Shown here piece by piece: positions 1 through 64,000 of a stretch of 64,000 nt of DNA (within the stretch, counting starts at the first letter, position 1; the number at the start of each line of letters is the position of its first letter). Location: positions 1,860,001 to 1,924,000 of the forward strand of contig JAGTXX020000011.1 in assembly GCA_019044685.2 (NCBI GenBank). The letters are read 5' to 3'. Below the pieces are notes generated by a model. It was not told where the DNA came from. It saw only the letters and a program-made list of their open reading frames with translations, and did not search any database. The position numbers were made by a program, and so were the translations under genes. Origin of the DNA: Nannochloris sp. 'desiccata'. Its lineage: Eukaryota; Chlorophyta; Trebouxiophyceae; Chlorellales; Chlorellaceae.

Positions 1-53
1 ACGCAGAAGCGGGGCGTGAAGGTGGAGATATGAAGGTTGAAGAGGCAGAGTAA
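1..53 (+). CDS. Possible 3' end of an upstream gene (partial)
   Basis: Frame 3 is open from the window edge to a TAA at 51-53 and encodes a short acidic tail ending KVEEAE. Its Glu/Gly-rich composition resembles the end of a coding region. Sixteen codons is too few to assign a family, and an open stretch this short can occur by chance. No TGTAA signal lies immediately downstream. Confidence 0.3.
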   Translation, partial: AEAGREGGDMKVEEAE

Positions 54-1065
54 ATACTGTTTTAATCATTAATTACCAAAAATAATCTTCAAGAAACCTC
101 GTATCCTTCTTCGAAATTCTCTTTGCATTCTGTCATTCGTCCCTTTTGAAAATTAGAACAGTAATACCTTAAAACAAGAATAACAACAACACCATCGGGA
201 GTTAAACATCTTGTTTCCTGCCTGACTATTAGGCAGCCTAAAATTCCATGTAAAAAAGAGCTCATTCTATATGATTAACTAAAAAAAGAACTCAGCTCGC
301 ATTATAAACTACCTTGCTCCTGCCTCGCTGTGTGGTGAAAAATGAAAAGGTAGTATTAGTATTGTTGGTGGTGGGGCGGGGGGGATAAACCGATACATTG
401 TGGCGAGTTTACATATAAGCAACAGCTCAAGGGAAAATAAAAGAAAGATAAGGGGTGGAATTCAGAAAAGGAAAGCAAAGAAAGGCAACAACACCACGTT
501 CCGGACCTGCCTTTTCAAAATATTCCCTCAAAATCTATAAATATATTATCCCTGACAGTTATTTAACCCCTAAAATAAAGAAAAATAAGAGAGAAATGTT
601 GGAGAATGTGAACCGGGGGAAGAAAGAATGACGTGGAAAAGATACACAGACAGGCATATGCACAAGCACTTATTACGCGGGAAACAGCAGATGTTTCATT
701 AGCAAAGTGCAGGTGGAATTTGGTTTAATTCGTATATACAAAGAGGTGCAATGCAGTAAAATGAAGTAGAAATACGCTTCTTCTATTCTATACTCGCAAT
801 AATAATTATTTGAAAAGACAAAAAGTGGAGAAAACGTATAAACCTGAGGTATCAGATAGTTGTTGTTTGTTGAGTTTTCTGGGGTGAAAAATATAAAACA
901 AATAGAACCAAGAACTTTTAAGCTTCAGGGAAATTTAAGGCTCAAGATTTTAGTAACGTATTTGTTTGTGCGTGTACTGATCGATTTCATCGTCTCTGTC
1001 GAAGCCTCGACTTTGTTAGGCGAAAAAGACAAGAGGCAGGCCGGTAGGAAAGGATGGTGTCTGCC
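54..1065. other. Intergenic, no gene recognised
   Basis: AT-rich, with many stops in all frames. A 69-codon open stretch at 860-1069 has no recognisable motif. The stretch probably holds the 3' UTRs of the gene left of the window and of the ammonium transporter on the right. Confidence 0.5.
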
Positions 1066-2565
1066 TTAGACAAGAGGCATCTTTGCCCTGGCCAAAGCCT
1101 CTTCAATCTTGCGATCAATCATCTCAGGGGTAAGAGTAACATCTGATCCCTTAGCACGGGCAGTCTCGGGATCGTGGGGATACGCAGAACCACCGTGATG
1201 AGAAACATCTAAACCAGCAGCCTCGACCTCGGGCGCGACACGGAACTGACCAAGTTTTTTCAAAATAAAGAAGAAGGGTGTCATGAGACCCATAGACCAT
1301 CCAACGATAGCTAAAATGTAGACCAAATGAGCGGCAAGGAGGCTACCTCCGCCACCTAGGATAAATCCATAATTACGCTGGATTTCTGAGCCATCTTCAT
1401 CTTCCAAAAAGCCCGCAGCCTGGGTGACCACATTGGGATCGGCAAAGGCAGCAGTAGCAATCATACCCCACATACCGCAGAAAGCATGGACAGCAATAGC
1501 ATCCAAAGGATCATCAACCTTCATGACATGAAGAATGAGTTTGGAAGAACCGAAGTAGACAGCACCCCCGATGATACCTGTAATGAACGCAGCCCATGGG
1601 CGGTAGAATCCGCAACCACCAGTGACTGATACAAGTCCACCAAGAGCTCCGTTGCCAACCATGAGAAGATCGTATACGACAACACCAGTGGAAGCATAGG
1701 TAGTGATACAGTTGACAGCAAGGCAAGATAAAGCACCGGTAGCAGCGCCAAGAGTGGTGTTAATTGCCACTAAAGCGGCTAAATTGGAGGCATCGTAAAT
1801 TGCAAGAGTGGAACCGGGGTTGAATCCGTACCATCCAAACCACAAAAAGAAGACTCCAAGTAAAGTAAGAGAGGCGTTGTGCCCAGGCATATCCACAGCT
1901 TTACCGTTGGCGTCGAAACGACCGATACGGGGACCCAAGATATAGGCAGCAGCAAGAGAAGCAAAACCGCCAATCATGTGGACAGGGCCATCGCCGGCAA
2001 AATCGTACACACCAGTGCCGAAAAGGAGGTTGGCTTTATCAGTGAATGCAGTAGCCCATCCGTTTCCAGACCAGACCCAATGAGCCATGGTAGGGTAAAC
2101 AAATAAGACGAGCATCATTTCGTACATCAAATATGCTTGGAACTTGCAACGCTCTGCGACGGCACCTGAGACGATGGTGGCGGCAGTGGCGGCAAAGGTG
2201 AACTGGAAAAACCAGAATGCCAAGGCGTCGTTGTTGAGGTCACGAAGAAAGAAGTTGCGGTTGCCAATAAACTTGTTAACATTGGTAGGGTCATCAGGGT
2301 CACCATAGGCAAAGGCATACCCAGTAGCCCACCAACAGATACTGCCTAGACAGGCATCGAGAATGTTGAGTAAAATGATGTTCTTGGCGTTTTTAGCACG
2401 CACGGAACCAGCGCAAAGCATGGCAAAACCAACTTGCATGAAGAAGACCATATAACCGCTCTGCAACATCCAAGCATTGTTGGATGAGAGAACAGTAGTT
2501 TCCTCAAAGCCTTGAAGAGCCGTAACGTTCTCAACGACGCCGGGGAAGGCGGCCTGGACAGACAT
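1066..2565 (-). CDS. AMT1: Ammonium transporter, AMT1 type
   Basis: This is a 499-residue AMT/MEP/Rh channel that brings ammonium across the plasma membrane; no intron is needed. It has eleven hydrophobic segments beginning at about residue 30. The family's conserved D-F-A-G segment is at 188-191 and the twin pore histidines are at about 196 (GPVHMIGG) and 360 (AVHAFCGMWG). The cytosolic C-terminal tail has the GLDVSHHGGSAY motif, which in AMT1 proteins couples trimer subunits and carries the regulatory phospho-site; here that site is Ser rather than Thr. The ATG is followed by a short hydrophilic lead before TM1, the usual AMT1 layout. The next gene upstream lies about 0.9 kb away, leaving room for a nitrogen-responsive promoter, although I see no defined site. 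Family assignment is very secure; substrate affinity cannot be read from sequence. Confidence 0.96.
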   Translation of the reverse strand: MSVQAAFPGVVENVTALQGFEETTVLSSNNAWMLQSGYMVFFMQVGFAMLCAGSVRAKNAKNIILLNILDACLGSICWWATGYAFAYGDPDDPTNVNKFIGNRNFFLRDLNNDALAFWFFQFTFAATAATIVSGAVAERCKFQAYLMYEMMLVLFVYPTMAHWVWSGNGWATAFTDKANLLFGTGVYDFAGDGPVHMIGGFASLAAAYILGPRIGRFDANGKAVDMPGHNASLTLLGVFFLWFGWYGFNPGSTLAIYDASNLAALVAINTTLGAATGALSCLAVNCITTYASTGVVVYDLLMVGNGALGGLVSVTGGCGFYRPWAAFITGIIGGAVYFGSSKLILHVMKVDDPLDAIAVHAFCGMWGMIATAAFADPNVVTQAAGFLEDEDGSEIQRNYGFILGGGGSLLAAHLVYILAIVGWSMGLMTPFFFILKKLGQFRVAPEVEAAGLDVSHHGGSAYPHDPETARAKGSDVTLTPEMIDRKIEEALARAKMPLV

Positions 2566-3499
2566 TGTCTGCGGGGGAGGAAGGGGAAAGAATGTTGAGA
2601 AGAAGAGTTTATAATTGATTGAGCAGGATCAAGCAGACGTTTCCCCTCGAGGGGAACGTCAAAGTGGCAAAAGTGAAACTTGGACGAATTCAACAACTCA
2701 CGGCGATACGTAGATTTAAACTGATTACCAAGTTGCAACTGAAGGTAAGCCTGGAAAAGAAGAAGAAGAGAAGGTGTAGGTGGATTAATGAGAACATCAA
2801 AGGGGGTGGGAAAAATTGCGAAAAGGTGGCGTAAATCCCGCTGAGAAATTGAAGATGAAGGTGAATATGACAACGATAGTGTGCATCCATCCATTAAGGA
2901 TAGCGGGGAGGTTTTTCTGCAAAACCCTCATCCCATCACAAAGCCCTTGCCCAGGTTTTACTTTGTAACAAAGCTTAGGCGAGGGCTTCAGATCATGCAG
3001 AAGCACTGCCCATACTCATAATAACAAAATTGATGCAAGAATTGTCAGCTTTCAAGCGTCACGGAGTGACCTACCTCTAGGTTATTTAGAAATGGAGGAC
3101 AGGATGCAGTGCGGGAAGGTGCCAATATAGTGACCTAGGCTTGCGAATAGCAAACTTAGTTGGTAAATACAATTATTTTTGCTGTTGATGCTGCATGCGG
3201 TCAGCTTTTGACTTCGCACATGGGCCCCATGGACTAGGGTGCAGCTAGGGTTAGCGCCCTATCACCACACAAATCTCCCCAAATTGGCCTCGCGTCCTGG
3301 GTCAAAATTACATTTAACGCATGGGGCGCTTGTTATCTCTGTAGCAGGTACTAATATTTATTAAACTCTTCAAAAATCGACTTGACATCGCTTTACCAGG
3401 ACTGAAAGGCCAGTTTGCGAAACGTTAACAACCCGCCCCCTGTTTCCAGACAAGAAATTGGGGGCTCAGCCCGGGCTGAAGGCCTTCAAAGCCTCCTTA
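2566..3499. other. Intergenic: AMT1 upstream region
   Basis: No coding region is recognised; short antisense ORFs here are low-complexity. It should hold the AMT1 promoter (minus strand) and the 3' UTR of the helicase-associated-domain gene, for which TTACA (TGTAA on the minus strand) at 3308-3312 is a candidate poly(A) signal. Confidence 0.5.
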
Positions 3500-4180
3500 T
3501 CATATTTCACTATCTTTCACCTGAATCACACTTGATACCCCTTTCTTCGGTTCCCAATCAAACCCTAAACCATCTAATCTCCTTTTTCGAGCGTCTTCAA
3601 GCCTTCCTTGCCGCCGCCGTTGCCGCTGCACCAACAGCCATGCATACAATCCTGGCGGTATCTCAGGGTCATTGAAAGGGACTCTGCAATGCCCATGCCG
3701 TGAATGAAATGCTGCCAATTGTTGAAATCGCGCTTTCCACCGAGCGTCGTAAGAATCATAGGCGAAGTCTAGCGAGCTTAAAGCTCTAAAGGTTTCGATA
3801 GGAAGAAGACCCCGCCGCCAGCGGTGTCGTTGGGAGGTGGTCCATTGGCCTAGGCCGCCTGGATAGTCATACGGCACGTCTGCATTGCCATGTTGCTGGA
3901 CATAAAGCCGTAGCTCTTGAAGACGCTGTTGGGTGGCACGTTTCCGGCGATTAAGAGGTCCTTTTGGAGTAGCATGAGCCGAAGGAGCAGCGGCAAAGAT
4001 CTTGATTGAATGGAGAGCAGCGCTTAAACGTGGAAATGGGAGCGGTGCTGCTATAAGGTTGGGTTTTGATTGGATATTTAAGTGCAGAAATGGTTGCGAG
4101 AGCAGGAGGGACGAAGGCGCAGGTGTGGGTCTAATGAATCTCTGACAGCATCTATTTAAAGGGTTTACTGTGAGCTTCAT
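3500..4180 (-). CDS. Protein with two helicase-associated (HA) domains, organelle-targeted
   Basis: 226 residues in one exon. Residues 1-65 are rich in Ser, Arg, Leu and Pro with few acidic residues, like a plastid or mitochondrial transit peptide. Two repeats follow, at about 72-130 and 142-205. Each is built around aromatic positions with H-G-x-x-x-V-P and a terminal L-x-x-L-x-F-x-(W/Y), the hallmark of the helicase-associated domain (PF03457). The second contains RHGHCRVPF and GLGFDWEP. These Arg/Trp-rich modules are thought to bind nucleic acid and occur as stand-alone proteins in algae. No helicase motifs are present, so this is not a truncated helicase on the evidence here. Function unknown; an organellar nucleic-acid-binding role is inferred. 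Confidence 0.75.
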   Translation of the reverse strand: MKLTVNPLNRCCQRFIRPTPAPSSLLLSQPFLHLNIQSKPNLIAAPLPFPRLSAALHSIKIFAAAPSAHATPKGPLNRRKRATQQRLQELRLYVQQHGNADVPYDYPGGLGQWTTSQRHRWRRGLLPIETFRALSSLDFAYDSYDARWKARFQQLAAFHSRHGHCRVPFNDPEIPPGLYAWLLVQRQRRRQGRLEDARKRRLDGLGFDWEPKKGVSSVIQVKDSEI

Positions 4181-4512
4181 CGCTATTCAAATCAAAATCA
4201 CCCGTTCTAATCACATTCTTTAGATCTCAAACAGAAAGGAATAAGTATTGTAACTGGCTGAAATGGGCAGCACAAGTAAAGTAGATCAAACTCTGACCAA
4301 AAACAGCCTAGGCACAACTTCTTAAAGAATTTGCCTTGAAATGGAAAAGGATGACAGATACCTTTCAAAACGAACAGTTTCGCAACACCAAATAGTGATC
4401 AAGAGGAAATATGGTCGCTTCAGTCATGATGAACGCTCTTAAAATTTGAATAATTATAAGACCAAAATCTAAATAGATTGGAGGGCTGATCCCACCAGAA
4501 AGCTCATTTGCA
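4181..4512. other. Short divergent intergenic region
   Basis: 332 bp between the oppositely transcribed HA-domain gene and the single-pass membrane protein gene; it presumably holds both promoters. No other feature seen. Confidence 0.5.
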
Positions 4513-5706
4513 ATGAGATATATGCTACAGGACTCTAGTGGCGGTACGTCCTCTGCTGGAATAGGGACTGATAGCGCTGTTCAGGTAAGCGAGTGGAAAT
4601 GCCGTGTTCTTCATGGAAATGTTCAATAGTTAGTTCTTGTACAATAAATGCCTCAAAAGGTTGAAGGAATACATCTAAACAAAGCATATGCAATTGAAAC
4701 GACCCACAATGGTTTCCATATTTCACTGCAGGTCAAAACTTCTCATGCTGGTCCGACGTTCACCCTAGCTTTGCTGGTCTTAGTGGGACTCTGTGCCTTG
4801 TTTGGGGTAGCCTGGATTTTCCTTAAACTCTTTAGAATTTTTAAACCGCAGCGGCCACAGCTTAGGCTCACTCCTGCCACATTCAGCGGGGGATTGAGCG
4901 CCCATGGCTTGCAGCACCGTAGCTCCGCCTATCTTTCTGGCCCATTTGTATCCGATCTAGAGCGAGGTGACACCGCAGATTCTTTAACTTTTGTAGAGCG
5001 TACAGATAGTATGGTTATGCGTGCTTCTGTATGGGCCCAGGCTATCCTATCTGGCGAACATCCTTTACCTCCAACATTGCCGACACCACCTCCTGTGTCA
5101 TCTAGTAACCACTGTGGTACTACCAAGCCCTGGGATACTATTTCTATTCCTGTAAAGCAAGCTGTCGTAATCACCCAACCCGATGGACAGGCTACCTTAG
5201 GTATCTCTGAAGTAAAACAGAAGGATGTGATGGTGCAGGTAGATGAAGAAGACTTGATTAGAGAGTCGAACAATTGCGGGGGTGGTTTCCGTGGCCGTAA
5301 TACCAGTAGTAGCATGAGTGGCTTTGTTTGTCCTAGTAGTGGTGCTGCTACGGCTCACCAGAGAAGGCAGCAGAGACTTGATGTAGTAGATGAAGCTTCG
5401 CAATGTCCTGGGCAGTCTTCAAGAGACAATAGTAGGTCTCAACTTGGCAGAGCCTCGGCTACCGTGGAGGACTCGAGTTATGTACGAAGTAGCAGCAGCA
5501 CTATCACAGGCAAAGGACAAGTAGGTATAGGAGATGATATGTTACATATGGGGGTTTCTGTATCACCAGAAATAGAAGACAGTAGCTCTAGTGTCCCTGC
5601 TGAACAACAAGATCAACATGGAAGACAACGACGACGAAGAAGAAGAAAACGCCGCAAGGGTACTTGTGAAGCTTCCTGTCAAACTGAAGAATCGTCTTTA
5701 AGTTAG
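4513..5706 (+). CDS. Single-pass membrane protein with a Ser-rich tail, unknown function
   Basis: Two-exon model: 4513-4584 and 4732-5706 (348 residues). The donor is CAG|GTAAGC and the acceptor TTTCACTGCAG|GTC, with frame preserved; this gives a better start than an ATG at 4648, which would lie inside the intron. A short extracytosolic or lumenal N-terminus precedes one strong membrane segment at about residues 36-58, followed by a basic stretch (KLFRIFKPQRPQ). A long Ser/Thr/Gln-rich disordered region comes next, and the end is very basic (RRRRRRKRRK) before a Cys-containing tail. No domain is recognised. By the positive-inside rule the long tail would be cytosolic. The intron assignment is well supported; the function is not known. 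Confidence 0.65.
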
Positions 5707-6260
5707 ATAGTGTTATTACTTGAAATAATTTTTAGAGTACACCCCGTTTTATTTTTTATATATTACCATGTCGTTCAATCTTGAAATACTTTTACCCGCT
5801 GCGGCTATCACCTTATCTTTTCTTGTATCTTCTCTTATACTTCCCTTGCCTTCTGCCCTTATCAAAGCTGAAGTACTTATCGAGTTAAAATTATATATAC
5901 TATTTATTTTACTGATACCCTGCCTTTAATTACCTTAATCTTTCAATGTCACCGTCACGTACCATTTTGTTGAGAGACTTCGCTGAGCTTTGCTGAAATT
6001 GTAGGGCAATGTGTTAAGAAATTGGCGAAATGCAACAATATTAATATCTTGACCCTGGATTCTTTCTAATTCCTTGTTGGCTACCACATATTTTATCATT
6101 TCCTTGGTTTTTCATTATTTCTTTTTTCCTTTGGGGGACTCTTTCTTTTTGTCTTCGCAGCACTGTGACTCAAATTAACATACGCGTGGATATAATATAA
6201 ATACCTTGGTATTCAAGTTAAACAAATCACAGTATATATGTTGAAAAAGAAAACTTGTAT
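5707..6260. other. Convergent intergenic region
   Basis: 3' UTRs of two converging genes. A 53-codon hydrophobic open frame at 5768-5929 starts with ATG but has no recognisable similarity and is not called. Confidence 0.5.
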
Positions 6261-7819
6261 TTAAAGAGGCGGGCCACATGAATACACAGTCGCACAAAGA
6301 GCTCCAACTTCCGGCATTGTTGCAATAGCCACCGCAGCCTCCCCCCTCGCTGAAAGCGTAGATTTCGCTTCCGCAACAATCAATGGAACCAACCTTGCTA
6401 ATGGCAAAGCAATCCCTTTACCCATTCGTTCACCAAGCCCAGAAGCGGCAACTTTGCTTACGGATCGAGCGGCAAGTAACACCACTTGTTGAAATCTCTC
6501 ACTGCTCAGAATGCAGCCTACTTCTTCAACCATAGCATGCACAGCATCTACATCAACCAACAAATCATGTGCACCAGGCAACAGGGCTCTATTGTCTGGC
6601 TTTTTCAATCGAAGCATTTCACGCAGTCCTTGTGGAGGTGGCAACAAAAACTCAATCCACCCGCCAATAATAGAGTCACTAAGTGGAGCGGTGGTGTTGG
6701 TCGAACTACTAGCAACATCCATGGCTGACTGTGCTATACTTCTTCCTCCTATTATTTCTTGAGTGAATAACGCAAGTGAACGTGATAAAATAACCTCCAG
6801 CTCTTTAGAATCAATTTCCTGATCCAACGAGACCCCTACAAGCGTGGCATCTGCCGCTCTTCGAGCTACTGCAAGAAGTTTGACATGCCCTATATTGGTT
6901 AAATACTCTGCAAAAGAGAGAAAAGATTCTTGTGAAGGAGCGGAAAGCTGAGGAGGAGGTCTTGCACCACCACTGAGCCTCGATAACCCTCGATTGCCAA
7001 AGCCACCGCCACCGCCGCTGCTAGCTGGATCGTACAGTGCTGCTTCCAAGTAGAGACGCCGGCCTAAAACATTCAACTGTACTCTCACTTGTAAACTGAG
7101 CAATGATAACAACCAAATAGAGGCAATTAATCGACCCAAAGCTGCTCCAGAAAGATCTTCCCAAAGTGTCCGTTTTTCGTCGGGAGTCAGAGGGATCGTG
7201 CCTCCTTTGGCTAACCTTAATCTTTCTAAGGAAGCATCAATCCCAGCTGCAGCAGCTAAGGAGCGAGATAATGGGAGGAGTAGAGATGGGAGAGTCGTTG
7301 CATCTACTATTTGCTGTATAGAGTCAAAATGGTGCTGAAGATGGGCGCCGGCATCTAGAGCATAGGTGTTTGTGTGGCCTGTAGGATTAATAAGCACTGG
7401 TGGCTGCTGCTGTGGTTGCTGATGTTCTCTTGGTCTTCTAGGTCGTGAAGGTGAAAATATCAAGCTTTCTTGATTATCTGGGGTACTAGATTCGAGGCTT
7501 TCTTCTTGTTGGATTTCTTCTTCAAGTGTCTGATCTTGTTCTCGTGCAGCTGCCGCTGATGCTGCTTGTTCTTCTTGGTCTTGGGCAAGTGGAGGAGAAG
7601 GTTCTATCAAACTGGATGTGTACCAGGTATACACACAGTATGCTGTTGCTGCACTGGCTGCGCCTGCAGCAAGAACTGCTACGGCTCTACGCTTGGTTCT
7701 GCAGAAAAGGGGAAAAGGCGGGGAAGATCACTGTGAAATCTTGAAAAGAGGGGAAGGAGTTGGATAAATGGGCGTCTGTGCTATCGTATTGGCACAAACC
7801 TGCTCCATAATGTTGACAT
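6261..7819 (-). CDS. PEX3: Peroxin-3, peroxisome membrane biogenesis factor
   Basis: Two exons on the minus strand, 7819-7800 and 7698-6261 (485 residues). The 20-nt first exon is joined by AGCAG|GTTTGT and TTCTGCAG|A. It supplies the start MSTLWSRTKRR, which leads directly into the membrane anchor at about residues 12-30, as expected for PEX3, an N-anchored peroxisomal membrane protein that docks PEX19 and its cargo. A low-complexity Gln/Glu/Pro region at about 40-115 is an insertion relative to short PEX3s. Family-typical blocks follow: the TLWEDLSGAALGRLIASIW region, the VRVQLNVLGRRLYLEAALY signature and the SFLSFAEYLTNIGH segment. The C-terminal half is helical, Ala/Leu-rich and diverged. 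Conserved order and the short N-terminal anchor make PEX3 the best match. Confidence 0.85.
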
Positions 7820-8537
7820 ATCTGTCAACGGGGCAGAGAGATAGTCGATAATATGAGAATAAGTAGTGGGTCAGTGAGATTCTTTAAAATTACTGTTTAA
7901 TAATATTCGAATCCCGTGCCAGCGGAGTGCATCCGCTCTCAGCTGGAACCCACGCAGAGCTTAGTGGTGTCGAAAGTCGAAATTGGTATTTTTAAAGGAT
8001 TTATTGTCGTCTCAAGAAGTGTGTGGGGATCAGCATAAATTTCTAATCTTCGAAAAATGCGAACCTTTTAAGTGGAGTTTAAAGAGCGAGAGGAGGATCC
8101 GAGCCGCTGGACCTTTGAATATTTATAATCACTTGCAGCTGAATACATCACCTTCCGACCAGTCTAGAAGAGTGTCTTCTCGCTCTGCATAATTTTCTTG
8201 TGTTTTGTAATTTTTTGCAAGGTAGGTGGAAGTAGAAGACAGCGCGTTTACGGTTATTTATAATAGGTGGCTTTACTCGAAGTTACTACAACATTGTTCA
8301 CAAGTTATGCATTTTTCGTCGTCCAGGCAAAATATAGCTCTACGGAATCTAAATAATATTAGAAAATCGAGGATGATTAGTGACGACAGCCGATTTCGGA
8401 AGTTCTGAAAGATGAACCTGGTCTTCTAGGGGCAATTCGTTCAATTTTAGGAGAACGTCCAAAAACAGCTTCGAAGGATTCAATGCACTCCTGAAGCTCC
8501 TACAAACTTGACGGATCTGGCTCACTCTCTGCATATA
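7820..8537. other. Start of the accessory island, no confident gene
   Basis: No recognised gene. Just upstream of 8538, an open stretch from about 8452 follows a possible acceptor (TTTTAG) in the same frame as the nuclease-like gene, so an extra 5' exon may exist. I could not find its donor. Confidence 0.4.
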
Positions 8538-9482
8538 ATGGCCAGGCGACGTGACGACAAGTTGCTAGCTGGTATGTTCAAGCAAATGGCAGAGTCTATC
8601 GATAAGACAGCCCAGCAGGTCGATAAGACAACAGAAAATCTGAACAAGGAATGCAGAGAGCGAAAAGAGTTAAATAATTGGCAAAAAGCCATGGTCGACG
8701 ACATGGAAGATGCAGTGACAGGTGCTATAAAGGATAAACTGAATGATGCCGTCACGTATGATGTCTTGCGTAAAATGCCAACCGTCAAGAAGAAAGGCGA
8801 TATATATGTCGAGTGGCAGCATATTTTTCCACTCCCTCGTAGCAAATTTTCCACTCCCGCCTTCGGGGCTACATATTTTCTATGTAGGGTATTAGGGTAT
8901 ATTTTGTAGTGTATTAGGGCATATTTTGTATGTAGGGTGTGTAGGTATGTAGGGTATTAGGGTATGTAGGGTATTTCATAATTTGGCTTCCGGGAGTGGA
9001 AAAAAAAAAAAAAAGGTCTAGGAGGGAGTGGAAATGTAGGGTATGTCGAGTGGGATGGTATTGTTTTTGGAAATTTGGGGGGAAAAAATGTCCTTGTATT
9101 GGTAGAAGGGAAAAACAATATGAGATTGTGTCTACTGGATGAAGAAGAACGTGATAACGTGATAAAGAAAGCAGACGAAAAAGAGAAGAGAAAATTAGAG
9201 AAAAACTACATCCCTGGTAAACTAGAGCGCTTTATAGATGCCTTTGAAAATCTGGAGGAGCGGTACAATACTTCTGACAGTAGAGCGGCAAAGCGTGAGG
9301 CTGAGGATTGCTTAGGTTTAATCCAACGCTTGAAATCACAAGGAATAACCAAGGAGAACTTCATGGTTGCAGTCGCTGGTAATTTTATTCCAACAGAAGT
9401 TGCAGAAAAAATAAAACAGCTTGGGTATTGGAGAATCACCAGGAAAGATGGGGAGTACGAAGTATTCCTCCCGTCCCAATAA
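8538..9482 (+). CDS. Coiled-coil PD-(D/E)XK nuclease-like gene, interrupted by a mobile element
   Basis: The gene lies in two blocks, 8538-8816 and 9054-9482, separated by a 225 bp inverted-repeat element plus a 12 bp target copy (237 bp, 79 codons). Without the insert the frame is continuous (235 residues). Residues 1-75 are a charged heptad-rich coiled coil. The next part resembles PD-(D/E)XK nuclease-like proteins: Asp94 in EWDG, then a hydrophobic strand VLVLVEGK with Glu111 and Lys113 at E-x-K spacing. Charged helices follow, then a C-terminal block with VAVAGNFIP and a hydrophobic final strand, as in DUF3782-like relatives. The insertion falls between Trp93 and Asp94, at the predicted active site. 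If the insert stays in the mRNA, translation stops within it at 8907-8909. Nuclease assignment is inference from motif spacing. The upstream start is uncertain. Confidence 0.55.
8805..8816. repeat. Target-site duplication, left copy
   Basis: TATGTCGAGTGG, identical to 9042-9053. It directly precedes the inverted-repeat element and lies in the coding frame of the nuclease-like gene. Confidence 0.85.
8817..9041. mobile_element. MITE or introner-like element, 225 bp, nested inverted repeats
   Basis: The insert is bounded by a 12 bp direct repeat. It carries two perfect 13 bp inverted-repeat pairs: 8826-8838 (TTTCCACTCCCTC) with 9022-9034, and 8847-8859 (TTTTCCACTCCCG) with 8991-9003. Both share the core CCACTCCC. 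The centre (about 8884-8983) is a degenerate array of GTAGGGTAT/TTAGGG-like units, and a run of A lies at 9000-9014. No protein is encoded, so it is non-autonomous. A 12 bp duplication is longer than that of most named DNA transposon superfamilies, so I cannot assign one. GT at 8808 in the left duplication and AG at 9049-9050 in the right one would give a 243-nt intron that keeps frame. That resembles introners described in Micromonas and Aureococcus, but splicing here is untested. Confidence 0.8.
9042..9053. repeat. Target-site duplication, right copy
   Basis: Second copy of TATGTCGAGTGG; the nuclease-like reading frame resumes at 9054 with Asp94. Confidence 0.85.
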
Positions 9483-9794
9483 AGCACGATGTTACACCAA
9501 GAAGGGATCGTTGATGTTCTTGGTCCAGCCGGTAGAGAGCCAGTCCCTTTTAAATAAATTAATTTCACATGTGCTTTGCTGGTTTCTCATGTGGTACCCT
9601 GTGCATAAAATTGCGAAGATATATTTTATAGTATTATATGGATAGTAGTATATGGAGCAAGGGAGGAGTGTTTGCGTATAATTAAAAAAAAACAGAAACA
9701 TAAAAGATATTTTCTTGTTTAGTTTTTCAAGCCCAATTTCAACTGTTGAATTTTGGCCTGAAATTTTGGCATCTGAAAATACAGATTACACGGA
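9483..9794. other. Intergenic within the accessory island
   Basis: AT-rich convergent spacer between the nuclease-like gene and the NYN fragment, with several short A and T runs. No feature recognised. Confidence 0.5.
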
Positions 9795-10151
9795 TTACAA
9801 TGATACAATTATTGATTGAAATGGTTTAGTATAGAAAACATAGCTTATCATCAAAGCTGCAGTTCTCAACGAGGAAAATCCAGGACGAGGAAAATCCATC
9901 CAATTGAACTTCTCCCCGTCAAGTTTCTTCCATACTTCACACAGAGGCGATGGGGTTGATGTCACTAGCACAGCTTTACCCCCGAGTTCCCTGCCATCCA
10001 AGATGCATTCCACAAGCCGGTTATAATCAAATGACAGATCAGTGATTTCTTTACAGTTCATGTTTAACAATTTAGGCACAGCCTTTTGACCTTGATGTAG
10101 TAAATTGGAGTTATCTATCACCACGAATACCTTGTTTGTGGTTTCCTCCAT
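9795..10151 (-). pseudogene. Truncated NYN-domain (PIN-like) ORF
   Basis: 118 residues from the first ATG at 10151. Residues 7-80 match the N-terminal half of limkain-b1-type NYN ribonuclease domains: the strand VFVVIDNSNLLHQGQ with its metal-binding Asp and Asn, then a basic linker, then KAVLVTSTPSP and a KKLDGEKFNW helix/strand. The second half of the fold, with the later acidic residues, is absent. The frame passes through a 16 bp tandem duplication (9869-9900) and ends in unrelated Phe/Tyr-rich residues. This looks like a broken copy, though a short functional protein or an unseen intron is possible. It lies tail to tail with the nuclease-like gene, and both are nucleic-acid-processing in type. 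Confidence 0.5.
9869..9900. repeat. 16 bp tandem duplication
   Basis: Two adjacent copies of a 16 bp unit beginning ACGAGGAAAATCCA (9869-9884, 9885-9900). The unit is not a multiple of three, so it shifts the frame of the NYN ORF near its end. Confidence 0.8.
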
Positions 10152-11020
10152 GCTTCTACTATCGTTCAATTAAAAGAAAATTTCTCGACTGACGCAAACT
10201 AAAATGTATGAAAAAATTATCATAAAATCACATCCACACGTCATAAAAATATTCGCGAAGACAAATACACTGTTATTACTATTAGAAAATCTCTGAAGGA
10301 ATTCTATGATTCAAGCCATAATTATAGAAAATAAATACCCAAATTAAATTTGTGTTAAATTTTGCTCAACACGCTAATTGTTGAATTGCTAGCTTCGACT
10401 CCAAAAAATCAGATTCTCCCGGAAAAAAATCCTTTCTCAACCTGCACCTCTGCTGCCGAATCCCTCTTTTTTTGTTGGGTTAAGCCTGTTGGAAGCTGGA
10501 GAAATGGACACTTGCCAATTCTAAACAGCTGGAGGGAACAATTGTTGGAAATTGGTAAGTTGAAAAGGGGTATTTAATAAACCTCTTGAAGCGAAGTAAC
10601 TTAGCCTGAACACGACATAGAATGAGTCATATGATTATTTGGATTAATTCAAGGTCACACCCAGAAGATATGGTGCTAGATTTTAGTAGTTTTCGTGAAT
10701 GGGTGGGATTTGGCATCCTGTTGGCAAGAGCCTGTTCTATGCTATTCGCAGCAGTTGAATAATTATCGGCTCTTGAATTTGTGTATCAGACTTATTTCGC
10801 TGGGCTTTACCCCACCTTATCCTTACCTGCTACCCTGGGTTTCTGGCATCCTCATGGTTGTGTCGTTGATAAAAAAAAAGCTAACGCCTCTTTTTCTATA
10901 ATTTTCTAATGCAGGCTGACAGGTTGGCAGGCGGCGTCACAGGAGGAACAGGTGACGGGTCCTGGAGGACACCAACACAAATTTTGACTTTTTACCTGTA
11001 TTAAACAGAACACAGAAATC
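10152..11020. other. Gene-poor spacer closing the accessory island
   Basis: About 870 bp, AT-rich. Open stretches at 10362-10577 and 10695-10901 have no start context, motif or splice support and are not called. It presumably includes the promoter of the gene at 11021. Confidence 0.45.
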
Positions 11021-11824
11021 ATGGTGGAAGCAACTCAACTAGCAACCGCTGCAATCGAACAACAACAAGGACTATCAATACGTGGCCTCAAGCGCTGCAA
11101 TAGCGATGCCTGCAACCAGAACAACACTAGAAGAAACGAAATAGTAGAAGAGACCACACAGAGTGTGCTGCCACTTATTCAAAGCCAGCACCAACAAGAA
11201 TCAATGGAGTGTACCATGAGCAGACATGTTCTCGAAAGCGCAGACATTAAACTTTCCTTAGACGTCTTCTGGACAGGAGCAGAAAGTGGTATTCGATCAG
11301 CGAAACGGCTCCCATTAGACGCTATTTCAGGTATATCAGATCTCCGGGGTCTATTCAAAAATCTAATTTGTGGAGCATTCCCTGGAGGCGTAGCCTCGTT
11401 GCCCGATTATTTAACTTCCAGTCAGTACTACAAGTTCGCCCCCGCAGCTGATTTTGCGTCTTTTCCTGGCGATGCAATCAACACACGGTTTAGATTGGTT
11501 GCTACATTCCTAGGATGGGAGGTAAACATAGCCGAAAGAGAGCTTGGAGGTGTACCAGACCTCGAGCGCAAGTTGTTAGTCACTGTAGCAGAGTTTGAGA
11601 CAGAGCCTGTTGAGCTGCCTGATGGGACTGAGGTCATTGCTACAATGGTGACGTATCCTACTGTCAGCATACAGAGAGATTTTCTGAATGAGGCTCTGCA
11701 GAGGTTGACTGCAGCAGTAGCGGCAGCGGGCGACGGAGCTAGGCCGGCAGTTGTTGGGATGATTGGGAATCTGTTGGAAGATGATGCAACGAGCGCTGCT
11801 ACCCGTGCCCAGCTCCATTTTTAG
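11021..11824 (+). CDS. Unknown protein, 267 residues
   Basis: Single exon with an ATG in a usual A-rich context. I do not recognise it. Residues 1-70 are Gln/Asn/Thr-rich and probably disordered or a leader. From about residue 75 the protein looks globular: hydrophobic alternation around SLDVFWTGAESGI, a Gly/Pro-containing central part (ICGAFPGGVASLPDYL) and FPGDAINTRFRLVATFLGWE. A strand-rich region with ELPDGTEVIATMVTYPTVS follows, then an Ala-rich amphipathic helix at about 225-255. There is no signal peptide or membrane segment. No catalytic motif stands out. Coding character is good over the whole length, so it is likely real. Confidence 0.6.
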   Translation: MVEATQLATAAIEQQQGLSIRGLKRCNSDACNQNNTRRNEIVEETTQSVLPLIQSQHQQESMECTMSRHVLESADIKLSLDVFWTGAESGIRSAKRLPLDAISGISDLRGLFKNLICGAFPGGVASLPDYLTSSQYYKFAPAADFASFPGDAINTRFRLVATFLGWEVNIAERELGGVPDLERKLLVTVAEFETEPVELPDGTEVIATMVTYPTVSIQRDFLNEALQRLTAAVAAAGDGARPAVVGMIGNLLEDDATSAATRAQLHF

Positions 11825-12147
11825 CTGACTGCATACGAGAGAGATAGTCTAGGTAGAATAATCTAGATTTTATTTTTTCTTTGTTTCTTTTTTCCCCCCT
11901 AAGATTTGTTCTCTCTTGTTTTAGAAATCGGGACCGGACTGTTGATCTTTTTAGGTTCCCGCGGCTTCTGCTTCTTCAACTTGCTCGCTTTTCTCTCCAT
12001 CGATTATTTTATGCTGCCTTTACGTGGATTTCGTCCGTAATTTTGCCTTTTTTTTCAAGCACCTTCTTTACAATTTTACACCTTCTAATCAAACATGCTT
12101 ACCGTACTATTTCTAATACTATCTAACCAGGGGGAAAAAAAATTTGA
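11825..12147. other. Convergent intergenic region with poly(A) signal
   Basis: T-rich. TTACA at 12068-12072 (TGTAA on the minus strand) lies 76 nt past the EF-P stop and is its likely poly(A) signal. Confidence 0.55.
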
Positions 12148-13038
12148 CTAAGAAGCACGTTTCATAAATTTACCTTCTATTGTATCTACAACCACTGCAT
12201 CCCCAGCTACCACAAATGGCGGCACGGATATTGTCGCTCCTGTCTCTAGGACAGCAGGCTTGTACTGCGGTGCTTGAGCTTCTCCCTTCAAATGTGGCGA
12301 TGCTTCGGCAACTTTGAGCTGTACAATCTGCGGTACTGCTGCACTCACTGAAAGGAAAAGAAAAGCAATAATTATTCAAGGAGAGCGTTATTATGATATA
12401 TAAAATTACAAATACCACGTACCTGGACTTCCGTCGTGGAAAGAGAGAATCACAGAGCCGCCTTCTGCTAGGAAAGAAAGAGCAGTTTTATCTAAAAGGT
12501 CCTTGCCGACCGCTACTTGCTCGAAAGAATTCGGGTCCATGCAATGGAGGACATTGTCTTCTTGATATAGAAATTGATATTTTTTTTCATCCAGTCTTAC
12601 AACATCCACCATATCGCTTGGCCGTAGCCTTAATGGGTGTTTTGATTTGTTCAAGATGTCCCGTAATTCGAGTTGGACATTGCCCAGTTGCCGGCCGGTG
12701 CCTTGAGCGTGAGCTTGTTTTAAGACTTGCATTAATCGGCCATCTATGTCTAAGATATTCCCAATGCGGATCTGAAGAGTTATAGACGGTAATGAGGATA
12801 AGGCAAAGCAATAATCGAATGGGCAAGTAGTAAAGTAGTAAAGAGTGAGGACGGGAGGGGCGGTGGGATAAGGTCGAAATTTAAAACGCACATCATTGGC
12901 TTGTTTCTTTGTATGCACACCCATCGCTTGAAGCATCTGAAACATGGAGTGTTTAGCATCGAATAACGAAGGTTTTAATAGATAGTCTTCAGGCTTGCAA
13001 CGCAAAGCTGCAAATGCGATCCGTCTAGCATGTTGCAT
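12148..13038 (-). CDS. Organellar translation elongation factor P (EF-P)
   Basis: Three exons on the minus strand: 13038-12892, 12771-12423 and 12347-12148 (231 residues). Splice sites GAT|GTGCGT...CTTCAG|ATC and CCAG|GTACGT...TTTCAG|TG keep the frame. Residues 1-50 are basic and hydrophobic, like a mitochondrial (less likely plastid) presequence. The KOW-like N-domain follows (NDIRIGNILDIDGR), then the loop that in bacterial EF-P carries the modified Lys/Arg (here GTGRQLGN). The OB domain comes next, and the C-terminal OB domain is well conserved (VQLKVAEASP, LETGATISVPPFV, GDAVVVDTIEGKF). EF-P relieves ribosome stalling at proline runs. The first intron is 120 nt and open in frame, so its retention would simply add 40 residues. 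Divergent neighbour 283 bp away is another translation-related gene. Confidence 0.88.
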
Positions 13039-13320
13039 TTTCAGAAATTTTACTCAGAAAGACCAGTGCAACGCGTTTATCCTATCTAGCTGCGGAGTCT
13101 CAACTGGACGAGATATATAGTAGGTGCTAGAAGGGGGGTAATGGAGTGGAAAAGGGGACCGAGCAATCGCCTTCTTCCTCTCGATCAAAACCACTGGTAG
13201 CCACGCCGATCAAGATAAACTTCGCGCTTAAGGTTGTTAATTCAAAGCGCATTTGATCCTATCATATTTTACACATCCTAAAATATATATTATAAGAATA
13301 GCAAGAGCTACATTATTGTC

Positions 13321-14173
13321 ATGGCTTTAAATTGCACCGCTCGTGCCTTGGTGGTCGCTCAAGTGCGCACATTGAGATATACTGGGTCTTTGAAAGTCCC
13401 CAATACACCTTTCTTTAACTCAGTTGTAAGTGCAAAGGCTGCTGCTCTCAGCCAGCGCCGCTTCACAACTGCCATTGTCGCCTCTGCCGCCGAGGGCGAA
13501 GTTGCTGGTAAGTCTTTACATAGTACACCTTCTAGAAGTTCGAGTTCTCTATTATTATACAGCATTCTCTGTTAGATCCACCACTATATTCAAGCTAAGT
13601 CATTTTTTCTGTATTCTCAATCATTGCTATCATACAGAATCCCCCGCTGCATCTGCCGGAGAGGCGGACATCACGAAACTTGACATTCGTGTGGGCAAGA
13701 TCCTCTCAGTAGAAGCCCATCCTGACGCAGATAGCTTATTTGTTGAACAAATAGACGTGGGTGAGGCTGAGGGACCTCGCACAATTGTCTCTGGACTCAG
13801 AAAGTATCTCTCGCTGGAAGACTTGGAAGGCCGTCGTGTTGTTATTCTTGCCAACTTAAAACCTCGTAATATGCGCGGAATCAAGAGTAATGGTATGTTA
13901 TTATGCGCATCAAATGAAGAGCATACCATAGTGGAGCCGTTATTCCCTCCTGAGGGTGCTGCTGTTGGTGAACGGGTGTTTTTTGGAGAGGATGGTGCGG
14001 AACAGCCTGATGCTGCTTTGCCTAATCAGTTGCAGAAAAAAAAATATTGGGAAGCATGCCAGCCTTTATTAAAGACCGGATCTGATAAGGTCGCTGGATT
14101 TCAAGGGAAGAATATGCTGACAACGGCAGGACCAGTTGTTGCCGCCTCTCTCGGCGATGCTAATATTTCTTAA
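13321..14173 (+). CDS. EMAPII-like tRNA-binding domain protein
   Basis: Exons 13321-13507 and 13638-14173 (240 residues); the splice GCTG|GTAAGT...ATACAG|AA restores the frame. An Ala/Arg/Ser-rich lead of about 60 residues suggests plastid or mitochondrial import. The remaining sequence is the EMAPII/Arc1p/MetRS C-terminal OB fold: ITKLDIRVGKILSVEAHPDAD, RTIVSGLRKYLS, GRRVVILANLKPRNMRGIKSNGMLL and a C-terminal EPLFPPEGAAVGERVFF block. Such domains bind the tRNA elbow in trans for synthetases; plants have a stand-alone form like this one. A TGTAA at 14219-14223, 46 nt after the stop, is the likely poly(A) signal. Shares a 282 bp divergent promoter region with EF-P. Confidence 0.88.
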
Positions 14174-14568
14174 GTTTTGCAGATTTTTCAATATATTTTT
14201 AGCCTTTTTTGATAGATTTGTAACAATTATACATGTATAATCAACTGGATGAATGACCCTTGAGAGCTTCAAGTCGCAGTATAGTAACAGGAGGTGGGCT
14301 GCACTGCTGCCGGCGCAGCGAGATTTCTCAATTTGGCAATTGCATAGCATGATGAGAGAAGGCCTGCAAACTTTTTAGAAGGCCTGCTGCCCTTATTTTG
14401 ACATCAGTATTTTTTCACCACAATCTATATTTTCATTTATAGACCAGGCACGTGGGATAGCTTGCTCCTCTTCGCTTAATACTCGAAATCGTTTAATTTT
14501 TCGGGGGGTCGAATTTATTCCGACTTTTTAGACAAGATCGCTTCATAATCTAGCGATCATTAGCAGAA
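14174..14568. other. Intergenic
   Basis: Holds the TGTAA signal of the upstream gene (14219-14223) and the promoter of the ATP synthase subunit gene. Nothing else recognised. Confidence 0.5.
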
Positions 14569-14993
14569 ATGAAGTTCCCAGTACACACCTTAACCAGCGA
14601 GCCTGCAATGGCAACGATTGCCAGGAACGCCAAAACATTGTAAGCAGCAAAACCGAGCCACGCTGTTCAACTCCCACCCTTTTGCTGTCACAATCACTAA
14701 AAATGCATTATTGTTCTATTCAGGTGGCCATTCCTTGCGGGTTTCGGTTTCACTGGCTACTTAATGACCAAGGTTGCCCTCTCTGTCACCGGTAAGACCT
14801 TTAGACCTCCACCAAGTTTTGCTCTGAACTCGCTTTTGCATATGTTCCAATCAGTCGCGATATGTGATAGCTAAGACGAGGCACCTGTGGCCAAGTTGGA
14901 AAAGAATTAATGCTTTTTATGTCCCTTTTTCTATTTTTTGCAGATGACGACGTCAAGGCGTCAAAGTTTGCCAACAAGAATGCCACACACTAA
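14569..14993 (+). CDS. Mitochondrial ATP synthase 6 kDa subunit (plant type)
   Basis: Three small exons, 14569-14639, 14724-14791 and 14944-14993, encode 62 residues; no single exon is long enough to stand out as an ORF. All splice sites are GT-AG and phases agree. The core LWPFLAGFGFTGYLMTKVA matches the single membrane segment of the plant mitochondrial 6 kDa subunit (WPFLVGFAITG in flowering plants). It is followed by the typical short soluble end SVTDDDVKASKFANK. The subunit sits in the membrane part of complex V. The N-terminus is about 10 residues longer than in flowering plants; a second ATG at 14608 is an alternative start. TGTAA at 15033-15037, 40 nt past the stop, supports the 3' end. 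Confidence 0.82.
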
Positions 14994-15285
14994 ACTCCTG
15001 TTCTCTTTTTCCTGCTCGTTTTCCTTCAGTACTGTAACTTTATACCGAAAATCTATTTACAGTTTCAGAAGCTGCCACCTGAAGGCCTGAGAAGGTCTCT
15101 CTAGGTGTCGGATTGTTCCTTATTTATGGGTTCTAATCTAAAGACCCACCCAATAGAGCTGAAATAAGTTGTACCAGGCTGAAGCCTATAAAACTGTAGG
15201 AATATTTTTACCTGCTCACCAAGTAAAGGCACCCTACCTGATAACTGTAACAACCTCGATTGTCTTCTGTCTCAAGAATTTAAAG
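14994..15285. other. Short intergenic region
   Basis: 292 bp with the TGTAA of the ATP synthase gene at 15033-15037 and then the protease promoter. An in-frame non-ATG extension upstream of 15286 is not used. Confidence 0.5.
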
Positions 15286-16974
15286 ATGCACATTATAATT
15301 TTGCGAAGGTCACTCTCTCATATTTTACTCCTTAGCTGCATGATAAAGTTGTATGGTAAACCGTCGTTTGCTAGGGCTAAGAACTCGGAGCGAGATCGAA
15401 ATGAAACCAGTTCAACTGAGGCTCGCCCAATGCTCTATAGTACTAGTGATCCACAACCACGCATTTACGGAGGCAAATCAGATGGGTATCCGCTATTTCC
15501 TTACTATGTTTGGATAGGAAACTGTGGCGGCACGCTCATTGATCCTCTTATAGTCCTGACAGCGGCTCATTGCATCTATAAACGCACAAACCCACCGATC
15601 GTCGGCGCAACAGTCGAGGTCGGGCCTCAGAGAGAGTCAATACGCTGGAAATCATATCATTTACATCCCGACTACGGTCCCAATGAAGAAAGTGGTGTCG
15701 CGTGGGCAAGCGCTCGACGGGACGCCGCTCTAATTATTCTCGAGAGACCAGCCACCTCTGTCAAGCCAGCGCCTCGCAGAATCGATATCCCGCCAGTAGG
15801 GACTACAACGTATCATATGGGGAAAGGTGAAAACCCATTAGGGGATCCGGATAATGATCTGTACTATGGTACGTTTATTCTTGGGAAGTCTCCATCGTGG
15901 TATGAAAACTTTCCAGAATTGCTTGGCGGCCGTGGAGATAAAAGTCAAGTCGGGAATGGCGGAGAGTAAGTTTGCAAGTTTGTATTTTATTCACTGAAAA
16001 ATTCTATCACACACCCGCCGTTAATGCTTCCTATTTGTTTGTTTATTTGTCTGTTCCTTTTGTAGGGAACAAAGATTCACCGCATGCCCTGGTGACTCTG
16101 GCGGTCCTCTGGTCTGGGGTCATTCTGTAATTGGTACAGGCGCGGCGGTATTTCTTGAGCCATGCGGAACTGGGTATAGCTGGTGGCCTTCATCTGCTGT
16201 ATATAATTCATGGATTGATACCTACGTTAACGATTATGGTGTAAATCCACCACTGTACGCCCCCAAGGGGTGTTACGATAAAGATATAAACTGTGCATAT
16301 TGGTCAGAGGTAGGAGAGTGTAAAAATTCTACTTTTGATGCCTTTATGAAGGATAGTTGTAGACTTTCGTGTGGATTTTGTACTGAGAGCGTTGTACTGC
16401 CGACTCCGCCGCCAAAAGCGCCTTCACAGCCGGTGCCTTCTCCTGAAGCGATTTCTCCTTTTAGAGGATGTGAAACCTGGTCGTACATTAAGTGGGTAAA
16501 TAAAAGGTGCGTTGATAGACCTTATGGCTTATTCATTTTATGTGCATGTGAGTTAAATGGCGCCGGCGCCTTCCCTGCTGTTTTTTTAAAGAGAGAGAGA
16601 GAGAGATAAGTATATTCAAGCTTTTTGCAGATATAAAACCGGGGCTATTGTACGAATATCCAAAGCGGGATCGCTTCGGAGCTGCTTTTCTGCTTGCTTG
16701 AAGAATTTAAGGTGCAATTCGTTCCAGTGGCGAAGGAGCAAGTGGTAAGTGCCCCACTGTTCATTTTTGTCTTTTGGCCCTTGTCTACGATCGATAGACC
16801 CTATACTTTTAATTTTATATTGATGCAGTGATAACTAACTTTTTGCTCCCTTTTTGGATATTATAATCTTGCAGGGAATGTATGCAATTTAAAGAATCAG
16901 GCACCAGGCCAACAACGACACTGGCAAGCACAGGTTTTTTTCCTGGGTACCTCTGGTGTGCTAGCGCCAACTGA
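15286..16974 (+). CDS. Secreted trypsin-like protease with ShKT and PAN/Apple-like domains
   Basis: Four exons: 15286-15965, 16066-16506, 16631-16744, 16875-16974 (444 residues); every junction is GT-AG and in frame. Residues 1-29 form a signal peptide (basic start, LLLSC core). The peptidase S1 domain begins at RIYGG, a trypsin-type activation site, and has all three catalytic residues: His in LTAAHC, Asp in RRDAALI and Ser in CPGDSGGP, the last across the first intron. A six-Cys ShKT module follows (CYDKDINC to CGFC; a structural domain, not evidence of a toxin). A Pro-rich linker comes next, then a Cys-rich PAN/Apple-like end (SCFSACLKNLRCNSF). The role could be extracellular digestion or cell-wall processing, with the C-terminal modules binding a partner or glycan (inference). 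Confidence 0.88.
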
Positions 16975-17171
16975 ATATAGATCAGGTTTGTACAACATAA
17001 AGAAACTATTTCCTCGGCCCAATACCTCTTTAAAGTATTGTGTCATATTTAGATAACTATTCAATTCTAGCTGCAGCTATAGAATTAACTTTTACATGAA
17101 ACAATACGCGATAGCCAGCAAAGAAAAACCACACGGTGTTCTCCCTTTCTTTTTGATATATAATTTTTCTT

Positions 17172-17867
17172 TTACTGCTGCATGGGCGTCACAATGCTGC
17201 TAGGCTCATATTCAATAATATCATTCATTCCCAACATAGCGCCTACTGTCGTAGAAACGAAGAAATATAATGCAGCACCACCAATAATAACCAAAATTGC
17301 CGTTGTTGGTCTCTTCAAAAGTTCAAAAATAGGTTTAATAGCTACATATGCAGTTCCTAGGAGCACAGAGAAAAAATAACTGATATAGCGCAATACATTT
17401 GCCCAAAAATCTTCGTTTTCAGCGAGGTCAGCAATAGGCTGAGGGATGGAACTAGCTGCAGAGGGGAGGTGCTCAGCGAGGGCAAGGCCTGGCGTGGCAA
17501 GTAGAGTCACGCCAGCAAGCATGCCAATGATAGCCCACGTTCTAGGTGTAGGCGTAGATTCTGATGCTGCTAGAAGACGCTGCATAAGTTCCAGAGGAGC
17601 GCTAGAATAATTGCTGCTGTTGGTAGTTTCACTGCTGGCCCCAACAAAAGCGGTGTTGCTGAGCCTTAAGCTTGCTTGAACTTCTTCGCGGCTCTGGCTT
17701 TGCATCGCAGCGCGTGGTGTACTCTGTCTCGATGTTAATACATAATTTCTGGTAGATATGCGGTATATTTGTCTGCTAATGCGCAGATGATTTCCGCACT
17801 TATCCGCCGCATTGCCGAGCTGCAGAGGCTTCATCGCACTAATGCGTGCAACTAATACACTTTCCAT
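17172..17867 (-). CDS. ycf33: Nuclear-encoded Ycf33-like (DUF751) thylakoid membrane protein
   Basis: 231 residues, single exon, first ATG at 17867. Residues 1-95 are Ser/Arg-rich, as in a chloroplast transit peptide. A hydrophobic stretch at about 105-125 ending PGLALAEH has an Ala-x-Ala site and looks like a lumenal (Sec/Tat) signal or an extra membrane segment. Residues 150-215 match Ycf33: a start ENEDFWANVLRYISYFFSV, then the tract PIFELLKRPTTAILVIIGG and the end VGAMLGM. Ycf33 is plastid-encoded in red algae and some others, and nuclear in green plants. Its function is not established. TTACA at 17092-17096, 76 nt past the stop, is the probable poly(A) signal. Identification rests on the C-terminal 65 residues. 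Confidence 0.72.
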   Translation of the reverse strand: MESVLVARISAMKPLQLGNAADKCGNHLRISRQIYRISTRNYVLTSRQSTPRAAMQSQSREEVQASLRLSNTAFVGASSETTNSSNYSSAPLELMQRLLAASESTPTPRTWAIIGMLAGVTLLATPGLALAEHLPSAASSIPQPIADLAENEDFWANVLRYISYFFSVLLGTAYVAIKPIFELLKRPTTAILVIIGGAALYFFVSTTVGAMLGMNDIIEYEPSSIVTPMQQ

Positions 17868-18223
17868 GATGTCAGTACTATGCAATGTTAAATTAATCTA
17901 CTGATCTTGCTTTTTCTCGACACTAATATGTTATTTTTCTCTCTGAAATTTTCACAGCCGCTGGCGAAGCACTTCAAAAATTCATGAGGAGCTTTCATGC
18001 TTGAAATTTACAGATCACAAAGACAAACAAACTACTTAATTTACACGCAATTGGGGACGTGACAAGAAGCATAAACCAAGCATAAGGGCTAAAATGTGCA
18101 AAACTCTTGGATAATGGCGGAGATTTTTCATTTTGTATTATTTTTTGAGTTTAGGACACAAAAAGGATGGGTTTTTGAAAATAAACAGATCACTATTACC
18201 TAGCTATATGTTTAATCACTAGC
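17868..18223. other. Intergenic
   Basis: About 356 bp: promoter of the Ycf33 gene and 3' UTR of the C2 gene. TTACA motifs at 18008-18012 and 18041-18045 may be its poly(A) signals. Confidence 0.45.
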
Positions 18224-19063
18224 TTACTCGCAAGGAGACTTGGCCTGAGCTTCAGCAACAACCCGTTCTTCTGTTCCAAGGTGCTCAGTCTGACCACCTT
18301 CCATCGCCTCGCGCTCAACGCCAGTAGCCTTCGTCTCGACAACGTACTCCTTCTCAACGGGCCTGTGTTCTTGAACATAAGTAACCCTCTCCTTGACAAT
18401 AGGACGGTCCTCTACTTTGGTAAAGTACTCCTGACCGCAGACGGCAGGGCGCTCGGTGGTGGTGGTGCCGGTGGTACGAGTAGTCTCATGCTCAGTGGTA
18501 CCAGTGGTAGCGCCAGTCTCATAGCCCATCTTCTCAGTACCGTATCCAGTTCCAGCACCCATACCGGTGGTACCGGCGCCTTCTTCCATTCTCATAGAGA
18601 TCCAGATCTCACCAGCATCCTTGGTGCCAGTACGGGTAGCAAGAGGAACACGAGTCTCCATACGCCCAGATTCAAAGACCTCGCGGAGAGTAATAGTGCC
18701 TTCACCCATGTGAGCGTCCTTGCGGAGCTTGTTCTTATCATAGACATGGAACTGCATCACGTCGTCAGGGGCGACATTGTTGAAGGCGAAACTCTCATCG
18801 AAAGTGGCAGATTCGCCAGCATTAGGGACGTGGTGCGTAGAGATGGTAGCATCAGCAATCTGAACTTCGACGTAGGGGTCAGCTTTGCCAATCCAAGCCT
18901 TGTCACGCAAGTTGTGGGCAGACTTGATGGTGAGGACGACACGACCGTAGCCTCCTGCAGCGACACCACCAACGCCAGTGGTGGCTCCAGAGGTGCCATA
19001 AGCACCTTCGGTGCCGTAGGTACCTTGAGTTCCAGTGCGAGTTTCTTCGCCGTAAGTAGTCAT
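18224..19063 (-). CDS. C2 domain protein with a Glu/Arg-rich stress-type tail
   Basis: 279 residues, single exon. An N-terminal Gly/Thr/Tyr-rich linker (1-38) leads into one C2 domain at about 39-160 (VVLTIKSAHNLRDKAWIGKADPYVEVQI, then FDESFAF and FHVYDKNKLRKDAHMGEG). It retains several of the acidic loop residues used for Ca2+-dependent membrane binding. After a Gly/Thr/Met-rich spacer, the tail (about 215-265) has the charged motif VEDRPIVKERVTYVQEH followed by RPVEKEYVVETKATG. Such HRPVEKEY-type repeats occur in algal, cyanobacterial and fungal stress-related proteins. The likely role is membrane association under stress (inference). A 263-codon open frame on the opposite strand mirrors this gene's biased codon use and is not real. 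Confidence 0.78.
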   Translation of the reverse strand: MTTYGEETRTGTQGTYGTEGAYGTSGATTGVGGVAAGGYGRVVLTIKSAHNLRDKAWIGKADPYVEVQIADATISTHHVPNAGESATFDESFAFNNVAPDDVMQFHVYDKNKLRKDAHMGEGTITLREVFESGRMETRVPLATRTGTKDAGEIWISMRMEEGAGTTGMGAGTGYGTEKMGYETGATTGTTEHETTRTTGTTTTERPAVCGQEYFTKVEDRPIVKERVTYVQEHRPVEKEYVVETKATGVEREAMEGGQTEHLGTEERVVAEAQAKSPCE

Positions 19064-19585
19064 AATTGCTAGACTTTGGATGTTTGGGTGAGCGAGAGTT
19101 GGAAGGGGGTTTACAATATAAGTTTCTTAGCTTTGGAAGCGTGAAAGTGATTAAGTTTCGTGCTTGTAGGGATTATTATTATTTTAGAATGGAGAACAAG
19201 GAGGTCCAAGGCGCATATATAGCAATGGCATCGCCCTGGAAGAGGGAGGTCGATGGATGCTTCACCTCTGCCACGAAGGTGAGGGGAAACTGGTTGCTAA
19301 GGAGGATGGCTTCAGCTGCAGTTCACTCAAAGTTCCTTCTTTTTTCTTCTTACTATTTGATAGTAGAACATAGAAGAGAACTGTGTCTTAGGGGCTGGAG
19401 ATTGCGAATCTATGCATAGAAGAATAGAGAGGTATTGAAGAGGCATTTGAAGCAAAAAGTTCAAGGCGCAAGAGTGTTGGTGACAGCAACTGACAAGACC
19501 TCGCTACTTTCTATCATAGCGCTCTATTATAGAGCTCCGAGACTAAGAACCTTTAAGACAAAATTGTGAATATTCTCGTGTTCTC
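19064..19585. other. Divergent promoter region
   Basis: 522 bp between the C2 gene and the phenylalanine hydroxylase gene. A 117-codon open stretch (19066-19419, plus strand) has no recognisable features and is not called. Confidence 0.45.
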
Positions 19586-20880
19586 ATGGCGAGTGCGTGG
19601 GCTGCTCAGGCCTTCGGGCAAGGCCACACGGTAGGAATTAACAAGGCAAAAACAGTGAAACCTACTTTGGCTCGACTTCGCTTAGTACCACGTATACAAT
19701 GCGTAGCTACAGGTATGTAAAATTCTAGTAAATGCTGTAGAATGCTCTCCAAAGTAAGTTATTCTTTGCTCATTCACCAGTTCGAATTTTAAATTTGAAC
19801 TTCAGACCCTAAAAAAGAAGCTAACAAAAGAACCGCTCAACAAGGAACCGTCCTTCCATTCAAAATACCAAGGTCATTACAAGAAGTTGACAACGGCCAA
19901 ATTCTCGGTTTTGGCGCTGAATTGGCGCAAGGTCATCCTGGATTTGGAGATCCGCTCTACACATCCCGCCGTGTACAGATGTCCAATTTAGCCAAATCTC
20001 ACAAAGTTGGCCAGCCTATAGCCACCGTAGAATACACTGAAGAAGAAAAGCGCGTATGGTCCATAGTCATGAAAGAGCTTGAACCTCTGTACCACCGCCA
20101 CGCCTGCTCTGCCTTCCTTTGTACCTTCCCTCTCTTCAAGTTCTCACCAAACGCAGTACCTCAACTTCAAGACCTGAATGAAACCCTACAACGCACTACA
20201 GGATGGCAAATCCGTCCTACTGCGGGTTTATTGCATCCACGTGACTTTCTAGCTGGTCTCGCCTTTCAATGTTTCCACTCGACACAGTATATGAGACACC
20301 ACTCCAATCCATCCTATACCCCAGAACCCGACATCATTCACGAAGCTCTAGGCCACGTTCCCATGCTCGCAGACCCTGATTTTTGTGATTTAGTGCACCA
20401 TATTGGCATTGCTAGCCTTGGTGCTGATGATAAAACCATCTGGTACGTTTTTTGTTTTTCACGTGCTGCCAATATCCCTATAATTTTTAGTTTTTAACTC
20501 AGCACAGCCGTTTCTATTTTACCTTTGTTTACAGGAAGTTGACGAAAATATACTGGTACACGGTAGAATTTGGAGTAATCAGAGAAAAAGTTAGTAATAA
20601 TAACATCGATAGAGATGAGATAAAGGCATTTGGAGCTGGCGTGTTGTCTAGTTTTGGTGAGATGCAACATATGGCATCTGATGAGGCTATTTTTGAGCCT
20701 TTTGACCCCTTTTCTACTTTACCGCCGATGAATTATAAAGATGGGTTTCAGAAAAGATATTTCGTTCTAGAAAGTTTTGAAGAGGCAGCGCAGAGTATGA
20801 AGGAATATTGTCACCATGTACAAAAGCAGTTGGCGCCGGAGGTTAAGGCGACCGTGACCCAAATCCTGCAAAATATGTAA
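19586..20880 (+). CDS. AAH1: Phenylalanine 4-hydroxylase, plastid-type
   Basis: Exons 19586-19712, 19806-20442 and 20535-20880 (369 residues), frame-consistent GT-AG junctions. The first 45 residues (Ala/Lys/Arg-rich, few acids) resemble a chloroplast transit peptide. The catalytic domain of aromatic amino acid hydroxylases follows: VPRIQ lead, RPTAGLLHPRDFLAGLAFQ, the two iron-ligand histidines in PDIIHEALGHVPML, the iron-ligand Glu in YWYTVEFGV, and the C-terminal ESFEEAAQSMKEYC. It converts phenylalanine to tyrosine using a non-haem iron. Non-flowering plants and green algae have a chloroplast form reported to use a folate-independent cofactor. No N-terminal ACT regulatory domain is present, unlike the animal enzyme. 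TGTAA at 21002-21006 is the likely poly(A) signal. Confidence 0.92.
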
Positions 20881-21232
20881 GGGGGTGAGATTAAAATGAA
20901 CAACCGCAGAAATCTCAGTGTCATCAGATTTGCTTGCATCTGTCTGATTTATCCTTATTATTCGAACATAAGCATAAAAAAGTGTCTTCCTTGGCGCCAC
21001 CTGTAATTTTTCTGTATTTTGTCTCTTTTGTGTCTTGTAGATTACTAATTACTAATTATTTCTGAGGTACACCTCAATTAAGCAATCAAATGTACAGTAA
21101 ATGTATCACAATTTCATGTCCTTTCATCAGCTTTCCGTAATGTAAAAGATCGTACTATATACCGTTGAGTTGACCGTATAGCTTCAAAACGAGACCCCAA
21201 AGATTTTATTTTTGCCGACGAAAAACGGCTAC
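20881..21232. other. Convergent intergenic region
   Basis: 3' ends of the hydroxylase (TGTAA at 21002-21006) and the sulfotransferase. The sulfotransferase stop overlaps a good donor (AA|GTAAGT), so one more small 3' exon could lie here, but I could not identify it. Confidence 0.45.
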
Positions 21233-22552
21233 TTACTTCGTCATGTTTGCATGCAGCATCTCCACATCCTTGGCAAAGAAACTCGTCATAGCATCAAAGC
21301 AGGCAGCATGATTGCCAGTGTAAAACTTTTCTTTATCACAATATGTCATATCAGGCAGTTGGTTGCCGTCTATCGTATCAAAAGCACCAAACAACTGCCG
21401 CCGCCGGCATCGCCGCCGGGAATGACCTTTCTCGCTACCACTCCTGCTACCAGCACCACTAGTTGATGTGATTAATTCCTCCTCATAATCAGTCTCAATC
21501 TCGCTATCATCCGTACTATCTTCAGATTCGCTATCTTTGCAATCTAGAGGGTTGAAATTCGCAGGTGGCTTGAAGGTATGTTTCAAAGCCGGCACCGTCG
21601 ACAATTTCTTTCCATTAATTTTATCAAACAACTGGACCAAATCGTCATCAAAATGCTCTAATCTACCAATAAAATCAACCGCCCACTCTCCTTCTTCTGT
21701 TAAAAGGCACGAGGTTTGTTGGCGCATATGCCAGTCTTGATGAGTCCATTTTTTTGTACAGCACTCGGCATTTTTTCTGCAAATTTCTCCGATTGCTAGA
21801 GGGTCTCGACAGTACTCATCCCAGGTAATATGCCTACATTGTGGTGTATCCCGTATAAAATGTACTAAATATTGATATTGACTGATTCCCCGGGACCAGA
21901 CATTTCGAGTAAAAGTAAAAACAGTGTATTTCTTCCAGAGTTTGGTGACTTCTGCCGCCGACATCGAGGTATCTGCAACTCGGTGCATACAATGAGGCAC
22001 GTCAGGGCTCACATTGCATGGCGGGAAGATGCTTTCTATAATGGTTGTGCTACCAGTCTTTGCTGTACGGACAAACATGATTGCATATGCGTGATTAAAG
22101 TAGAGGCGGCAGCCCCAAGGATCAGGGCCGTGAGGCGGGACAGAGTCATACGCCTGAGTTAATGGGATGTCGCCAGCAGCGCGTTTTTCTAAAAAATTGT
22201 CCCATGCTTCACGACGAGGGATATCTTCAGAAGAGTGCCATGACCGTAGAGCAGCAGGACCTGCTTTAAAGACCCAGCCATGGGCAGCAGAAGAGGCTTC
22301 TAAATCTAAGAGCGGCAAGTTAAGTGATTTATCAGATGAAGATGTTGGGCTTGAAGATGGGCTTGATTTTGATGGTGGGGAGTGAGTAGGTGTTGTTGTT
22401 GAGTGTGAGGATTCGATCATTGCTAGAGAAGAGGGGTTGCTCCATAATACAACACCAGCTAGAGCAACTGCTAAAATAATTGCAATTCGCACTACATTAC
22501 AGTGAGGAGGAGAAGGGCGTGCCCCATGCTCCCTCATTTTTGATGGAACCAT
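21233..22552 (-). CDS. Golgi type-II membrane sulfotransferase-like protein
   Basis: 439 residues. A short basic cytosolic tail and one membrane anchor (about residues 23-42) give type-II topology. A Ser/Thr/Pro-rich stem follows (about 45-80), then a catalytic domain. The 5'-phosphosulfate-binding loop is FVRTAKTGSTTIIESIF and the 3'-phosphate motif is TFTRNVWSRGISQYQYL, as in the Sulfotransfer_2 / carbohydrate sulfotransferase group, which uses PAPS. Many cysteines in the middle (CRHITWDEYCRDP, CRKNAECCTKKW) suggest disulfides in the lumen. An acidic Ser-rich and basic insertion lies near 340-385. The likely role is sulfation of cell-wall or secreted polysaccharide (inference). The stop codon is embedded in GTAAGT, so the true C-terminus may be longer. 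Confidence 0.78.
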   Translation of the reverse strand: MVPSKMREHGARPSPPHCNVVRIAIILAVALAGVVLWSNPSSLAMIESSHSTTTPTHSPPSKSSPSSSPTSSSDKSLNLPLLDLEASSAAHGWVFKAGPAALRSWHSSEDIPRREAWDNFLEKRAAGDIPLTQAYDSVPPHGPDPWGCRLYFNHAYAIMFVRTAKTGSTTIIESIFPPCNVSPDVPHCMHRVADTSMSAAEVTKLWKKYTVFTFTRNVWSRGISQYQYLVHFIRDTPQCRHITWDEYCRDPLAIGEICRKNAECCTKKWTHQDWHMRQQTSCLLTEEGEWAVDFIGRLEHFDDDLVQLFDKINGKKLSTVPALKHTFKPPANFNPLDCKDSESEDSTDDSEIETDYEEELITSTSGAGSRSGSEKGHSRRRCRRRQLFGAFDTIDGNQLPDMTYCDKEKFYTGNHAACFDAMTSFFAKDVEMLHANMTK

Positions 22553-22850
22553 TTGATCATTTCATAGAAATAGCTAATTCTAGTATTGTTACCAATCTAT
22601 TTCGCAACTAACCTTTGTTTTCCACCAAAAATTTGGTTGCCTCGTGAATTTTGGTCACAGCAGAGCAGAGCATGACTAGCCAAGCACCGCAAGAGAAAGC
22701 AACAAAATGGCACCCTTGAGCACGCAAGATACCCTAAGCATTATTTAATTATCCTTAGAGACTCCCTGTCAAAGTCCAAGGCCTATAAACGGCGTTCTGC
22801 ACCCTCCAAGGCTTACACCTTTACCGCTGGCCTCTTCCTCTTCAAGCACC
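22553..22850. promoter_or_regulatory. Divergent promoter region
   Basis: 298 bp between the start codons of the sulfotransferase and the secreted Cys-rich protein, both products of the secretory pathway. Sharing of control is possible. No specific motif identified. Confidence 0.4.
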
Positions 22851-23552
22851 ATGGCGTCCTTGACACGTTTCTTCATCTTATTACTCCCTTTAATCGCGTT
22901 CTTTCCGCTAGCAGTACACTCCCAAGGGCACACCTGCGTCTATTGCCGCACAGTCACTAGAGAAGCTCCAGACCCAACTGCCACCCGTATGGCCTGTTCA
23001 CGGAACGTGCAGCAACCCATCACATGCCCTGTAACTGGCCTTCTGCCTGATTGTGACGATCCGGAACTGTTTGAACGGCCTGTTGGAGCAAGGAATACCC
23101 CCGATGGGTGCGATGTAATTGAAATTAATAACTTAGGCGCCCCAGTATTCCGTTCTTACGAATGTGAGGATTATGTACGATTCGCTGGACAAGTATGGGC
23201 TCTCCGTGCTGTAATTACTGACCCTGCATGCCCAGATCCTGGTAGTATTTGGACGGAATGTAGTTTTTCTACGCCTTTGTGTCAACCTCGTAAGGGTATT
23301 GCAGCGTTCCAAATTGAAGGTGGCTTTCAAGTAGCCATTGAAAGCCCTACTAGTGCTGGTGCTGATAGTACGATGGCACCTACCCCCGAAGAAGAAACTG
23401 CTGCTGAAGAGATGGTTGCGCCCAGGGCGCCTGCTCCTGAGCAGGAGCCTCCTCCTGCCGAGATAGAACCAATCGTGGGGGTTCCACAAGTTATTGAAGA
23501 AGAACCCTTGCCTGGGGTAACTACCACTGCTCCTGGAGGCGGCTTACCTTGA
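22851..23552 (+). CDS. Secreted Cys-rich protein with an acidic Pro-rich tail
   Basis: 233 residues, one exon. Residues 1-24 are a clear signal peptide (FFILLLPLIAFFPLAVHS). The mature N-terminal region (25-160) has about a dozen cysteines, beginning CVYCRTVTRE and ending CSFSTPLC, probably a small disulfide-bonded domain. I do not recognise the family. The last 65 residues are rich in Pro, Glu and Ala (PAPEQEPPPAEIEP), resembling the linker in the fasciclin protein at the right end of the window. No membrane anchor is evident. An extracellular matrix or cell-wall role is inferred from the signal peptide and composition only. Confidence 0.7.
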   Translation: MASLTRFFILLLPLIAFFPLAVHSQGHTCVYCRTVTREAPDPTATRMACSRNVQQPITCPVTGLLPDCDDPELFERPVGARNTPDGCDVIEINNLGAPVFRSYECEDYVRFAGQVWALRAVITDPACPDPGSIWTECSFSTPLCQPRKGIAAFQIEGGFQVAIESPTSAGADSTMAPTPEEETAAEEMVAPRAPAPEQEPPPAEIEPIVGVPQVIEEEPLPGVTTTAPGGGLP

Positions 23553-23706
23553 ATAAAGTAAAATAGCAAGAAATAGATCTTTCTTATAAGACTTTCCATT
23601 TCGTTTCTGCTTTTTGTGCGTGCATCAATAAATGCTGCTCTATGAATTTTGAACAAACGAAGAATATTTGTACAGAGAACAAAATGAGGAATAACAAGAA
23701 CACATT

Positions 23707-24385
23707 TCAAGCTTTCTTTAGTTGGTATTTTGATGCCTGTAATTTCGCAAGCTCTGGACGTATCTCCCCCAGACCGTCAATTAAAAGAACAGCAGCAGCT
23801 ACACAAAATGAAGGAGCAAGTGGCTTCCATAGCACCCGCCACAATGCTCGTAAAGGCCATTTCCCTTGCATGACCACTTTATAAATAGCAGTAGCCCAGA
23901 AGCAAAACATGAATAACGCGAGAGTGGTGCAAAATACGAGGTTACGTCGCCACACAGGCTCAGAACGAGGGCCAAATGCCAATACTGCTGCCGTTGCATA
24001 ACCCGCTGTTATTGCTGCTCCTAGTTCCGCTATAACCACCGACGCTGGGTGGATGATATCTCTAAATGGAGCATGATGTGGCAATTGCCAGGGGTAGATG
24101 GCTTGGTAGAGTGCAGATAAAATAAAGAGTACAGCTACCGATGCGCCACCGCCACCAACATACGTTTTTGTCTTTTGAGTTTGTTGGGCTAACTGTTGCT
24201 GTAGCGAGGCGATTAAGTCTTCTTGTTCCTGATCATCTAGCAAATTCTGCAGATGGGTTTTAGGGATTGTTGGTGAGTTTTGTTGTGAATGAAAATGTGA
24301 TCACATGTCAAGATCGCAAAACAAGTTGAAGATTTACCTCGTCATTTGGCTCCGCAGCCTGCCTCCTTCGTTGAAGATTTGACAT
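23707..24385 (-). CDS. Small four-helix membrane protein, unknown function
   Basis: Exons 24385-24338 and 24246-23707 on the minus strand (195 residues). The donor GACGAG|GTAAAT and acceptor CTGCAG|AAT keep frame and give the start MSNLQRRRQAAEPNDEN. A short charged/coiled-coil head (LIASLQQQLAQQTQ) is followed by four hydrophobic segments at about 50-66, 88-108, 120-140 and 158-176. The loops contain LPHHAPFRDIIHPA and FGPRSEPVWRRNL. No family is recognised. It lacks a signal peptide, so insertion is presumably by internal signals. Confidence 0.65.
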
Positions 24386-24582
24386 CTTATTTAATTTTGA
24401 ATTTATCGCAATTTGGACCTCTTACGCCAAAGTTTTCTGTAATTTTTTTCCCTTCATTTTCAATCCTGTTTGCCTCCGGCACTAGAATTTTCTAAACCTT
24501 TTTCTTAAATAGATTATTACAATATATTCGGATGCATACTCGCTCTGACAACCAACACGGAAGCAATAATAACACCCAGTCC

Positions 24583-26307
24583 TTATGTAGTATATTCCGC
24601 ATTGATCTTAACCTGCAAACATCAAGAATAAAAGAAAGGCAAATATGTTAGTGCCCTTCACTCGTCTAAAAATGGTTCGTTTATAATATAACTAGGAAAA
24701 AACAAAGCAAGCTCTACATAACTTACGTAATCATAGCTAAGATCACATCCCCATGCCATCCCCTTTCCAGGCCCATTCCCAATCGACACTTGCATATTTA
24801 CAGTACCATGTTCTGCTGCTTTTCCTTTCAGGTAGGCACTTGCAGCAACAGCATCAAATTCAAGTGGCTGCCCATTTTCCATTAGAACCATGTCCCCCAG
24901 CATAATTTTCACATCAGCTTGACTGTAATGAACCCCAGAATACCCAGCAGCGGCAGCGATGCGACCCCAATTAGGGTCATGGCCAAACACCGCACTTTTT
25001 ACGAGAGAACTGCCGACAACACTTTTTGCTACTTTATTGGCTGCGTCATCATCTGGTGCGCCCAAAACCTCGCACTCAATCAACACAGTTGCTCCCTCGC
25101 CATCCCATGCAATGGATTTCGCTAATCCTTGCAATACAGCGGTTAAAGCAGCTTCTAAACGCTGTCCTTCCGAGGAACCCGCATCGGTGATCTCAGGCCC
25201 ATTTGCCATGCCGGAAGTTAATCCAATAACGGTATCGTTGGTGGAAGTATCCCCATCAACTGTAATTTGGTTGAATGAAGATGCAGAGGCACGACGGAAC
25301 ATACCACGCCATGCTTCTGGGGCTACTGGAGCATCACATGTGACAACTGCAAGCATGGTAGCCATATTGGGATGGATCATTCCGCTCCCTTTAGCAATAC
25401 CGCCTAATCGAACAGTACGACCAGGAGATAATTCAACTTCCAAAGCAGCAGATTTACTGACCAAGTCAGTGGTAGTAATGGCAACAGCAGCACGATGAGC
25501 GTCAGCAGCGGCGGAGCCTAGTGCGGCGGCAAGCTTGGGGACAGAAGCCAATAGGGCATCCATCTTAATACGGCGGCCAATGACACCAGTGGATTCGAGT
25601 AAAACTTGGTCAGGGGTAATGCCAAGAGCGGCTGCAGTTGCGTTAGCAGATGCTAAGGAGTCTTGATACCCCTGCTCACCTGTAGCTGCATTTGCCTGTC
25701 CAGCATTCACCAATACAGCTCGTACCGTAGTAGTACGTTCCAATACTTCTTTGCAGTACGTCACAGGTGCAGCACACATGACATTTAATGTAAAGACACC
25801 AGCAGCGACTGCATCTTTCTCGCAGAGAATAAGAGCGAGATCGGCTTTGTCGCCTTTTGCTCGGAGGCCACCATACATTCCTTGCGCTTTAAAACCCTTG
25901 GGAGCGCATACACAGCCTTCAATCTCTTTCCAAGGTCCTGAAGGGATAAGTACAGGTGCAGCAGGGATGTCAAAAGAACCAGGAATAGCAGATGCTGCGG
26001 TTATTAATTTTAAACAGCGAGAATGGTGGGGAGCGATAGTGGCCTGGCGGCAGGAAAAAGATGGTGAAAAGCTGCTAGGAGCTCGCGCAAGGGGAGCATT
26101 CAAATGCATGGCTGCAAATATCAAATTGTAAAGCATAAGAAATAATGGCTTATAGAGTGAGACAGTAATAGAAATAGTATAAAGTTTAAAAGAGCGCTGT
26201 AAGTGTGAAAACGTACATGCCATCTGCCGCCCTACCCGGTGGGCAGTGCTCTTCGCAGCAGAGGTTACCAGCATTGATGCGCTTGACTGATGGATGTGTG
26301 TATACAT
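24583..26307 (-). CDS. ArgJ: Bifunctional ornithine acetyltransferase / N-acetylglutamate synthase
   Basis: Three exons on the minus strand: 26307-26217, 26111-24727 and 24612-24583 (501 residues). The last exon is only 30 nt but restores the conserved end [13 protein letters not shown]. It is supported by TAC|GTAAGT...TTGCAG|GTT and a TTACA poly(A) signal at 24517-24521. The first intron (GTACGT...TTGCAG) lies within the transit-peptide region, and ATGs at 26307, 26274 and 26108 are alternative starts. ArgJ recycles acetyl groups between N-acetylornithine and glutamate in the plastid arginine pathway. Visible motifs are [27 protein letters not shown], and the autocleavage site in [14 protein letters not shown], where the Ala-Thr bond is cut to expose the catalytic Thr. 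[17 protein letters not shown] is also intact. Confidence 0.93.
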
Positions 26308-26689
26308 TTTTGACAATTCTATGCTACAGAATGCGTGTCAAACTGCTGGAATAATCGTTTCGATAGAGTGCACAATAAAAGATTGAACCTAGGTCTGATG
26401 TTTACCGATCAGAGTTTTGCAATGCACTAAGACCTTAAGCGGCCTTCTTCACTGATGATAAATCGAGGAGCAATGTTTGCATATGCTGGATCGGGTCAAA
26501 GATCGCAAGTAATAGAGCGACCCAAACCTATTGACCTCGTCTCCGATGGTCGGGCGAGCGCGCGAGAGTTTCCCTTGGACAACAAACGAAGCGGGGTTAA
26601 TACTTTTAGGAACCCGGCGCGTGCATCAGTTGTGAAACCAGTAATACCCTGAGATCAGGCAAGCAGCCAAAGTACGCTCGTATAAAGCA
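26308..26689. promoter_or_regulatory. Divergent promoter region with a stem-loop
   Basis: 382 bp between ArgJ and the GAT-like gene. A perfect 6 bp inverted repeat TCTGAT/ATCAGA with an 8-nt loop lies at about 26394-26413. It is not part of a credible tRNA. The downstream part is unusually GC-rich. Confidence 0.4.
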
Positions 26690-27489
26690 ATGGAGAAACG
26701 ATTGAGCGAATTCAAGTCGCGTTTTCAGAACCTTCTTGGACCGAAACGGCAGGTATGTGATATTTGATTCACTGGCTTGACAGATACCTGAGCGAAGGAG
26801 TCTTCATGTACGCTTGCGGGTGAGATCTTATTTAAAGCGAATTCCCGATCGGATTATTTTTGCAGGGCTATGACGAGCTAGACAACTTGGAACGTCCCTT
26901 GGTAGGAGGCGAGGACGAGGAAGACTATGGGGATAGGCCTCAAGGTGGGACCTATCGTCCCCCTAGCTCTGGGGGTGCAGAAGAAGGAGGAGGCCCGGGT
27001 CGGCCTGCAAGCTTCACCGTGGGACTACCCTCACAAACAGACGAGATCCAAGAAATATCTGCCTTATCAAAGGACGCTTCTGAGATATTATGGGAGATGG
27101 TAGCAATGGGAGAAAGAGGAGAATCTATGCTGGAAATGAGAAGCAGAGCTGAAATGTTGCAAGCGCAACTACGTGGATTGATCAACGATTACGCAGGCGG
27201 CGATGAAAAGATATTTGCTGGAGCGTTTGAAGCTTATGAAATGATTTCACGTTGTTTAGACGATCAAAAGGTACCTGAGAATGCAGTTGCAGAAGCAGCG
27301 GTAGAGGCTCCACAACAAGAAGTACCTGCTGCTGCTGCTGCTGCTGCTGTGGAGGAGCGCACACCGGTGGCAGTTGAACCAGCACAAGAACAGTCTCGGC
27401 CTGTTGCCGTTCCTCCACCAGCACCTGCTATGCCCGCTGTAGCTACTGCTAATGCATCAGCCGGTGCTGATCTCATTAGTTTTGATTGA
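26690..27489 (+). CDS. GAT-domain-like protein, probable membrane-traffic adaptor
   Basis: Exons 26690-26752 and 26866-27489 (228 residues); CGGCAG|GTATGT...TTGCAG|GGC is in frame. A basic amphipathic start (KRLSEFKSRFQNLLG) is followed by an acidic Gly/Pro-rich linker. A helical region at about 78-150 follows (ISALSKDASEILWEMVAMGERGE, RAEMLQAQLRGLI, AFEAYEMISRCLDD) that resembles the three-helix GAT domain of TOM1/GGA proteins, which bind ubiquitin and sort cargo. The rest is Ala/Pro/Val-rich. No VHS domain is present, unlike classical TOL proteins. The final residues ADLISFD resemble a clathrin-box or accessory-protein tail. Family assignment is moderate. Confidence 0.55.
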
Positions 27490-27768
27490 ATGAAAGTCGA
27501 ATTCTCTTGATCTTTATGAAGAACTCTCTTTTCAAACTACTTTTTGATCTGCACGTCTCCAATCTGTATACTTTCCTTCCTTCTATTTTTCCTCCCATTA
27601 TCCTCTTCTCTATTAGAAAGAAACAGAGTAGTTGCTTGTACTATGCACGTTGTTTTTTGGGCTATCATTGAAAGTAAAAAAGCCTCTAGTTGTCATTTAA
27701 TTATCAAAAAAGGGAATCCGAGAAGCGGCACAAAATAAAACGTCAAATAATTATAATAATCTTTTGAG

Positions 27769-29739
27769 TTAGTAATCCCTCCAGCCTTTCGTTTCCAATC
27801 TCTCCGCCTTCCCAAGCACAGTCTGTTTCATTCCTTCTTGATACCGTAACATCTTATTTAATAACACAGGGTCGGCAGACGCCATGATTCTCACCGCAAG
27901 CAAACCAGCATTTGCCGCATTCCCAATCGCCACTGTCGCTACAGGCACCCCTTTGGGCATCTGTACGATCGATAATAAAGCATCTATCCCATCCAAATGT
28001 GCTCCAGCAGGTTTCACAGGGACACCAATCACAGGTAACGGTGTCATTGCGGCCACCATCCCGGGTAAATGAGCTGCCCCGCCTGCACCCGCGATGATCA
28101 CCTGCAGCCCTCTTCCAGGAGCCTCTCTTGCGTAATCAAACATTCTTTCTGGTGTACGATGTGCAGAAACGACAGTGACTTCACAATTAACGCCAAATTC
28201 TTCTAGTACTTCTGCTGCTGCCTTCATTGTAGGCAGATCTGAATCTGACCCCATGATGATCCCAACACGGATCCTATCTGCGGTACCGCCACCAGGCATA
28301 TTGCCCGCTACTAATGCTAAATCAGCTTGAACTCGTGCAGACGCAGCGACAACAGCATCTGCTGCTCGTTCATCAACTGCACGTAACTTTCTACGGCATT
28401 CTTCGTTATTCTTGCCTACAAATGTAACATGGCCTATTTTCCGTTGAGCAGCAACTTCTTCTTTACCGTACCAATGGACAGACGCACCGGGTACACGGTA
28501 TGCCCGACCCATTAATTCATGTGCCGCACGCATACCAGCTTCACCGTCAGTTTCTCCAAGCACATTGAGCATGATTGAAGAGCCCACTTTAAGTGCTGGG
28601 TCTCCAAGTGGCCATCCAAGCACAGCTCTAATTTGTGCTTCGTACTGGGACATGCCACACGCTTCGATCGTATAATGCCCAGAGTTGTGTGGGCGCGGTG
28701 CCACTTCATTTAAAACGATACTCCCATCAGGAAGTAAAAATAATTCAACACCAAAGACCCCTGCGCCTTCTAAGCAAGCGACGGCGCCTTCTGCCGCTTT
28801 CTTTGCAGCAGCAGCGACGGAAGGAGGGACCTGTGCAGGGGTTTCTGTTGTATGGCAGATATTGTCTTTATGAATGGTTTGTACTACTGGGTACGAGATT
28901 ACCGTACCGTCACGTGATCGTACTACCATGACAGCCAACTCACAAACAAAGGGAACCCACTTTTCTGCATAAAGCCCCCGTTCATAGCCACCTAATGCCG
29001 CAACAGCGGATTCTACACTCTCAGCAGACTCAACAACTGCATTTCCACGGCCATCATAGGCTAAAGTCTTGGATTTAAGCATATAGGGATAGCCGAACGC
29101 AGCGCCTGCACTGGCAGCGCATTTTTCGCATTTAATTTGACGGAATTCTGGTAATGGAACACCGGCTTCAGCAAAATGCTGTTTCTGGCGGTACTTATCT
29201 TGGATTATACGTAAGGTGTTAGGCGTAGGCTGCACTTCAATACCGCTTGTTGCTGCCGCCGCCTCCATGGCATCAGCGTCAATGTGCTCAATTTCTACAG
29301 TAAGGACATCAACAGTAGCAGCAAAATTCTTGACAGCTTCAGGGTCGCGAAAGCTACCGACAACCTGCTCAGCGACGGTAGAAGCAGGGCAGTTGGGAAC
29401 AGGGTCCAGTACTTTAATTGTGACGCCCATCTTTGCCGCCTCTTGAGCAAGCATTTTTCCAAGCTGGCCACCGCCGAGCACGCCTACTACAGCGCTGCGG
29501 GGAAGTCCTCCTTCGCCGATAGAGGTGGGTCCACCGGAATTAGAAGCAGCGTTGGCCATAACACTAAGCTGAAGATTGCGGGATGATTGAGTTGATGGTC
29601 GATGGGTTGTTGAGGAAGCAACACGCGTGTTATTCGCTGCAATAAACGCCGATTGATCACGGATATGTTTCGTGCTCGTCAGGTGAGTAGGAGAGGCACG
29701 CTGCCCTTTCGACAAGGCGGCTACAATTTTGAATTGCAT
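27769..29739 (-). CDS. Phosphoribosylaminoimidazole carboxylase (PurK-PurE fusion)
   Basis: 656 residues from the ATG at 29739. Residues 1-75 are basic and Ser/Thr-rich, consistent with import into plastid (known site of plant purine synthesis). PurK part (about 80-480): [16 protein letters not shown] nucleotide fold, then an ATP-grasp domain with [17 protein letters not shown] and [23 protein letters not shown]. PurE part (about 495-650): [27 protein letters not shown] with the catalytic His, [13 protein letters not shown], and VGNA-type end. The pair converts AIR to CAIR in de novo purine synthesis. The order PurK then PurE is as in plants and fungi. A short non-ATG extension upstream is not used. 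Confidence 0.94.
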
Positions 29740-30196
29740 TTTCAGGAGTAGACTTTGGCAGGAGAAAATCCTGCACAAGGCCTACAACAGATGTTCTTTA
29801 TGGACAGTAAAATAAACACCGATTTGATGGAGTTATTCGATCTTTAATTGCATATGAGCTGTTTTTAAAATTTGCAACCGTTCGAACTTACTTTACTGAA
29901 CTCATAGCATGATGGAGTGAGTCCGTCTAGAGACCGTGGCGCTTCATCCTACAGTGACCTGCCACTTCAAACAGCTGCTAAAAGAGAACTCGCTGGAGGA
30001 CGGGAGGAGGTCTGGCCAGTTGGCGTACGTACTTCAAGTTGCCTGACCTGACGGTGGCCACTTTTTATAGTTACAGTTTCGACATCCAGGCACTTTAGTC
30101 CGATTATAAAGTACTTTGCACTTCTTAACGTAATTGCGTTTAGTTAGATACACCTCAGAGAGCAACCCCGTTTCTGATAATTTAATTTAAAAAGCA
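29740..30196. promoter_or_regulatory. Divergent promoter region
   Basis: 457 bp between PurK-PurE and the acyl-CoA-binding protein gene. No specific motif or RNA gene recognised. Confidence 0.4.
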
Positions 30197-30608
30197 ATGG
30201 CATCTCCTCTTGAGCAGAAATTCAAGAAGGCCGTATGGTTGATCCGCAATGGACCACCTAACCCTAACACAAATACTGCCAGGAAGCTCGAATTCTATAG
30301 TTTGTTCAAGCAAGCAACAGTCGGTGATGTTGAAGGAACTCAGCCATGGGCGGTGCAATTGGAGGCCCGCACCAAGTGGGATGCATGGGCAAAGTTGAAA
30401 AGAATGAGTAAAGAAGAAGCGATGCAAAAGTACATTGATCTCATAGCCTCAGGTAAGCTTTGTGGCGTTAGATTTGTCAGACTAGCGATTTTGGCTTTTC
30501 CCCGCCTTTCCGCATTTATGTTTATAAATATTCTATTTTTGCAACTCTGTAGGTGATGCTGAATGGGAGAACCACCCTGCTCTTGCCGACTACAAGGAAG
30601 AAGCGTAG
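30197..30608 (+). CDS. ACBP: Acyl-CoA-binding protein (small, cytosolic)
   Basis: Exons 30197-30452 and 30553-30608 (103 residues); TCAG|GTAAGC...CTGTAG|GT restores the frame. This is the classic four-helix ACBP: LEQKFKKAVWLIRNG, then the helix-2 signature LEFYSLFKQATVGDV, and the helix-3 segment KWDAWAKLKRMSKEEAMQKYIDLIA with Tyr and Lys residues that hold the CoA. The length is usual for the family plus about 10 residues after the domain. It binds long-chain acyl-CoA in the cytosol and buffers lipid synthesis. A run of T at about 30695-30708 lies in the 3' region. Confidence 0.94.
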
Positions 30609-30804
30609 AGGATGAACTGGAATTTTCCAGGACTTTTCGGAAGTTTCAAGTTCTCGCGAGTCGTTTTCATTTTCCAGTCGGTCAAAAATATCGATTTTTT
30701 TTTTTTTTCATTTTTTCATCGTGTTTAACAATATAAAAAGATTACAAATCTCAGGATATACATAATAACCAGTAATACACACATCAGGAACAATTTACAA
30801 AATA

Positions 30805-33800
30805 TCAATTGCGCTTATCTCGTCTTCTACGGTCCTTCTCCCTCGCACCACCAGCACCACCAGCACCACCGCCAACTGGAGTAGTGCCCCCTTCCCCGTC
30901 AATCTCTAGATCCGCTTCAGAATCCAATGATCTTAATCCTGGGGCATACACATGCGGCTGCATTTGCGCTAATAAAAATTTGGTTAATTCCGCTACAGGA
31001 AGATCTTCTTCGAGCCGGCTATGAAGATGTTTTATTTTCACGACCTCGGTTGACGTCACCTCATCAGCATTCACAATCACCAGCCAAGGAATACCATGGG
31101 TATTAGCATAGGCGAATTGATCAGTTAAACTGGGAGCAGCAGAGGGGAGCATCTCTGCAGCGATACCTGCATCCCAAAGCAGCCGTAACAAGCGAGCCCT
31201 CTCCATTAAGCGGCCGCTTGTGCGTTCGGTAAGACGACTGCTCTTACTAACCCCACCACTGCCACGGGAACAGACCAATACATCTGAAGCAGATAAACGA
31301 TTAAATCCTGCAGCACCAGGGGATATGCGGGACCCTCCAGCAGCGACTGCAATCAATCGTTCCACATTTACAGTGGCACCGACACCACCCAGAGGAGCTC
31401 CAGGCAAAGGGCCAATAAGCCCCGCTACCGCTGCTTGCCGAGCCCAAGAAGCTCTTAACAGAGCATCATACCGCCCTCCAGCAGAGATAACCGTGGAAGA
31501 ACCGGTAGATTCGTGGACTAAATGTACTTCAAAGAGAAGTCCTGAGTAATAATCTGCTTGGGGAGGGAGGAGTGGATCAATTACTAAGCGTGCAAATGGT
31601 ACACCCCAAGCAGTTAACAAAGGCAAAGCAGCTTGAATTTCGGAGAGCCAAAGGGGAATAGCACCGCCACCAGCACCAGACACTTTAGAAGAACGAGATA
31701 AGCTGGTCGTATGTGTTTGTGGTAACGTAGTAGAAAGACGGTGGAGTGTGGCCTGCGCTTCTCCTGCAGATTGCAGGGACAATTGCTTCAGTCGTGCAAC
31801 GCTGTCTGACGGTAGTCCTAGACCTTCTAAAGCCCCCCTAACAGCTGGCCATCGTTGTTGCCGAGCACTAAGGTGCAGTGGAGAGGCTGCAGCAACAGGA
31901 CGGAGTAATTGAAGTGTTGCTACACGGACTTCTTTGGGCACCAGAGCGTGCCCTAGGGCTGCATCAAATAACTGTCGATGGCCAATTCGTACTTCCCACC
32001 GGCCGTTGCACTCAGGAATCGCATTCAAAACATCAATTGAAACAGCGCAAATTACCTCAGCTTCAGATACAGGGGGCTCTCTCAATGAAGAAGAGGCTGG
32101 GGAAGGGGTTAAGACATCTAGATCCGCTTGCAAGCGACCTCTTGGCGCTCCTCCATTGCTCCCGCTACCACCTCCATTGCCACCGTGGCGATGAATTCCT
32201 GCTATTTCGTACCTTCTAAACCCTTCAAGCAACGCAGACCCAGCGCCGCTCGTCACCTGACTCGCTACCCAGGCAATAAAAGGCTGTCTCAGTTCGTACC
32301 TCAACGCCATTCTTTCTCCGCCCCTCGATAAAACTTGAGCTGCAGTCTTTGGATCATCAGGCGTTGCTAGACCTACTTCCATACTGGACATAGAGACAGC
32401 CCCATGTCTGTTGAAACTTGACCGTAAGGCATTCAACACTCGTTCCCTTGCTTCAGGGTGCTGGGCACCAACGATAGGAGAGCCGGCAAGAGGTCCCGGC
32501 CCTGTCAGGAGGGCAGTAGTAGAAATTTCAGGTGCAGACCGTTGTGGAGTAAAGAGTGCCTCTAATATTCTATCCAAAGCAGCAGGGTTATCTGGTAAAG
32601 ATCGTAATAAATCTGTCAGCTGCTCATCTCCAACAGTCGGGGGGATAAGCTCTGAGCGCAATGCTTGCCGAGCAGTCGGTCGGTCAGTCGGATTCACGGC
32701 CAGTAACGCACGAATCAATGCCGCAGCTGCTGAATTTTTATTTTCAAATTCAACAGGCATGGATCCACGTTCTCGTAAATCACGAAGGAGGGTGACCCGT
32801 TCCATTGCGGTTGAAAAGGGGTGCCATACTTCAAAGGCGATTATACCCACACTATAAATATCTACTCGTTCATCGTAGCTAACATCGCCCTGAGCGATTT
32901 CTGGAGCAATATAGAAATGCGTTCCACAAACTCCGGTTACTTCAGACCCTACAGCCCCGTTATCTTCAGTCTGCAGTGCATTCCTGTTATTTCCCGGTGC
33001 TGTGGAAGAACCGCCTAGTCCTGGAAGAGCAGCAGAGACAGCTCCAGCAGAGACACCTCCAAGATTGCCCAAAGATTTAGATCCTTTGCGGTCAGAAGCT
33101 ACCAGAGATTCTGGTAAATTACTCCCTGTCAATGGATCAGCAAATTTCGCTAAGCCAAAGTCCCCTAGTTTAATATCCCCCCGTGCATCTACAAACAGAT
33201 TGGCAGGTTTAAGATCACGGTGAATGATACCTTGTGCATGGATATGGGCTAATCCACTTAATAATTGGCGGAGAATCTTCCATCGGGCTGCTTCTTCAAC
33301 TGGCCCGGCATCAAGGACGTCTCGGAGAGTCGCTCTGCAGTACTCCATTTGAATAAAAAGAATCTGTTTAGGGGGTCGTAGAGTGTTGCTGTTTTGTCCT
33401 TTGAAGCTAGAAGATGGTCTACGTCGGAGAAGATTCGGGTCATCGCCACTTGCCGTGGTTGTTGCAGCAGTCGTCCCAGTGCCAGTCGTCGTGCCAGAGC
33501 GGTTCTGCTTACCACCAGCAAAAACAGAGGTTTTGGGTTGGATTGGTTTTGGAGGCATAGTGCGATCAAAAGTAAAACTAGATACTGTTGTGGTCGTTGT
33601 TTCCTCTTCTTCTTCTTCAGTGCTTTCTTCAGTCTGCCAGAACCCTTGTCCTTGATCAGCACTTCCACCGCCAACACCGCTGCCCGTATTGCTCTTCTTA
33701 AAGACCTTGGCAGCCAAGGCTCCAGCAGAGAAGGATACGCTCCTAGCTGCATCGCTATCGCTACCATTACCCCTACTAGAAGACGAAGGTGATGATAAAG

Positions 33801-35919
33801 AAGAAGAGCCGTTCCCCCATGCATCCAGTTCCGAATCAGTATCCTCACTTGCGGAATACTCCGAATCAGTATCGCCCCCATTTCCATGTTCATCCCCTAC
33901 TCTCCCTCCAGACGCAGCTGTTTCTATCCATGCCTGGTAGTATCGCACAACATTGGGGTGCTGGAGACGAGATAACGTAGCCACTTCTCTCATAATTCGA
34001 GCATACGCGGAAGGAGAATGTTGGCTCAGGGTGACTCTCTTCACCGCGTATGATCTGCCATCGAAGCGATTCACTGCAAGAACGACAACGCCATAGGCGC
34101 CGCGGCCAAGATGTTTAACTTCATTGAAATCTGCTTGATAGCGCGAAGATTGTGGAGCTACTGCTGCTGGAGCTGATGGGGGTGCTGTAACTGGCACAGC
34201 AGGGGTACCTGGGAGACCACTTGGTTGGTTCAAAGGTACGCCTCCTGGCAAAGAAAGCGAAGAGGACCTGCCAAGGAGAGCTTCATTACTAGTAATACTA
34301 CTTGCTTTTCGATGCCAGAATCGTTCTGCTGCCCAGGCGGTGGCAGGATCAAAATTCGCTGTGTGCTCACCGACATTCCCACTGAGCTCTTCAGCAAAGA
34401 GCCTTGAAAAGGCTTTATCAAAGAGGGCAGGTTGGTTTATAAGAGTCCATGCCAGCCAACGAGGTATCAAGCTTAAAGCTTGGAGCATACCAATCACAGC
34501 AGGCAAAGCATGAAGAGGTAAGGGAGCACCACTGCCACCGGCACAGCTTGTTGCCATCGATAAAAGGTGGCCTAGCAACAATTCTTTGCGGAATTGCTCA
34601 CGTTCATGTTCATCTTCTATGACGCTTCCACCTGGTGTATCGTCGCCAGATGATTTAGATATTTTGATGTCGTTGTTATTGCTGTTGCCACCGCTGGCTC
34701 CATCAGCACCGCTGATGAAATCACTGCCGCTGCCACTTCGAGTTGGTTCTAAGTACCGCCGTAAAGCTCTTGGCAGTACAGATTTACCTAGAGCGCTAAA
34801 CGAGCGTACCATTGTCGAGAAACTACTCTGTTGACCTGTAGCAGCACCAGCACCAGTATCAGCAGGAGCACCAGCAGCACGAACCGACGTGTGTGTCTCA
34901 ATTTTAGGTGCACTCCCGATCGCATCTACAGTGCTTCTAAGCTGCTCTACTGGATCTTTTGATCCTCCTTCGGCATCATCTGAAGCATCACTACTACTGG
35001 CATTTAGTTTCTGTAAATCAACAACAGGAGGGGCTATAGTTGTAGCTGCAGAAGAGGGCCTTGAAGAAGGCTGAGATTGAGGAGGCAAAGGAGGACGACG
35101 TCGTGTCCCTGTTGATGAAAGAATTGGATTGTTAGCAGCGTATGGCGCAGAACCTTGCCATGTAAGATCCCCATCTTCACCAAATAACCCTCCATCGTTC
35201 CAATGAAAAGAATCAAACCCATCATCACCACCACCACCACCACCGCTGCCGCCGCCCCCGCCACCAAGGTCTTGAGAATTTTGATCGTCATTCTTCTGTC
35301 CCGCTTCTTCTCTGCGCCGCTGCTCCATTTGCTCCCAAAGAGATTCTGGAGGTGGAGGACCACCTTCACTCTCTTCTGGTGGGATGTTGCGCTCTAGGAG
35401 GAGCTCTTGGCAGAGTTGAATTATTTGGAAACAACAAACCTCGCCTTGTTCGGCATACGAGGCAGCAGCGTGATGGAGAGCTTTAGCTATTGCTTTTGCA
35501 TGGAAGCTCTCCATACCAAGAGGGTCTGAGACGCGAAGTTGAAGCTCCTCGTGGGGATATCTCCGAGGGTACCTGCATTTTTCTCAATAATGAAATAAAA
35601 AGAGTTAATTACTGGGTCTGGCGGCGGGAATCGTGCTGGCAAATAAGTTTTTTTCTTCTTTTTTTTTGCTGAATAGCACTTATGTTTGAATAGCAGTGTA
35701 GATCTCTGACCTGATCTCTAGCTTGATGGATACATAATTCGTCTCTGCCTCCCCAGGATGCGGCACGACGTATAGTTTAAATGCTTCGTTGCCATCTTCG
35801 ACTTCTAAATCTTCACCAAAAATGGCAGTCAAGGCGAGGAGCTCATCATGCACTTCTGTCCTATCAAAGTCTTCCTCATGCGGTACGCGCTTTTTAGCCT
35901 TCTTGTTTTTCTTCTTCAT
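30805..35919 (-). CDS. GCN2: GCN2-like eIF2-alpha kinase (RWD, kinase, HisRS-like domains)
   Basis: Exons 35919-35711 and 35572-30805 (1658 residues). Exon 1 encodes the N-terminal half of the RWD domain (VHDELLALTAIFGEDLEVED). The splice ATCAG|GTCAGA...ATGCAG|G joins it to RYPRRYPHEELQLRV, the rest of the RWD core, which binds the activator GCN1. After a low-complexity region comes the kinase domain (about 555-1000): GRGAYGVVVLAVN, YAVKRV, a large Ser/Gly-rich insert typical of eIF2-alpha kinases, HRDLKPANLFVD, DFGLAKF and GTHFYIAPEIAQG. The HisRS-like domain (about 1120-1600) contains DYYSGLLFEVHL and ISAGGRYDALL and senses uncharged tRNA in known GCN2s. It phosphorylates eIF2-alpha on amino-acid starvation. 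TTACA signals lie at 30795-30799 and near 30742. Confidence 0.9.
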
Positions 35920-36434
35920 TGTAACCAATTTTTAAACCTGTATTTTCATGCAAAGGTTGATCTATATGCCTAATGTTCTTTCTAAAGTGCACTGGTCGAC
36001 CTATTGTTTCGAATTAATATTCGTGATTTTTCTAGTATGCATTTAGTAGATTGCGACAGATGTTCAGCACCAGCACTGGTGGTTTCTTCCTTGGAGTTTT
36101 ATTACAGCTGTAGCCTACAGGGTAGGGTCCAGAATACACTCGGTGGGTCAAAATTCCGGGAGTACGCGAGACCGCCAGAGGGTTCAATCCGATGAAACCC
36201 AATTCTATCGCAGCAGAATTATTTCAAATATTGTCTCACGATGATGTCCAGCAAGTTCTGTGTACTCGTGCTCTGTTATAACAACAACCATATTAAACTC
36301 ACCATCTTTCTTCTCACGATACTAGTTATGTTTTGAGTATTTGATAAATCCTATTATTCTTTTCCAACAGCAAAATCAAACTTCTTTGATTCAACAGAAA
36401 CAGACACAATACAATACAATATACTCCAGCTAGA
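35920..36434. other. Intergenic: GCN2 promoter side
   Basis: 515 bp between GCN2 and BUD13, both on the minus strand. No gene or RNA recognised; a 63-codon open stretch at 36004-36195 has no coding features. Confidence 0.5.
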
Positions 36435-37985
36435 TTACATATCCCCCTGAGCCCACATGTGTGCTTCTTGCTCCCGCCGTCTCAGCTCAGTAGTTCTCTT
36501 GAAATAATCTCTTTCAAAACCATTAGACCTATCCACACCATCCCAATGCCTCCCAGGCTTGATACTGTATCTATTAGCAGGTGGGCCGACACCACGCCGC
36601 ATCCAACTGTGTTTAGGAACCTCTAGAGGAATAATAAAACCGGATTTTTTCAAGGCGTCTTGTTGAGCGGTTAGCAAAGAAGGCGGTGCGTCTACTAGCA
36701 AGTCCTTTCCAGATGTTCTCCTTTTAACAAGATGTGCCATAGGATCCCCCCAACGCATTCTTTCCTTCTGCTCAGCATCAAGACTCTCATCATGGCCACG
36801 GGCAAAGGGTTTCGAAACTTCCTCTCGAAGGCGCCGTTCAGCCTCTTCTCTTTCCGTCTTTTGTTTTAATCCCCCGCCCCACGCAAGCTGCGATTCATCA
36901 TCGTATTGCGCCTTCCCTGCTTTGCATTCCGCAGCACGGGCTTCTACAAACTCCTCTTTACTCAATTTTTGTCCACTTTTATCTCTATATACAGTTTCAG
37001 CTCCACGACCAGTGACATCTGCCCCGAGTTTTTGAAATCTTCTGGCCTCTGCTTCGCGTTTTCGGGCCATTTCTTCCTGAATATCTCTGCCGGAGACCAT
37101 TCCCGCAGCGGTCCCGTCCGACATCTTCACTTTATTGTTGCCATCAATAGCATCCTCACCTCTTTCTCCTCTTTCACCTCCAGGTCGTCGAGGAGGAGAA
37201 GCATCTCTGTCGCTGCTGCAATTGTGTCGCTGTGCTGCTGCTGCCGTTCTTCGTGGTGGTGAGGCGTCATCTTCTGAGCTATCATGTCGATCACGTCTTC
37301 TTCTAGGAGGGGAAGCATCAGAACCACTTGCATCACCACCACCACCGCCATTGTCGTTTTCTGGGCTGTCGTGACGGGCTCGTTGTCTTCTTCTTGGAGG
37401 TGACGCATCCTCTTCAGGGCTATCGTGTCTCGCTCTCCTACGAGGTGGAGAGGCGTCAGATTCCCCACCAGGGCTGGCAGAGCGAGGCCGTCTGCGAAGA
37501 GGGGGTGCGTCACTAACTACTTCCCTTCTTTCTGGAATGGCACGGCCGTTGGTAGTGCCGCCTATCGCTCTTGCTCCTGCTGCTGTTTGTGGCAGCTCTT
37601 CGACTGTTTCCCAGGAGCTGGTTGTCCCTCTGGCAAGAATCTCACGTTCTTGTTCAGCTTGGCGTCTTAACAGTTCTGCCTCTTCTGGGTTTGCAATCAA
37701 AGGCTGGTCTTCATCACCATTGTCATCTTGTCCTCGATGGCGATTAGGATCCGCTGGCTCAGCAAAACCTGTGACGTCGTTATCTACGATACGTACCACG
37801 CCTGTAGACGGTTTAGCTTTCTTGACTTTCTTTTTCTTTGTAGGTTTCGTGTCGCCTGCGGGAGCTCCATATTGTGCTGCTAAATAACTTTGGAGACGCT
37901 TGGCTTCCTCAGATGGTGGCTTGGGGCCTGTGTCTTTTTCTTCTATGGCTCGTAAAGAGCTCAATCCAGCAAATGTATTGGACAT
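36435..37985 (-). CDS. BUD13: Pre-mRNA splicing factor BUD13/CWC26
   Basis: 516 residues, single exon. The N-terminus SLRAIEEKDTGPKPPSEEAK is followed by SYLAAQYGAP and a basic KKKKVKKAKP segment, then RIVDNDV, as in BUD13. The middle (about 165-270) has at least seven imperfect repeats of the type ASPPRRR-x-RHDSPE, phosphorylatable as in BUD13 of other species. The C-terminal region carries the diagnostic block: YRDKSGQKLSKEEFVE, the WGGGLKQK segment, DPMAHLVKRR and finally GPPANRYSIKPGRHWDGVDRSNGFE. BUD13 is a subunit of the RES complex that helps retention and splicing of short introns, fitting the short introns here. The stop is ATG-TAA, so a TGTAA motif overlaps it. Confidence 0.93.
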   Translation of the reverse strand: MSNTFAGLSSLRAIEEKDTGPKPPSEEAKRLQSYLAAQYGAPAGDTKPTKKKKVKKAKPSTGVVRIVDNDVTGFAEPADPNRHRGQDDNGDEDQPLIANPEEAELLRRQAEQEREILARGTTSSWETVEELPQTAAGARAIGGTTNGRAIPERREVVSDAPPLRRRPRSASPGGESDASPPRRRARHDSPEEDASPPRRRQRARHDSPENDNGGGGGDASGSDASPPRRRRDRHDSSEDDASPPRRTAAAAQRHNCSSDRDASPPRRPGGERGERGEDAIDGNNKVKMSDGTAAGMVSGRDIQEEMARKREAEARRFQKLGADVTGRGAETVYRDKSGQKLSKEEFVEARAAECKAGKAQYDDESQLAWGGGLKQKTEREEAERRLREEVSKPFARGHDESLDAEQKERMRWGDPMAHLVKRRTSGKDLLVDAPPSLLTAQQDALKKSGFIIPLEVPKHSWMRRGVGPPANRYSIKPGRHWDGVDRSNGFERDYFKRTTELRRREQEAHMWAQGDM

Positions 37986-38322
37986 GTAAAAGGCGTTCGT
38001 GCTCAGAAAATGATTTATTTAGAGCAATTTATTTAACGATCACAATTTCATAAAATTTATAGCACTGCGAATATACGTTGCAGATATGCAGCCTTTGCGC
38101 TGAAAATTATTCAAAAAAATAAATTATTTAGTTGCATTTATGCTAAGGTGCCTGAATCCTAAGAATAAGTAAATAGAAAACTGTATAGAAAGATCTGTCT
38201 AGACCGCTCTCCCGCCTACGGCGCCTGTATTTTTCTATGTTTAGCAGCTCTTCTTCTAGCAAATGCAATTACAGAATACAGAAAAAAGATATATAGTACA
38301 AAAATGCAAAAACGAATTGAGA
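37986..38322. other. Intergenic with poly(A) signal
   Basis: 337 bp between BUD13 and the R3H gene. TTACA at 38269-38273 (TGTAA on minus) lies 50 nt beyond the R3H stop. Confidence 0.5.
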
Positions 38323-39573
38323 TTAATGAGCTACAACAGGACTAACAACGTGTCCCACCTCCAGCATCGAAGCGTGATCGTGGCCTACGAGACTTTCCCG
38401 CAATGTCTTTGCAGTCAGACCACCACTGGCATGCGTTACCTCGTCATCTAAGAGCCACAAAATATCAACGCACGTAAAACGAGGGGCAGAAGGATCAAAC
38501 GGTGTACCTTCACCATTTATACCAGCGCTGGGCCCTGGTTTAGTATCTCCAGCCAGACTTGAGATATTAGACGCACCCGCTGCATGAGGCGGCGGCAGCG
38601 GCGGCGACGAAGCCGCCAAAGAACTTGTTGCTGTTGCCCCTGCGGTTTCATGAGCAAGTAAAGACATATTTTCTCTTTGCGGGCTCTTATTTCTCGTGTC
38701 CTGTTCTTTACTGCGACGTTTCCGCACCACTACAACTTTTCTACCATCAGCTCCATCCCGACTTTGAGCAAATAAAAAATGAAATTTCGCGAGACTATGC
38801 GCTAATAAACGCTGAAATCCATCCTCCAGCTCCAGTGTAATTTCATTTTCTACTACTGATTCAATTAAGCGAAGGATTGGTGCCTCTATTTCTTCTGCAC
38901 AGCCACGAGGAGCTCGTCGAAGGGCCTTTCTCCCTCGTGGCCCTACTGCCGCCCAGCCTTGCAGCGCAACAGTGGCAGCTACAACCGCAGAATCTGCTTT
39001 CTTTAGACCGCCTTCAGTATTCGTATTCACTTCAGCGCGTAATTCTTTCACATGCTCCTCCCATTTTAACAAAACTCGGTTTTGTTTATCAGAATCAACA
39101 GATCGAAACAAGTCCCACAGGGGAGCGTGCTCAGGGGCAGCTGCAAGAGTAAATGCAGAGACATAGCCAGTATCCCCAAACGGAGCTGGTTTGAATAAAG
39201 ATTCCATGTCTTTCGCTGTAAGGGGAGGTGCCATATCTCTTAAAAGCTTGTCATTGAGCCATCGGCGTTGACGGCGTTGTCCCACTTTTTCCAAAGCGGC
39301 TAGCTCAGCGTGTTCCGCTTCTGTGAGATCCCGAGACACCATGGACTGGGATTTTTCGTGGGTAATTGATGATACTGAAGGGCGGGAAGAAGATGACCAG
39401 CCATTGGCAGGTTCTTTTGTACGGCCCCTTCCTTTCTTGCCTCCTGAACCCCGTCGGTAATGGGACGCTGTCATGTGGTTTGTGTCAGTTAGGAATACGC
39501 TTAAAGGACGACCGTCCGGCATGATAAATGGCATTGAAGAGACTTTACGCCGAGGTACACTGTCTTGTTCCAT
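38323..39573 (-). CDS. R3H-associated N-terminal domain protein
   Basis: 416 residues from the ATG at 39573. The segment LEKVGQRRQRRWLNDKLLRDMA followed by PPLTAKDMESLFKPAPFG (about residues 88-125) is the R3H-associated N-terminal domain (PF13902). Near 225-280, VENEITLELEDGFQRLL followed by AHSLAKFHFL looks like an R3H single-strand nucleic-acid-binding motif, though the R-x-x-x-H spacing is degenerate. The N-terminus is basic and Ser-rich; the C-terminal third is low-complexity with a final conserved-looking LWLLDDEV segment. A nuclear or RNA-associated role is likely from the domain; no specific process is known to me. Confidence 0.75.
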   Translation of the reverse strand: MEQDSVPRRKVSSMPFIMPDGRPLSVFLTDTNHMTASHYRRGSGGKKGRGRTKEPANGWSSSSRPSVSSITHEKSQSMVSRDLTEAEHAELAALEKVGQRRQRRWLNDKLLRDMAPPLTAKDMESLFKPAPFGDTGYVSAFTLAAAPEHAPLWDLFRSVDSDKQNRVLLKWEEHVKELRAEVNTNTEGGLKKADSAVVAATVALQGWAAVGPRGRKALRRAPRGCAEEIEAPILRLIESVVENEITLELEDGFQRLLAHSLAKFHFLFAQSRDGADGRKVVVVRKRRSKEQDTRNKSPQRENMSLLAHETAGATATSSLAASSPPLPPPHAAGASNISSLAGDTKPGPSAGINGEGTPFDPSAPRFTCVDILWLLDDEVTHASGGLTAKTLRESLVGHDHASMLEVGHVVSPVVAH

Positions 39574-40020
39574 GGTGCTGGTGAGCAACAGTTTAACTTT
39601 TCTGAGGAGTGGATTTAAAAAATTTACAGCAATGTGAGCTGTTTTGTGTGTCTTGGGCGTAGCCCCTAAATTTGAAAAAAGTTAGCGCTCCATATTGGCA
39701 GAAAAAACTGACAATGTATCAGCAGCACAGCGTATAGAATTAAAAAATAGAAATGCCCTCACTGCCAGTGGCTTCCAAAGGAAGAAGGCATGGAACAAGC
39801 AGAGCGAGCACGAGGTCATAAACGCCATTTACTGACAAGACGCCGTTAATATAAAGCTTGAAACATCGACTTATCGCGCCAAAACGCGCCGAGTGCTGAG
39901 CTGCTTTCGAAAGATCATCTTCCACCAAAAATCATCATTTTAACTGAGTCTTTTTGACAACTTTTATAGTTGTTCAAACTAGTAGTCACTTTAGCATTCT
40001 CTAAATAAACACATAGCATC
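39574..40020. promoter_or_regulatory. Divergent promoter region
   Basis: 447 bp between the R3H gene and proteasome beta-2. A 62-codon minus-strand open frame (39740-39928, TTG start) looks partly membrane-like but lacks an ATG and splice support. Confidence 0.4.
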
Positions 40021-40821
40021 ATGGATTTCTTAGCAGGTACGCTGGTCGTTCACCGATCACTTGTTACTCTGGCATTTATTCCATGATCAAGTCCTTATTC
40101 ATTGTAAAATACCCTCCTTTCCGCAGGAATTAGAGGTAAAGACTTCGTCATGGTCTGCAGCGACACCACTGCCGTTCAAAGCATTGTCACTATGAAGCTT
40201 GATGAGGACAAGCTCGTCCCTATCGACTCTCACAAGCTCTTTGCCCTTTCTGGAGAGGCAGGCGACCGTGTCAACTTTTCTGAATATATCATTGCCAACG
40301 CTCGTCTTTACGCTCTACGCAACGATGTCAGCCTTAGCACCAAGGCTGTAGCAAACATGACCAGGCAAGAGCTCGCTACTGCGCTCCGCAAGTCCCCTTA
40401 CAACTGCAATCTTCTTTTGGCAGGCTTTGATGGAGATGATGGCCCTGCTCTCTACTGGTGTGATTATCTGGCAACTTTGCATCATATGAATATCTGTGGT
40501 ACTGGATACGGATCGTATTTCGTGCTTTCTTTGTTTGATAAATTATGGCGGCCGGATATCACCGAGGAAGAGGCTCTGGAAATGATGAAGAAAGGTAAGA
40601 TAGTATACTGTTTTACAACTGAAAATGGCGCAAAGTCGTTACTATCTATCTATGTATTTCTGATGAGAGTCTAAAAATATAGATGCTACCCCTTGTTTAC
40701 TTTTCTTTATTTTGTCAAAACAGGAATTGAAGAGGTCAAGTCCCGTTTGGTCGTGGCTCCCCCAAAGTATGTTATTAAAATCATAGACAAGGATGGCATT
40801 AGAAAGCTTGTGGAAGTTTAA
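40021..40821 (+). CDS. PBD1: 20S proteasome subunit beta type-2 (beta4, PBD)
   Basis: Exons 40021-40036, 40127-40594 and 40724-40821 (193 residues). The 16-nt first exon encodes MDFLA and joins through CAG|GTACGC...CCGCAG|GA. The protein matches the non-catalytic subunit called PSMB2 in animals, Pre1 (beta4) in yeast and PBD in plants. The N-terminus GIRGKDFVMVCSDTTA lacks the Thr1 nucleophile that active beta subunits expose. Further blocks are the LFALSGEAGDRVNFSEYI region, the PYNCNLLLAGFDG segment and ALYWCDYLATL. The length is normal for the subunit. It sits in the inner rings of the 20S core. TGTAA at 40899-40903, 78 nt past the stop. Confidence 0.95.
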
Positions 40822-41193
40822 ATGGATTGGTTATATTGACAACAATAACGATGATAATAGCTTCTAATGATAATACCCTTTGTTTCTAAAATTTGAAATG
40901 TAACTGCCAAAATTCATCAATTCAAACACCGCCAAGCGAGTGCTTTCTGCTTATGCTTTATTAGAAGCAAGTGGAATTTGGTGGAGCTTCTTCACTGTCT
41001 CCTTCAAATCTGTATGGCATTAGGCCATTCAATACTGAGAGAATTTTGGGAGGTTAGAACGCTGAAAGTGCTGTTTTCCAAAATTAATTTCCAGCTAGTG
41101 GTGCCTCGTCGGGTTCAAAACTTCAAAACCTGGCAACCAAAAAATCAGTTTAAATACAATATTTACTAGCATTTCTGAGTGCAAGGTAATCCA
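40822..41193. other. Intergenic
   Basis: 372 bp; contains the proteasome gene's TGTAA (40899-40903) and the promoter of the J-domain gene. Nothing else recognised. Confidence 0.5.
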
Positions 41194-42588
41194 ATGGATC
41201 AGATAGATGCTCGCGTGGTAGCATTGCAGGTCATCGAGGCCCATGAAAGAAAAAATAGCAATCCTTACGATTGCTTGCTATTACCTAGAACCGCATCATT
41301 TCTAGACGTCAAATCAGCTTATAAACGTCTCTTATTTTTACATCCAGATAAGAACCCTACTCTGGATGCTGCGCACGAAGCATTCAAAATTGTAATAGCT
41401 GCTTACAATGCTATCTACAATGAGATCAAAGCTAGTTCTCAAACTAGTGTGCCAGACTTAACAGGAGGCAACAACAGCGCAGCCCCACTGGGACATAAAT
41501 GGCGCGCATATACGAGCACCCAAGCTGCCGAGCAGGCCATCCACGTAGACATATTTAGAAGAGACATTCCATCCCAGCCACCTCCTGCAGCACCGCCTCG
41601 ACAACAACCACCAACAGCCTGGGGTTCCTTCCCCCTGCAGCATAGCAAGTGGGGCAGACCGTCTGCAGATGCACATGGCCTTCTTAAACACCTTAAAACG
41701 TCAACTTCCCGGCTGAAAACTGTTCCTCTCCCACAAACTTTAGAGAGTGACGAGCAGGACATTCAGCACAAAGCGGCTCCGCCATCAAGGCAAGAAAACG
41801 ATCTTTCAAAGCCTTCTTCTGGTGAACAGCCTGAAAATAACGAGCATGAAGATGGCATGGAAATAAAATGTGGTTCCTTTTATGGCGATATACGTCGTTC
41901 AGCTGCTGGTAATAAGCAAAATGAAAAACAGCAGCAGAGGAAATCCGCTCTTTCTTCAAGTAGAGCTCCTCTTCCTCCTCTCTCTCAGCAGCAAAAATTG
42001 TGGAAAGAGGGAGGAGCAAGTAAATGGAGCGATGTATTTAGATATAATCCTTTAGTTGAGCTTCTTAGAGACCCTGAAATAGCAGCACCAGGAGCAGCAA
42101 AGGAGGATGAAAAAGAAGAAAAGCTGACGACGAAGAAGAAGCGGTCTGCTCCAGAATCAAATAACAAAGCTCTAAAGAAGAGGCAAGATAGGACACGAGT
42201 TGTCACCGATTCCGGTTCTGACGATGATTTTAATCGGGAAGAAAATCAAGACGAGAAGGAATTACATCGTGCTGAGAGTGGCAGTGCTGACGAGGATGGA
42301 GGGCATGGCGGAGCAGGCAGCAGTGATAGCAGCGATGGCTGGGATAGCAACGAAGAGGAGGAAATTCTACCAGAAGCAAAAAAGAAGGATATCGTATCCG
42401 ACGCTGCCAAAGAAGCCAAGAGTAAAGCATTAATGAACTTATTAATAGCACAGCAACGGTCTCAAGCAAAGCATCAACTGCAGGTGGGAACAGCGCACAA
42501 GGCAGGTCAGAGAGCAGCCTTTGGTAGGCGTGGAGGAAAGAGGAGGAAGCAAACTAGACTTAGATTAGGCCCCATTACATCTAAATAA
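41194..42588 (+). CDS. J-domain (DnaJ) protein with a charged nuclear-type tail
   Basis: 464 residues, single exon, first ATG 41194. The J domain is at about 20-80: NPYDCLLLPRTASFLDVKSAY, then KRLLFLHPDKNP with the HPD triad that activates Hsp70, then HEAFKIVIAAYNAIYN. The rest is disordered: Pro/Gln-rich at 130-150, then alternating acidic (Asp/Glu/Ser) and Lys-rich tracts at 290-400, ending in a very basic segment (RRGGKRRKQTRLRLG). There are no Gly/Phe region, zinc fingers or C-terminal DnaJ domains, so it is a class C J-protein. The basic clusters suggest a nuclear location, possibly ribosome or RNA related (inference). TGTAA at 42608-42612. Confidence 0.82.
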   Translation: MDQIDARVVALQVIEAHERKNSNPYDCLLLPRTASFLDVKSAYKRLLFLHPDKNPTLDAAHEAFKIVIAAYNAIYNEIKASSQTSVPDLTGGNNSAAPLGHKWRAYTSTQAAEQAIHVDIFRRDIPSQPPPAAPPRQQPPTAWGSFPLQHSKWGRPSADAHGLLKHLKTSTSRLKTVPLPQTLESDEQDIQHKAAPPSRQENDLSKPSSGEQPENNEHEDGMEIKCGSFYGDIRRSAAGNKQNEKQQQRKSALSSSRAPLPPLSQQQKLWKEGGASKWSDVFRYNPLVELLRDPEIAAPGAAKEDEKEEKLTTKKKRSAPESNNKALKKRQDRTRVVTDSGSDDDFNREENQDEKELHRAESGSADEDGGHGGAGSSDSSDGWDSNEEEEILPEAKKKDIVSDAAKEAKSKALMNLLIAQQRSQAKHQLQVGTAHKAGQRAAFGRRGGKRRKQTRLRLGPITSK

Positions 42589-43078
42589 GCGTATAGAAAA
42601 TCGGTTTTGTAATATATAAGTATGTTTATTCTAGTTTACCGAACGCGGTGAATCATGCGGCCCCATCCAAGAGACGCGGCCGATGGATCACTCAAAATTC
42701 ACTCGAAGAAATAATGGAGATTTTCAGGAAAACCATAACCAAACGCCAACCCAGCTCTTCTCCACAGTTTAGTATATCAGTATAAATTATATAAAGTTGG
42801 TATAGGGCGCTTTGAGAGGGATACAACTCATTTTTTGTTGGTGCAAAAATTTTCAACCTTGGGGCAAATATTGTTGCTTCTAGCTTGCACAGTTGTCCCA
42901 GAGGCTTTCATGTCTTCTATATTAGTTGTAGGTTAAGTATACGTACTATCAAGGTTGTCTAAAGTTGTTTAAGTGCACCGTGAGCCGAGCCCGCAGGAAG
43001 CACTCGGGCCAAAACCTTATCGAGGTGCTGGCAAAGCCACCAATTTCTACGTTTATTCACGCGATTTAGATTCGTATA
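42589..43078. other. Intergenic
   Basis: 490 bp: 3' UTR of the J-protein gene (TGTAA at 42608-42612) and promoter of the PPR-SMR gene. No RNA gene recognised. Confidence 0.5.
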
Positions 43079-46000
43079 ATGACGTCTGACTCTTTATGCT
43101 GGAGCCCGGCGCCTAGTAGCCAGGGAGACTACGGCCAGTTCCCTGGTTATCAAGGAGGCCGAGGCGATTTTGCAAGAACTTTGAGCCTCAATAGGTGAGC
43201 TTTTCTGTCCAAATTGCCGATTAATTTGCATTCTTTATGTAGTTACAACATAGACACCAGCTCAGAGCTGCGAGGTTGCCGCCGCAGCCTTCCATCAACT
43301 TTTCTGGCACGTCCCTCTGCCTTGCCATTTGGGGGGAGCTCTGCTCCTCTCCTCTTCTCTTCTCCCCTCTATGAACTAAGTACTAATCATCTTCTTATTC
43401 TTCTTCTTCCCCTACTACTACTACAACAGGTCCAATTCGTCTGCATTAGATATGCGTCAGCTTACCCGTGCGTTAAGCGAGGCTCGAGAAGGCTCAGGCC
43501 AGGTGCGAGATGCACTTCTCTCTGCGTCTTTCCGGCCAAGGCTCCCCGGTCTTACAAAAATCGTTTCCAAACTTAGCAAAGAAGGCTCGTGGCGCAAGGC
43601 TCTAGAAGTTTATGAAGTTGTCGAAGAGTTAGGTTTACGCCCAGATACAGCCCTGACAAATTCTGCAATCTCGGCCTGTGATAAAGGCGGCCGTTGGCAA
43701 AAAGCGCTCGAGATTTTTGATAGAATGGAACCTCTAGGCCTCCATAGAGACGCCATTACCTACTCTGCTACCATCTCTGCGCTTGCTAAAGGCAAACAAT
43801 GGCATGCTGCACTACAGATATTTGATCACATGCAATTACATGGCGTTGAAGCAGATGTGGTGACCTGTTGCTCACTCATTAATGCATTAGAGCGGGGAGG
43901 GCAGTGGCAATTAGCTGAAAAACTATTTTTAGAAATGTGTACAGTGCAGGAAGAGCAGGAACAGTTGGCAGCGCTAGTAAGAGCTGCTCCGAACGTTCCC
44001 CTTGGCCTTGGTGGTTTACATCATACGATTAGTAATAGCAAGAACCCCCATGAAGCTGCCATTGCCTCAGTTGGGGCCGGTGTGGGCTTATCGTCATTAG
44101 CTAGGTCACATACCTCGCCTTCTTCAGTTCTGCTTGCCTTGCGCTCAGGATCAGCCGGACCTGGAAATCATGGAGGCTTATTGCCTGTCAATGAAATTGA
44201 TGGTATTGCAACCGGGGCTGATGCTAGTAACCCTTCTGAGTTGGATCTGACCCTATCGTTATCTGCTCAACAAGGCATCCTTGACGCTCTTGTTGAAGGT
44301 GCAGGTGCTGCAGATGAAACACAAAAAGACGACCAGGCCAGTAAAAAAGCTGCTGCAAGTGCCTTTGCACCTGCACCTGCACCAGCAACAGCAGCAGTGG
44401 GTATCCAATCTGCTGTTGATAATGGTAATGATCTCGCCACTGCATTTGCACGTGTTACCTCGATTTCTACCGTATCTCCTAGTGGAAGTGTCGATCCTGG
44501 TTTCGATAGAGCGTTATCTGCAACTCTTGGTGGCGGTGGTGGTAGTAGTGGTGGGGCCCAACAAAGTGCAGCAGGAATGCATCGCTATTCCTCAAATCCT
44601 TTTGATGTCGTCAGTGGGAGAGAGCATGCTCATACTCCCCCACCTCCTCCTGGCTTAATGCGTACTGGTTCTGCAGCTTCCGCTTTAGCTTCTGCGTATT
44701 CTTATGGAGCAAGTATTGCTGATTCTGATATTAATGGAAGCTATGGCGGTATGTCTGCAGCAGCAGCGCCATTTGTCTCTCTTGGCAATGGCGGTGTTCT
44801 GCACGGTGGAGGCCAGCGCCATCCGTCTCTTCCCCCTGCTCCCCCTTCTCGTCTTCAGCGTGGTACATTTGGTCGAGAACCCCCTGTTAATGGTCCTGTT
44901 CAAGCTGCAGCAGCAGCACACTTGCGTCGTGCTATGTCTTGCTTCCCCGACTTTGATAGCAACGACACTGATGCGACTGCTGATGGAGGTTCAACGAGTT
45001 CCCATGCAAGTTTGACAGCTATGTTTAATTTTTCGCATGCTACTCGCGTTGCACCCAACCGCGTCTGCTGCAATGCTCTTCTGGCTGCCTACGCGAGGGC
45101 AAAGCCTCCTCAATGGCAACGGGCGCTTCATTTATTACAAGCCATGTGGTCTGGAGGGCCTACCCTGATTCCAGACGTCGTTTCTTATAATACAGCTTTG
45201 AAAGCATGCGCAAATGCATTCCAGCTGTCTAAAGGAATCGAAATATACCACGAGATGAGACGCAACGGTGTGTACCCGAATGCAACCTCGTATAACTGTT
45301 TAATTGCCGCTGCCTCTGATGCCAGCAACAAAGAAGTCATGCAAGAGCTTGGTGGCTGGCTCAATACCTCTGCCACAGAGGTACAAGCTACCTGTATGAA
45401 CGCATACGTGACTGGGTTGGTCAAAGTTGGTCTATGGAATGAGGCGTTGACTCAATTTCAAAATATGTTGACCCCCAATGCACCTGCTCATCCAACCTCT
45501 GCGACTTTTTGTACGATTATGGCTGGTCATATGAACACTGGAGATTATTCTGCAGTACAACGTACATTTGAGTACATGCGCGCATCTGGGGTAAGTCCTA
45601 ATATTGTTGCATTTAATACTTTGCTCGCTGCATTGGCTGCAATGGGCAACTGGACTGTAGCTCTAGATGTGCTTAACGCTGCACTTGCTGCTGCAGTCGA
45701 AGGAGTCCACGCGAACACAGCAACGTTTAATACAGTTCTTGCCGCATTAGCTAAAGGCGCAATTGCGCCTAATGCTGTTCAGCAGTACCCTTTTTTAGCT
45801 TCTCAAGCGGTACAAGTCTATCAACAAATGCAAACGGTGCGAGGTGGTGCTACCCCAGATGCTACCACCTTTAATACTTTAATCACTATTTTGGATGCTA
45901 CCAAGCATAATACCCAAGTAGTTGCTGTATATAACCTTATGACCGGGGCGGGTTTGACCCCAGATGGTACTGTTGGTCATAAAGTACTGTCAGCTGCGAT

Positions 46001-47558
46001 TACGACCGGTCAGATTGCCAAAGCAGTACACGTAGCTCAATCACTACAGCTGCAGAATGTCTCCATTGAGCCACGACAGTTGAGTACGTTGTTGGCATCG
46101 TGTGTGAATGCAGGAGCATGGGATTTAGCGACTCGTCTGTGCTCTGCAGCACACAGTGCACAAGGAGCGGCGGTGGCGGCTGCAATGTTTAATTTTGTTC
46201 TTCGCTCTGCGTTGGAGGGAGGGCAGCTTTCGTTAGCTATGGAAATCATCAATGTTATGCAGTCTATGGGGATTGAAGTGGAGAAAAGTACGGCGAGTGT
46301 TATTATTCAAGGAGGTGGTAATGCCGGTCTTGCTGCTGTCGGGGATGGTGTTGGTAATTTGAATAGGGAAGGCAGTATTACATCTAATACGGGCAGTTAC
46401 CCTCACCAGCATGCTACTGTTGTTTTTCAAGCTGATAATACCAACAGCGACAAGACCAACAACAATAATCAACAGCAGCACAATTCCCCTGCCAATGCTA
46501 CCGCCATTCTTGCTGTCCCCCGTAGCTCATCAACTGGGAACGCTGTTGGTTTATCAATGCAATTTCCCATTACCCCACAAATTGCTTCCAGTCCTGGTGC
46601 AAATCTTTCACCTGAAAGCCCTCGAAACCACCTTTCAAAACACCTTCTTGGCCGTCTCACTACTTCTACTCCTCCCGCTCTCTCAAATGCCGGACTTCGC
46701 GGAGGTGTGGTTGATGAGCACCATCTGCGGAGAACAAGCAGTGAAACTGAAGGGTACATCATTGGTAATGAAGACCATTATGGTGGGAATACCACTACCA
46801 CAAATGCTACCTCTTCTGCGACTGCTGCCGCCAGCTCGGGTGCCGTGTTGGATACAGATCAACTGACTTTGGCTGATACCAATGGGATGCTGGCGTCATT
46901 GGAATCAACTGGAGATGCTGCTGGGTGTATTGAAGTCCTCGCTAACATGAAATTAGTTGGAATTATGCCTGATTCTGAGAGTTATTACCATGTTATTACT
47001 ACGCTGGTAAATGCTGGAGACGGTGCTTCGGCGGTGGAAATATGTAGACAGGGGCATGAGGCCGGTGGTTTGAAGCATCTGCAGATGCGTTCAGGGACTG
47101 GAAATATCGGAGATTTCCCTGTTGATGAGGCATCGAGAGAAATTGTGGTAGATTTGAGAGGCTGTGCTGGTGAGGTTGCGGTGACTGTCGCCGTCTTGTG
47201 GTTGTTGCAAATCAATAGAAAGAACAGCACGAATAATAACCACGTACGATTTATCTTTGGTCCTCTTGGAAAGGAGGAAGAAGAAGCAGAAAAGGATCAA
47301 GGCAGCCGCGGCACTCCTCCTTCGGTTGATTCGCATGCGGTCAGAGCCGAAGTTCAGCGAATATTAACTAGTGGACATTCTTCCTTGTATCCTGCCCTAT
47401 CTGGCTTGGCACCTAGTACTATCTCCAGTACTTCAATCAAGTTCTCTGTGGAAGGTCCTTGTGCGATTTTGGAGGTGCAGCCACCGATGACGACCACATG
47501 GTCTGCTGCCGCTGCTGCCGCTGCTGCCAGTGGTGATGGGCGTAGTACTATGGATTGA
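43079..47558 (+). CDS. Large PPR-SMR protein, organellar RNA factor
   Basis: Exons 43079-43194 and 43430-47558 (1414 residues). The first exon, joined by AATAG|GTGAGC...CAACAG|G, gives the start MTSDSLCWSP. PPR motifs occur in two blocks. About four are at residues 75-220 (for example TNSAISACDKGGRWQKALEI, VVTCCSLINALERGGQWQLA). Eight to ten more lie at about 575-950 (VVSYNTALKACANAF, IVAFNTLLAALAAMGNW, ATTFNTLITILDATK). Between them is a roughly 350-residue Ser/Ala/Gly low-complexity stretch, and another follows at 960-1170. The C-terminus (about 1265-1400) is an SMR domain with VVDLRGCAGEVAVTVAVLWL. PPR-SMR proteins act in plastids or mitochondria on RNA stability, translation or retrograde signalling. 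No clear transit peptide was seen, so the compartment is uncertain. Confidence 0.88.
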
Positions 47559-48703
47559 TTTGATCTATTGTATTTATACTTTATCGTGCGTGAAGACAGT
47601 TGAGTACAATCGTTTTATCAGCTTTCTAGCTGGTTTCTTCTTGAGAATATTTTCTCTTTCAGTTTATATCTTAGCAATAAATAAAATAAATAAAACAAAT
47701 AAATAAAATAAAATATCGTCACTTGTGTCTCCTTAGTGAAAGAATACTCTATTACCCTCTTCTATTGTTCTATTGCATTTGATTGCATTTTGTCGTGTGC
47801 GTAGTAGTTTTATACGTCTCTGATGTTGTTTTTAGAGCGTTGTTATTGCCTTTTTCTTTCTTTCTACCTATCTTTGTTGCATCGTGTTTTCGTGTGTGCC
47901 TCGTTTTTGACTTTTTTTTTTCTTCTCGTTCGCCAACCCCCCCTCTCTTTAAAGCCTTTTAGGCACCCTCGTGGTTGCTCCTCGCTTCCTTTAGACACCT
48001 TTCGTAATGCTCCTTTATTAAAATTGCGTTTTTAATGCGTGTCTGTCTCTCGTTTCTCTTTTTCGTCTTCAGGTTTCCCGTCCATGAAAATTTTAAATGA
48101 GCAAAGATCTATATTTTTAAACTATCATATAGTAAAACAGACCTTTTTTTTTTTTGTACGTGCTACTGCATTTGTCGCGTAAGGCTGAGAACTAGGGAGC
48201 TTCTCTTGCTGCGAATGTTAATTATAATTCGATTTTCATCAAGTACCACTGCTGTGGTCGCCCTGCCCTGTTTTTGGATGCTGATGTCTATTTTTCTTCT
48301 TTTCTTATGGAAAAGTCAAGCTTTGCACTGTGCCAAGCTACTGTGCGTATTGTTGTGCGAGGTCTTAGGCCCTATGTAAAGCGGAACTTCATGAAAAATT
48401 GTATTTGAACTATATCACCAGGATCTTTTTGAGTATTAGCCGATAGGGTTTCTCTTGCCGTGGGTGCCAGCACTCTCAGATTGAGACTGTCAGCAAGGTT
48501 GAACCAATTATACTTCGCAATACAGAGTACCAACATTCCTGTGTCCTCCAAGAGTAAGTTTCTTAATGAAAAATGTACTTAATTCTGCTTATAGGTAGCT
48601 GAACAGCTTCCAGCTGGTTATGTGTAATCTTATTGATCAGATTTTATTATTCTGGTTTAAGTACGCAGACATCTCACCCCATTAGTTTACTTCCCTAATC
48701 TAG
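47559..48703. other. Long pyrimidine-rich intergenic region
   Basis: About 1.1 kb, the largest gene-free stretch outside the island. It is T/C-rich on the plus strand (47860-48180, including T runs), preceded by an AAT-type low-complexity tract. No RNA gene or ORF with support. Confidence 0.5.
47676..47715. repeat. AATA-rich low-complexity tract
   Basis: Imperfect AAATA/AATAA microsatellite about 120 nt past the PPR-SMR stop. Several overlapping AATAAA hexamers are included, but TGTAA appears to be the commoner signal in this genome. Confidence 0.7.
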
Positions 48704-49042
48704 ATCTTAACTGAAATCGACAAAGCTGTCAAGGAGGCAGCCCAGGCGGTGAAAGTCAGGAAACGCCCCCAGTCTAAACTGGCGAAGGCTCAGCTGGTTC
48801 CAGTGGCTCCGGCATACCTCGCTCGGCCCCTGCTGACCGCCCGCCCCACCCCCATCGTTAATTCTATGATGCTTGCCGAGGCAAACGTTTCATCATCTGC
48901 AGCAATGATTATGACAAGGCGCCGTTGCCGCAATCTCAAAAAACAATACAGTTGCAGAAAGTTACTGCGACCATTTGAATCGTATTTTATCGATTTGATG
49001 ATGAATTGTTATCCCCTAATAGTGTATCACTTGGGCCAATGA
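48704..49042 (+). other. Possible orphan exon upstream of ALG11
   Basis: An open stretch of 112 codons follows a possible acceptor (CTAATCTAG|ATC) and ends in a TGA that overlaps the ALG11 start codon (ATGA). The first half is notably GC-rich for the region and encodes a basic Ala/Pro/Lys-rich sequence (KVRKRPQSKLAKAQLVPVAP). It has no ATG until 48863, so an upstream exon would be required; I could not place one with confidence. It may be an exon of a small unknown gene or a 5' leader of ALG11. Confidence 0.25.
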
Positions 49043-50802
49043 TGCTTGCCTCTGAGGGTGATGCCCTCGATGAAGATTTTAGCAGTGGAAATTGGATACC
49101 TATTGCAGCAGCGCTATGCTCTGTGCCCCTATTCTTTGGATTGGTAAGATCAAATCAAATTGCCAATTGATCATTTTGTACTAGTTTAGGGCTGAGTCAT
49201 CTTCAATTAATAAACCATTTATTAATCTTAGATCATAAATTTTCATTTTGCAGGAAACAACTGCGCTGATCATTGGCGTAGTTCTAGCAGGGTGTATACT
49301 ACTACTTTTCAGTGTATTTGTTTGGGTTAAATGCAGATTCCCTCGCCCAGTCCAGGTAAACATCTTCAACAGTAGGCTAAACGACATGTACTCTGTCCCA
49401 ATGGCCCCGACCCACTTGAACAATTAAATATACTAACTAATATCTTGGTTTTTAAATACAGGGGGTTATTGGCTTTTTCCACCCTTTTGCTGATGGCGGC
49501 GGTGGCGGTGAGCGGGTCCTCTGGGCTGCGGTTCAAGCTCTCCAACAATCCCGCCCTGATCTTCGCATCGTCATCTACTGCGGAGAAGACTCCTCCGCTG
49601 GATCGCTTAGTCAACAAGCATCTTCACGATTTAATCTCAAAATACAACCTAGTTTCCACGTTGTCCCCCTAAAATCTAGAAATCAACTACTACCTGCAAG
49701 CTATCCACGGTTTACAATGGTCAGGCAAGCGGCAGCGTCTGTCTGTGTTGCGGCACAGGGATTGCGCATTATAGTGCCTTCTGTATGGATTGATACCACG
49801 GGATGGGCTTTCCCCTATCCATTAGTACGCATGACAGGTGCTTCTGTAGCTGCGTATGTCCACTACCCAACTATTTCGACAGATATGCTGAGCAGAGTTC
49901 GAGACCGAGCAGCAACTTTTAATAATAATACGGACGTGGCATCTAGTGCAGCGAAAAGTGGATTGAAACTATTTTATTATCAATGTATGGCGTTATTATA
50001 TGGTGCAGTAGGTGGCTGCGCCAACGTAGCAATGGTGAATTCTTCTTGGACGCGGAGACATATTTCTCAACTGTGGTGGCGGAGGGCACGACCACACCTA
50101 GTCTATCCACCGGCAGATACAGCTGCATTACAAGCGCTTCCACTTGATAGACGATTGAAACGAGTGTATGTCATTTCTGTAGCGCAATTTCGACCTGAAA
50201 AAGATCATCAATTGCAACTGAGAGCATTTGCCGCCGCTCGAGCGAGAGCGGAACGGCTCGGTGATTCTTCTGTAGCTGATGCAATCTTGTCTGCGAGATT
50301 GCAGCTAGTAGGGGGATGCAGAGGAATTGAAGATGAGGCGAGATTAGAAGAACTAAGACAACTAGCGAAGGAATTAAACTTGTCCGATGAAATAGTGGAG
50401 TTTCGAGTCAATGTGCCCTTTGAGGAGTTGCATGAGCTGTTGGGAGATGCGGTCGCGGGTCTGCATTCGATGATAGATGAACACTTCGGTATCAGTGTGG
50501 TAGAATACATGGCAGCAGGTGCAGTACCTATCGCCCACAATTCAGGTGGTCCACGTGAAGATATTGTACTGCCTGAACCGAGGCGGGATGGATGTGGTCC
50601 TGGTCAACGCACCGGTTTTCTTTGTCGTACAGTTGAGCAATACACTGATGCGATAGTGGAAGTGGTGGGGATGGGACAAGTGGAGAGGTTGGAAGTGGCA
50701 GCGGCTGCGAGAAGAAGAGCGTCTGCGTTTTCTGACGAGAGGTTTAAAAATGAATTTATAGAGGCGGTGGGTTGCCTGTTGCCGTCGATAGCTACTCCTT
50801 AA
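49039..50802 (+). CDS. ALG11: ALG11 alpha-1,2-mannosyltransferase of the N-glycan pathway
   Basis: Exons 49039-49143, 49254-49355 and 49462-50802 (515 residues). Joined by TTG|GTAAGA...TTGCAG|GAA and CAG|GTAAAC...ATACAG|GGG. Exon 2 encodes a membrane anchor at about 38-60. The GT-B domain begins GVIGFFHPFADGGGGGERVLW, the nucleotide-sugar glycine loop of ALG11. IVIYCGED and FHVVPLKSRNQLLPASYPRF follow. IPSVWIDTTGWAFPYPL and YVHYPTISTDML are family signatures. EHFGISVVEYMAAG in the C-terminal half has the E-x7-E donor-site motif, followed by AVPIAHNSGGPREDIV. It adds the fourth and fifth mannoses to lipid-linked Man3GlcNAc2 on the cytosolic face of the ER. The length is near the usual 500-550. 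Confidence 0.92.
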
Positions 50803-50953
50803 TGATCTTGCGTATTTGATTTTTGAGTGAGCTAACTTGACTTATGACCCAAGACTTTAGCACTATATAATAAATTTCTTTTGTTTCCTTTGTAGTCGAG
50901 CTAGTTTTTTCCTTGGCTTTCTTTTCTTGTTCTCAAATTTCAAGACTTACTTT

Positions 50954-51787
50954 CTACATTGAAGTGATTTTAAAAATAGCAACCCTCTGCTCAGGAAACA
51001 AATCGGAAGGAGGAAACTGCAAGGGAGGTGATTCAGGTGGTGCTTCTGCCTCAGGTTCCCATACTTCTTCAAATTTCAAACCAACAGCGGTGAGATTTTC
51101 AAAAAACTCTAAATCAAGTAAATCAAACCGATGCTTTGTATGGCAGTAAAAGATCTGAGTAGGAGCACTAGAAAGTGCGGAAAGAACACGTGGAAGACAG
51201 GTAGACCCAATTTTATTATAAATTAAATCAGAACCGACAATAAAGTCCCAAGTAATCGCTTCAAAGCATAGGGGTGATGCCAGCAGGGACGGTACAAGGA
51301 CTGGTGGTGACTTCTCATTTATTGTTCTTTCTAGCACTAATTCTTGCTGGTTTATTCCTTCATCTGCTTCTATGCATGGTTTTACATCGTAAGAGCTATT
51401 TAGAATGCTTGTGGTAGCACCCGTTTCTTGACAGTATGTGAGCCAGTCACAAGGCTGCACTGTCACGGCGTCCAAGGGCAAACCTCGATTTCTATTTAAT
51501 TCTACATTATGCCGTAACCAGGACAAGGCTCCACCGTCTTCTTGCTCAGTAAGGCATACTATATTTGCGTTGGGTAGGTTACGGGCTACTGTGATACCGA
51601 GATAGCCACAGCCAGCTCCTAATTCTAGGATATTAATTTTATTAATTTGGGGCCCGCCATTGAGGCCAATGTTTGCTGCAGTGGATGAGAAGTAATTCGC
51701 TAGTCGATAGGCTGCTTTCCAGGTGTGGCCACCAGTGGTGGATAGAGGTGTGTTTTCAACAACAGCGTCTTGAATCCATGGAGCCAT
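50954..51787 (-). CDS. METTL21-type lysine methyltransferase-like protein
   Basis: 277 residues from ATG 51787; the frame stays open for 23 more codons upstream without an ATG, so a small 5' exon is possible. It is a seven-beta-strand methyltransferase of the Methyltransf_16 group. The N-terminal segment is GGHTWKAAYRLANYF. Motif I is ILELGAGCGYLGITVA (SAM binding), followed by VCLTEQEDGGALSWLRHNVELN. The post-motif is WDFIVGSDLIYNK, equivalent to the D-x-x-Y of protein lysine methyltransferases. FFENLTAVGLKFEEVWE and the hydrophobic end VAIFKI are typical of the fold. Relatives methylate eEF1A, eEF2, VCP or Hsp70; the substrate here cannot be told. It shares a short divergent region with DEG15. 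Confidence 0.78.
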   Translation of the reverse strand: MAPWIQDAVVENTPLSTTGGHTWKAAYRLANYFSSTAANIGLNGGPQINKINILELGAGCGYLGITVARNLPNANIVCLTEQEDGGALSWLRHNVELNRNRGLPLDAVTVQPCDWLTYCQETGATTSILNSSYDVKPCIEADEGINQQELVLERTINEKSPPVLVPSLLASPLCFEAITWDFIVGSDLIYNKIGSTCLPRVLSALSSAPTQIFYCHTKHRFDLLDLEFFENLTAVGLKFEEVWEPEAEAPPESPPLQFPPSDLFPEQRVAIFKITSM

Positions 51788-52123
51788 TTGAAATTGCAAG
51801 ATCAGTTTTTGGTATGAATTTGGATTTCGCAAAGATAGTCTTTGCTCTTGCAGCAACGAGCCACTTCTTAAAAATCGGCAAAATTATAATATACATAATT
51901 ACATAGCATTAATCGGATTAGGCGCTATATTTCTGATGGGCTGTTTTGGACAGCTGAACGTAAGAATTGCAGCTCTTCGCCATTTTTAATGCTCGTTGCT
52001 GATTTGTTTTCATTTTATTTCATCAATACTTGCATAAAAAGTTTTGCACTAACAAGCATGCACCTGAATGCTCGATTTATCTGCATTTAATTACAGCGCA
52101 GGAATCTGGCTGATTCCAAAATC
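51788..52123. promoter_or_regulatory. Divergent promoter region
   Basis: 336 bp between the methyltransferase ATG and the DEG15 ATG; part may be coding 5' exon of the methyltransferase. No motif identified. Confidence 0.4.
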
Positions 52124-54192
52124 ATGGAACAACTAGTGCTCGTCACCGTTTCAGGGCCAGACCCGAAGCTCGTCAAGACTGAATTAACGTCGAATTCATC
52201 AGCAAAGGATGGGCAGACTCGCTTTTCCAGCACAGGTAAATTATTAATTAATTCCGGAGTCTATGATCACACACCGCCATTGCATTTGCCAACGCCTGAT
52301 TTCGTTAAGATTTCTAAAAATAACTCTTTTCTACTGCAGGTTTGATTTTCAGTTCGCTACCTGGTATTATTATCACCTCCCTCTTACCAGTCTATCCTTT
52401 CCTTCAACCTCAATTCCGCTCCCGACCCAGCACCATCTCTCCCACCTCCAACGACAAGAGCAACGCCGGTTATAATTCACAAACTACACTACTTCCTGGG
52501 ACGCGCATTACATGCTCTTTCGCTGGAAGCTCATCTTGTTCTTCGAGCACTGTTCAAGAAGTGTATTTAGAACGGACTATAGGGCTAGAAGACGTACGAT
52601 CTGCTCTCCGGACCATATTAACAGCCCCGTCAGCAACTAGATGGTCCTTAGGGTGGGGAGGCCTCAGCAATCCAAATACTGAGCTACCTTTAGAAAATCA
52701 GTTAGACTTGGCAAGCCATGTAGTAGTCTTAAAATTGCCTCTGGCAGCAGATAGAACAAGGAGGTCTACCACCCCACCCGCAATTGATTCCGTCATTGAT
52801 AACTTTGCAAGCTTGCCATTAGGGGCGCAAGTAACTGCCCACGGGTGCCCTTTTGGCGCTCTGGTTTCTCTTAAATTCCACAATTTCATGATTTCAGGAG
52901 CTATTTCTGCTCTACTAGAAAGACAGGAACAGCAGCAATCACTGCCATCTCCAGCAATTTCAGTTGTAGCGCTATCTGATTTAAAATTTCTACCTGGCAT
53001 GGAAGGCGGTGTAGTATATTTAAACAATACTAGAAAGATGATTGGAATATTAGGCACTCCATTACGAGCTCCAGAGGCTCATGCAGAACTAAGCGTCGTG
53101 ATTTCTGCCACTGCTGTACAAGACGCTGTGCGTCAAAACCTACTCGTCCAACAAACCTCGAGCAAACCCTTTTCCAACCCTTCTACCCCTAATGATATCG
53201 CATCTACCAATATTTATTATGGCGCTGGAATCAGTAGTAGGAATAATGGTAGTACACATACCATTAGTACGAATCAAGAAAGAAGGTTATTTAATGAGGC
53301 GTTGAAAGCCGTTGTGGCGGTAGAAGCTAAAAATGGATGGGCGTCCGGTGTTCTCGTCAGCAGACATGGTCATATCCTTACTAATGCACACGCTTTAGCA
53401 CCAGTTTCTGACTCGATTTCGACACCTCGTAAGTTGTCTTTATCCATTAGAGTCCTTGTGAATAAGAACTGGGTGGCTGCAGAAGTACTTCATGTCTTTT
53501 CAGCCCCGATTGATTTGGCAGTATTAAAAATAATAAGCAATAGTAACGATCGGATAACCTTACCTGCACCAGCAGTGTTATTGGGAGGGAGTTACAAACT
53601 AAAAAATGGCAGCTCTGTAGCTGTAGCTGGGTATCCATTATGGCGTCCTTCTACTGGCACGAGGCCTTTAGTTACGATGGGCACAGCAGCATTGATGGTC
53701 CCTGGTGAGCATGCTGATGCGCCGGCTGTGATCCTGACAACAGCTGATGTGCATGCTGGCGCAAGTGGAGGTGCTGTATTAGATTTAGAGACCGGGTGTG
53801 TGGTTGGTTTAGTGACCAGCAACACACGACTAGGGCGTCCCCGGCAACAATCATTGGCGTCACCGGGGCAGCCACCTTGGCCATCACGTGATAAAAAAAA
53901 TCAGCCTGTGTTGCTGTTTCCGCACCTTAATTATTGTCTAGGCAGCGCTGCGCTGGATCCAGTTATACAACTGCTGACTGCAGCAGAAGGGTCTTTGCAA
54001 CTTGATTGGCAGGCTGTGGAAATGACCTTGGAAGAGAGTGGAGTGGTGGAAGCATGGCATAGCATGCGAAGCATGGAGAATCTAGATATTCCAAATGAGC
54101 AAATGAAAAGAAAACTGCCTCCAGCGCTTGCTGCATTGATGAAAAGTAAATCTGGCGATGGCGGTGATGTTGCTGCCAGGCCAAAGTTATAA
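52124..54192 (+). CDS. DEG15: Peroxisomal processing protease DEG15
   Basis: Exons 52124-52235 and 52340-54192 (654 residues); ACAG|GTAAAT...CTGCAG|GT is in frame and yields the start MEQLVLVTVSGPDP. The N-terminal half is the diverged region seen in DEG15/TYSND1. The C-terminal half has a complete trypsin-like triad. His is in the motif HILTNAHAL. Asp is in PIDLAVLKI. Ser is in HAGASGGAVLDLETG. DEG15 removes PTS2 presequences from matrix enzymes in peroxisomes. The protein ends R-P-K-L, and PKL is an accepted plant-type PTS1, matching the known peroxisomal site. Length is close to the 700-residue plant enzyme. No PDZ domain is evident. Confidence 0.85.
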
Positions 54193-54544
54193 TTATTTTA
54201 TTTTTCATCTATCCATATCCTTTAAAGCCTCTCCGCGACTATAATTTATTTATACAGAATGGGTTGTTGGCAAGTGCATTATAAGCACCAGCAAAGAATC
54301 TGGGAACATAAAGAAGAAAGAAAATAATCAACGGCAGATAAAGAAATTTTCGATTGATTAATCCCATCAAATACCTAACTTTTGGAGCAATAGAACCCTA
54401 AGTAAAACAGAGAAGGAAAGTAAACTGAATAGAAGCAACAAAGTAGTGTTATTAACAGAGACGAAAACGAAAAATCATTATTATCATCCTGTTCAGGTCA
54501 AAAAAGAAAGGGGAAAAAAGAGAAGAAATCGATGCATGAAAATT
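54193..54544. other. Convergent intergenic region
   Basis: 352 bp of AT-rich 3' UTR sequence between DEG15 and NF-YC. Nothing else recognised. Confidence 0.5.
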
Positions 54545-55696
54545 TTAATTATCTCCTTGCTGTGGCTGCTGTGGCGGTAGCATTTGTCCAAACCGAGGCT
54601 GTCCTCCTGCACCAGGAGGGGGAGGTGCCATGAACATACCTGGGGCCATACCAGGATAGATCATTGGGACACCTCCAGGACCAGACATATTGGGTGGGAT
54701 CATACCAGGAGGGGGCATTTGTGGCATTCCAGGCATCCCAGGGGGCATGAATTGACCCGGGAACATTCCCATACCTGGTGGTAATTGGGGTGGAGGGACA
54801 GCAGCTACACCTGCACCGCCTGCCGGCGGTGCTGCTCCTGCAGCAGCCCCGGCTGCGCCGGGAGCAGCAGAAGAAGGTCCAGATGCACCTCCTTCTCCTT
54901 GTGCAGCTTCAACAGCAGCTGCTGCTTCTCCTTCTAATGGTACGGAATCAAGTAAAAAATCCCATACTTCGGTTCGGCTGATTGCTGTGGCTATATCTCC
55001 CCTTTGTAAAGTCCGGCGTTTATGTTCTTCAGCTGCATTCCAAGCTCTTAAAGTCATCTCGTGGATGAAAAATTCACAAGCTTTGGCAAATAATACTGGT
55101 GCCTCGGCACTGATCATACGCACGTCCTCATCTGATTTCATAATCTATAGAAGAAGAAAAAGCAAGAGATGAATTGCCATTGGTGCGGCGGGAAAAATAA
55201 ATGCGACTAAGTTTTTTCCTGATACCCCACTACTTTAGAGGAGTTCCACTGCCTTCATAACGATCTCTTGAACTGTGCCTTACCTTTTTTATACGTGCGA
55301 GTGGTAGCTGCTGCGATTTGAATTCAGCAGGGTCAGTTCCAACTTTGTCGACTTCATCTCTCATTTCTGACCAAAATTTACTGAGCTGCTCCTGTAGCTC
55401 GTGATTTTGGGCAAAGTGCTGCTGCGCATATGTTGTTCCAGGTAGAATTCCGGAACTGGGGAGGTCAGACTGATTGCCGGCCTGCGAATAAGAGAATAGA
55501 AATGTTCTATGATCACAAAAGTTGTAAACCAAAGGACGATAAAGCTTCCGGACACAAAAGCCTCCACACAATCATCTCAAAACAACACAAAAGTTTATAA
55601 TTGGGTATGAACGCAACGATAAGGTTGGCATCGCACCTGCTGTCCAGAAATCCCATCAGGAGCAGAGTCCCCGTTGTCCGTGAAGTTATCAGCCAT
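54545..55696 (-). CDS. NF-YC: CCAAT-binding factor subunit NF-YC
   Basis: Three exons on the minus strand: 55696-55637, 55481-55284, 55144-54545 (285 residues). Junctions CAGCAG|GTGCGA...TTCGCAG|GCC and AAAAAG|GTAAGG...CTATAG|ATT restore the histone fold exactly across intron 2. The core (about 60-160) reads [15 protein letters not shown], then QLPLARIKK joined to [19 protein letters not shown], then [21 protein letters not shown] and [17 protein letters not shown], all near-identical to plant NF-YC. It pairs with NF-YB and, with NF-YA, binds CCAAT. The tail is Ala/Gly/Pro/Met-rich with [19 protein letters not shown] repeats. Phospho- or partner-dependent control is not visible. Confidence 0.95.
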
Positions 55697-56273
55697 AGTT
55701 TTCTGTAGCGATGGATGTATAGTGCTCCACCGATTCAAATAGCGAGTGTTTCGCTAGATAGATTAGCGAATGTTAAATTTTAAACTTTTGATAAAAATGA
55801 TCCTATTACTTTATTATTTCCAAGCCCTACTTCCAGCACTATGCATTTCCTGAAGAACTTGAAGACAAATTTTGGAACAATTGAAAATTATTGTGTCCTT
55901 ATTTGTGGCGCGGGCTCCAATATGGCCATTTTCCCCCCTAAATCAAAAAGTGCATCCCCGCTGGGAAAGATTTTTTTTTTTGAATCTGCTTTTCCTAAAT
56001 GTATTAAAGGCGTCTTCGTAGACTCTCCATCTGAAACGAACGGCATACATGCGCCTGATTAGAAGCAGAATTCGAAGGAAAATGCCAAGAATTTCATCAT
56101 ATAAAAGGAATGGGGGTTTTGTTTCATCTCACCGTCGCCGACCCTGCCGAGAAGCTAGCTGACTACTCAAATTGGCATCCTTGCTGGCCTTAAACCGTTC
56201 CCTTTTCGGTTTCCTCGCTTCATTGTTAAACATAAAATTAAACCCGAAGTTATACCTACCTGAGTCGAACAAT
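55697..56273. promoter_or_regulatory. Divergent promoter region
   Basis: 577 bp between NF-YC and a C2 gene. A 73-codon open stretch at 55841-56062 has no supportable features. Confidence 0.4.
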
Positions 56274-56983
56274 ATGGCTAGCTCTATTGACACAAGGCGT
56301 GTAAAGCTGACAGCCAGAGCAGCAACGGATTTAAAATCTGCTGCACTTGTGGGGACAAACACCCCCTATCTCGAGATGACCGTGGGTGAGTCGCCTACCG
56401 TAACGACCAAGCCGGACAAGAAGAGTCCTCAGAATCCAACATGGGATCAAAGCTTTGAAATTGAGCTGCCTGGAGCCCAGCCTGGCGACAAAGACATAGT
56501 TTTGCATGTGGTGGCTAAAAATAAAGTAGCCACCCCTCTTATGCCTGATTCAGTTATTGGGAGGGGAAATGTCCCACTTGTACAGCTTTTCAGTACTGGA
56601 AAGGAAGAAGCACGAGTTCCTTTGCACGATACCTCAGCAAACCCTGCTGGAGTGGCCTTTATTGGCGCCGAAATCATCATGCCCGAAAATCAACAAGAAA
56701 TTCGTAAGCTTACTACATTTCTCCGCCCGCTAAACTACCCTTTTTTTCAAAGGCAAAACACTAATACTTCGTTACTGTTTATTTGTATTTTGCAGCAAGT
56801 GCAGCTGGCACTGTCCTCGGTGAAATTTCTCGTGCTCCCAAGGGACTTGCTGCAGAAGGTGCTGCTGGACCTGCTATTGTACCTACAACAGACGTTGGAC
56901 CAGGAACTCCTTTGGTGGGTGCTATTGCACCTGGAAATGTTGAAGATCCCAGTAGCCCTGCGTATGGAATCCTTCGCGAATAG
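56274..56983 (+). CDS. Small C2-like protein (copy 1 of a convergent pair)
   Basis: Exons 56274-56703 and 56796-56983 (205 residues); ATTC|GTAAGC...TTGCAG|CA is in frame. Residues 8-140 form a C2-type beta sandwich: RVKLTARAATDLKSAAL, PYLEMTVGES, NPTWDQSFEIELPGAQPGDKD, DSVIGRGNVPLVQLF and RVPLHDTSANPAG. The usual calcium-binding aspartates in loops 1 and 3 are mostly absent, so Ca2+ binding is doubtful. Exon 2 encodes an Ala/Gly/Pro-rich tail ending SPAYGILRE. There is no signal peptide; an in-frame upstream extension to 56172 begins at a non-ATG codon. Probably a lipid- or protein-binding adaptor (inference). Confidence 0.7.
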
Positions 56984-57260
56984 ATATTACTAATTAAAAA
57001 AAAACAAAAAAACTACCTTTCGACACGACTGTTCCGAAACCGGTTTCATTTTTCAAATATGATGCATATTACGTGTTATCTCGTTTTATCTCACAGCATG
57101 AGCTCCACGAGGATAGAAACAATTTACTGAAGATTGACGCAGCAAGGTGCGTGGGTTTGTAATGTATTCTTTATTCGGCTGGAATGCATTTTTTTACATT
57201 GTAAAAACAGGGAATAATCAGATAAGCCAAAAGCCAAGATACGATTTTTAGCAATTGTTA
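56984..57260. other. Convergent intergenic region with two-way poly(A) motif
   Basis: TGTAA near 57154 and the pair TTACA (57194-57198) and TGTAA (57200-57204) could serve both converging C2 genes. TTACA lies 67 nt beyond the TGA at 57261-57263 used in the extended model of the minus-strand gene. Confidence 0.45.
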
Positions 57261-57950
57261 TCAGCCAACTGGGAGTAATTCTTCTGGACGAAGACCGTTG
57301 TCTACATCAGTGGGTTGATATTCCTTTTCTTCTCCAGATCGGGCTGTAGTTGTTGTAGTAGTAGCGTTTTTTGAAGCGGTGGTCTTTAAAAAACCCTAAA
57401 AAGCCCTAAAGGTGCCCTTGCATTTCCGAGGGGAGTTCTTCAGAGACCGTGTATTTAGCTCTTTTGCCCCTTCTATCGGCCCTTTACCCACTAAAATAGG
57501 GTCAAGGATTTCTCTACCGAGCTGGTCACGGGATTTTCCAGGGCAACGAGAAGGAAAAAAGTGGCACGTTGCTGTTATTAAGCCATTATTTTTGCCGATG
57601 GCGTTCACTAAAGGAACCTCAATATCTCGTTTATTAGCACCCTCTTCCAGTCCTTCAAGAGATATGCTTCCCATACCCAATAAACAATGTTCGTTTGGGT
57701 CAGGAAGCTGTTTGTAGAGCATCAGCTGGAGAGTGCGAGGAGGGCCTTGAGGATCAGCAGGGGTGCAGTTGAACGTAAGCTCTTCATCGTCTTGCCAAGA
57801 GATTGGCTCTTTCATTGGCCTTGTTTCGGTATATAGCTTTCCAAAATCTTCGATTTTAGCAGCACAGAAGACCTCTTCGGTTTGGGTTGCAGAGCCCAGT
57901 TCTTCAATCTTCGCATCCCTGACTTTAATTGACAGATGCCCAGCCCTCAT
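57261..57950 (-). CDS. Small C2-like protein (copy 2 of a convergent pair)
   Basis: Preferred model: exons 57950-57492 and 57383-57261 (193 residues). The single-exon reading stops at TAG 57396-57398. Beyond it the same frame stays open to a TGA at 57261-57263 with coding-like sequence (EEKEYQPTDVDNGLRPEELL). A 108-nt intron (TTA|GTGGGT...TTAAAG|ACC) would remove the stop and keep frame. The TTACA signal at 57194-57198 sits 67 nt past the later stop. Residues 3-130 have a C2-like pattern (HLSIKVRDAKIEELG, WQDDEELTFNC, TLQLMLYKQ, LLGMGSISLEGLEEG). Canonical calcium-loop aspartates are not conserved. It converges on another C2 gene about 280 bp away, suggesting an old duplication. Confidence 0.6.
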
Positions 57951-58146
57951 AGTTTACATAAAAGCTGTATTTCGCAAGAATTATAACTAAAAGCTTTCAT
58001 TATGTCAGTTAAGTTTGTTTTCGAGGACCTTTTTAGCTCGCTTGCTCGCTTTAGAAGCTTTCGAGAAGTCAACTCCCGCTGCCAGCCTCTGTTTTTACAG
58101 CAGGTAAACCTTCTTTAACTACCTTTTTTCTAATTCAGCTTCTCTC

Positions 58147-58941
58147 TTACAACCTACTTTGCATTCCACCGGCTACAACAAGAGTTTCCCCAGTCACATA
58201 ACTCGCATCATCAGAAACTAAAAAGGCAACAGCTGCTGCCATATCTTCAGGTCTACCCAACCGACCCAACACCGTTCTTGCTTTACTGGCCTCTTCGAGC
58301 TCTGGAGACGCCACCAACGCAGCAGCAAACTTTGTAGGAACAATCCCTGGTGCTACACAGTTTACTCTTATGCTATCAGGGCCTAATTCTTCAGCTAAAG
58401 CTTTGGTTAACCCAAGAAGTGCAGTTTTACTAACAGCATACATTGGGATTGGTGGTGTAGGGTTGAAGGCAGTATAGGAAGATATAAACACAATAGAACC
58501 CCCAGTACGCTGTTTATGCATCTGTTGCACTGCCAACTTGGCTAAAATGATGGCAGATTTGATATTAATGTCTAATATTTTGTCGATAGCCACCTCGTCC
58601 ATTTCGGTGATAGGTCCTGCTGCTGGGTTTACAGCGGCGTTGCTTACTAATATATCCAATCGACCATAGGTGTCTATAGTAAAATTGATGAGTTTTTCGA
58701 GTTGATTTCTGTCGCCTACATGGCACGATATTCCTGCAACGTCCTCAAAACCTTCGTTCTTTAATTCTGCCAGCGTGTCGTCAACATTTGAGAGCCTGCG
58801 AGATGAAATAACGACCTTGGCGCCTTCACTGCATAACCTACGCGCGATGCCAAAACCAATGCCAGCTGTACTTGCTGTGACGATGGCTACTTTGCCCTGT
58901 AAACGTCTGCAGTGAACATTGTTTTCGGTGCTGGATGACAT
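58147..58941 (-). CDS. Peroxisomal short-chain dehydrogenase/reductase, DHRS4/SDRa-like
   Basis: 264 residues, single exon. It is a classical SDR. The Rossmann cofactor loop is TASTAGIGFGIARRL, and VVISSRR with the Arg pair favours NADPH. LVSNAAVNPAAGP is the NAG-type structural motif. The catalytic Ser is in FISSYTAF and the Tyr and Lys in YAVSKTALLGL. RVNCVAPGIVPTKF and the end VTGETLVVAGGM are also present. The C-terminus is S-R-L, a canonical PTS1, as in animal DHRS4 and the Arabidopsis peroxisomal SDRa/IBR1. The DHRS4 group reduces carbonyls and SDRa acts in indole-butyrate beta-oxidation; the substrate here is unknown. It is divergent from the NDR kinase gene with 266 bp between starts. 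Confidence 0.88.
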   Translation of the reverse strand: MSSSTENNVHCRRLQGKVAIVTASTAGIGFGIARRLCSEGAKVVISSRRLSNVDDTLAELKNEGFEDVAGISCHVGDRNQLEKLINFTIDTYGRLDILVSNAAVNPAAGPITEMDEVAIDKILDINIKSAIILAKLAVQQMHKQRTGGSIVFISSYTAFNPTPPIPMYAVSKTALLGLTKALAEELGPDSIRVNCVAPGIVPTKFAAALVASPELEEASKARTVLGRLGRPEDMAAAVAFLVSDDASYVTGETLVVAGGMQSRL

Positions 58942-59207
58942 AATTCGATCTATAGATTAGAACTAATTTTTGAGAGCAAAGCGTTATCTAGGACACAGTA
59001 GTATGTTCGTATACAGTTGTTAAATGCATGCAAATCACCAAAACAAAGAATTAATACTGGGAATAATAATCATCACCGAAACCTTATAACAGCAAGAAAA
59101 GACTAAAAGAACGAAGAGTTGAGGAAGGTGACGTCCTCCTCAACCCTTGCTGCCATCTATCTCAAATCATTCCCGATATTTTTCGTAACAAGCAAAATAC
59201 TACCAAG
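58942..59207. promoter_or_regulatory. Divergent promoter region
   Basis: 266 bp between the SDR and NDR kinase start codons, one of the shortest divergent spacers here. No motif identified. Confidence 0.4.
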
Positions 59208-60835
59208 ATGATCCCTGGTGCGCGAGGACTGCACGGGGAGGAGTATTTTTCCGATGAAGTGCTCCAAAAGGCAAAAACCGCTCGTTTGTATATTGAACAC
59301 TTGTATAGATCCCAAAGCCAGAATTTCAAAGAGCGCAGAGATAGGTACGTGCAAACCTAAAGGCTGTTATCGCTTCGTGCGCAACTAAATTTTGAGGTTT
59401 TTGATCTTGACAAATTAAGAGAAAAAGCAGCTGATCACTTCCTTTAAAACTCAACAACGTCCACCTCTCCTCTTACAGGCGCTTAAAGATTGAGCAGGAG
59501 CTTCAAACAGATGGCCTTAGTGAAGCAGAACGTCGTGCTGTCGTCGATGACTATGAACGAAGAGAACGGGACTACACCCGCCTTCAACGCCAGCGCCTCT
59601 GTATGGCAGATTTCGAGCCTTTAAGATTGATTGGCAAGGGAGCATTTGGTGAAGTACGTATCTGCCGAGATCGTACCACCCAGAAACTCGTCGCAGTAAA
59701 GAAACTAAGAAAATCCGAAATGGTCCGACGAGGCCAAGTAGATCATGTTCGAGCCGAAAGGAATGTCCTTGCAGAAGTTCGACATCAATCTATAGTAAAG
59801 CTCATCTACTCATTCCAAGATGAAGAATATCTGTATTTAGTTATGGAATACATGCCTGGCGGTGATTTAATGACGTTACTCATCAGGCTAGAAATCTTGC
59901 CGGAAAGCATGAGTCAATTTTATTTGGCGCAGACGGTAATTGCCTTGGAAGCTGTTCACGCAGCTGGCTATATCCATCGCGACATTAAACCCGATAACCT
60001 CTTATTAGACTCTGCTGGACACATGAAACTCTCAGATTTTGGACTCTGCAAACCAGTAGATGTCGGCACTCTACCTGCGTTCTCGGCAGCAGGCGATGCC
60101 GACTCATTAAACTCTTTGCCTTCTCCTTCGGCATTGTCCCCAGAAGAACAGCGTCGTCATTGGCAAGAGAATAGACGCAAGCTTGCATTTTCTACTGTTG
60201 GTACTCCAGATTATATTGCTCCGGAAGTTCTAATGAAGAAAGGGTACGGGATGGAATGTGACTGGTGGAGTGTCGGTGCCATAGCGTACGAAATGATGGT
60301 AGGCTTTCCTCCTTTCTATAGCGATGACCCCATGACTACATGCCGGAAAATCGTGAATTGGAGGACATATTTGCGTTTCCCTCCGGAAGCAGAAGCAACT
60401 CTCAGCCCTGCTGCAATTGATTTCATTGTAAAGTTACTTTGTGATGTTGATGAGCGGCTGGGGACTCATGGAGTTGATGACCTTAAAAAACATCCTTTCT
60501 TTAATGGTATTAATTGGGGAGCGTTGTATGAGGCAGGGGCACCGTATAAACCTGCCTTGGAACATGAGCTGGATACCCAAAACTTTGAGCAATACGAAGA
60601 TGAAGAAGATAACGGGGTGGGCGGTGGGTCAAGTGCGAGTGGTGGTGAATCACGCAGTCGATCCCGTCCAGTAGCCGATCCTCATTTTGTAGGGTATACT
60701 TATAAAAATTGGGAAGCGACAGATGCTGCGGCTGCAAGGCAGAGAGTAAAAGAAACAAGAGCAGCACCAACGAGGACGTCTATCAATGATTTACAAGATG
60801 CCTTTCATGCAGTAGAGTTGGGAGGGCATAGATAG
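59208..60835 (+). CDS. NDR: NDR/LATS-family AGC protein kinase
   Basis: Exons 59208-59344 and 59479-60835 (497 residues); GATAG|GTACGT...TTACAG|G is in frame. The N-terminal region (about 20-110, [23 protein letters not shown] and [16 protein letters not shown]) is the NDR-specific MOB-binding segment. The kinase domain follows: [43 protein letters not shown]. Between subdomains VII and VIII lies a 40-residue insert as in NDR kinases, then [15 protein letters not shown] with the activation-loop Ser/Thr. The C-terminal hydrophobic motif is FVGYTYKNW, close to F-x-G-Y-T-Y-K-x-F. Relatives act in cell polarity and mitotic exit with MOB partners. TGTAA at 60860-60864. Confidence 0.92.
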
Positions 60836-61148
60836 TTTAGTGTTTCTTACATCCAGCTATGTAACAAAAAGGGCTAAAGCTACATGCGACATGCTGTTCC
60901 TCTGCCGTGCTGGAGACTTGATGATCTGAGGGACCATTTTTGGTCTTAAGGAAGTAGACGATTTTTATGTTTATTTCTTTTTATGCTGATACATATATAT
61001 ATTCTCGGGTATTAAATTGCATATTTGAAGGGTTTAGATATGTAATTTACAGTACCATCTTCCCATTTATGATAGAAATAAAATAAAACTGAACTTTTTG
61101 ACATCTCGGTATCGATAGATTAGAAATAAATTAAGAGACTCAAGACTG
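60836..61148. other. Convergent intergenic region
   Basis: 313 bp of 3' UTRs between NDR and the CDK20-like gene, with TGTAA at 60860-60864 and the palindromic motif noted below. Confidence 0.5.
61041..61051. terminator. Near-palindromic two-way poly(A) motif
   Basis: TGTAATTTACA reads TGTAA on both strands. It lies 98 nt past the CDK20-like stop (minus) and 206 nt past the NDR stop (plus), so it most likely serves the minus-strand gene. Confidence 0.5.
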
Positions 61149-62366
61149 TCAATCAGAAGGCTTGTCCTTTGGCCTAGAAAGCAGTTCTTGAGCAACCGTA
61201 AGCACCTTTTTAGAGCTTGCATCACCGACACTATCATCATCATTATCTTTAAAGAAAGAAAGCCTTAAAGCTTGAGCGGGAGTCAAACGACGTGCTGGGT
61301 CGTATTTCAAAAACCCATCGAGCAGCTCAAGTGCATCAGCCTCAGTTCCAACAGGCACCATCTCTTCCAACGTTTTGGCTTCCAAAGGCGGAAAAATCAA
61401 TTTCCCCCAATCTGGCAAGTCTTTCACACCCGGCCAGATATCTTCAGTAAGGCTTCCAAGTTTCTCTCGAATTTTGCAAATCTGGTCAATATCGCTGTTC
61501 CCCGGGAAGAAAGGTTGACCACTCAACAGCTCTGCAAAGATACAGCCAACGCTCCACATGTCGATGGAAGTGGTGTAGTGTCTGGCGCCGAAGAGAAGCT
61601 CAGGGCAGCGATACCAGCGGGTCCCTACTATCGGGGAAAGGGGAGGAGCAGATGAAGGAGTGGCACCACGTTCTGCCGCCTCGGTCGATGTCTCATTTTT
61701 TTTATTGTTCTCTACTTTTCTGGCTGTTGTAGAAGTATCTAATCGCCGTGCTTGACCAAAATCGGCCAATTTAACACTGCCTGTGGGATCAATTAATATA
61801 TTCCCAGGAGAGACATCACGATGAGCAAAGCCAGCAGCATGGCATGCCGCCAACGCCTGCAGTAGCTCCCGCATAATGGTTCTTGTAACGGCAAGCGGCA
61901 ACGGAGCGGGCGTACTGCGGCGTATTACAGTACTCAAATCTGTAACACAGTATTGGAGGACCAAAGAGATGCTATATTGAGCTTCTGCGAGGCTCAAGAG
62001 GTGGATGATGTTGGGTTGTCCCGCCAGCGCCTCGAGTGCTTCTATTTCCCTGACTACGTGGATAGGGCGCTGGTTATCTTCACTGTAGCACATGTTTTTG
62101 AGAGCTACAAGTTCGCCGGTTGCCTTGGATTTTGCTCTATAGACCTGCAAATGAGAGAAGAGCAACAAGTGATCTGGCGTCTGTTGATTTAAATAAAAAA
62201 GAGAATTTACTGATGACGTATGTCCTGGTAGGGAGGGGAATGCTTTGCAATGAAACCAATATAGCCACCCACACACCTCTGAGAATGTCCCATTGCCTAT
62301 TCCATCTTCGCTTTCATAATCATCTGTTCCTGGCATCCCATCTGTAAAAAAATCAGAGCCTCGCAT
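61149..62366 (-). CDS. CDK20/CCRK-like protein kinase with an altered catalytic loop
   Basis: Exons 62366-62277 and 62144-61149 (361 residues). The splice TCAGAG|GTGTGT...TTGCAG|GTC falls inside the Gly-rich loop and reconstitutes GNGTFSEVYRAKS. The 132-nt intron is open in frame, so its retention would insert 44 residues in the ATP loop. Motifs: VALKNM (ATP Lys), HVVREIEALEAL helix C, ADFGQARR, and VGTRWYRCPELLFGARHYTT followed by SIDMWSVGCIFAELLSG. The block FFPGNSDIDQICKIREKLG matches the CDK20/CCRK (Chlamydomonas LF2) group, which acts in cilium length and cell-cycle control. The catalytic loop reads HRDVSPGN: Ser replaces the nearly invariant Lys of HRD-x-K-x-x-N. An activation-segment insert of about 30 residues is present. 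Family is likely; activity is uncertain. Confidence 0.8.
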   Translation of the reverse strand: MRGSDFFTDGMPGTDDYESEDGIGNGTFSEVCGWLYWFHCKAFPSLPGHTSSVNSLFYLNQQTPDHLLLFSHLQVYRAKSKATGELVALKNMCYSEDNQRPIHVVREIEALEALAGQPNIIHLLSLAEAQYSISLVLQYCVTDLSTVIRRSTPAPLPLAVTRTIMRELLQALAACHAAGFAHRDVSPGNILIDPTGSVKLADFGQARRLDTSTTARKVENNKKNETSTEAAERGATPSSAPPLSPIVGTRWYRCPELLFGARHYTTSIDMWSVGCIFAELLSGQPFFPGNSDIDQICKIREKLGSLTEDIWPGVKDLPDWGKLIFPPLEAKTLEEMVPVGTEADALELLDGFLKYDPARRLTPAQALRLSFFKDNDDDSVGDASSKKVLTVAQELLSRPKDKPSD

Positions 62367-62668
62367 TGCGGGTGGCAGCTTGAGAAGTAAAGTAAGCTGT
62401 GTTGAATTTGGAGAAATACGAATTTCTCAGCCAAACTTGAAGATTGGCAAAATGAACTTTCAGTTGGACCTGCCGGGAGACGCTCTCCTCAATTTTCGCA
62501 GGTGAGCCTCACTCAAGTGACTGAGGTGATATTGTCCCAACCGAGAAGTTTTTCCTAGCCGGCCCAGCGCGACTTTTTTCGCATTTTCATTACATTGCAT
62601 CCTCTGATTAGTCCTGATCTATCCACCAGCTTGCATGTAATTGCAAAAAAGAGATCTCTCAAGCCAAA
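62367..62668. promoter_or_regulatory. Divergent promoter region
   Basis: 302 bp between the CDK20-like and fasciclin genes. No motif identified. Confidence 0.4.
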
Positions 62669-64000
62669 ATGCTAAGCAAGGAAGCAACGAGACCGGCGAC
62701 AGGCCTGCGGGCTCTGACTATTTGTTTGGCATGCAGTTTGCTTTTAATAGCAGCTCAGGCTCAAGGTAATGCTTGTAGAGTATTCACAATTGATACATAT
62801 GCCTGGATCAATAGCCCATTGCTCATCCAAGACGGGAAATTAACAGACCCACCCGCGGTCGCATTCTAGCTCTCCCCCTGCCTCAATATTTCTGCCCTCT
62901 TTAAAATTGCAGATACTGGAGACTCATGTTCTGATACTCCACCCGATGCTGAATTCACATGTGCTGAACAGGAAAGACTAGATAAATGTGATAGAGATTG
63001 GATGATCGAAGGCAATTTCTGTCGAGAAACCTGTGGAAGATGCGCTCCTGCTCCGACTGCTGCACCCGCTTCTGATCCTGCACTTGCTCCTATTGTCGAG
63101 TTAGAGCCTTTAGCAGCCGAAAACACGCCTGAAATCCCAGCAGAAGTAGTTCCATTTGAAGAACCTGAGGATGAGCCTGCAGCTGCGCCCGCTCCTATTG
63201 CCGAAATGCCTCTTCCTCGTCCTCAGGTTCAAACAGAGCCTACCCCTGCCCAAGAGGAATTTCTGGAAGCGCTTGCTTCTGAGGCTGGTGTGCTATCATC
63301 CGCTCCCCCTGCAGAGAGAGAACCAACTGTTGAGAGGCTTCCTGCTTTGACCCTAGCTCCACCAAGAGAAGAAGAGCCACAGCAACCGTCCACAGCAACC
63401 AGTCCAAGAGCCATTCCAGTCGATGAAACAAGAATGAATGCAGTGCAATCTCCACCAGAATGCAATACAACCTCTGCATGGGATGTTCTTTCTTCTGACC
63501 CACAGCTTGACATTACCAGGAGAGCTGTGGAGACATTAAATTTGAAAGAGGTCTTGCAAAATCCTGAAATTCAATTTACGGTAAGCAGAAGATATATTTG
63601 AATAGTTAAACTAATCAAAGAGAGCTTCTAGAATATATTTTCAGGATGCTATCCATAGATTTGATTGAATACTGTATGATTATAATTTATCCTACTTTAT
63701 GACATCTTTCTCCTGCAGTTTTTCACTCCAACTAATGCAGCATGGAGCGCTGCCGCCACCGCCGAGCGTCGACCTCTGGCTCAACTTCTCTCCTCTCGCA
63801 ACGTTCTCCGTGACGTTATCTTCTCCCACATCATTCCCAACAGTATTATTGACGCTGATACGTTAAGAAGTACGCGTAGTATTACCCCACAGACTAATAT
63901 TCCTATATATGTGGTGCTGCCACAACCTGACGCTCAGGGTCCAGACAATATCGGCCTCATCTCTTCCGGAAGCAATGTTCGAATTGTCCAGCCTAATAAA
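62669..64000 (+). CDS. Secreted fasciclin (FAS1) protein with a Cys-rich head, 3'-partial
   Basis: Exons 62669-62765, 62913-63580 and 63719 to the window edge; in-frame GT-AG junctions. Exon 1 is a signal peptide (ALTICLACSLLLIAAQAQ). Exon 2 begins with a six-Cys ShKT-like module (CSDTPPDAEFTC, CAEQERLDKC, GNFCRETCGRC), a form common next to extracellular domains in green algae. A long Pro/Ala/Glu-rich linker follows. A FAS1 domain then starts at SAWDVLSSDPQLDITRRAVE; across intron 2 it continues with TFFTPTNAAWSAA (the FAS1 H1 motif) and DVIFSHIIPNSI (the H2-type histidine motif). The domain is cut off by the window end. FAS1 proteins mediate adhesion in cell walls or matrix. The acidic Pro-rich linker resembles the tail of the protein at 22851. 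Confidence 0.85.

Follow-up and report, generated by a model that had tools for sequence, protein, structure and literature searches.

The described systems closest to the insert considered here are certain MITEs, the Kyakuja-Dileera-Zisupton (KDZ) elements and the introners. MITEs with 8-bp target duplications, such as Mar of Drosophila (PMC3517528), are short, non-coding and multicopy, carry exact 8-bp duplications and have a longer relative that shares their ends; the abstract of that paper admits 'subterminal or terminal' repeats into the definition of a MITE, and its available text gives 8-bp duplications and terminal inverted repeats of 5-27 bp for hAT elements, with nnnTAnnn as the Buster form of the duplication. 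Among KDZ elements, the available text of PMC12730594 describes 8-bp duplications for Zisupton, a length also usual for hAT, and for Kyakuja CA..TG ends with 7-bp duplications and no terminal inverted repeats. Introners, according to the available text of PMC9860276, are short and repeated, some of them with 8-bp duplications as described for Aureococcus, and show an excess within genes in 161 of 175 genomes; the main text of that paper makes no mention of Nannochloris, Chlorella or Trebouxiophyceae.

The present insert was found in Nannochloris sp. 'desiccata', a small marine green alga whose genome comprises 21,550,525 bases in 18 contigs (21.6 Mb, 45.0% GC and 8.12% repeats in the available text of PMC12636532), within a stretch of 64,000 nucleotides, C11:1860001-1924000, that was analysed as a whole and is called the window. 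With a probability of roughly 0.92, window positions 8816-9044 hold one member of a MITE-like, non-autonomous family of DNA transposons, young and low in copy number. The family resembles Mar in being short, non-coding and multicopy, with exact 8-bp duplications and a longer same-ended relative, but its inverted repeats lie 10 bp inside the ends, its duplications lack the Buster form and its copy number is very low. Among KDZ elements, Zisupton shares with it the 8-bp duplications and Kyakuja the absence of terminal inverted repeats, Kyakuja differing in its 7-bp duplications and CA..TG ends. Introners are alike in being short and repeated, some with 8-bp duplications, whereas this family shows no reading-frame enrichment, poor splice signals and 12 independent insertions only.

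It is a new family of a known kind, the non-autonomous DNA transposon. A search of papers, as distinct from a transposon library such as Repbase, found no published description of it, and a literature search returned no paper pairing Nannochloris with miniature inverted-repeat elements. The nearest paper on MITEs with internal arrays concerns, in its available text, a Drosophila foldback element, and the available texts of PMC2872659 (coral MITEs) and PMC11892635 have no bearing on the family.

The insert and its target site

Alignment of the family's copies places the limits of the insert at GCAGCA...TAGGGTAT, a length of 229 bp, and the layout of the copies gives a target duplication of 8 bp, GTCGAGTG, 8808-8815 being identical to 9045-9052. 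The original prediction had described a 225-bp insert with a 12-bp duplication. The insert is real and the 12-bp identity TATGTCGAGTGG does stand at 8805-8816 and again at 9042-9053, but the duplication in the copies compared is 8 bp long, and the 12-bp duplication was rejected. It appears to be 12 bp because the target reads TAT ahead of the 8 bp and G behind them, like the ...TAT end and the G start of the element; on the sequences compared, these extra 3+1 bp are chance identity between element ends and target. The argument that a 12-bp duplication excludes the common DNA transposon families falls with the 12 bp on which it was built. The insert and one duplication together measure 237 nt, or 79 codons, and both flanks share one frame, which is regained on removal just as had been proposed. 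The features of the locus are as follows.

8508-8807, + strand: interrupted gene, left half, in frame as far as the target site (open frame, P0004 alignment, single genome match)
8808-8815, + strand: left target duplication GTCGAGTG (copy layout, direct read)
8816-9044, + strand: MITE-like non-autonomous element, 229 bp, GCAGCATATT...GTAGGGTAT (genome search, copy layout)
8826-8836, + strand: subterminal repeat TTTCCACTCCC, 5' outer, 10 bp inside the end (repeat search, motif count)
8848-8858, + strand: subterminal repeat TTTCCACTCCC, 5' inner (repeat search, motif count)
8881-8975, + strand: central GTAGGGTAT-type array, approximate limits (repeat search, copy comparison)
8992-9002, - strand: subterminal repeat TTTCCACTCCC, 3' inner, inverted (repeat search, motif count)
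9000-9014, + strand: A15 tract (direct read, copy comparison)
9024-9034, - strand: subterminal repeat TTTCCACTCCC, 3' outer, inverted, 10 bp inside the end (repeat search, motif count)
9045-9052, + strand: right target duplication GTCGAGTG (copy layout, direct read)
9053-9482, + strand: right half of the interrupted gene (open frame, P0004 alignment, single genome match)

Within the element, the two perfect 13-bp inverted-repeat pairs with the common core CCACTCCC that had been reported are both present (8824-8836 with 8992-9004 and 8847-8859 with 8991-9003, each 100% complementary), as is the central array, which is of the GTAGGGTAT type and differs in length among copies. The longest inverted pair is an outer one of 17 nt, 8826-8842 with 9018-9034, at 94% complementarity. 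The short element carries four TTTCCACTCCC repeats, two at each end and inverted; all four exact occurrences in the window lie inside the insert, and at one mismatch or fewer the window holds 8 against 1.02 expected, a count reached by none of 100 shuffles. The inverted repeats are set back 10 bp from the element ends, and the terminal 10 bp, GCAGCATATT at one end and ATACCCTACA at the other, form no inverted repeat between them. Since the inverted repeats are subterminal, the element is a MITE only in the wider sense of PMC3517528, and the lack of inversion in the extreme 10 bp, unlike a textbook MITE, speaks against the MITE-like reading.

The family of short copies and its class

A genome search with window positions 8800-9060 gave 20 matches at E <= 0.001, the best 14 of which are short copies, one of them split by a nested element and one internally deleted; lengths range from 152 to 264 bp among the 13 measured. 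L002, L004 and L007 have near-identical long flanks and are therefore one insertion, which brings the 14 short copies to 12 independent ones, and the family is completed by one long copy of 3,346 bp and one rearranged long copy. Copies start GCAGCATATTTTTCCACTCCC, with T replacing the first G in L008, and complete 3' ends read GGGAGTGGAAATGTAGGGTAT. Exact TTTCCACTCCC occurs 80 times genome-wide against 16 for the reversed control, in a census of exact matches that misses copies with mutated motifs; 64 of the 80 fall in 16 element loci (the 14 short copies, the long copy and the rearranged copy on C6), the other 16 occurring singly.

The insertion represented by L002, L004 and L007 (C15:1895, 9822 and 1254186) lies in about 3 kb of near-identical sequence beside a TATAC-type simple repeat, two of the three places being near the C15 end. 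By eye, a repeat starting GTGGTTTTCACACCGGG borders L010 on the right and recurs in the rearranged C6 locus L016, and window positions 10345-10385, AAATTTGTGTTAAATTTTGCTCAACACG, are similar to a repeat that lies beside the rearranged long copy in L016.

Exact 8-bp duplications were found at the long copy and at eight of the 12 independent short insertions, the latter being:

window: GTCGAGTG
L002 group: TTGAATGT
L005: GTCACGGG
L006: GCCTCAAC
L009: CTGTGACA
L011: ATCTTTCC
L013/L017, interrupted by the nested element: TGAGTGAG
L014: TTTCATTC

At L003 the duplication, GTGTTTTT, is displaced by nine extra bases on the left, with 5/8 at the boundary as read by eye, and comparison of the flanks of the 12 independent short insertions gave no duplication at L008, L010 or L012; these four sites count against the MITE-like reading. 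The check suggested with the original prediction, a genome search for inverted-repeat pairs with 12-bp duplications, leads to a multicopy family with fixed ends and duplications of 8 bp. Eleven short copies show 0 to 2 differences each from the reference L002 over a 3' block of 30 bp and bases 1-110, the latter reaching into the constant beginning of the array, the interrupted L013 and the internally deleted L014 being left out; to judge from this near-identity of the compared blocks, the family is very young.

The 14 short copies, non-coding and near-identical with fixed ends, their 8-bp duplications (eight of 12 exact, one displaced, three without) and the position of one copy in a coding frame agree with the non-autonomous multicopy element originally proposed. 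A transposase acting in trans would bind the paired subterminal TTTCCACTCCC repeats, and the element would move by cut-and-paste, duplicating 8 bp of target at insertion. Transposase domains of hAT (nine matches), KDZ (seven) and MULE (three) occur in the genome; the MULE duplication range takes in about 8 bp, and any of the three could make duplications near that length. A search for P-element-like domains gave no match anywhere, controls included, so that nothing follows from it.

That the copies are an ordinary hAT MITE is unlikely, though not far-fetched. Duplications of 8 bp, short length and hAT domains in the genome all agree with it, T occupies position 2 in six of nine duplications, and two of the nine hAT loci, L057 and L065, have one one-mismatch motif site each. 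None of the nine duplications, however, fits either nTnnnnAn, the form of the Ac type, or nnnTAnnn of Buster, and the element lacks a terminal inverted repeat of the 5-27 bp that go with hAT. Nor does any exact motif lie within the 1.5-kb flanks of the nine hAT matches, a distance beyond which ends would escape, and the genome-wide census of exact TTTCCACTCCC contains no further motif cluster. Among 16 KDZ and hAT loci with 1.5-kb flanks, exact TTTCCACTCCC occurs only at L050, within the MITE that hosts a KDZ element. The one resident KDZ element examined has ends CAGGTAAGTCACCC, quite unlike those of this family. As a separate observation, L024 (C6:1582771-1589706), an element of 6,936 bp, has inverted ends CAGGTAAGTCACCC, contains a KDZ transposase domain and lies within the A tract of a MITE copy; the A counts of 15 and 7 at its sides fit an 8-bp duplication, without proving it.

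A long copy with two convergent genes

The MITE-like family has a long relative with the same ends as the short copies, L015 (C11:426502-429847, 3,346 bp), which is flanked by the exact 8-bp duplication CCAACCAC. At its 5' end 65 bp agree with the full short copies at 97-98%, and at its 3' end about 73 bp do so at 94-99%. Internal loss in a long copy, together with reduplication of the TGTAGGGTAT end sequence, is the probable origin of the short form. L015 carries two convergent open frames of 378 and 231 aa, the former terminating in RGRPRK, which by eye looks like an AT-hook. Neither has a Pfam match, and no transposase domain was recognised in the predicted proteins, which weighs against the MITE-like reading; KDZ transposase domains occur in this genome, yet Pfam found none in the two frames of the long copy. 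Against 5.8 billion proteins, the 378-aa protein, for which the 7,996 candidates with the most words in common were scored, retrieved a single record, identical at 100%, and the 231-aa protein its own record, NADE_005538 of Nannochloris sp. 'desiccata', and one relative at 50% identity. A PDB sequence search with the 378-aa protein brought little result, and its single-sequence fold reached a mean pLDDT of 35.6, one model that was too poor for a fold search.

These genes raise the prospect that L015 belongs, as the autonomous member, to a DNA transposon group not yet described and marked by 8-bp duplications and by paired subterminal TTTCCACTCCC in place of terminal inverted repeats, in which the convergent orphan genes would be mobility proteins and one of them would mobilise the short-copy MITEs. 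The shared ends, the exact duplication CCAACCAC, the AT-hook-like terminus, the 50% identical relative of the second gene elsewhere and a decayed second locus on C15 (L048/L049), where remnants of the two genes keep their convergent arrangement, are in keeping with such a role. It is nevertheless a distinctly improbable one: no Pfam match was obtained, the model of the first protein is poor, only one complete long copy was found, and the two genes may simply be carried along while a resident transposase of the hAT, KDZ or MULE kind moves the elements.

Several structural observations concern the same loci. L048 and L049 (C15:243000-252500 and C15:1009500-1019000) form an inverted segmental duplication of about 9.3 kb at 99% identity, and a 1.19-kb near-palindrome is present in L048 and its counterpart. 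The rearranged long copy on C6 contains an inverted duplication of the 5' part, and L025 (C6:1975321-1976834) is a 1.5-kb near-palindrome, 94% identical to its own reverse complement, made up of the 5' part of the long element and a flanking repeat.

The interrupted gene and the question of splicing

Both halves of the interrupted gene, queried as 8508-8815 and 9045-9482, have a single match each in the genome. P0004, a 159-aa homologue from another source, runs uninterrupted across the insertion site and matches both: the left frame is identical to its residues 1-45 at 36 of 45 positions (80%; the last three columns fall in the insert), and the right frame, read from 9042, to residues 39-154 at 81 of 116 (70%). 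Residues 39-45 are common to both alignments, and 39-42, YVEW, are encoded by TATGTCGAGTGG on either side. As P0004 is continuous through the site, a relative possesses the coding sequence in a form free of the insert, and the gene predates the insertion; P0004 may be a paralogue, the empty site being seen at the protein level.

The gene had been called nuclease-like, a label for which no confirmation was obtained. Pfam matches all lie below curated cut-offs (left frame: DarP 0.0054, GCN5L1 0.012, Syntaxin 0.025; P0004: DUF7880 0.056; P0002: XRCC4_CC 0.13), PDB sequences searched with P0004 gave one chance-level match (E 0.62), and a three-sequence fold of the protein had a mean pLDDT of 49.9, too poor for a fold search. 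The left frame meets an in-frame stop within the insert at 8907-8909, where insertion into the coding sequence would cut the product short, and the gene is probably inactivated.

The other reading, put forward in the original prediction, is that the element acts as an introner, spliced out by way of GT and AG in the target duplications so that the gene stays functional. The GT at 8808 and the AG at 9049-9050 both exist and would yield a 243-nt intron, the 237 nt are in frame, Aureococcus introners with 8-bp duplications are on record (PMC9860276, in its available text), and the right half is still open at 70% identity to P0004. An intact right half is, however, just as expected from a recent insertion. 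The proposed donor, GTCGAG, lacks the consensus form GTRAG. The proposed acceptor has 7/20 pyrimidines against 16/20 in two introns of L015, one deduced from a public protein record and one by eye; among 4,372 AG sites in the window the median is 10/20, and 23% score no higher than the proposed acceptor. On the reverse strand AG sites with 16-17/20 pyrimidines occur, but there are only three GT, all near the far end. In the EF-P gene (12406-13038), the likely acceptor of an intron ends TTCAG. Two same-species public proteins, Ndes2437B_g06182 and Ndes2526A_g06284, begin at MRLCLL, downstream of the insert, in assemblies that may or may not carry it.

The distribution of the insertions bears on the introner reading as well. 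When flanks of 1.0-1.7 kb were joined into empty sites and the longest open run was taken, runs of at least 200 codons appeared at two of the 12 independent sites, the window (264) and the L002 group (225, 184 and 207); the latter was rejected as coding, its left side being TATAC-type simple repeat. One credible frame in 12 compares with 62.4% of 4,000 random window positions with an open run of at least 200 codons (binomial P(X<=1) = 1.7e-4; with the simple-repeat site included, P(X<=2) = 1.6e-3), a background taken from the gene-dense 64-kb window alone, in which open runs are a proxy for genes, sites in introns or short exons going unrecognised. Enrichment inside genes, as reported for introners elsewhere, was thus not found. 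With sites mostly outside long frames and poor splice signals, an intron was rejected on sequence grounds; the introner reading is not supported by these comparisons and is very improbable. Splicing at the insert, if ever seen, would make it an introner starting point, and present evidence favours plain inactivation.

On the MITE-like reading, a compact algal genome harbours a transposon family of very recent origin, one copy of which offers a clean example of insertion into a coding frame, and an apparently anomalous target duplication has been corrected to 8 bp. The long copy L015, with its orphan genes, is a concrete place in which to seek an unrecognised transposase.
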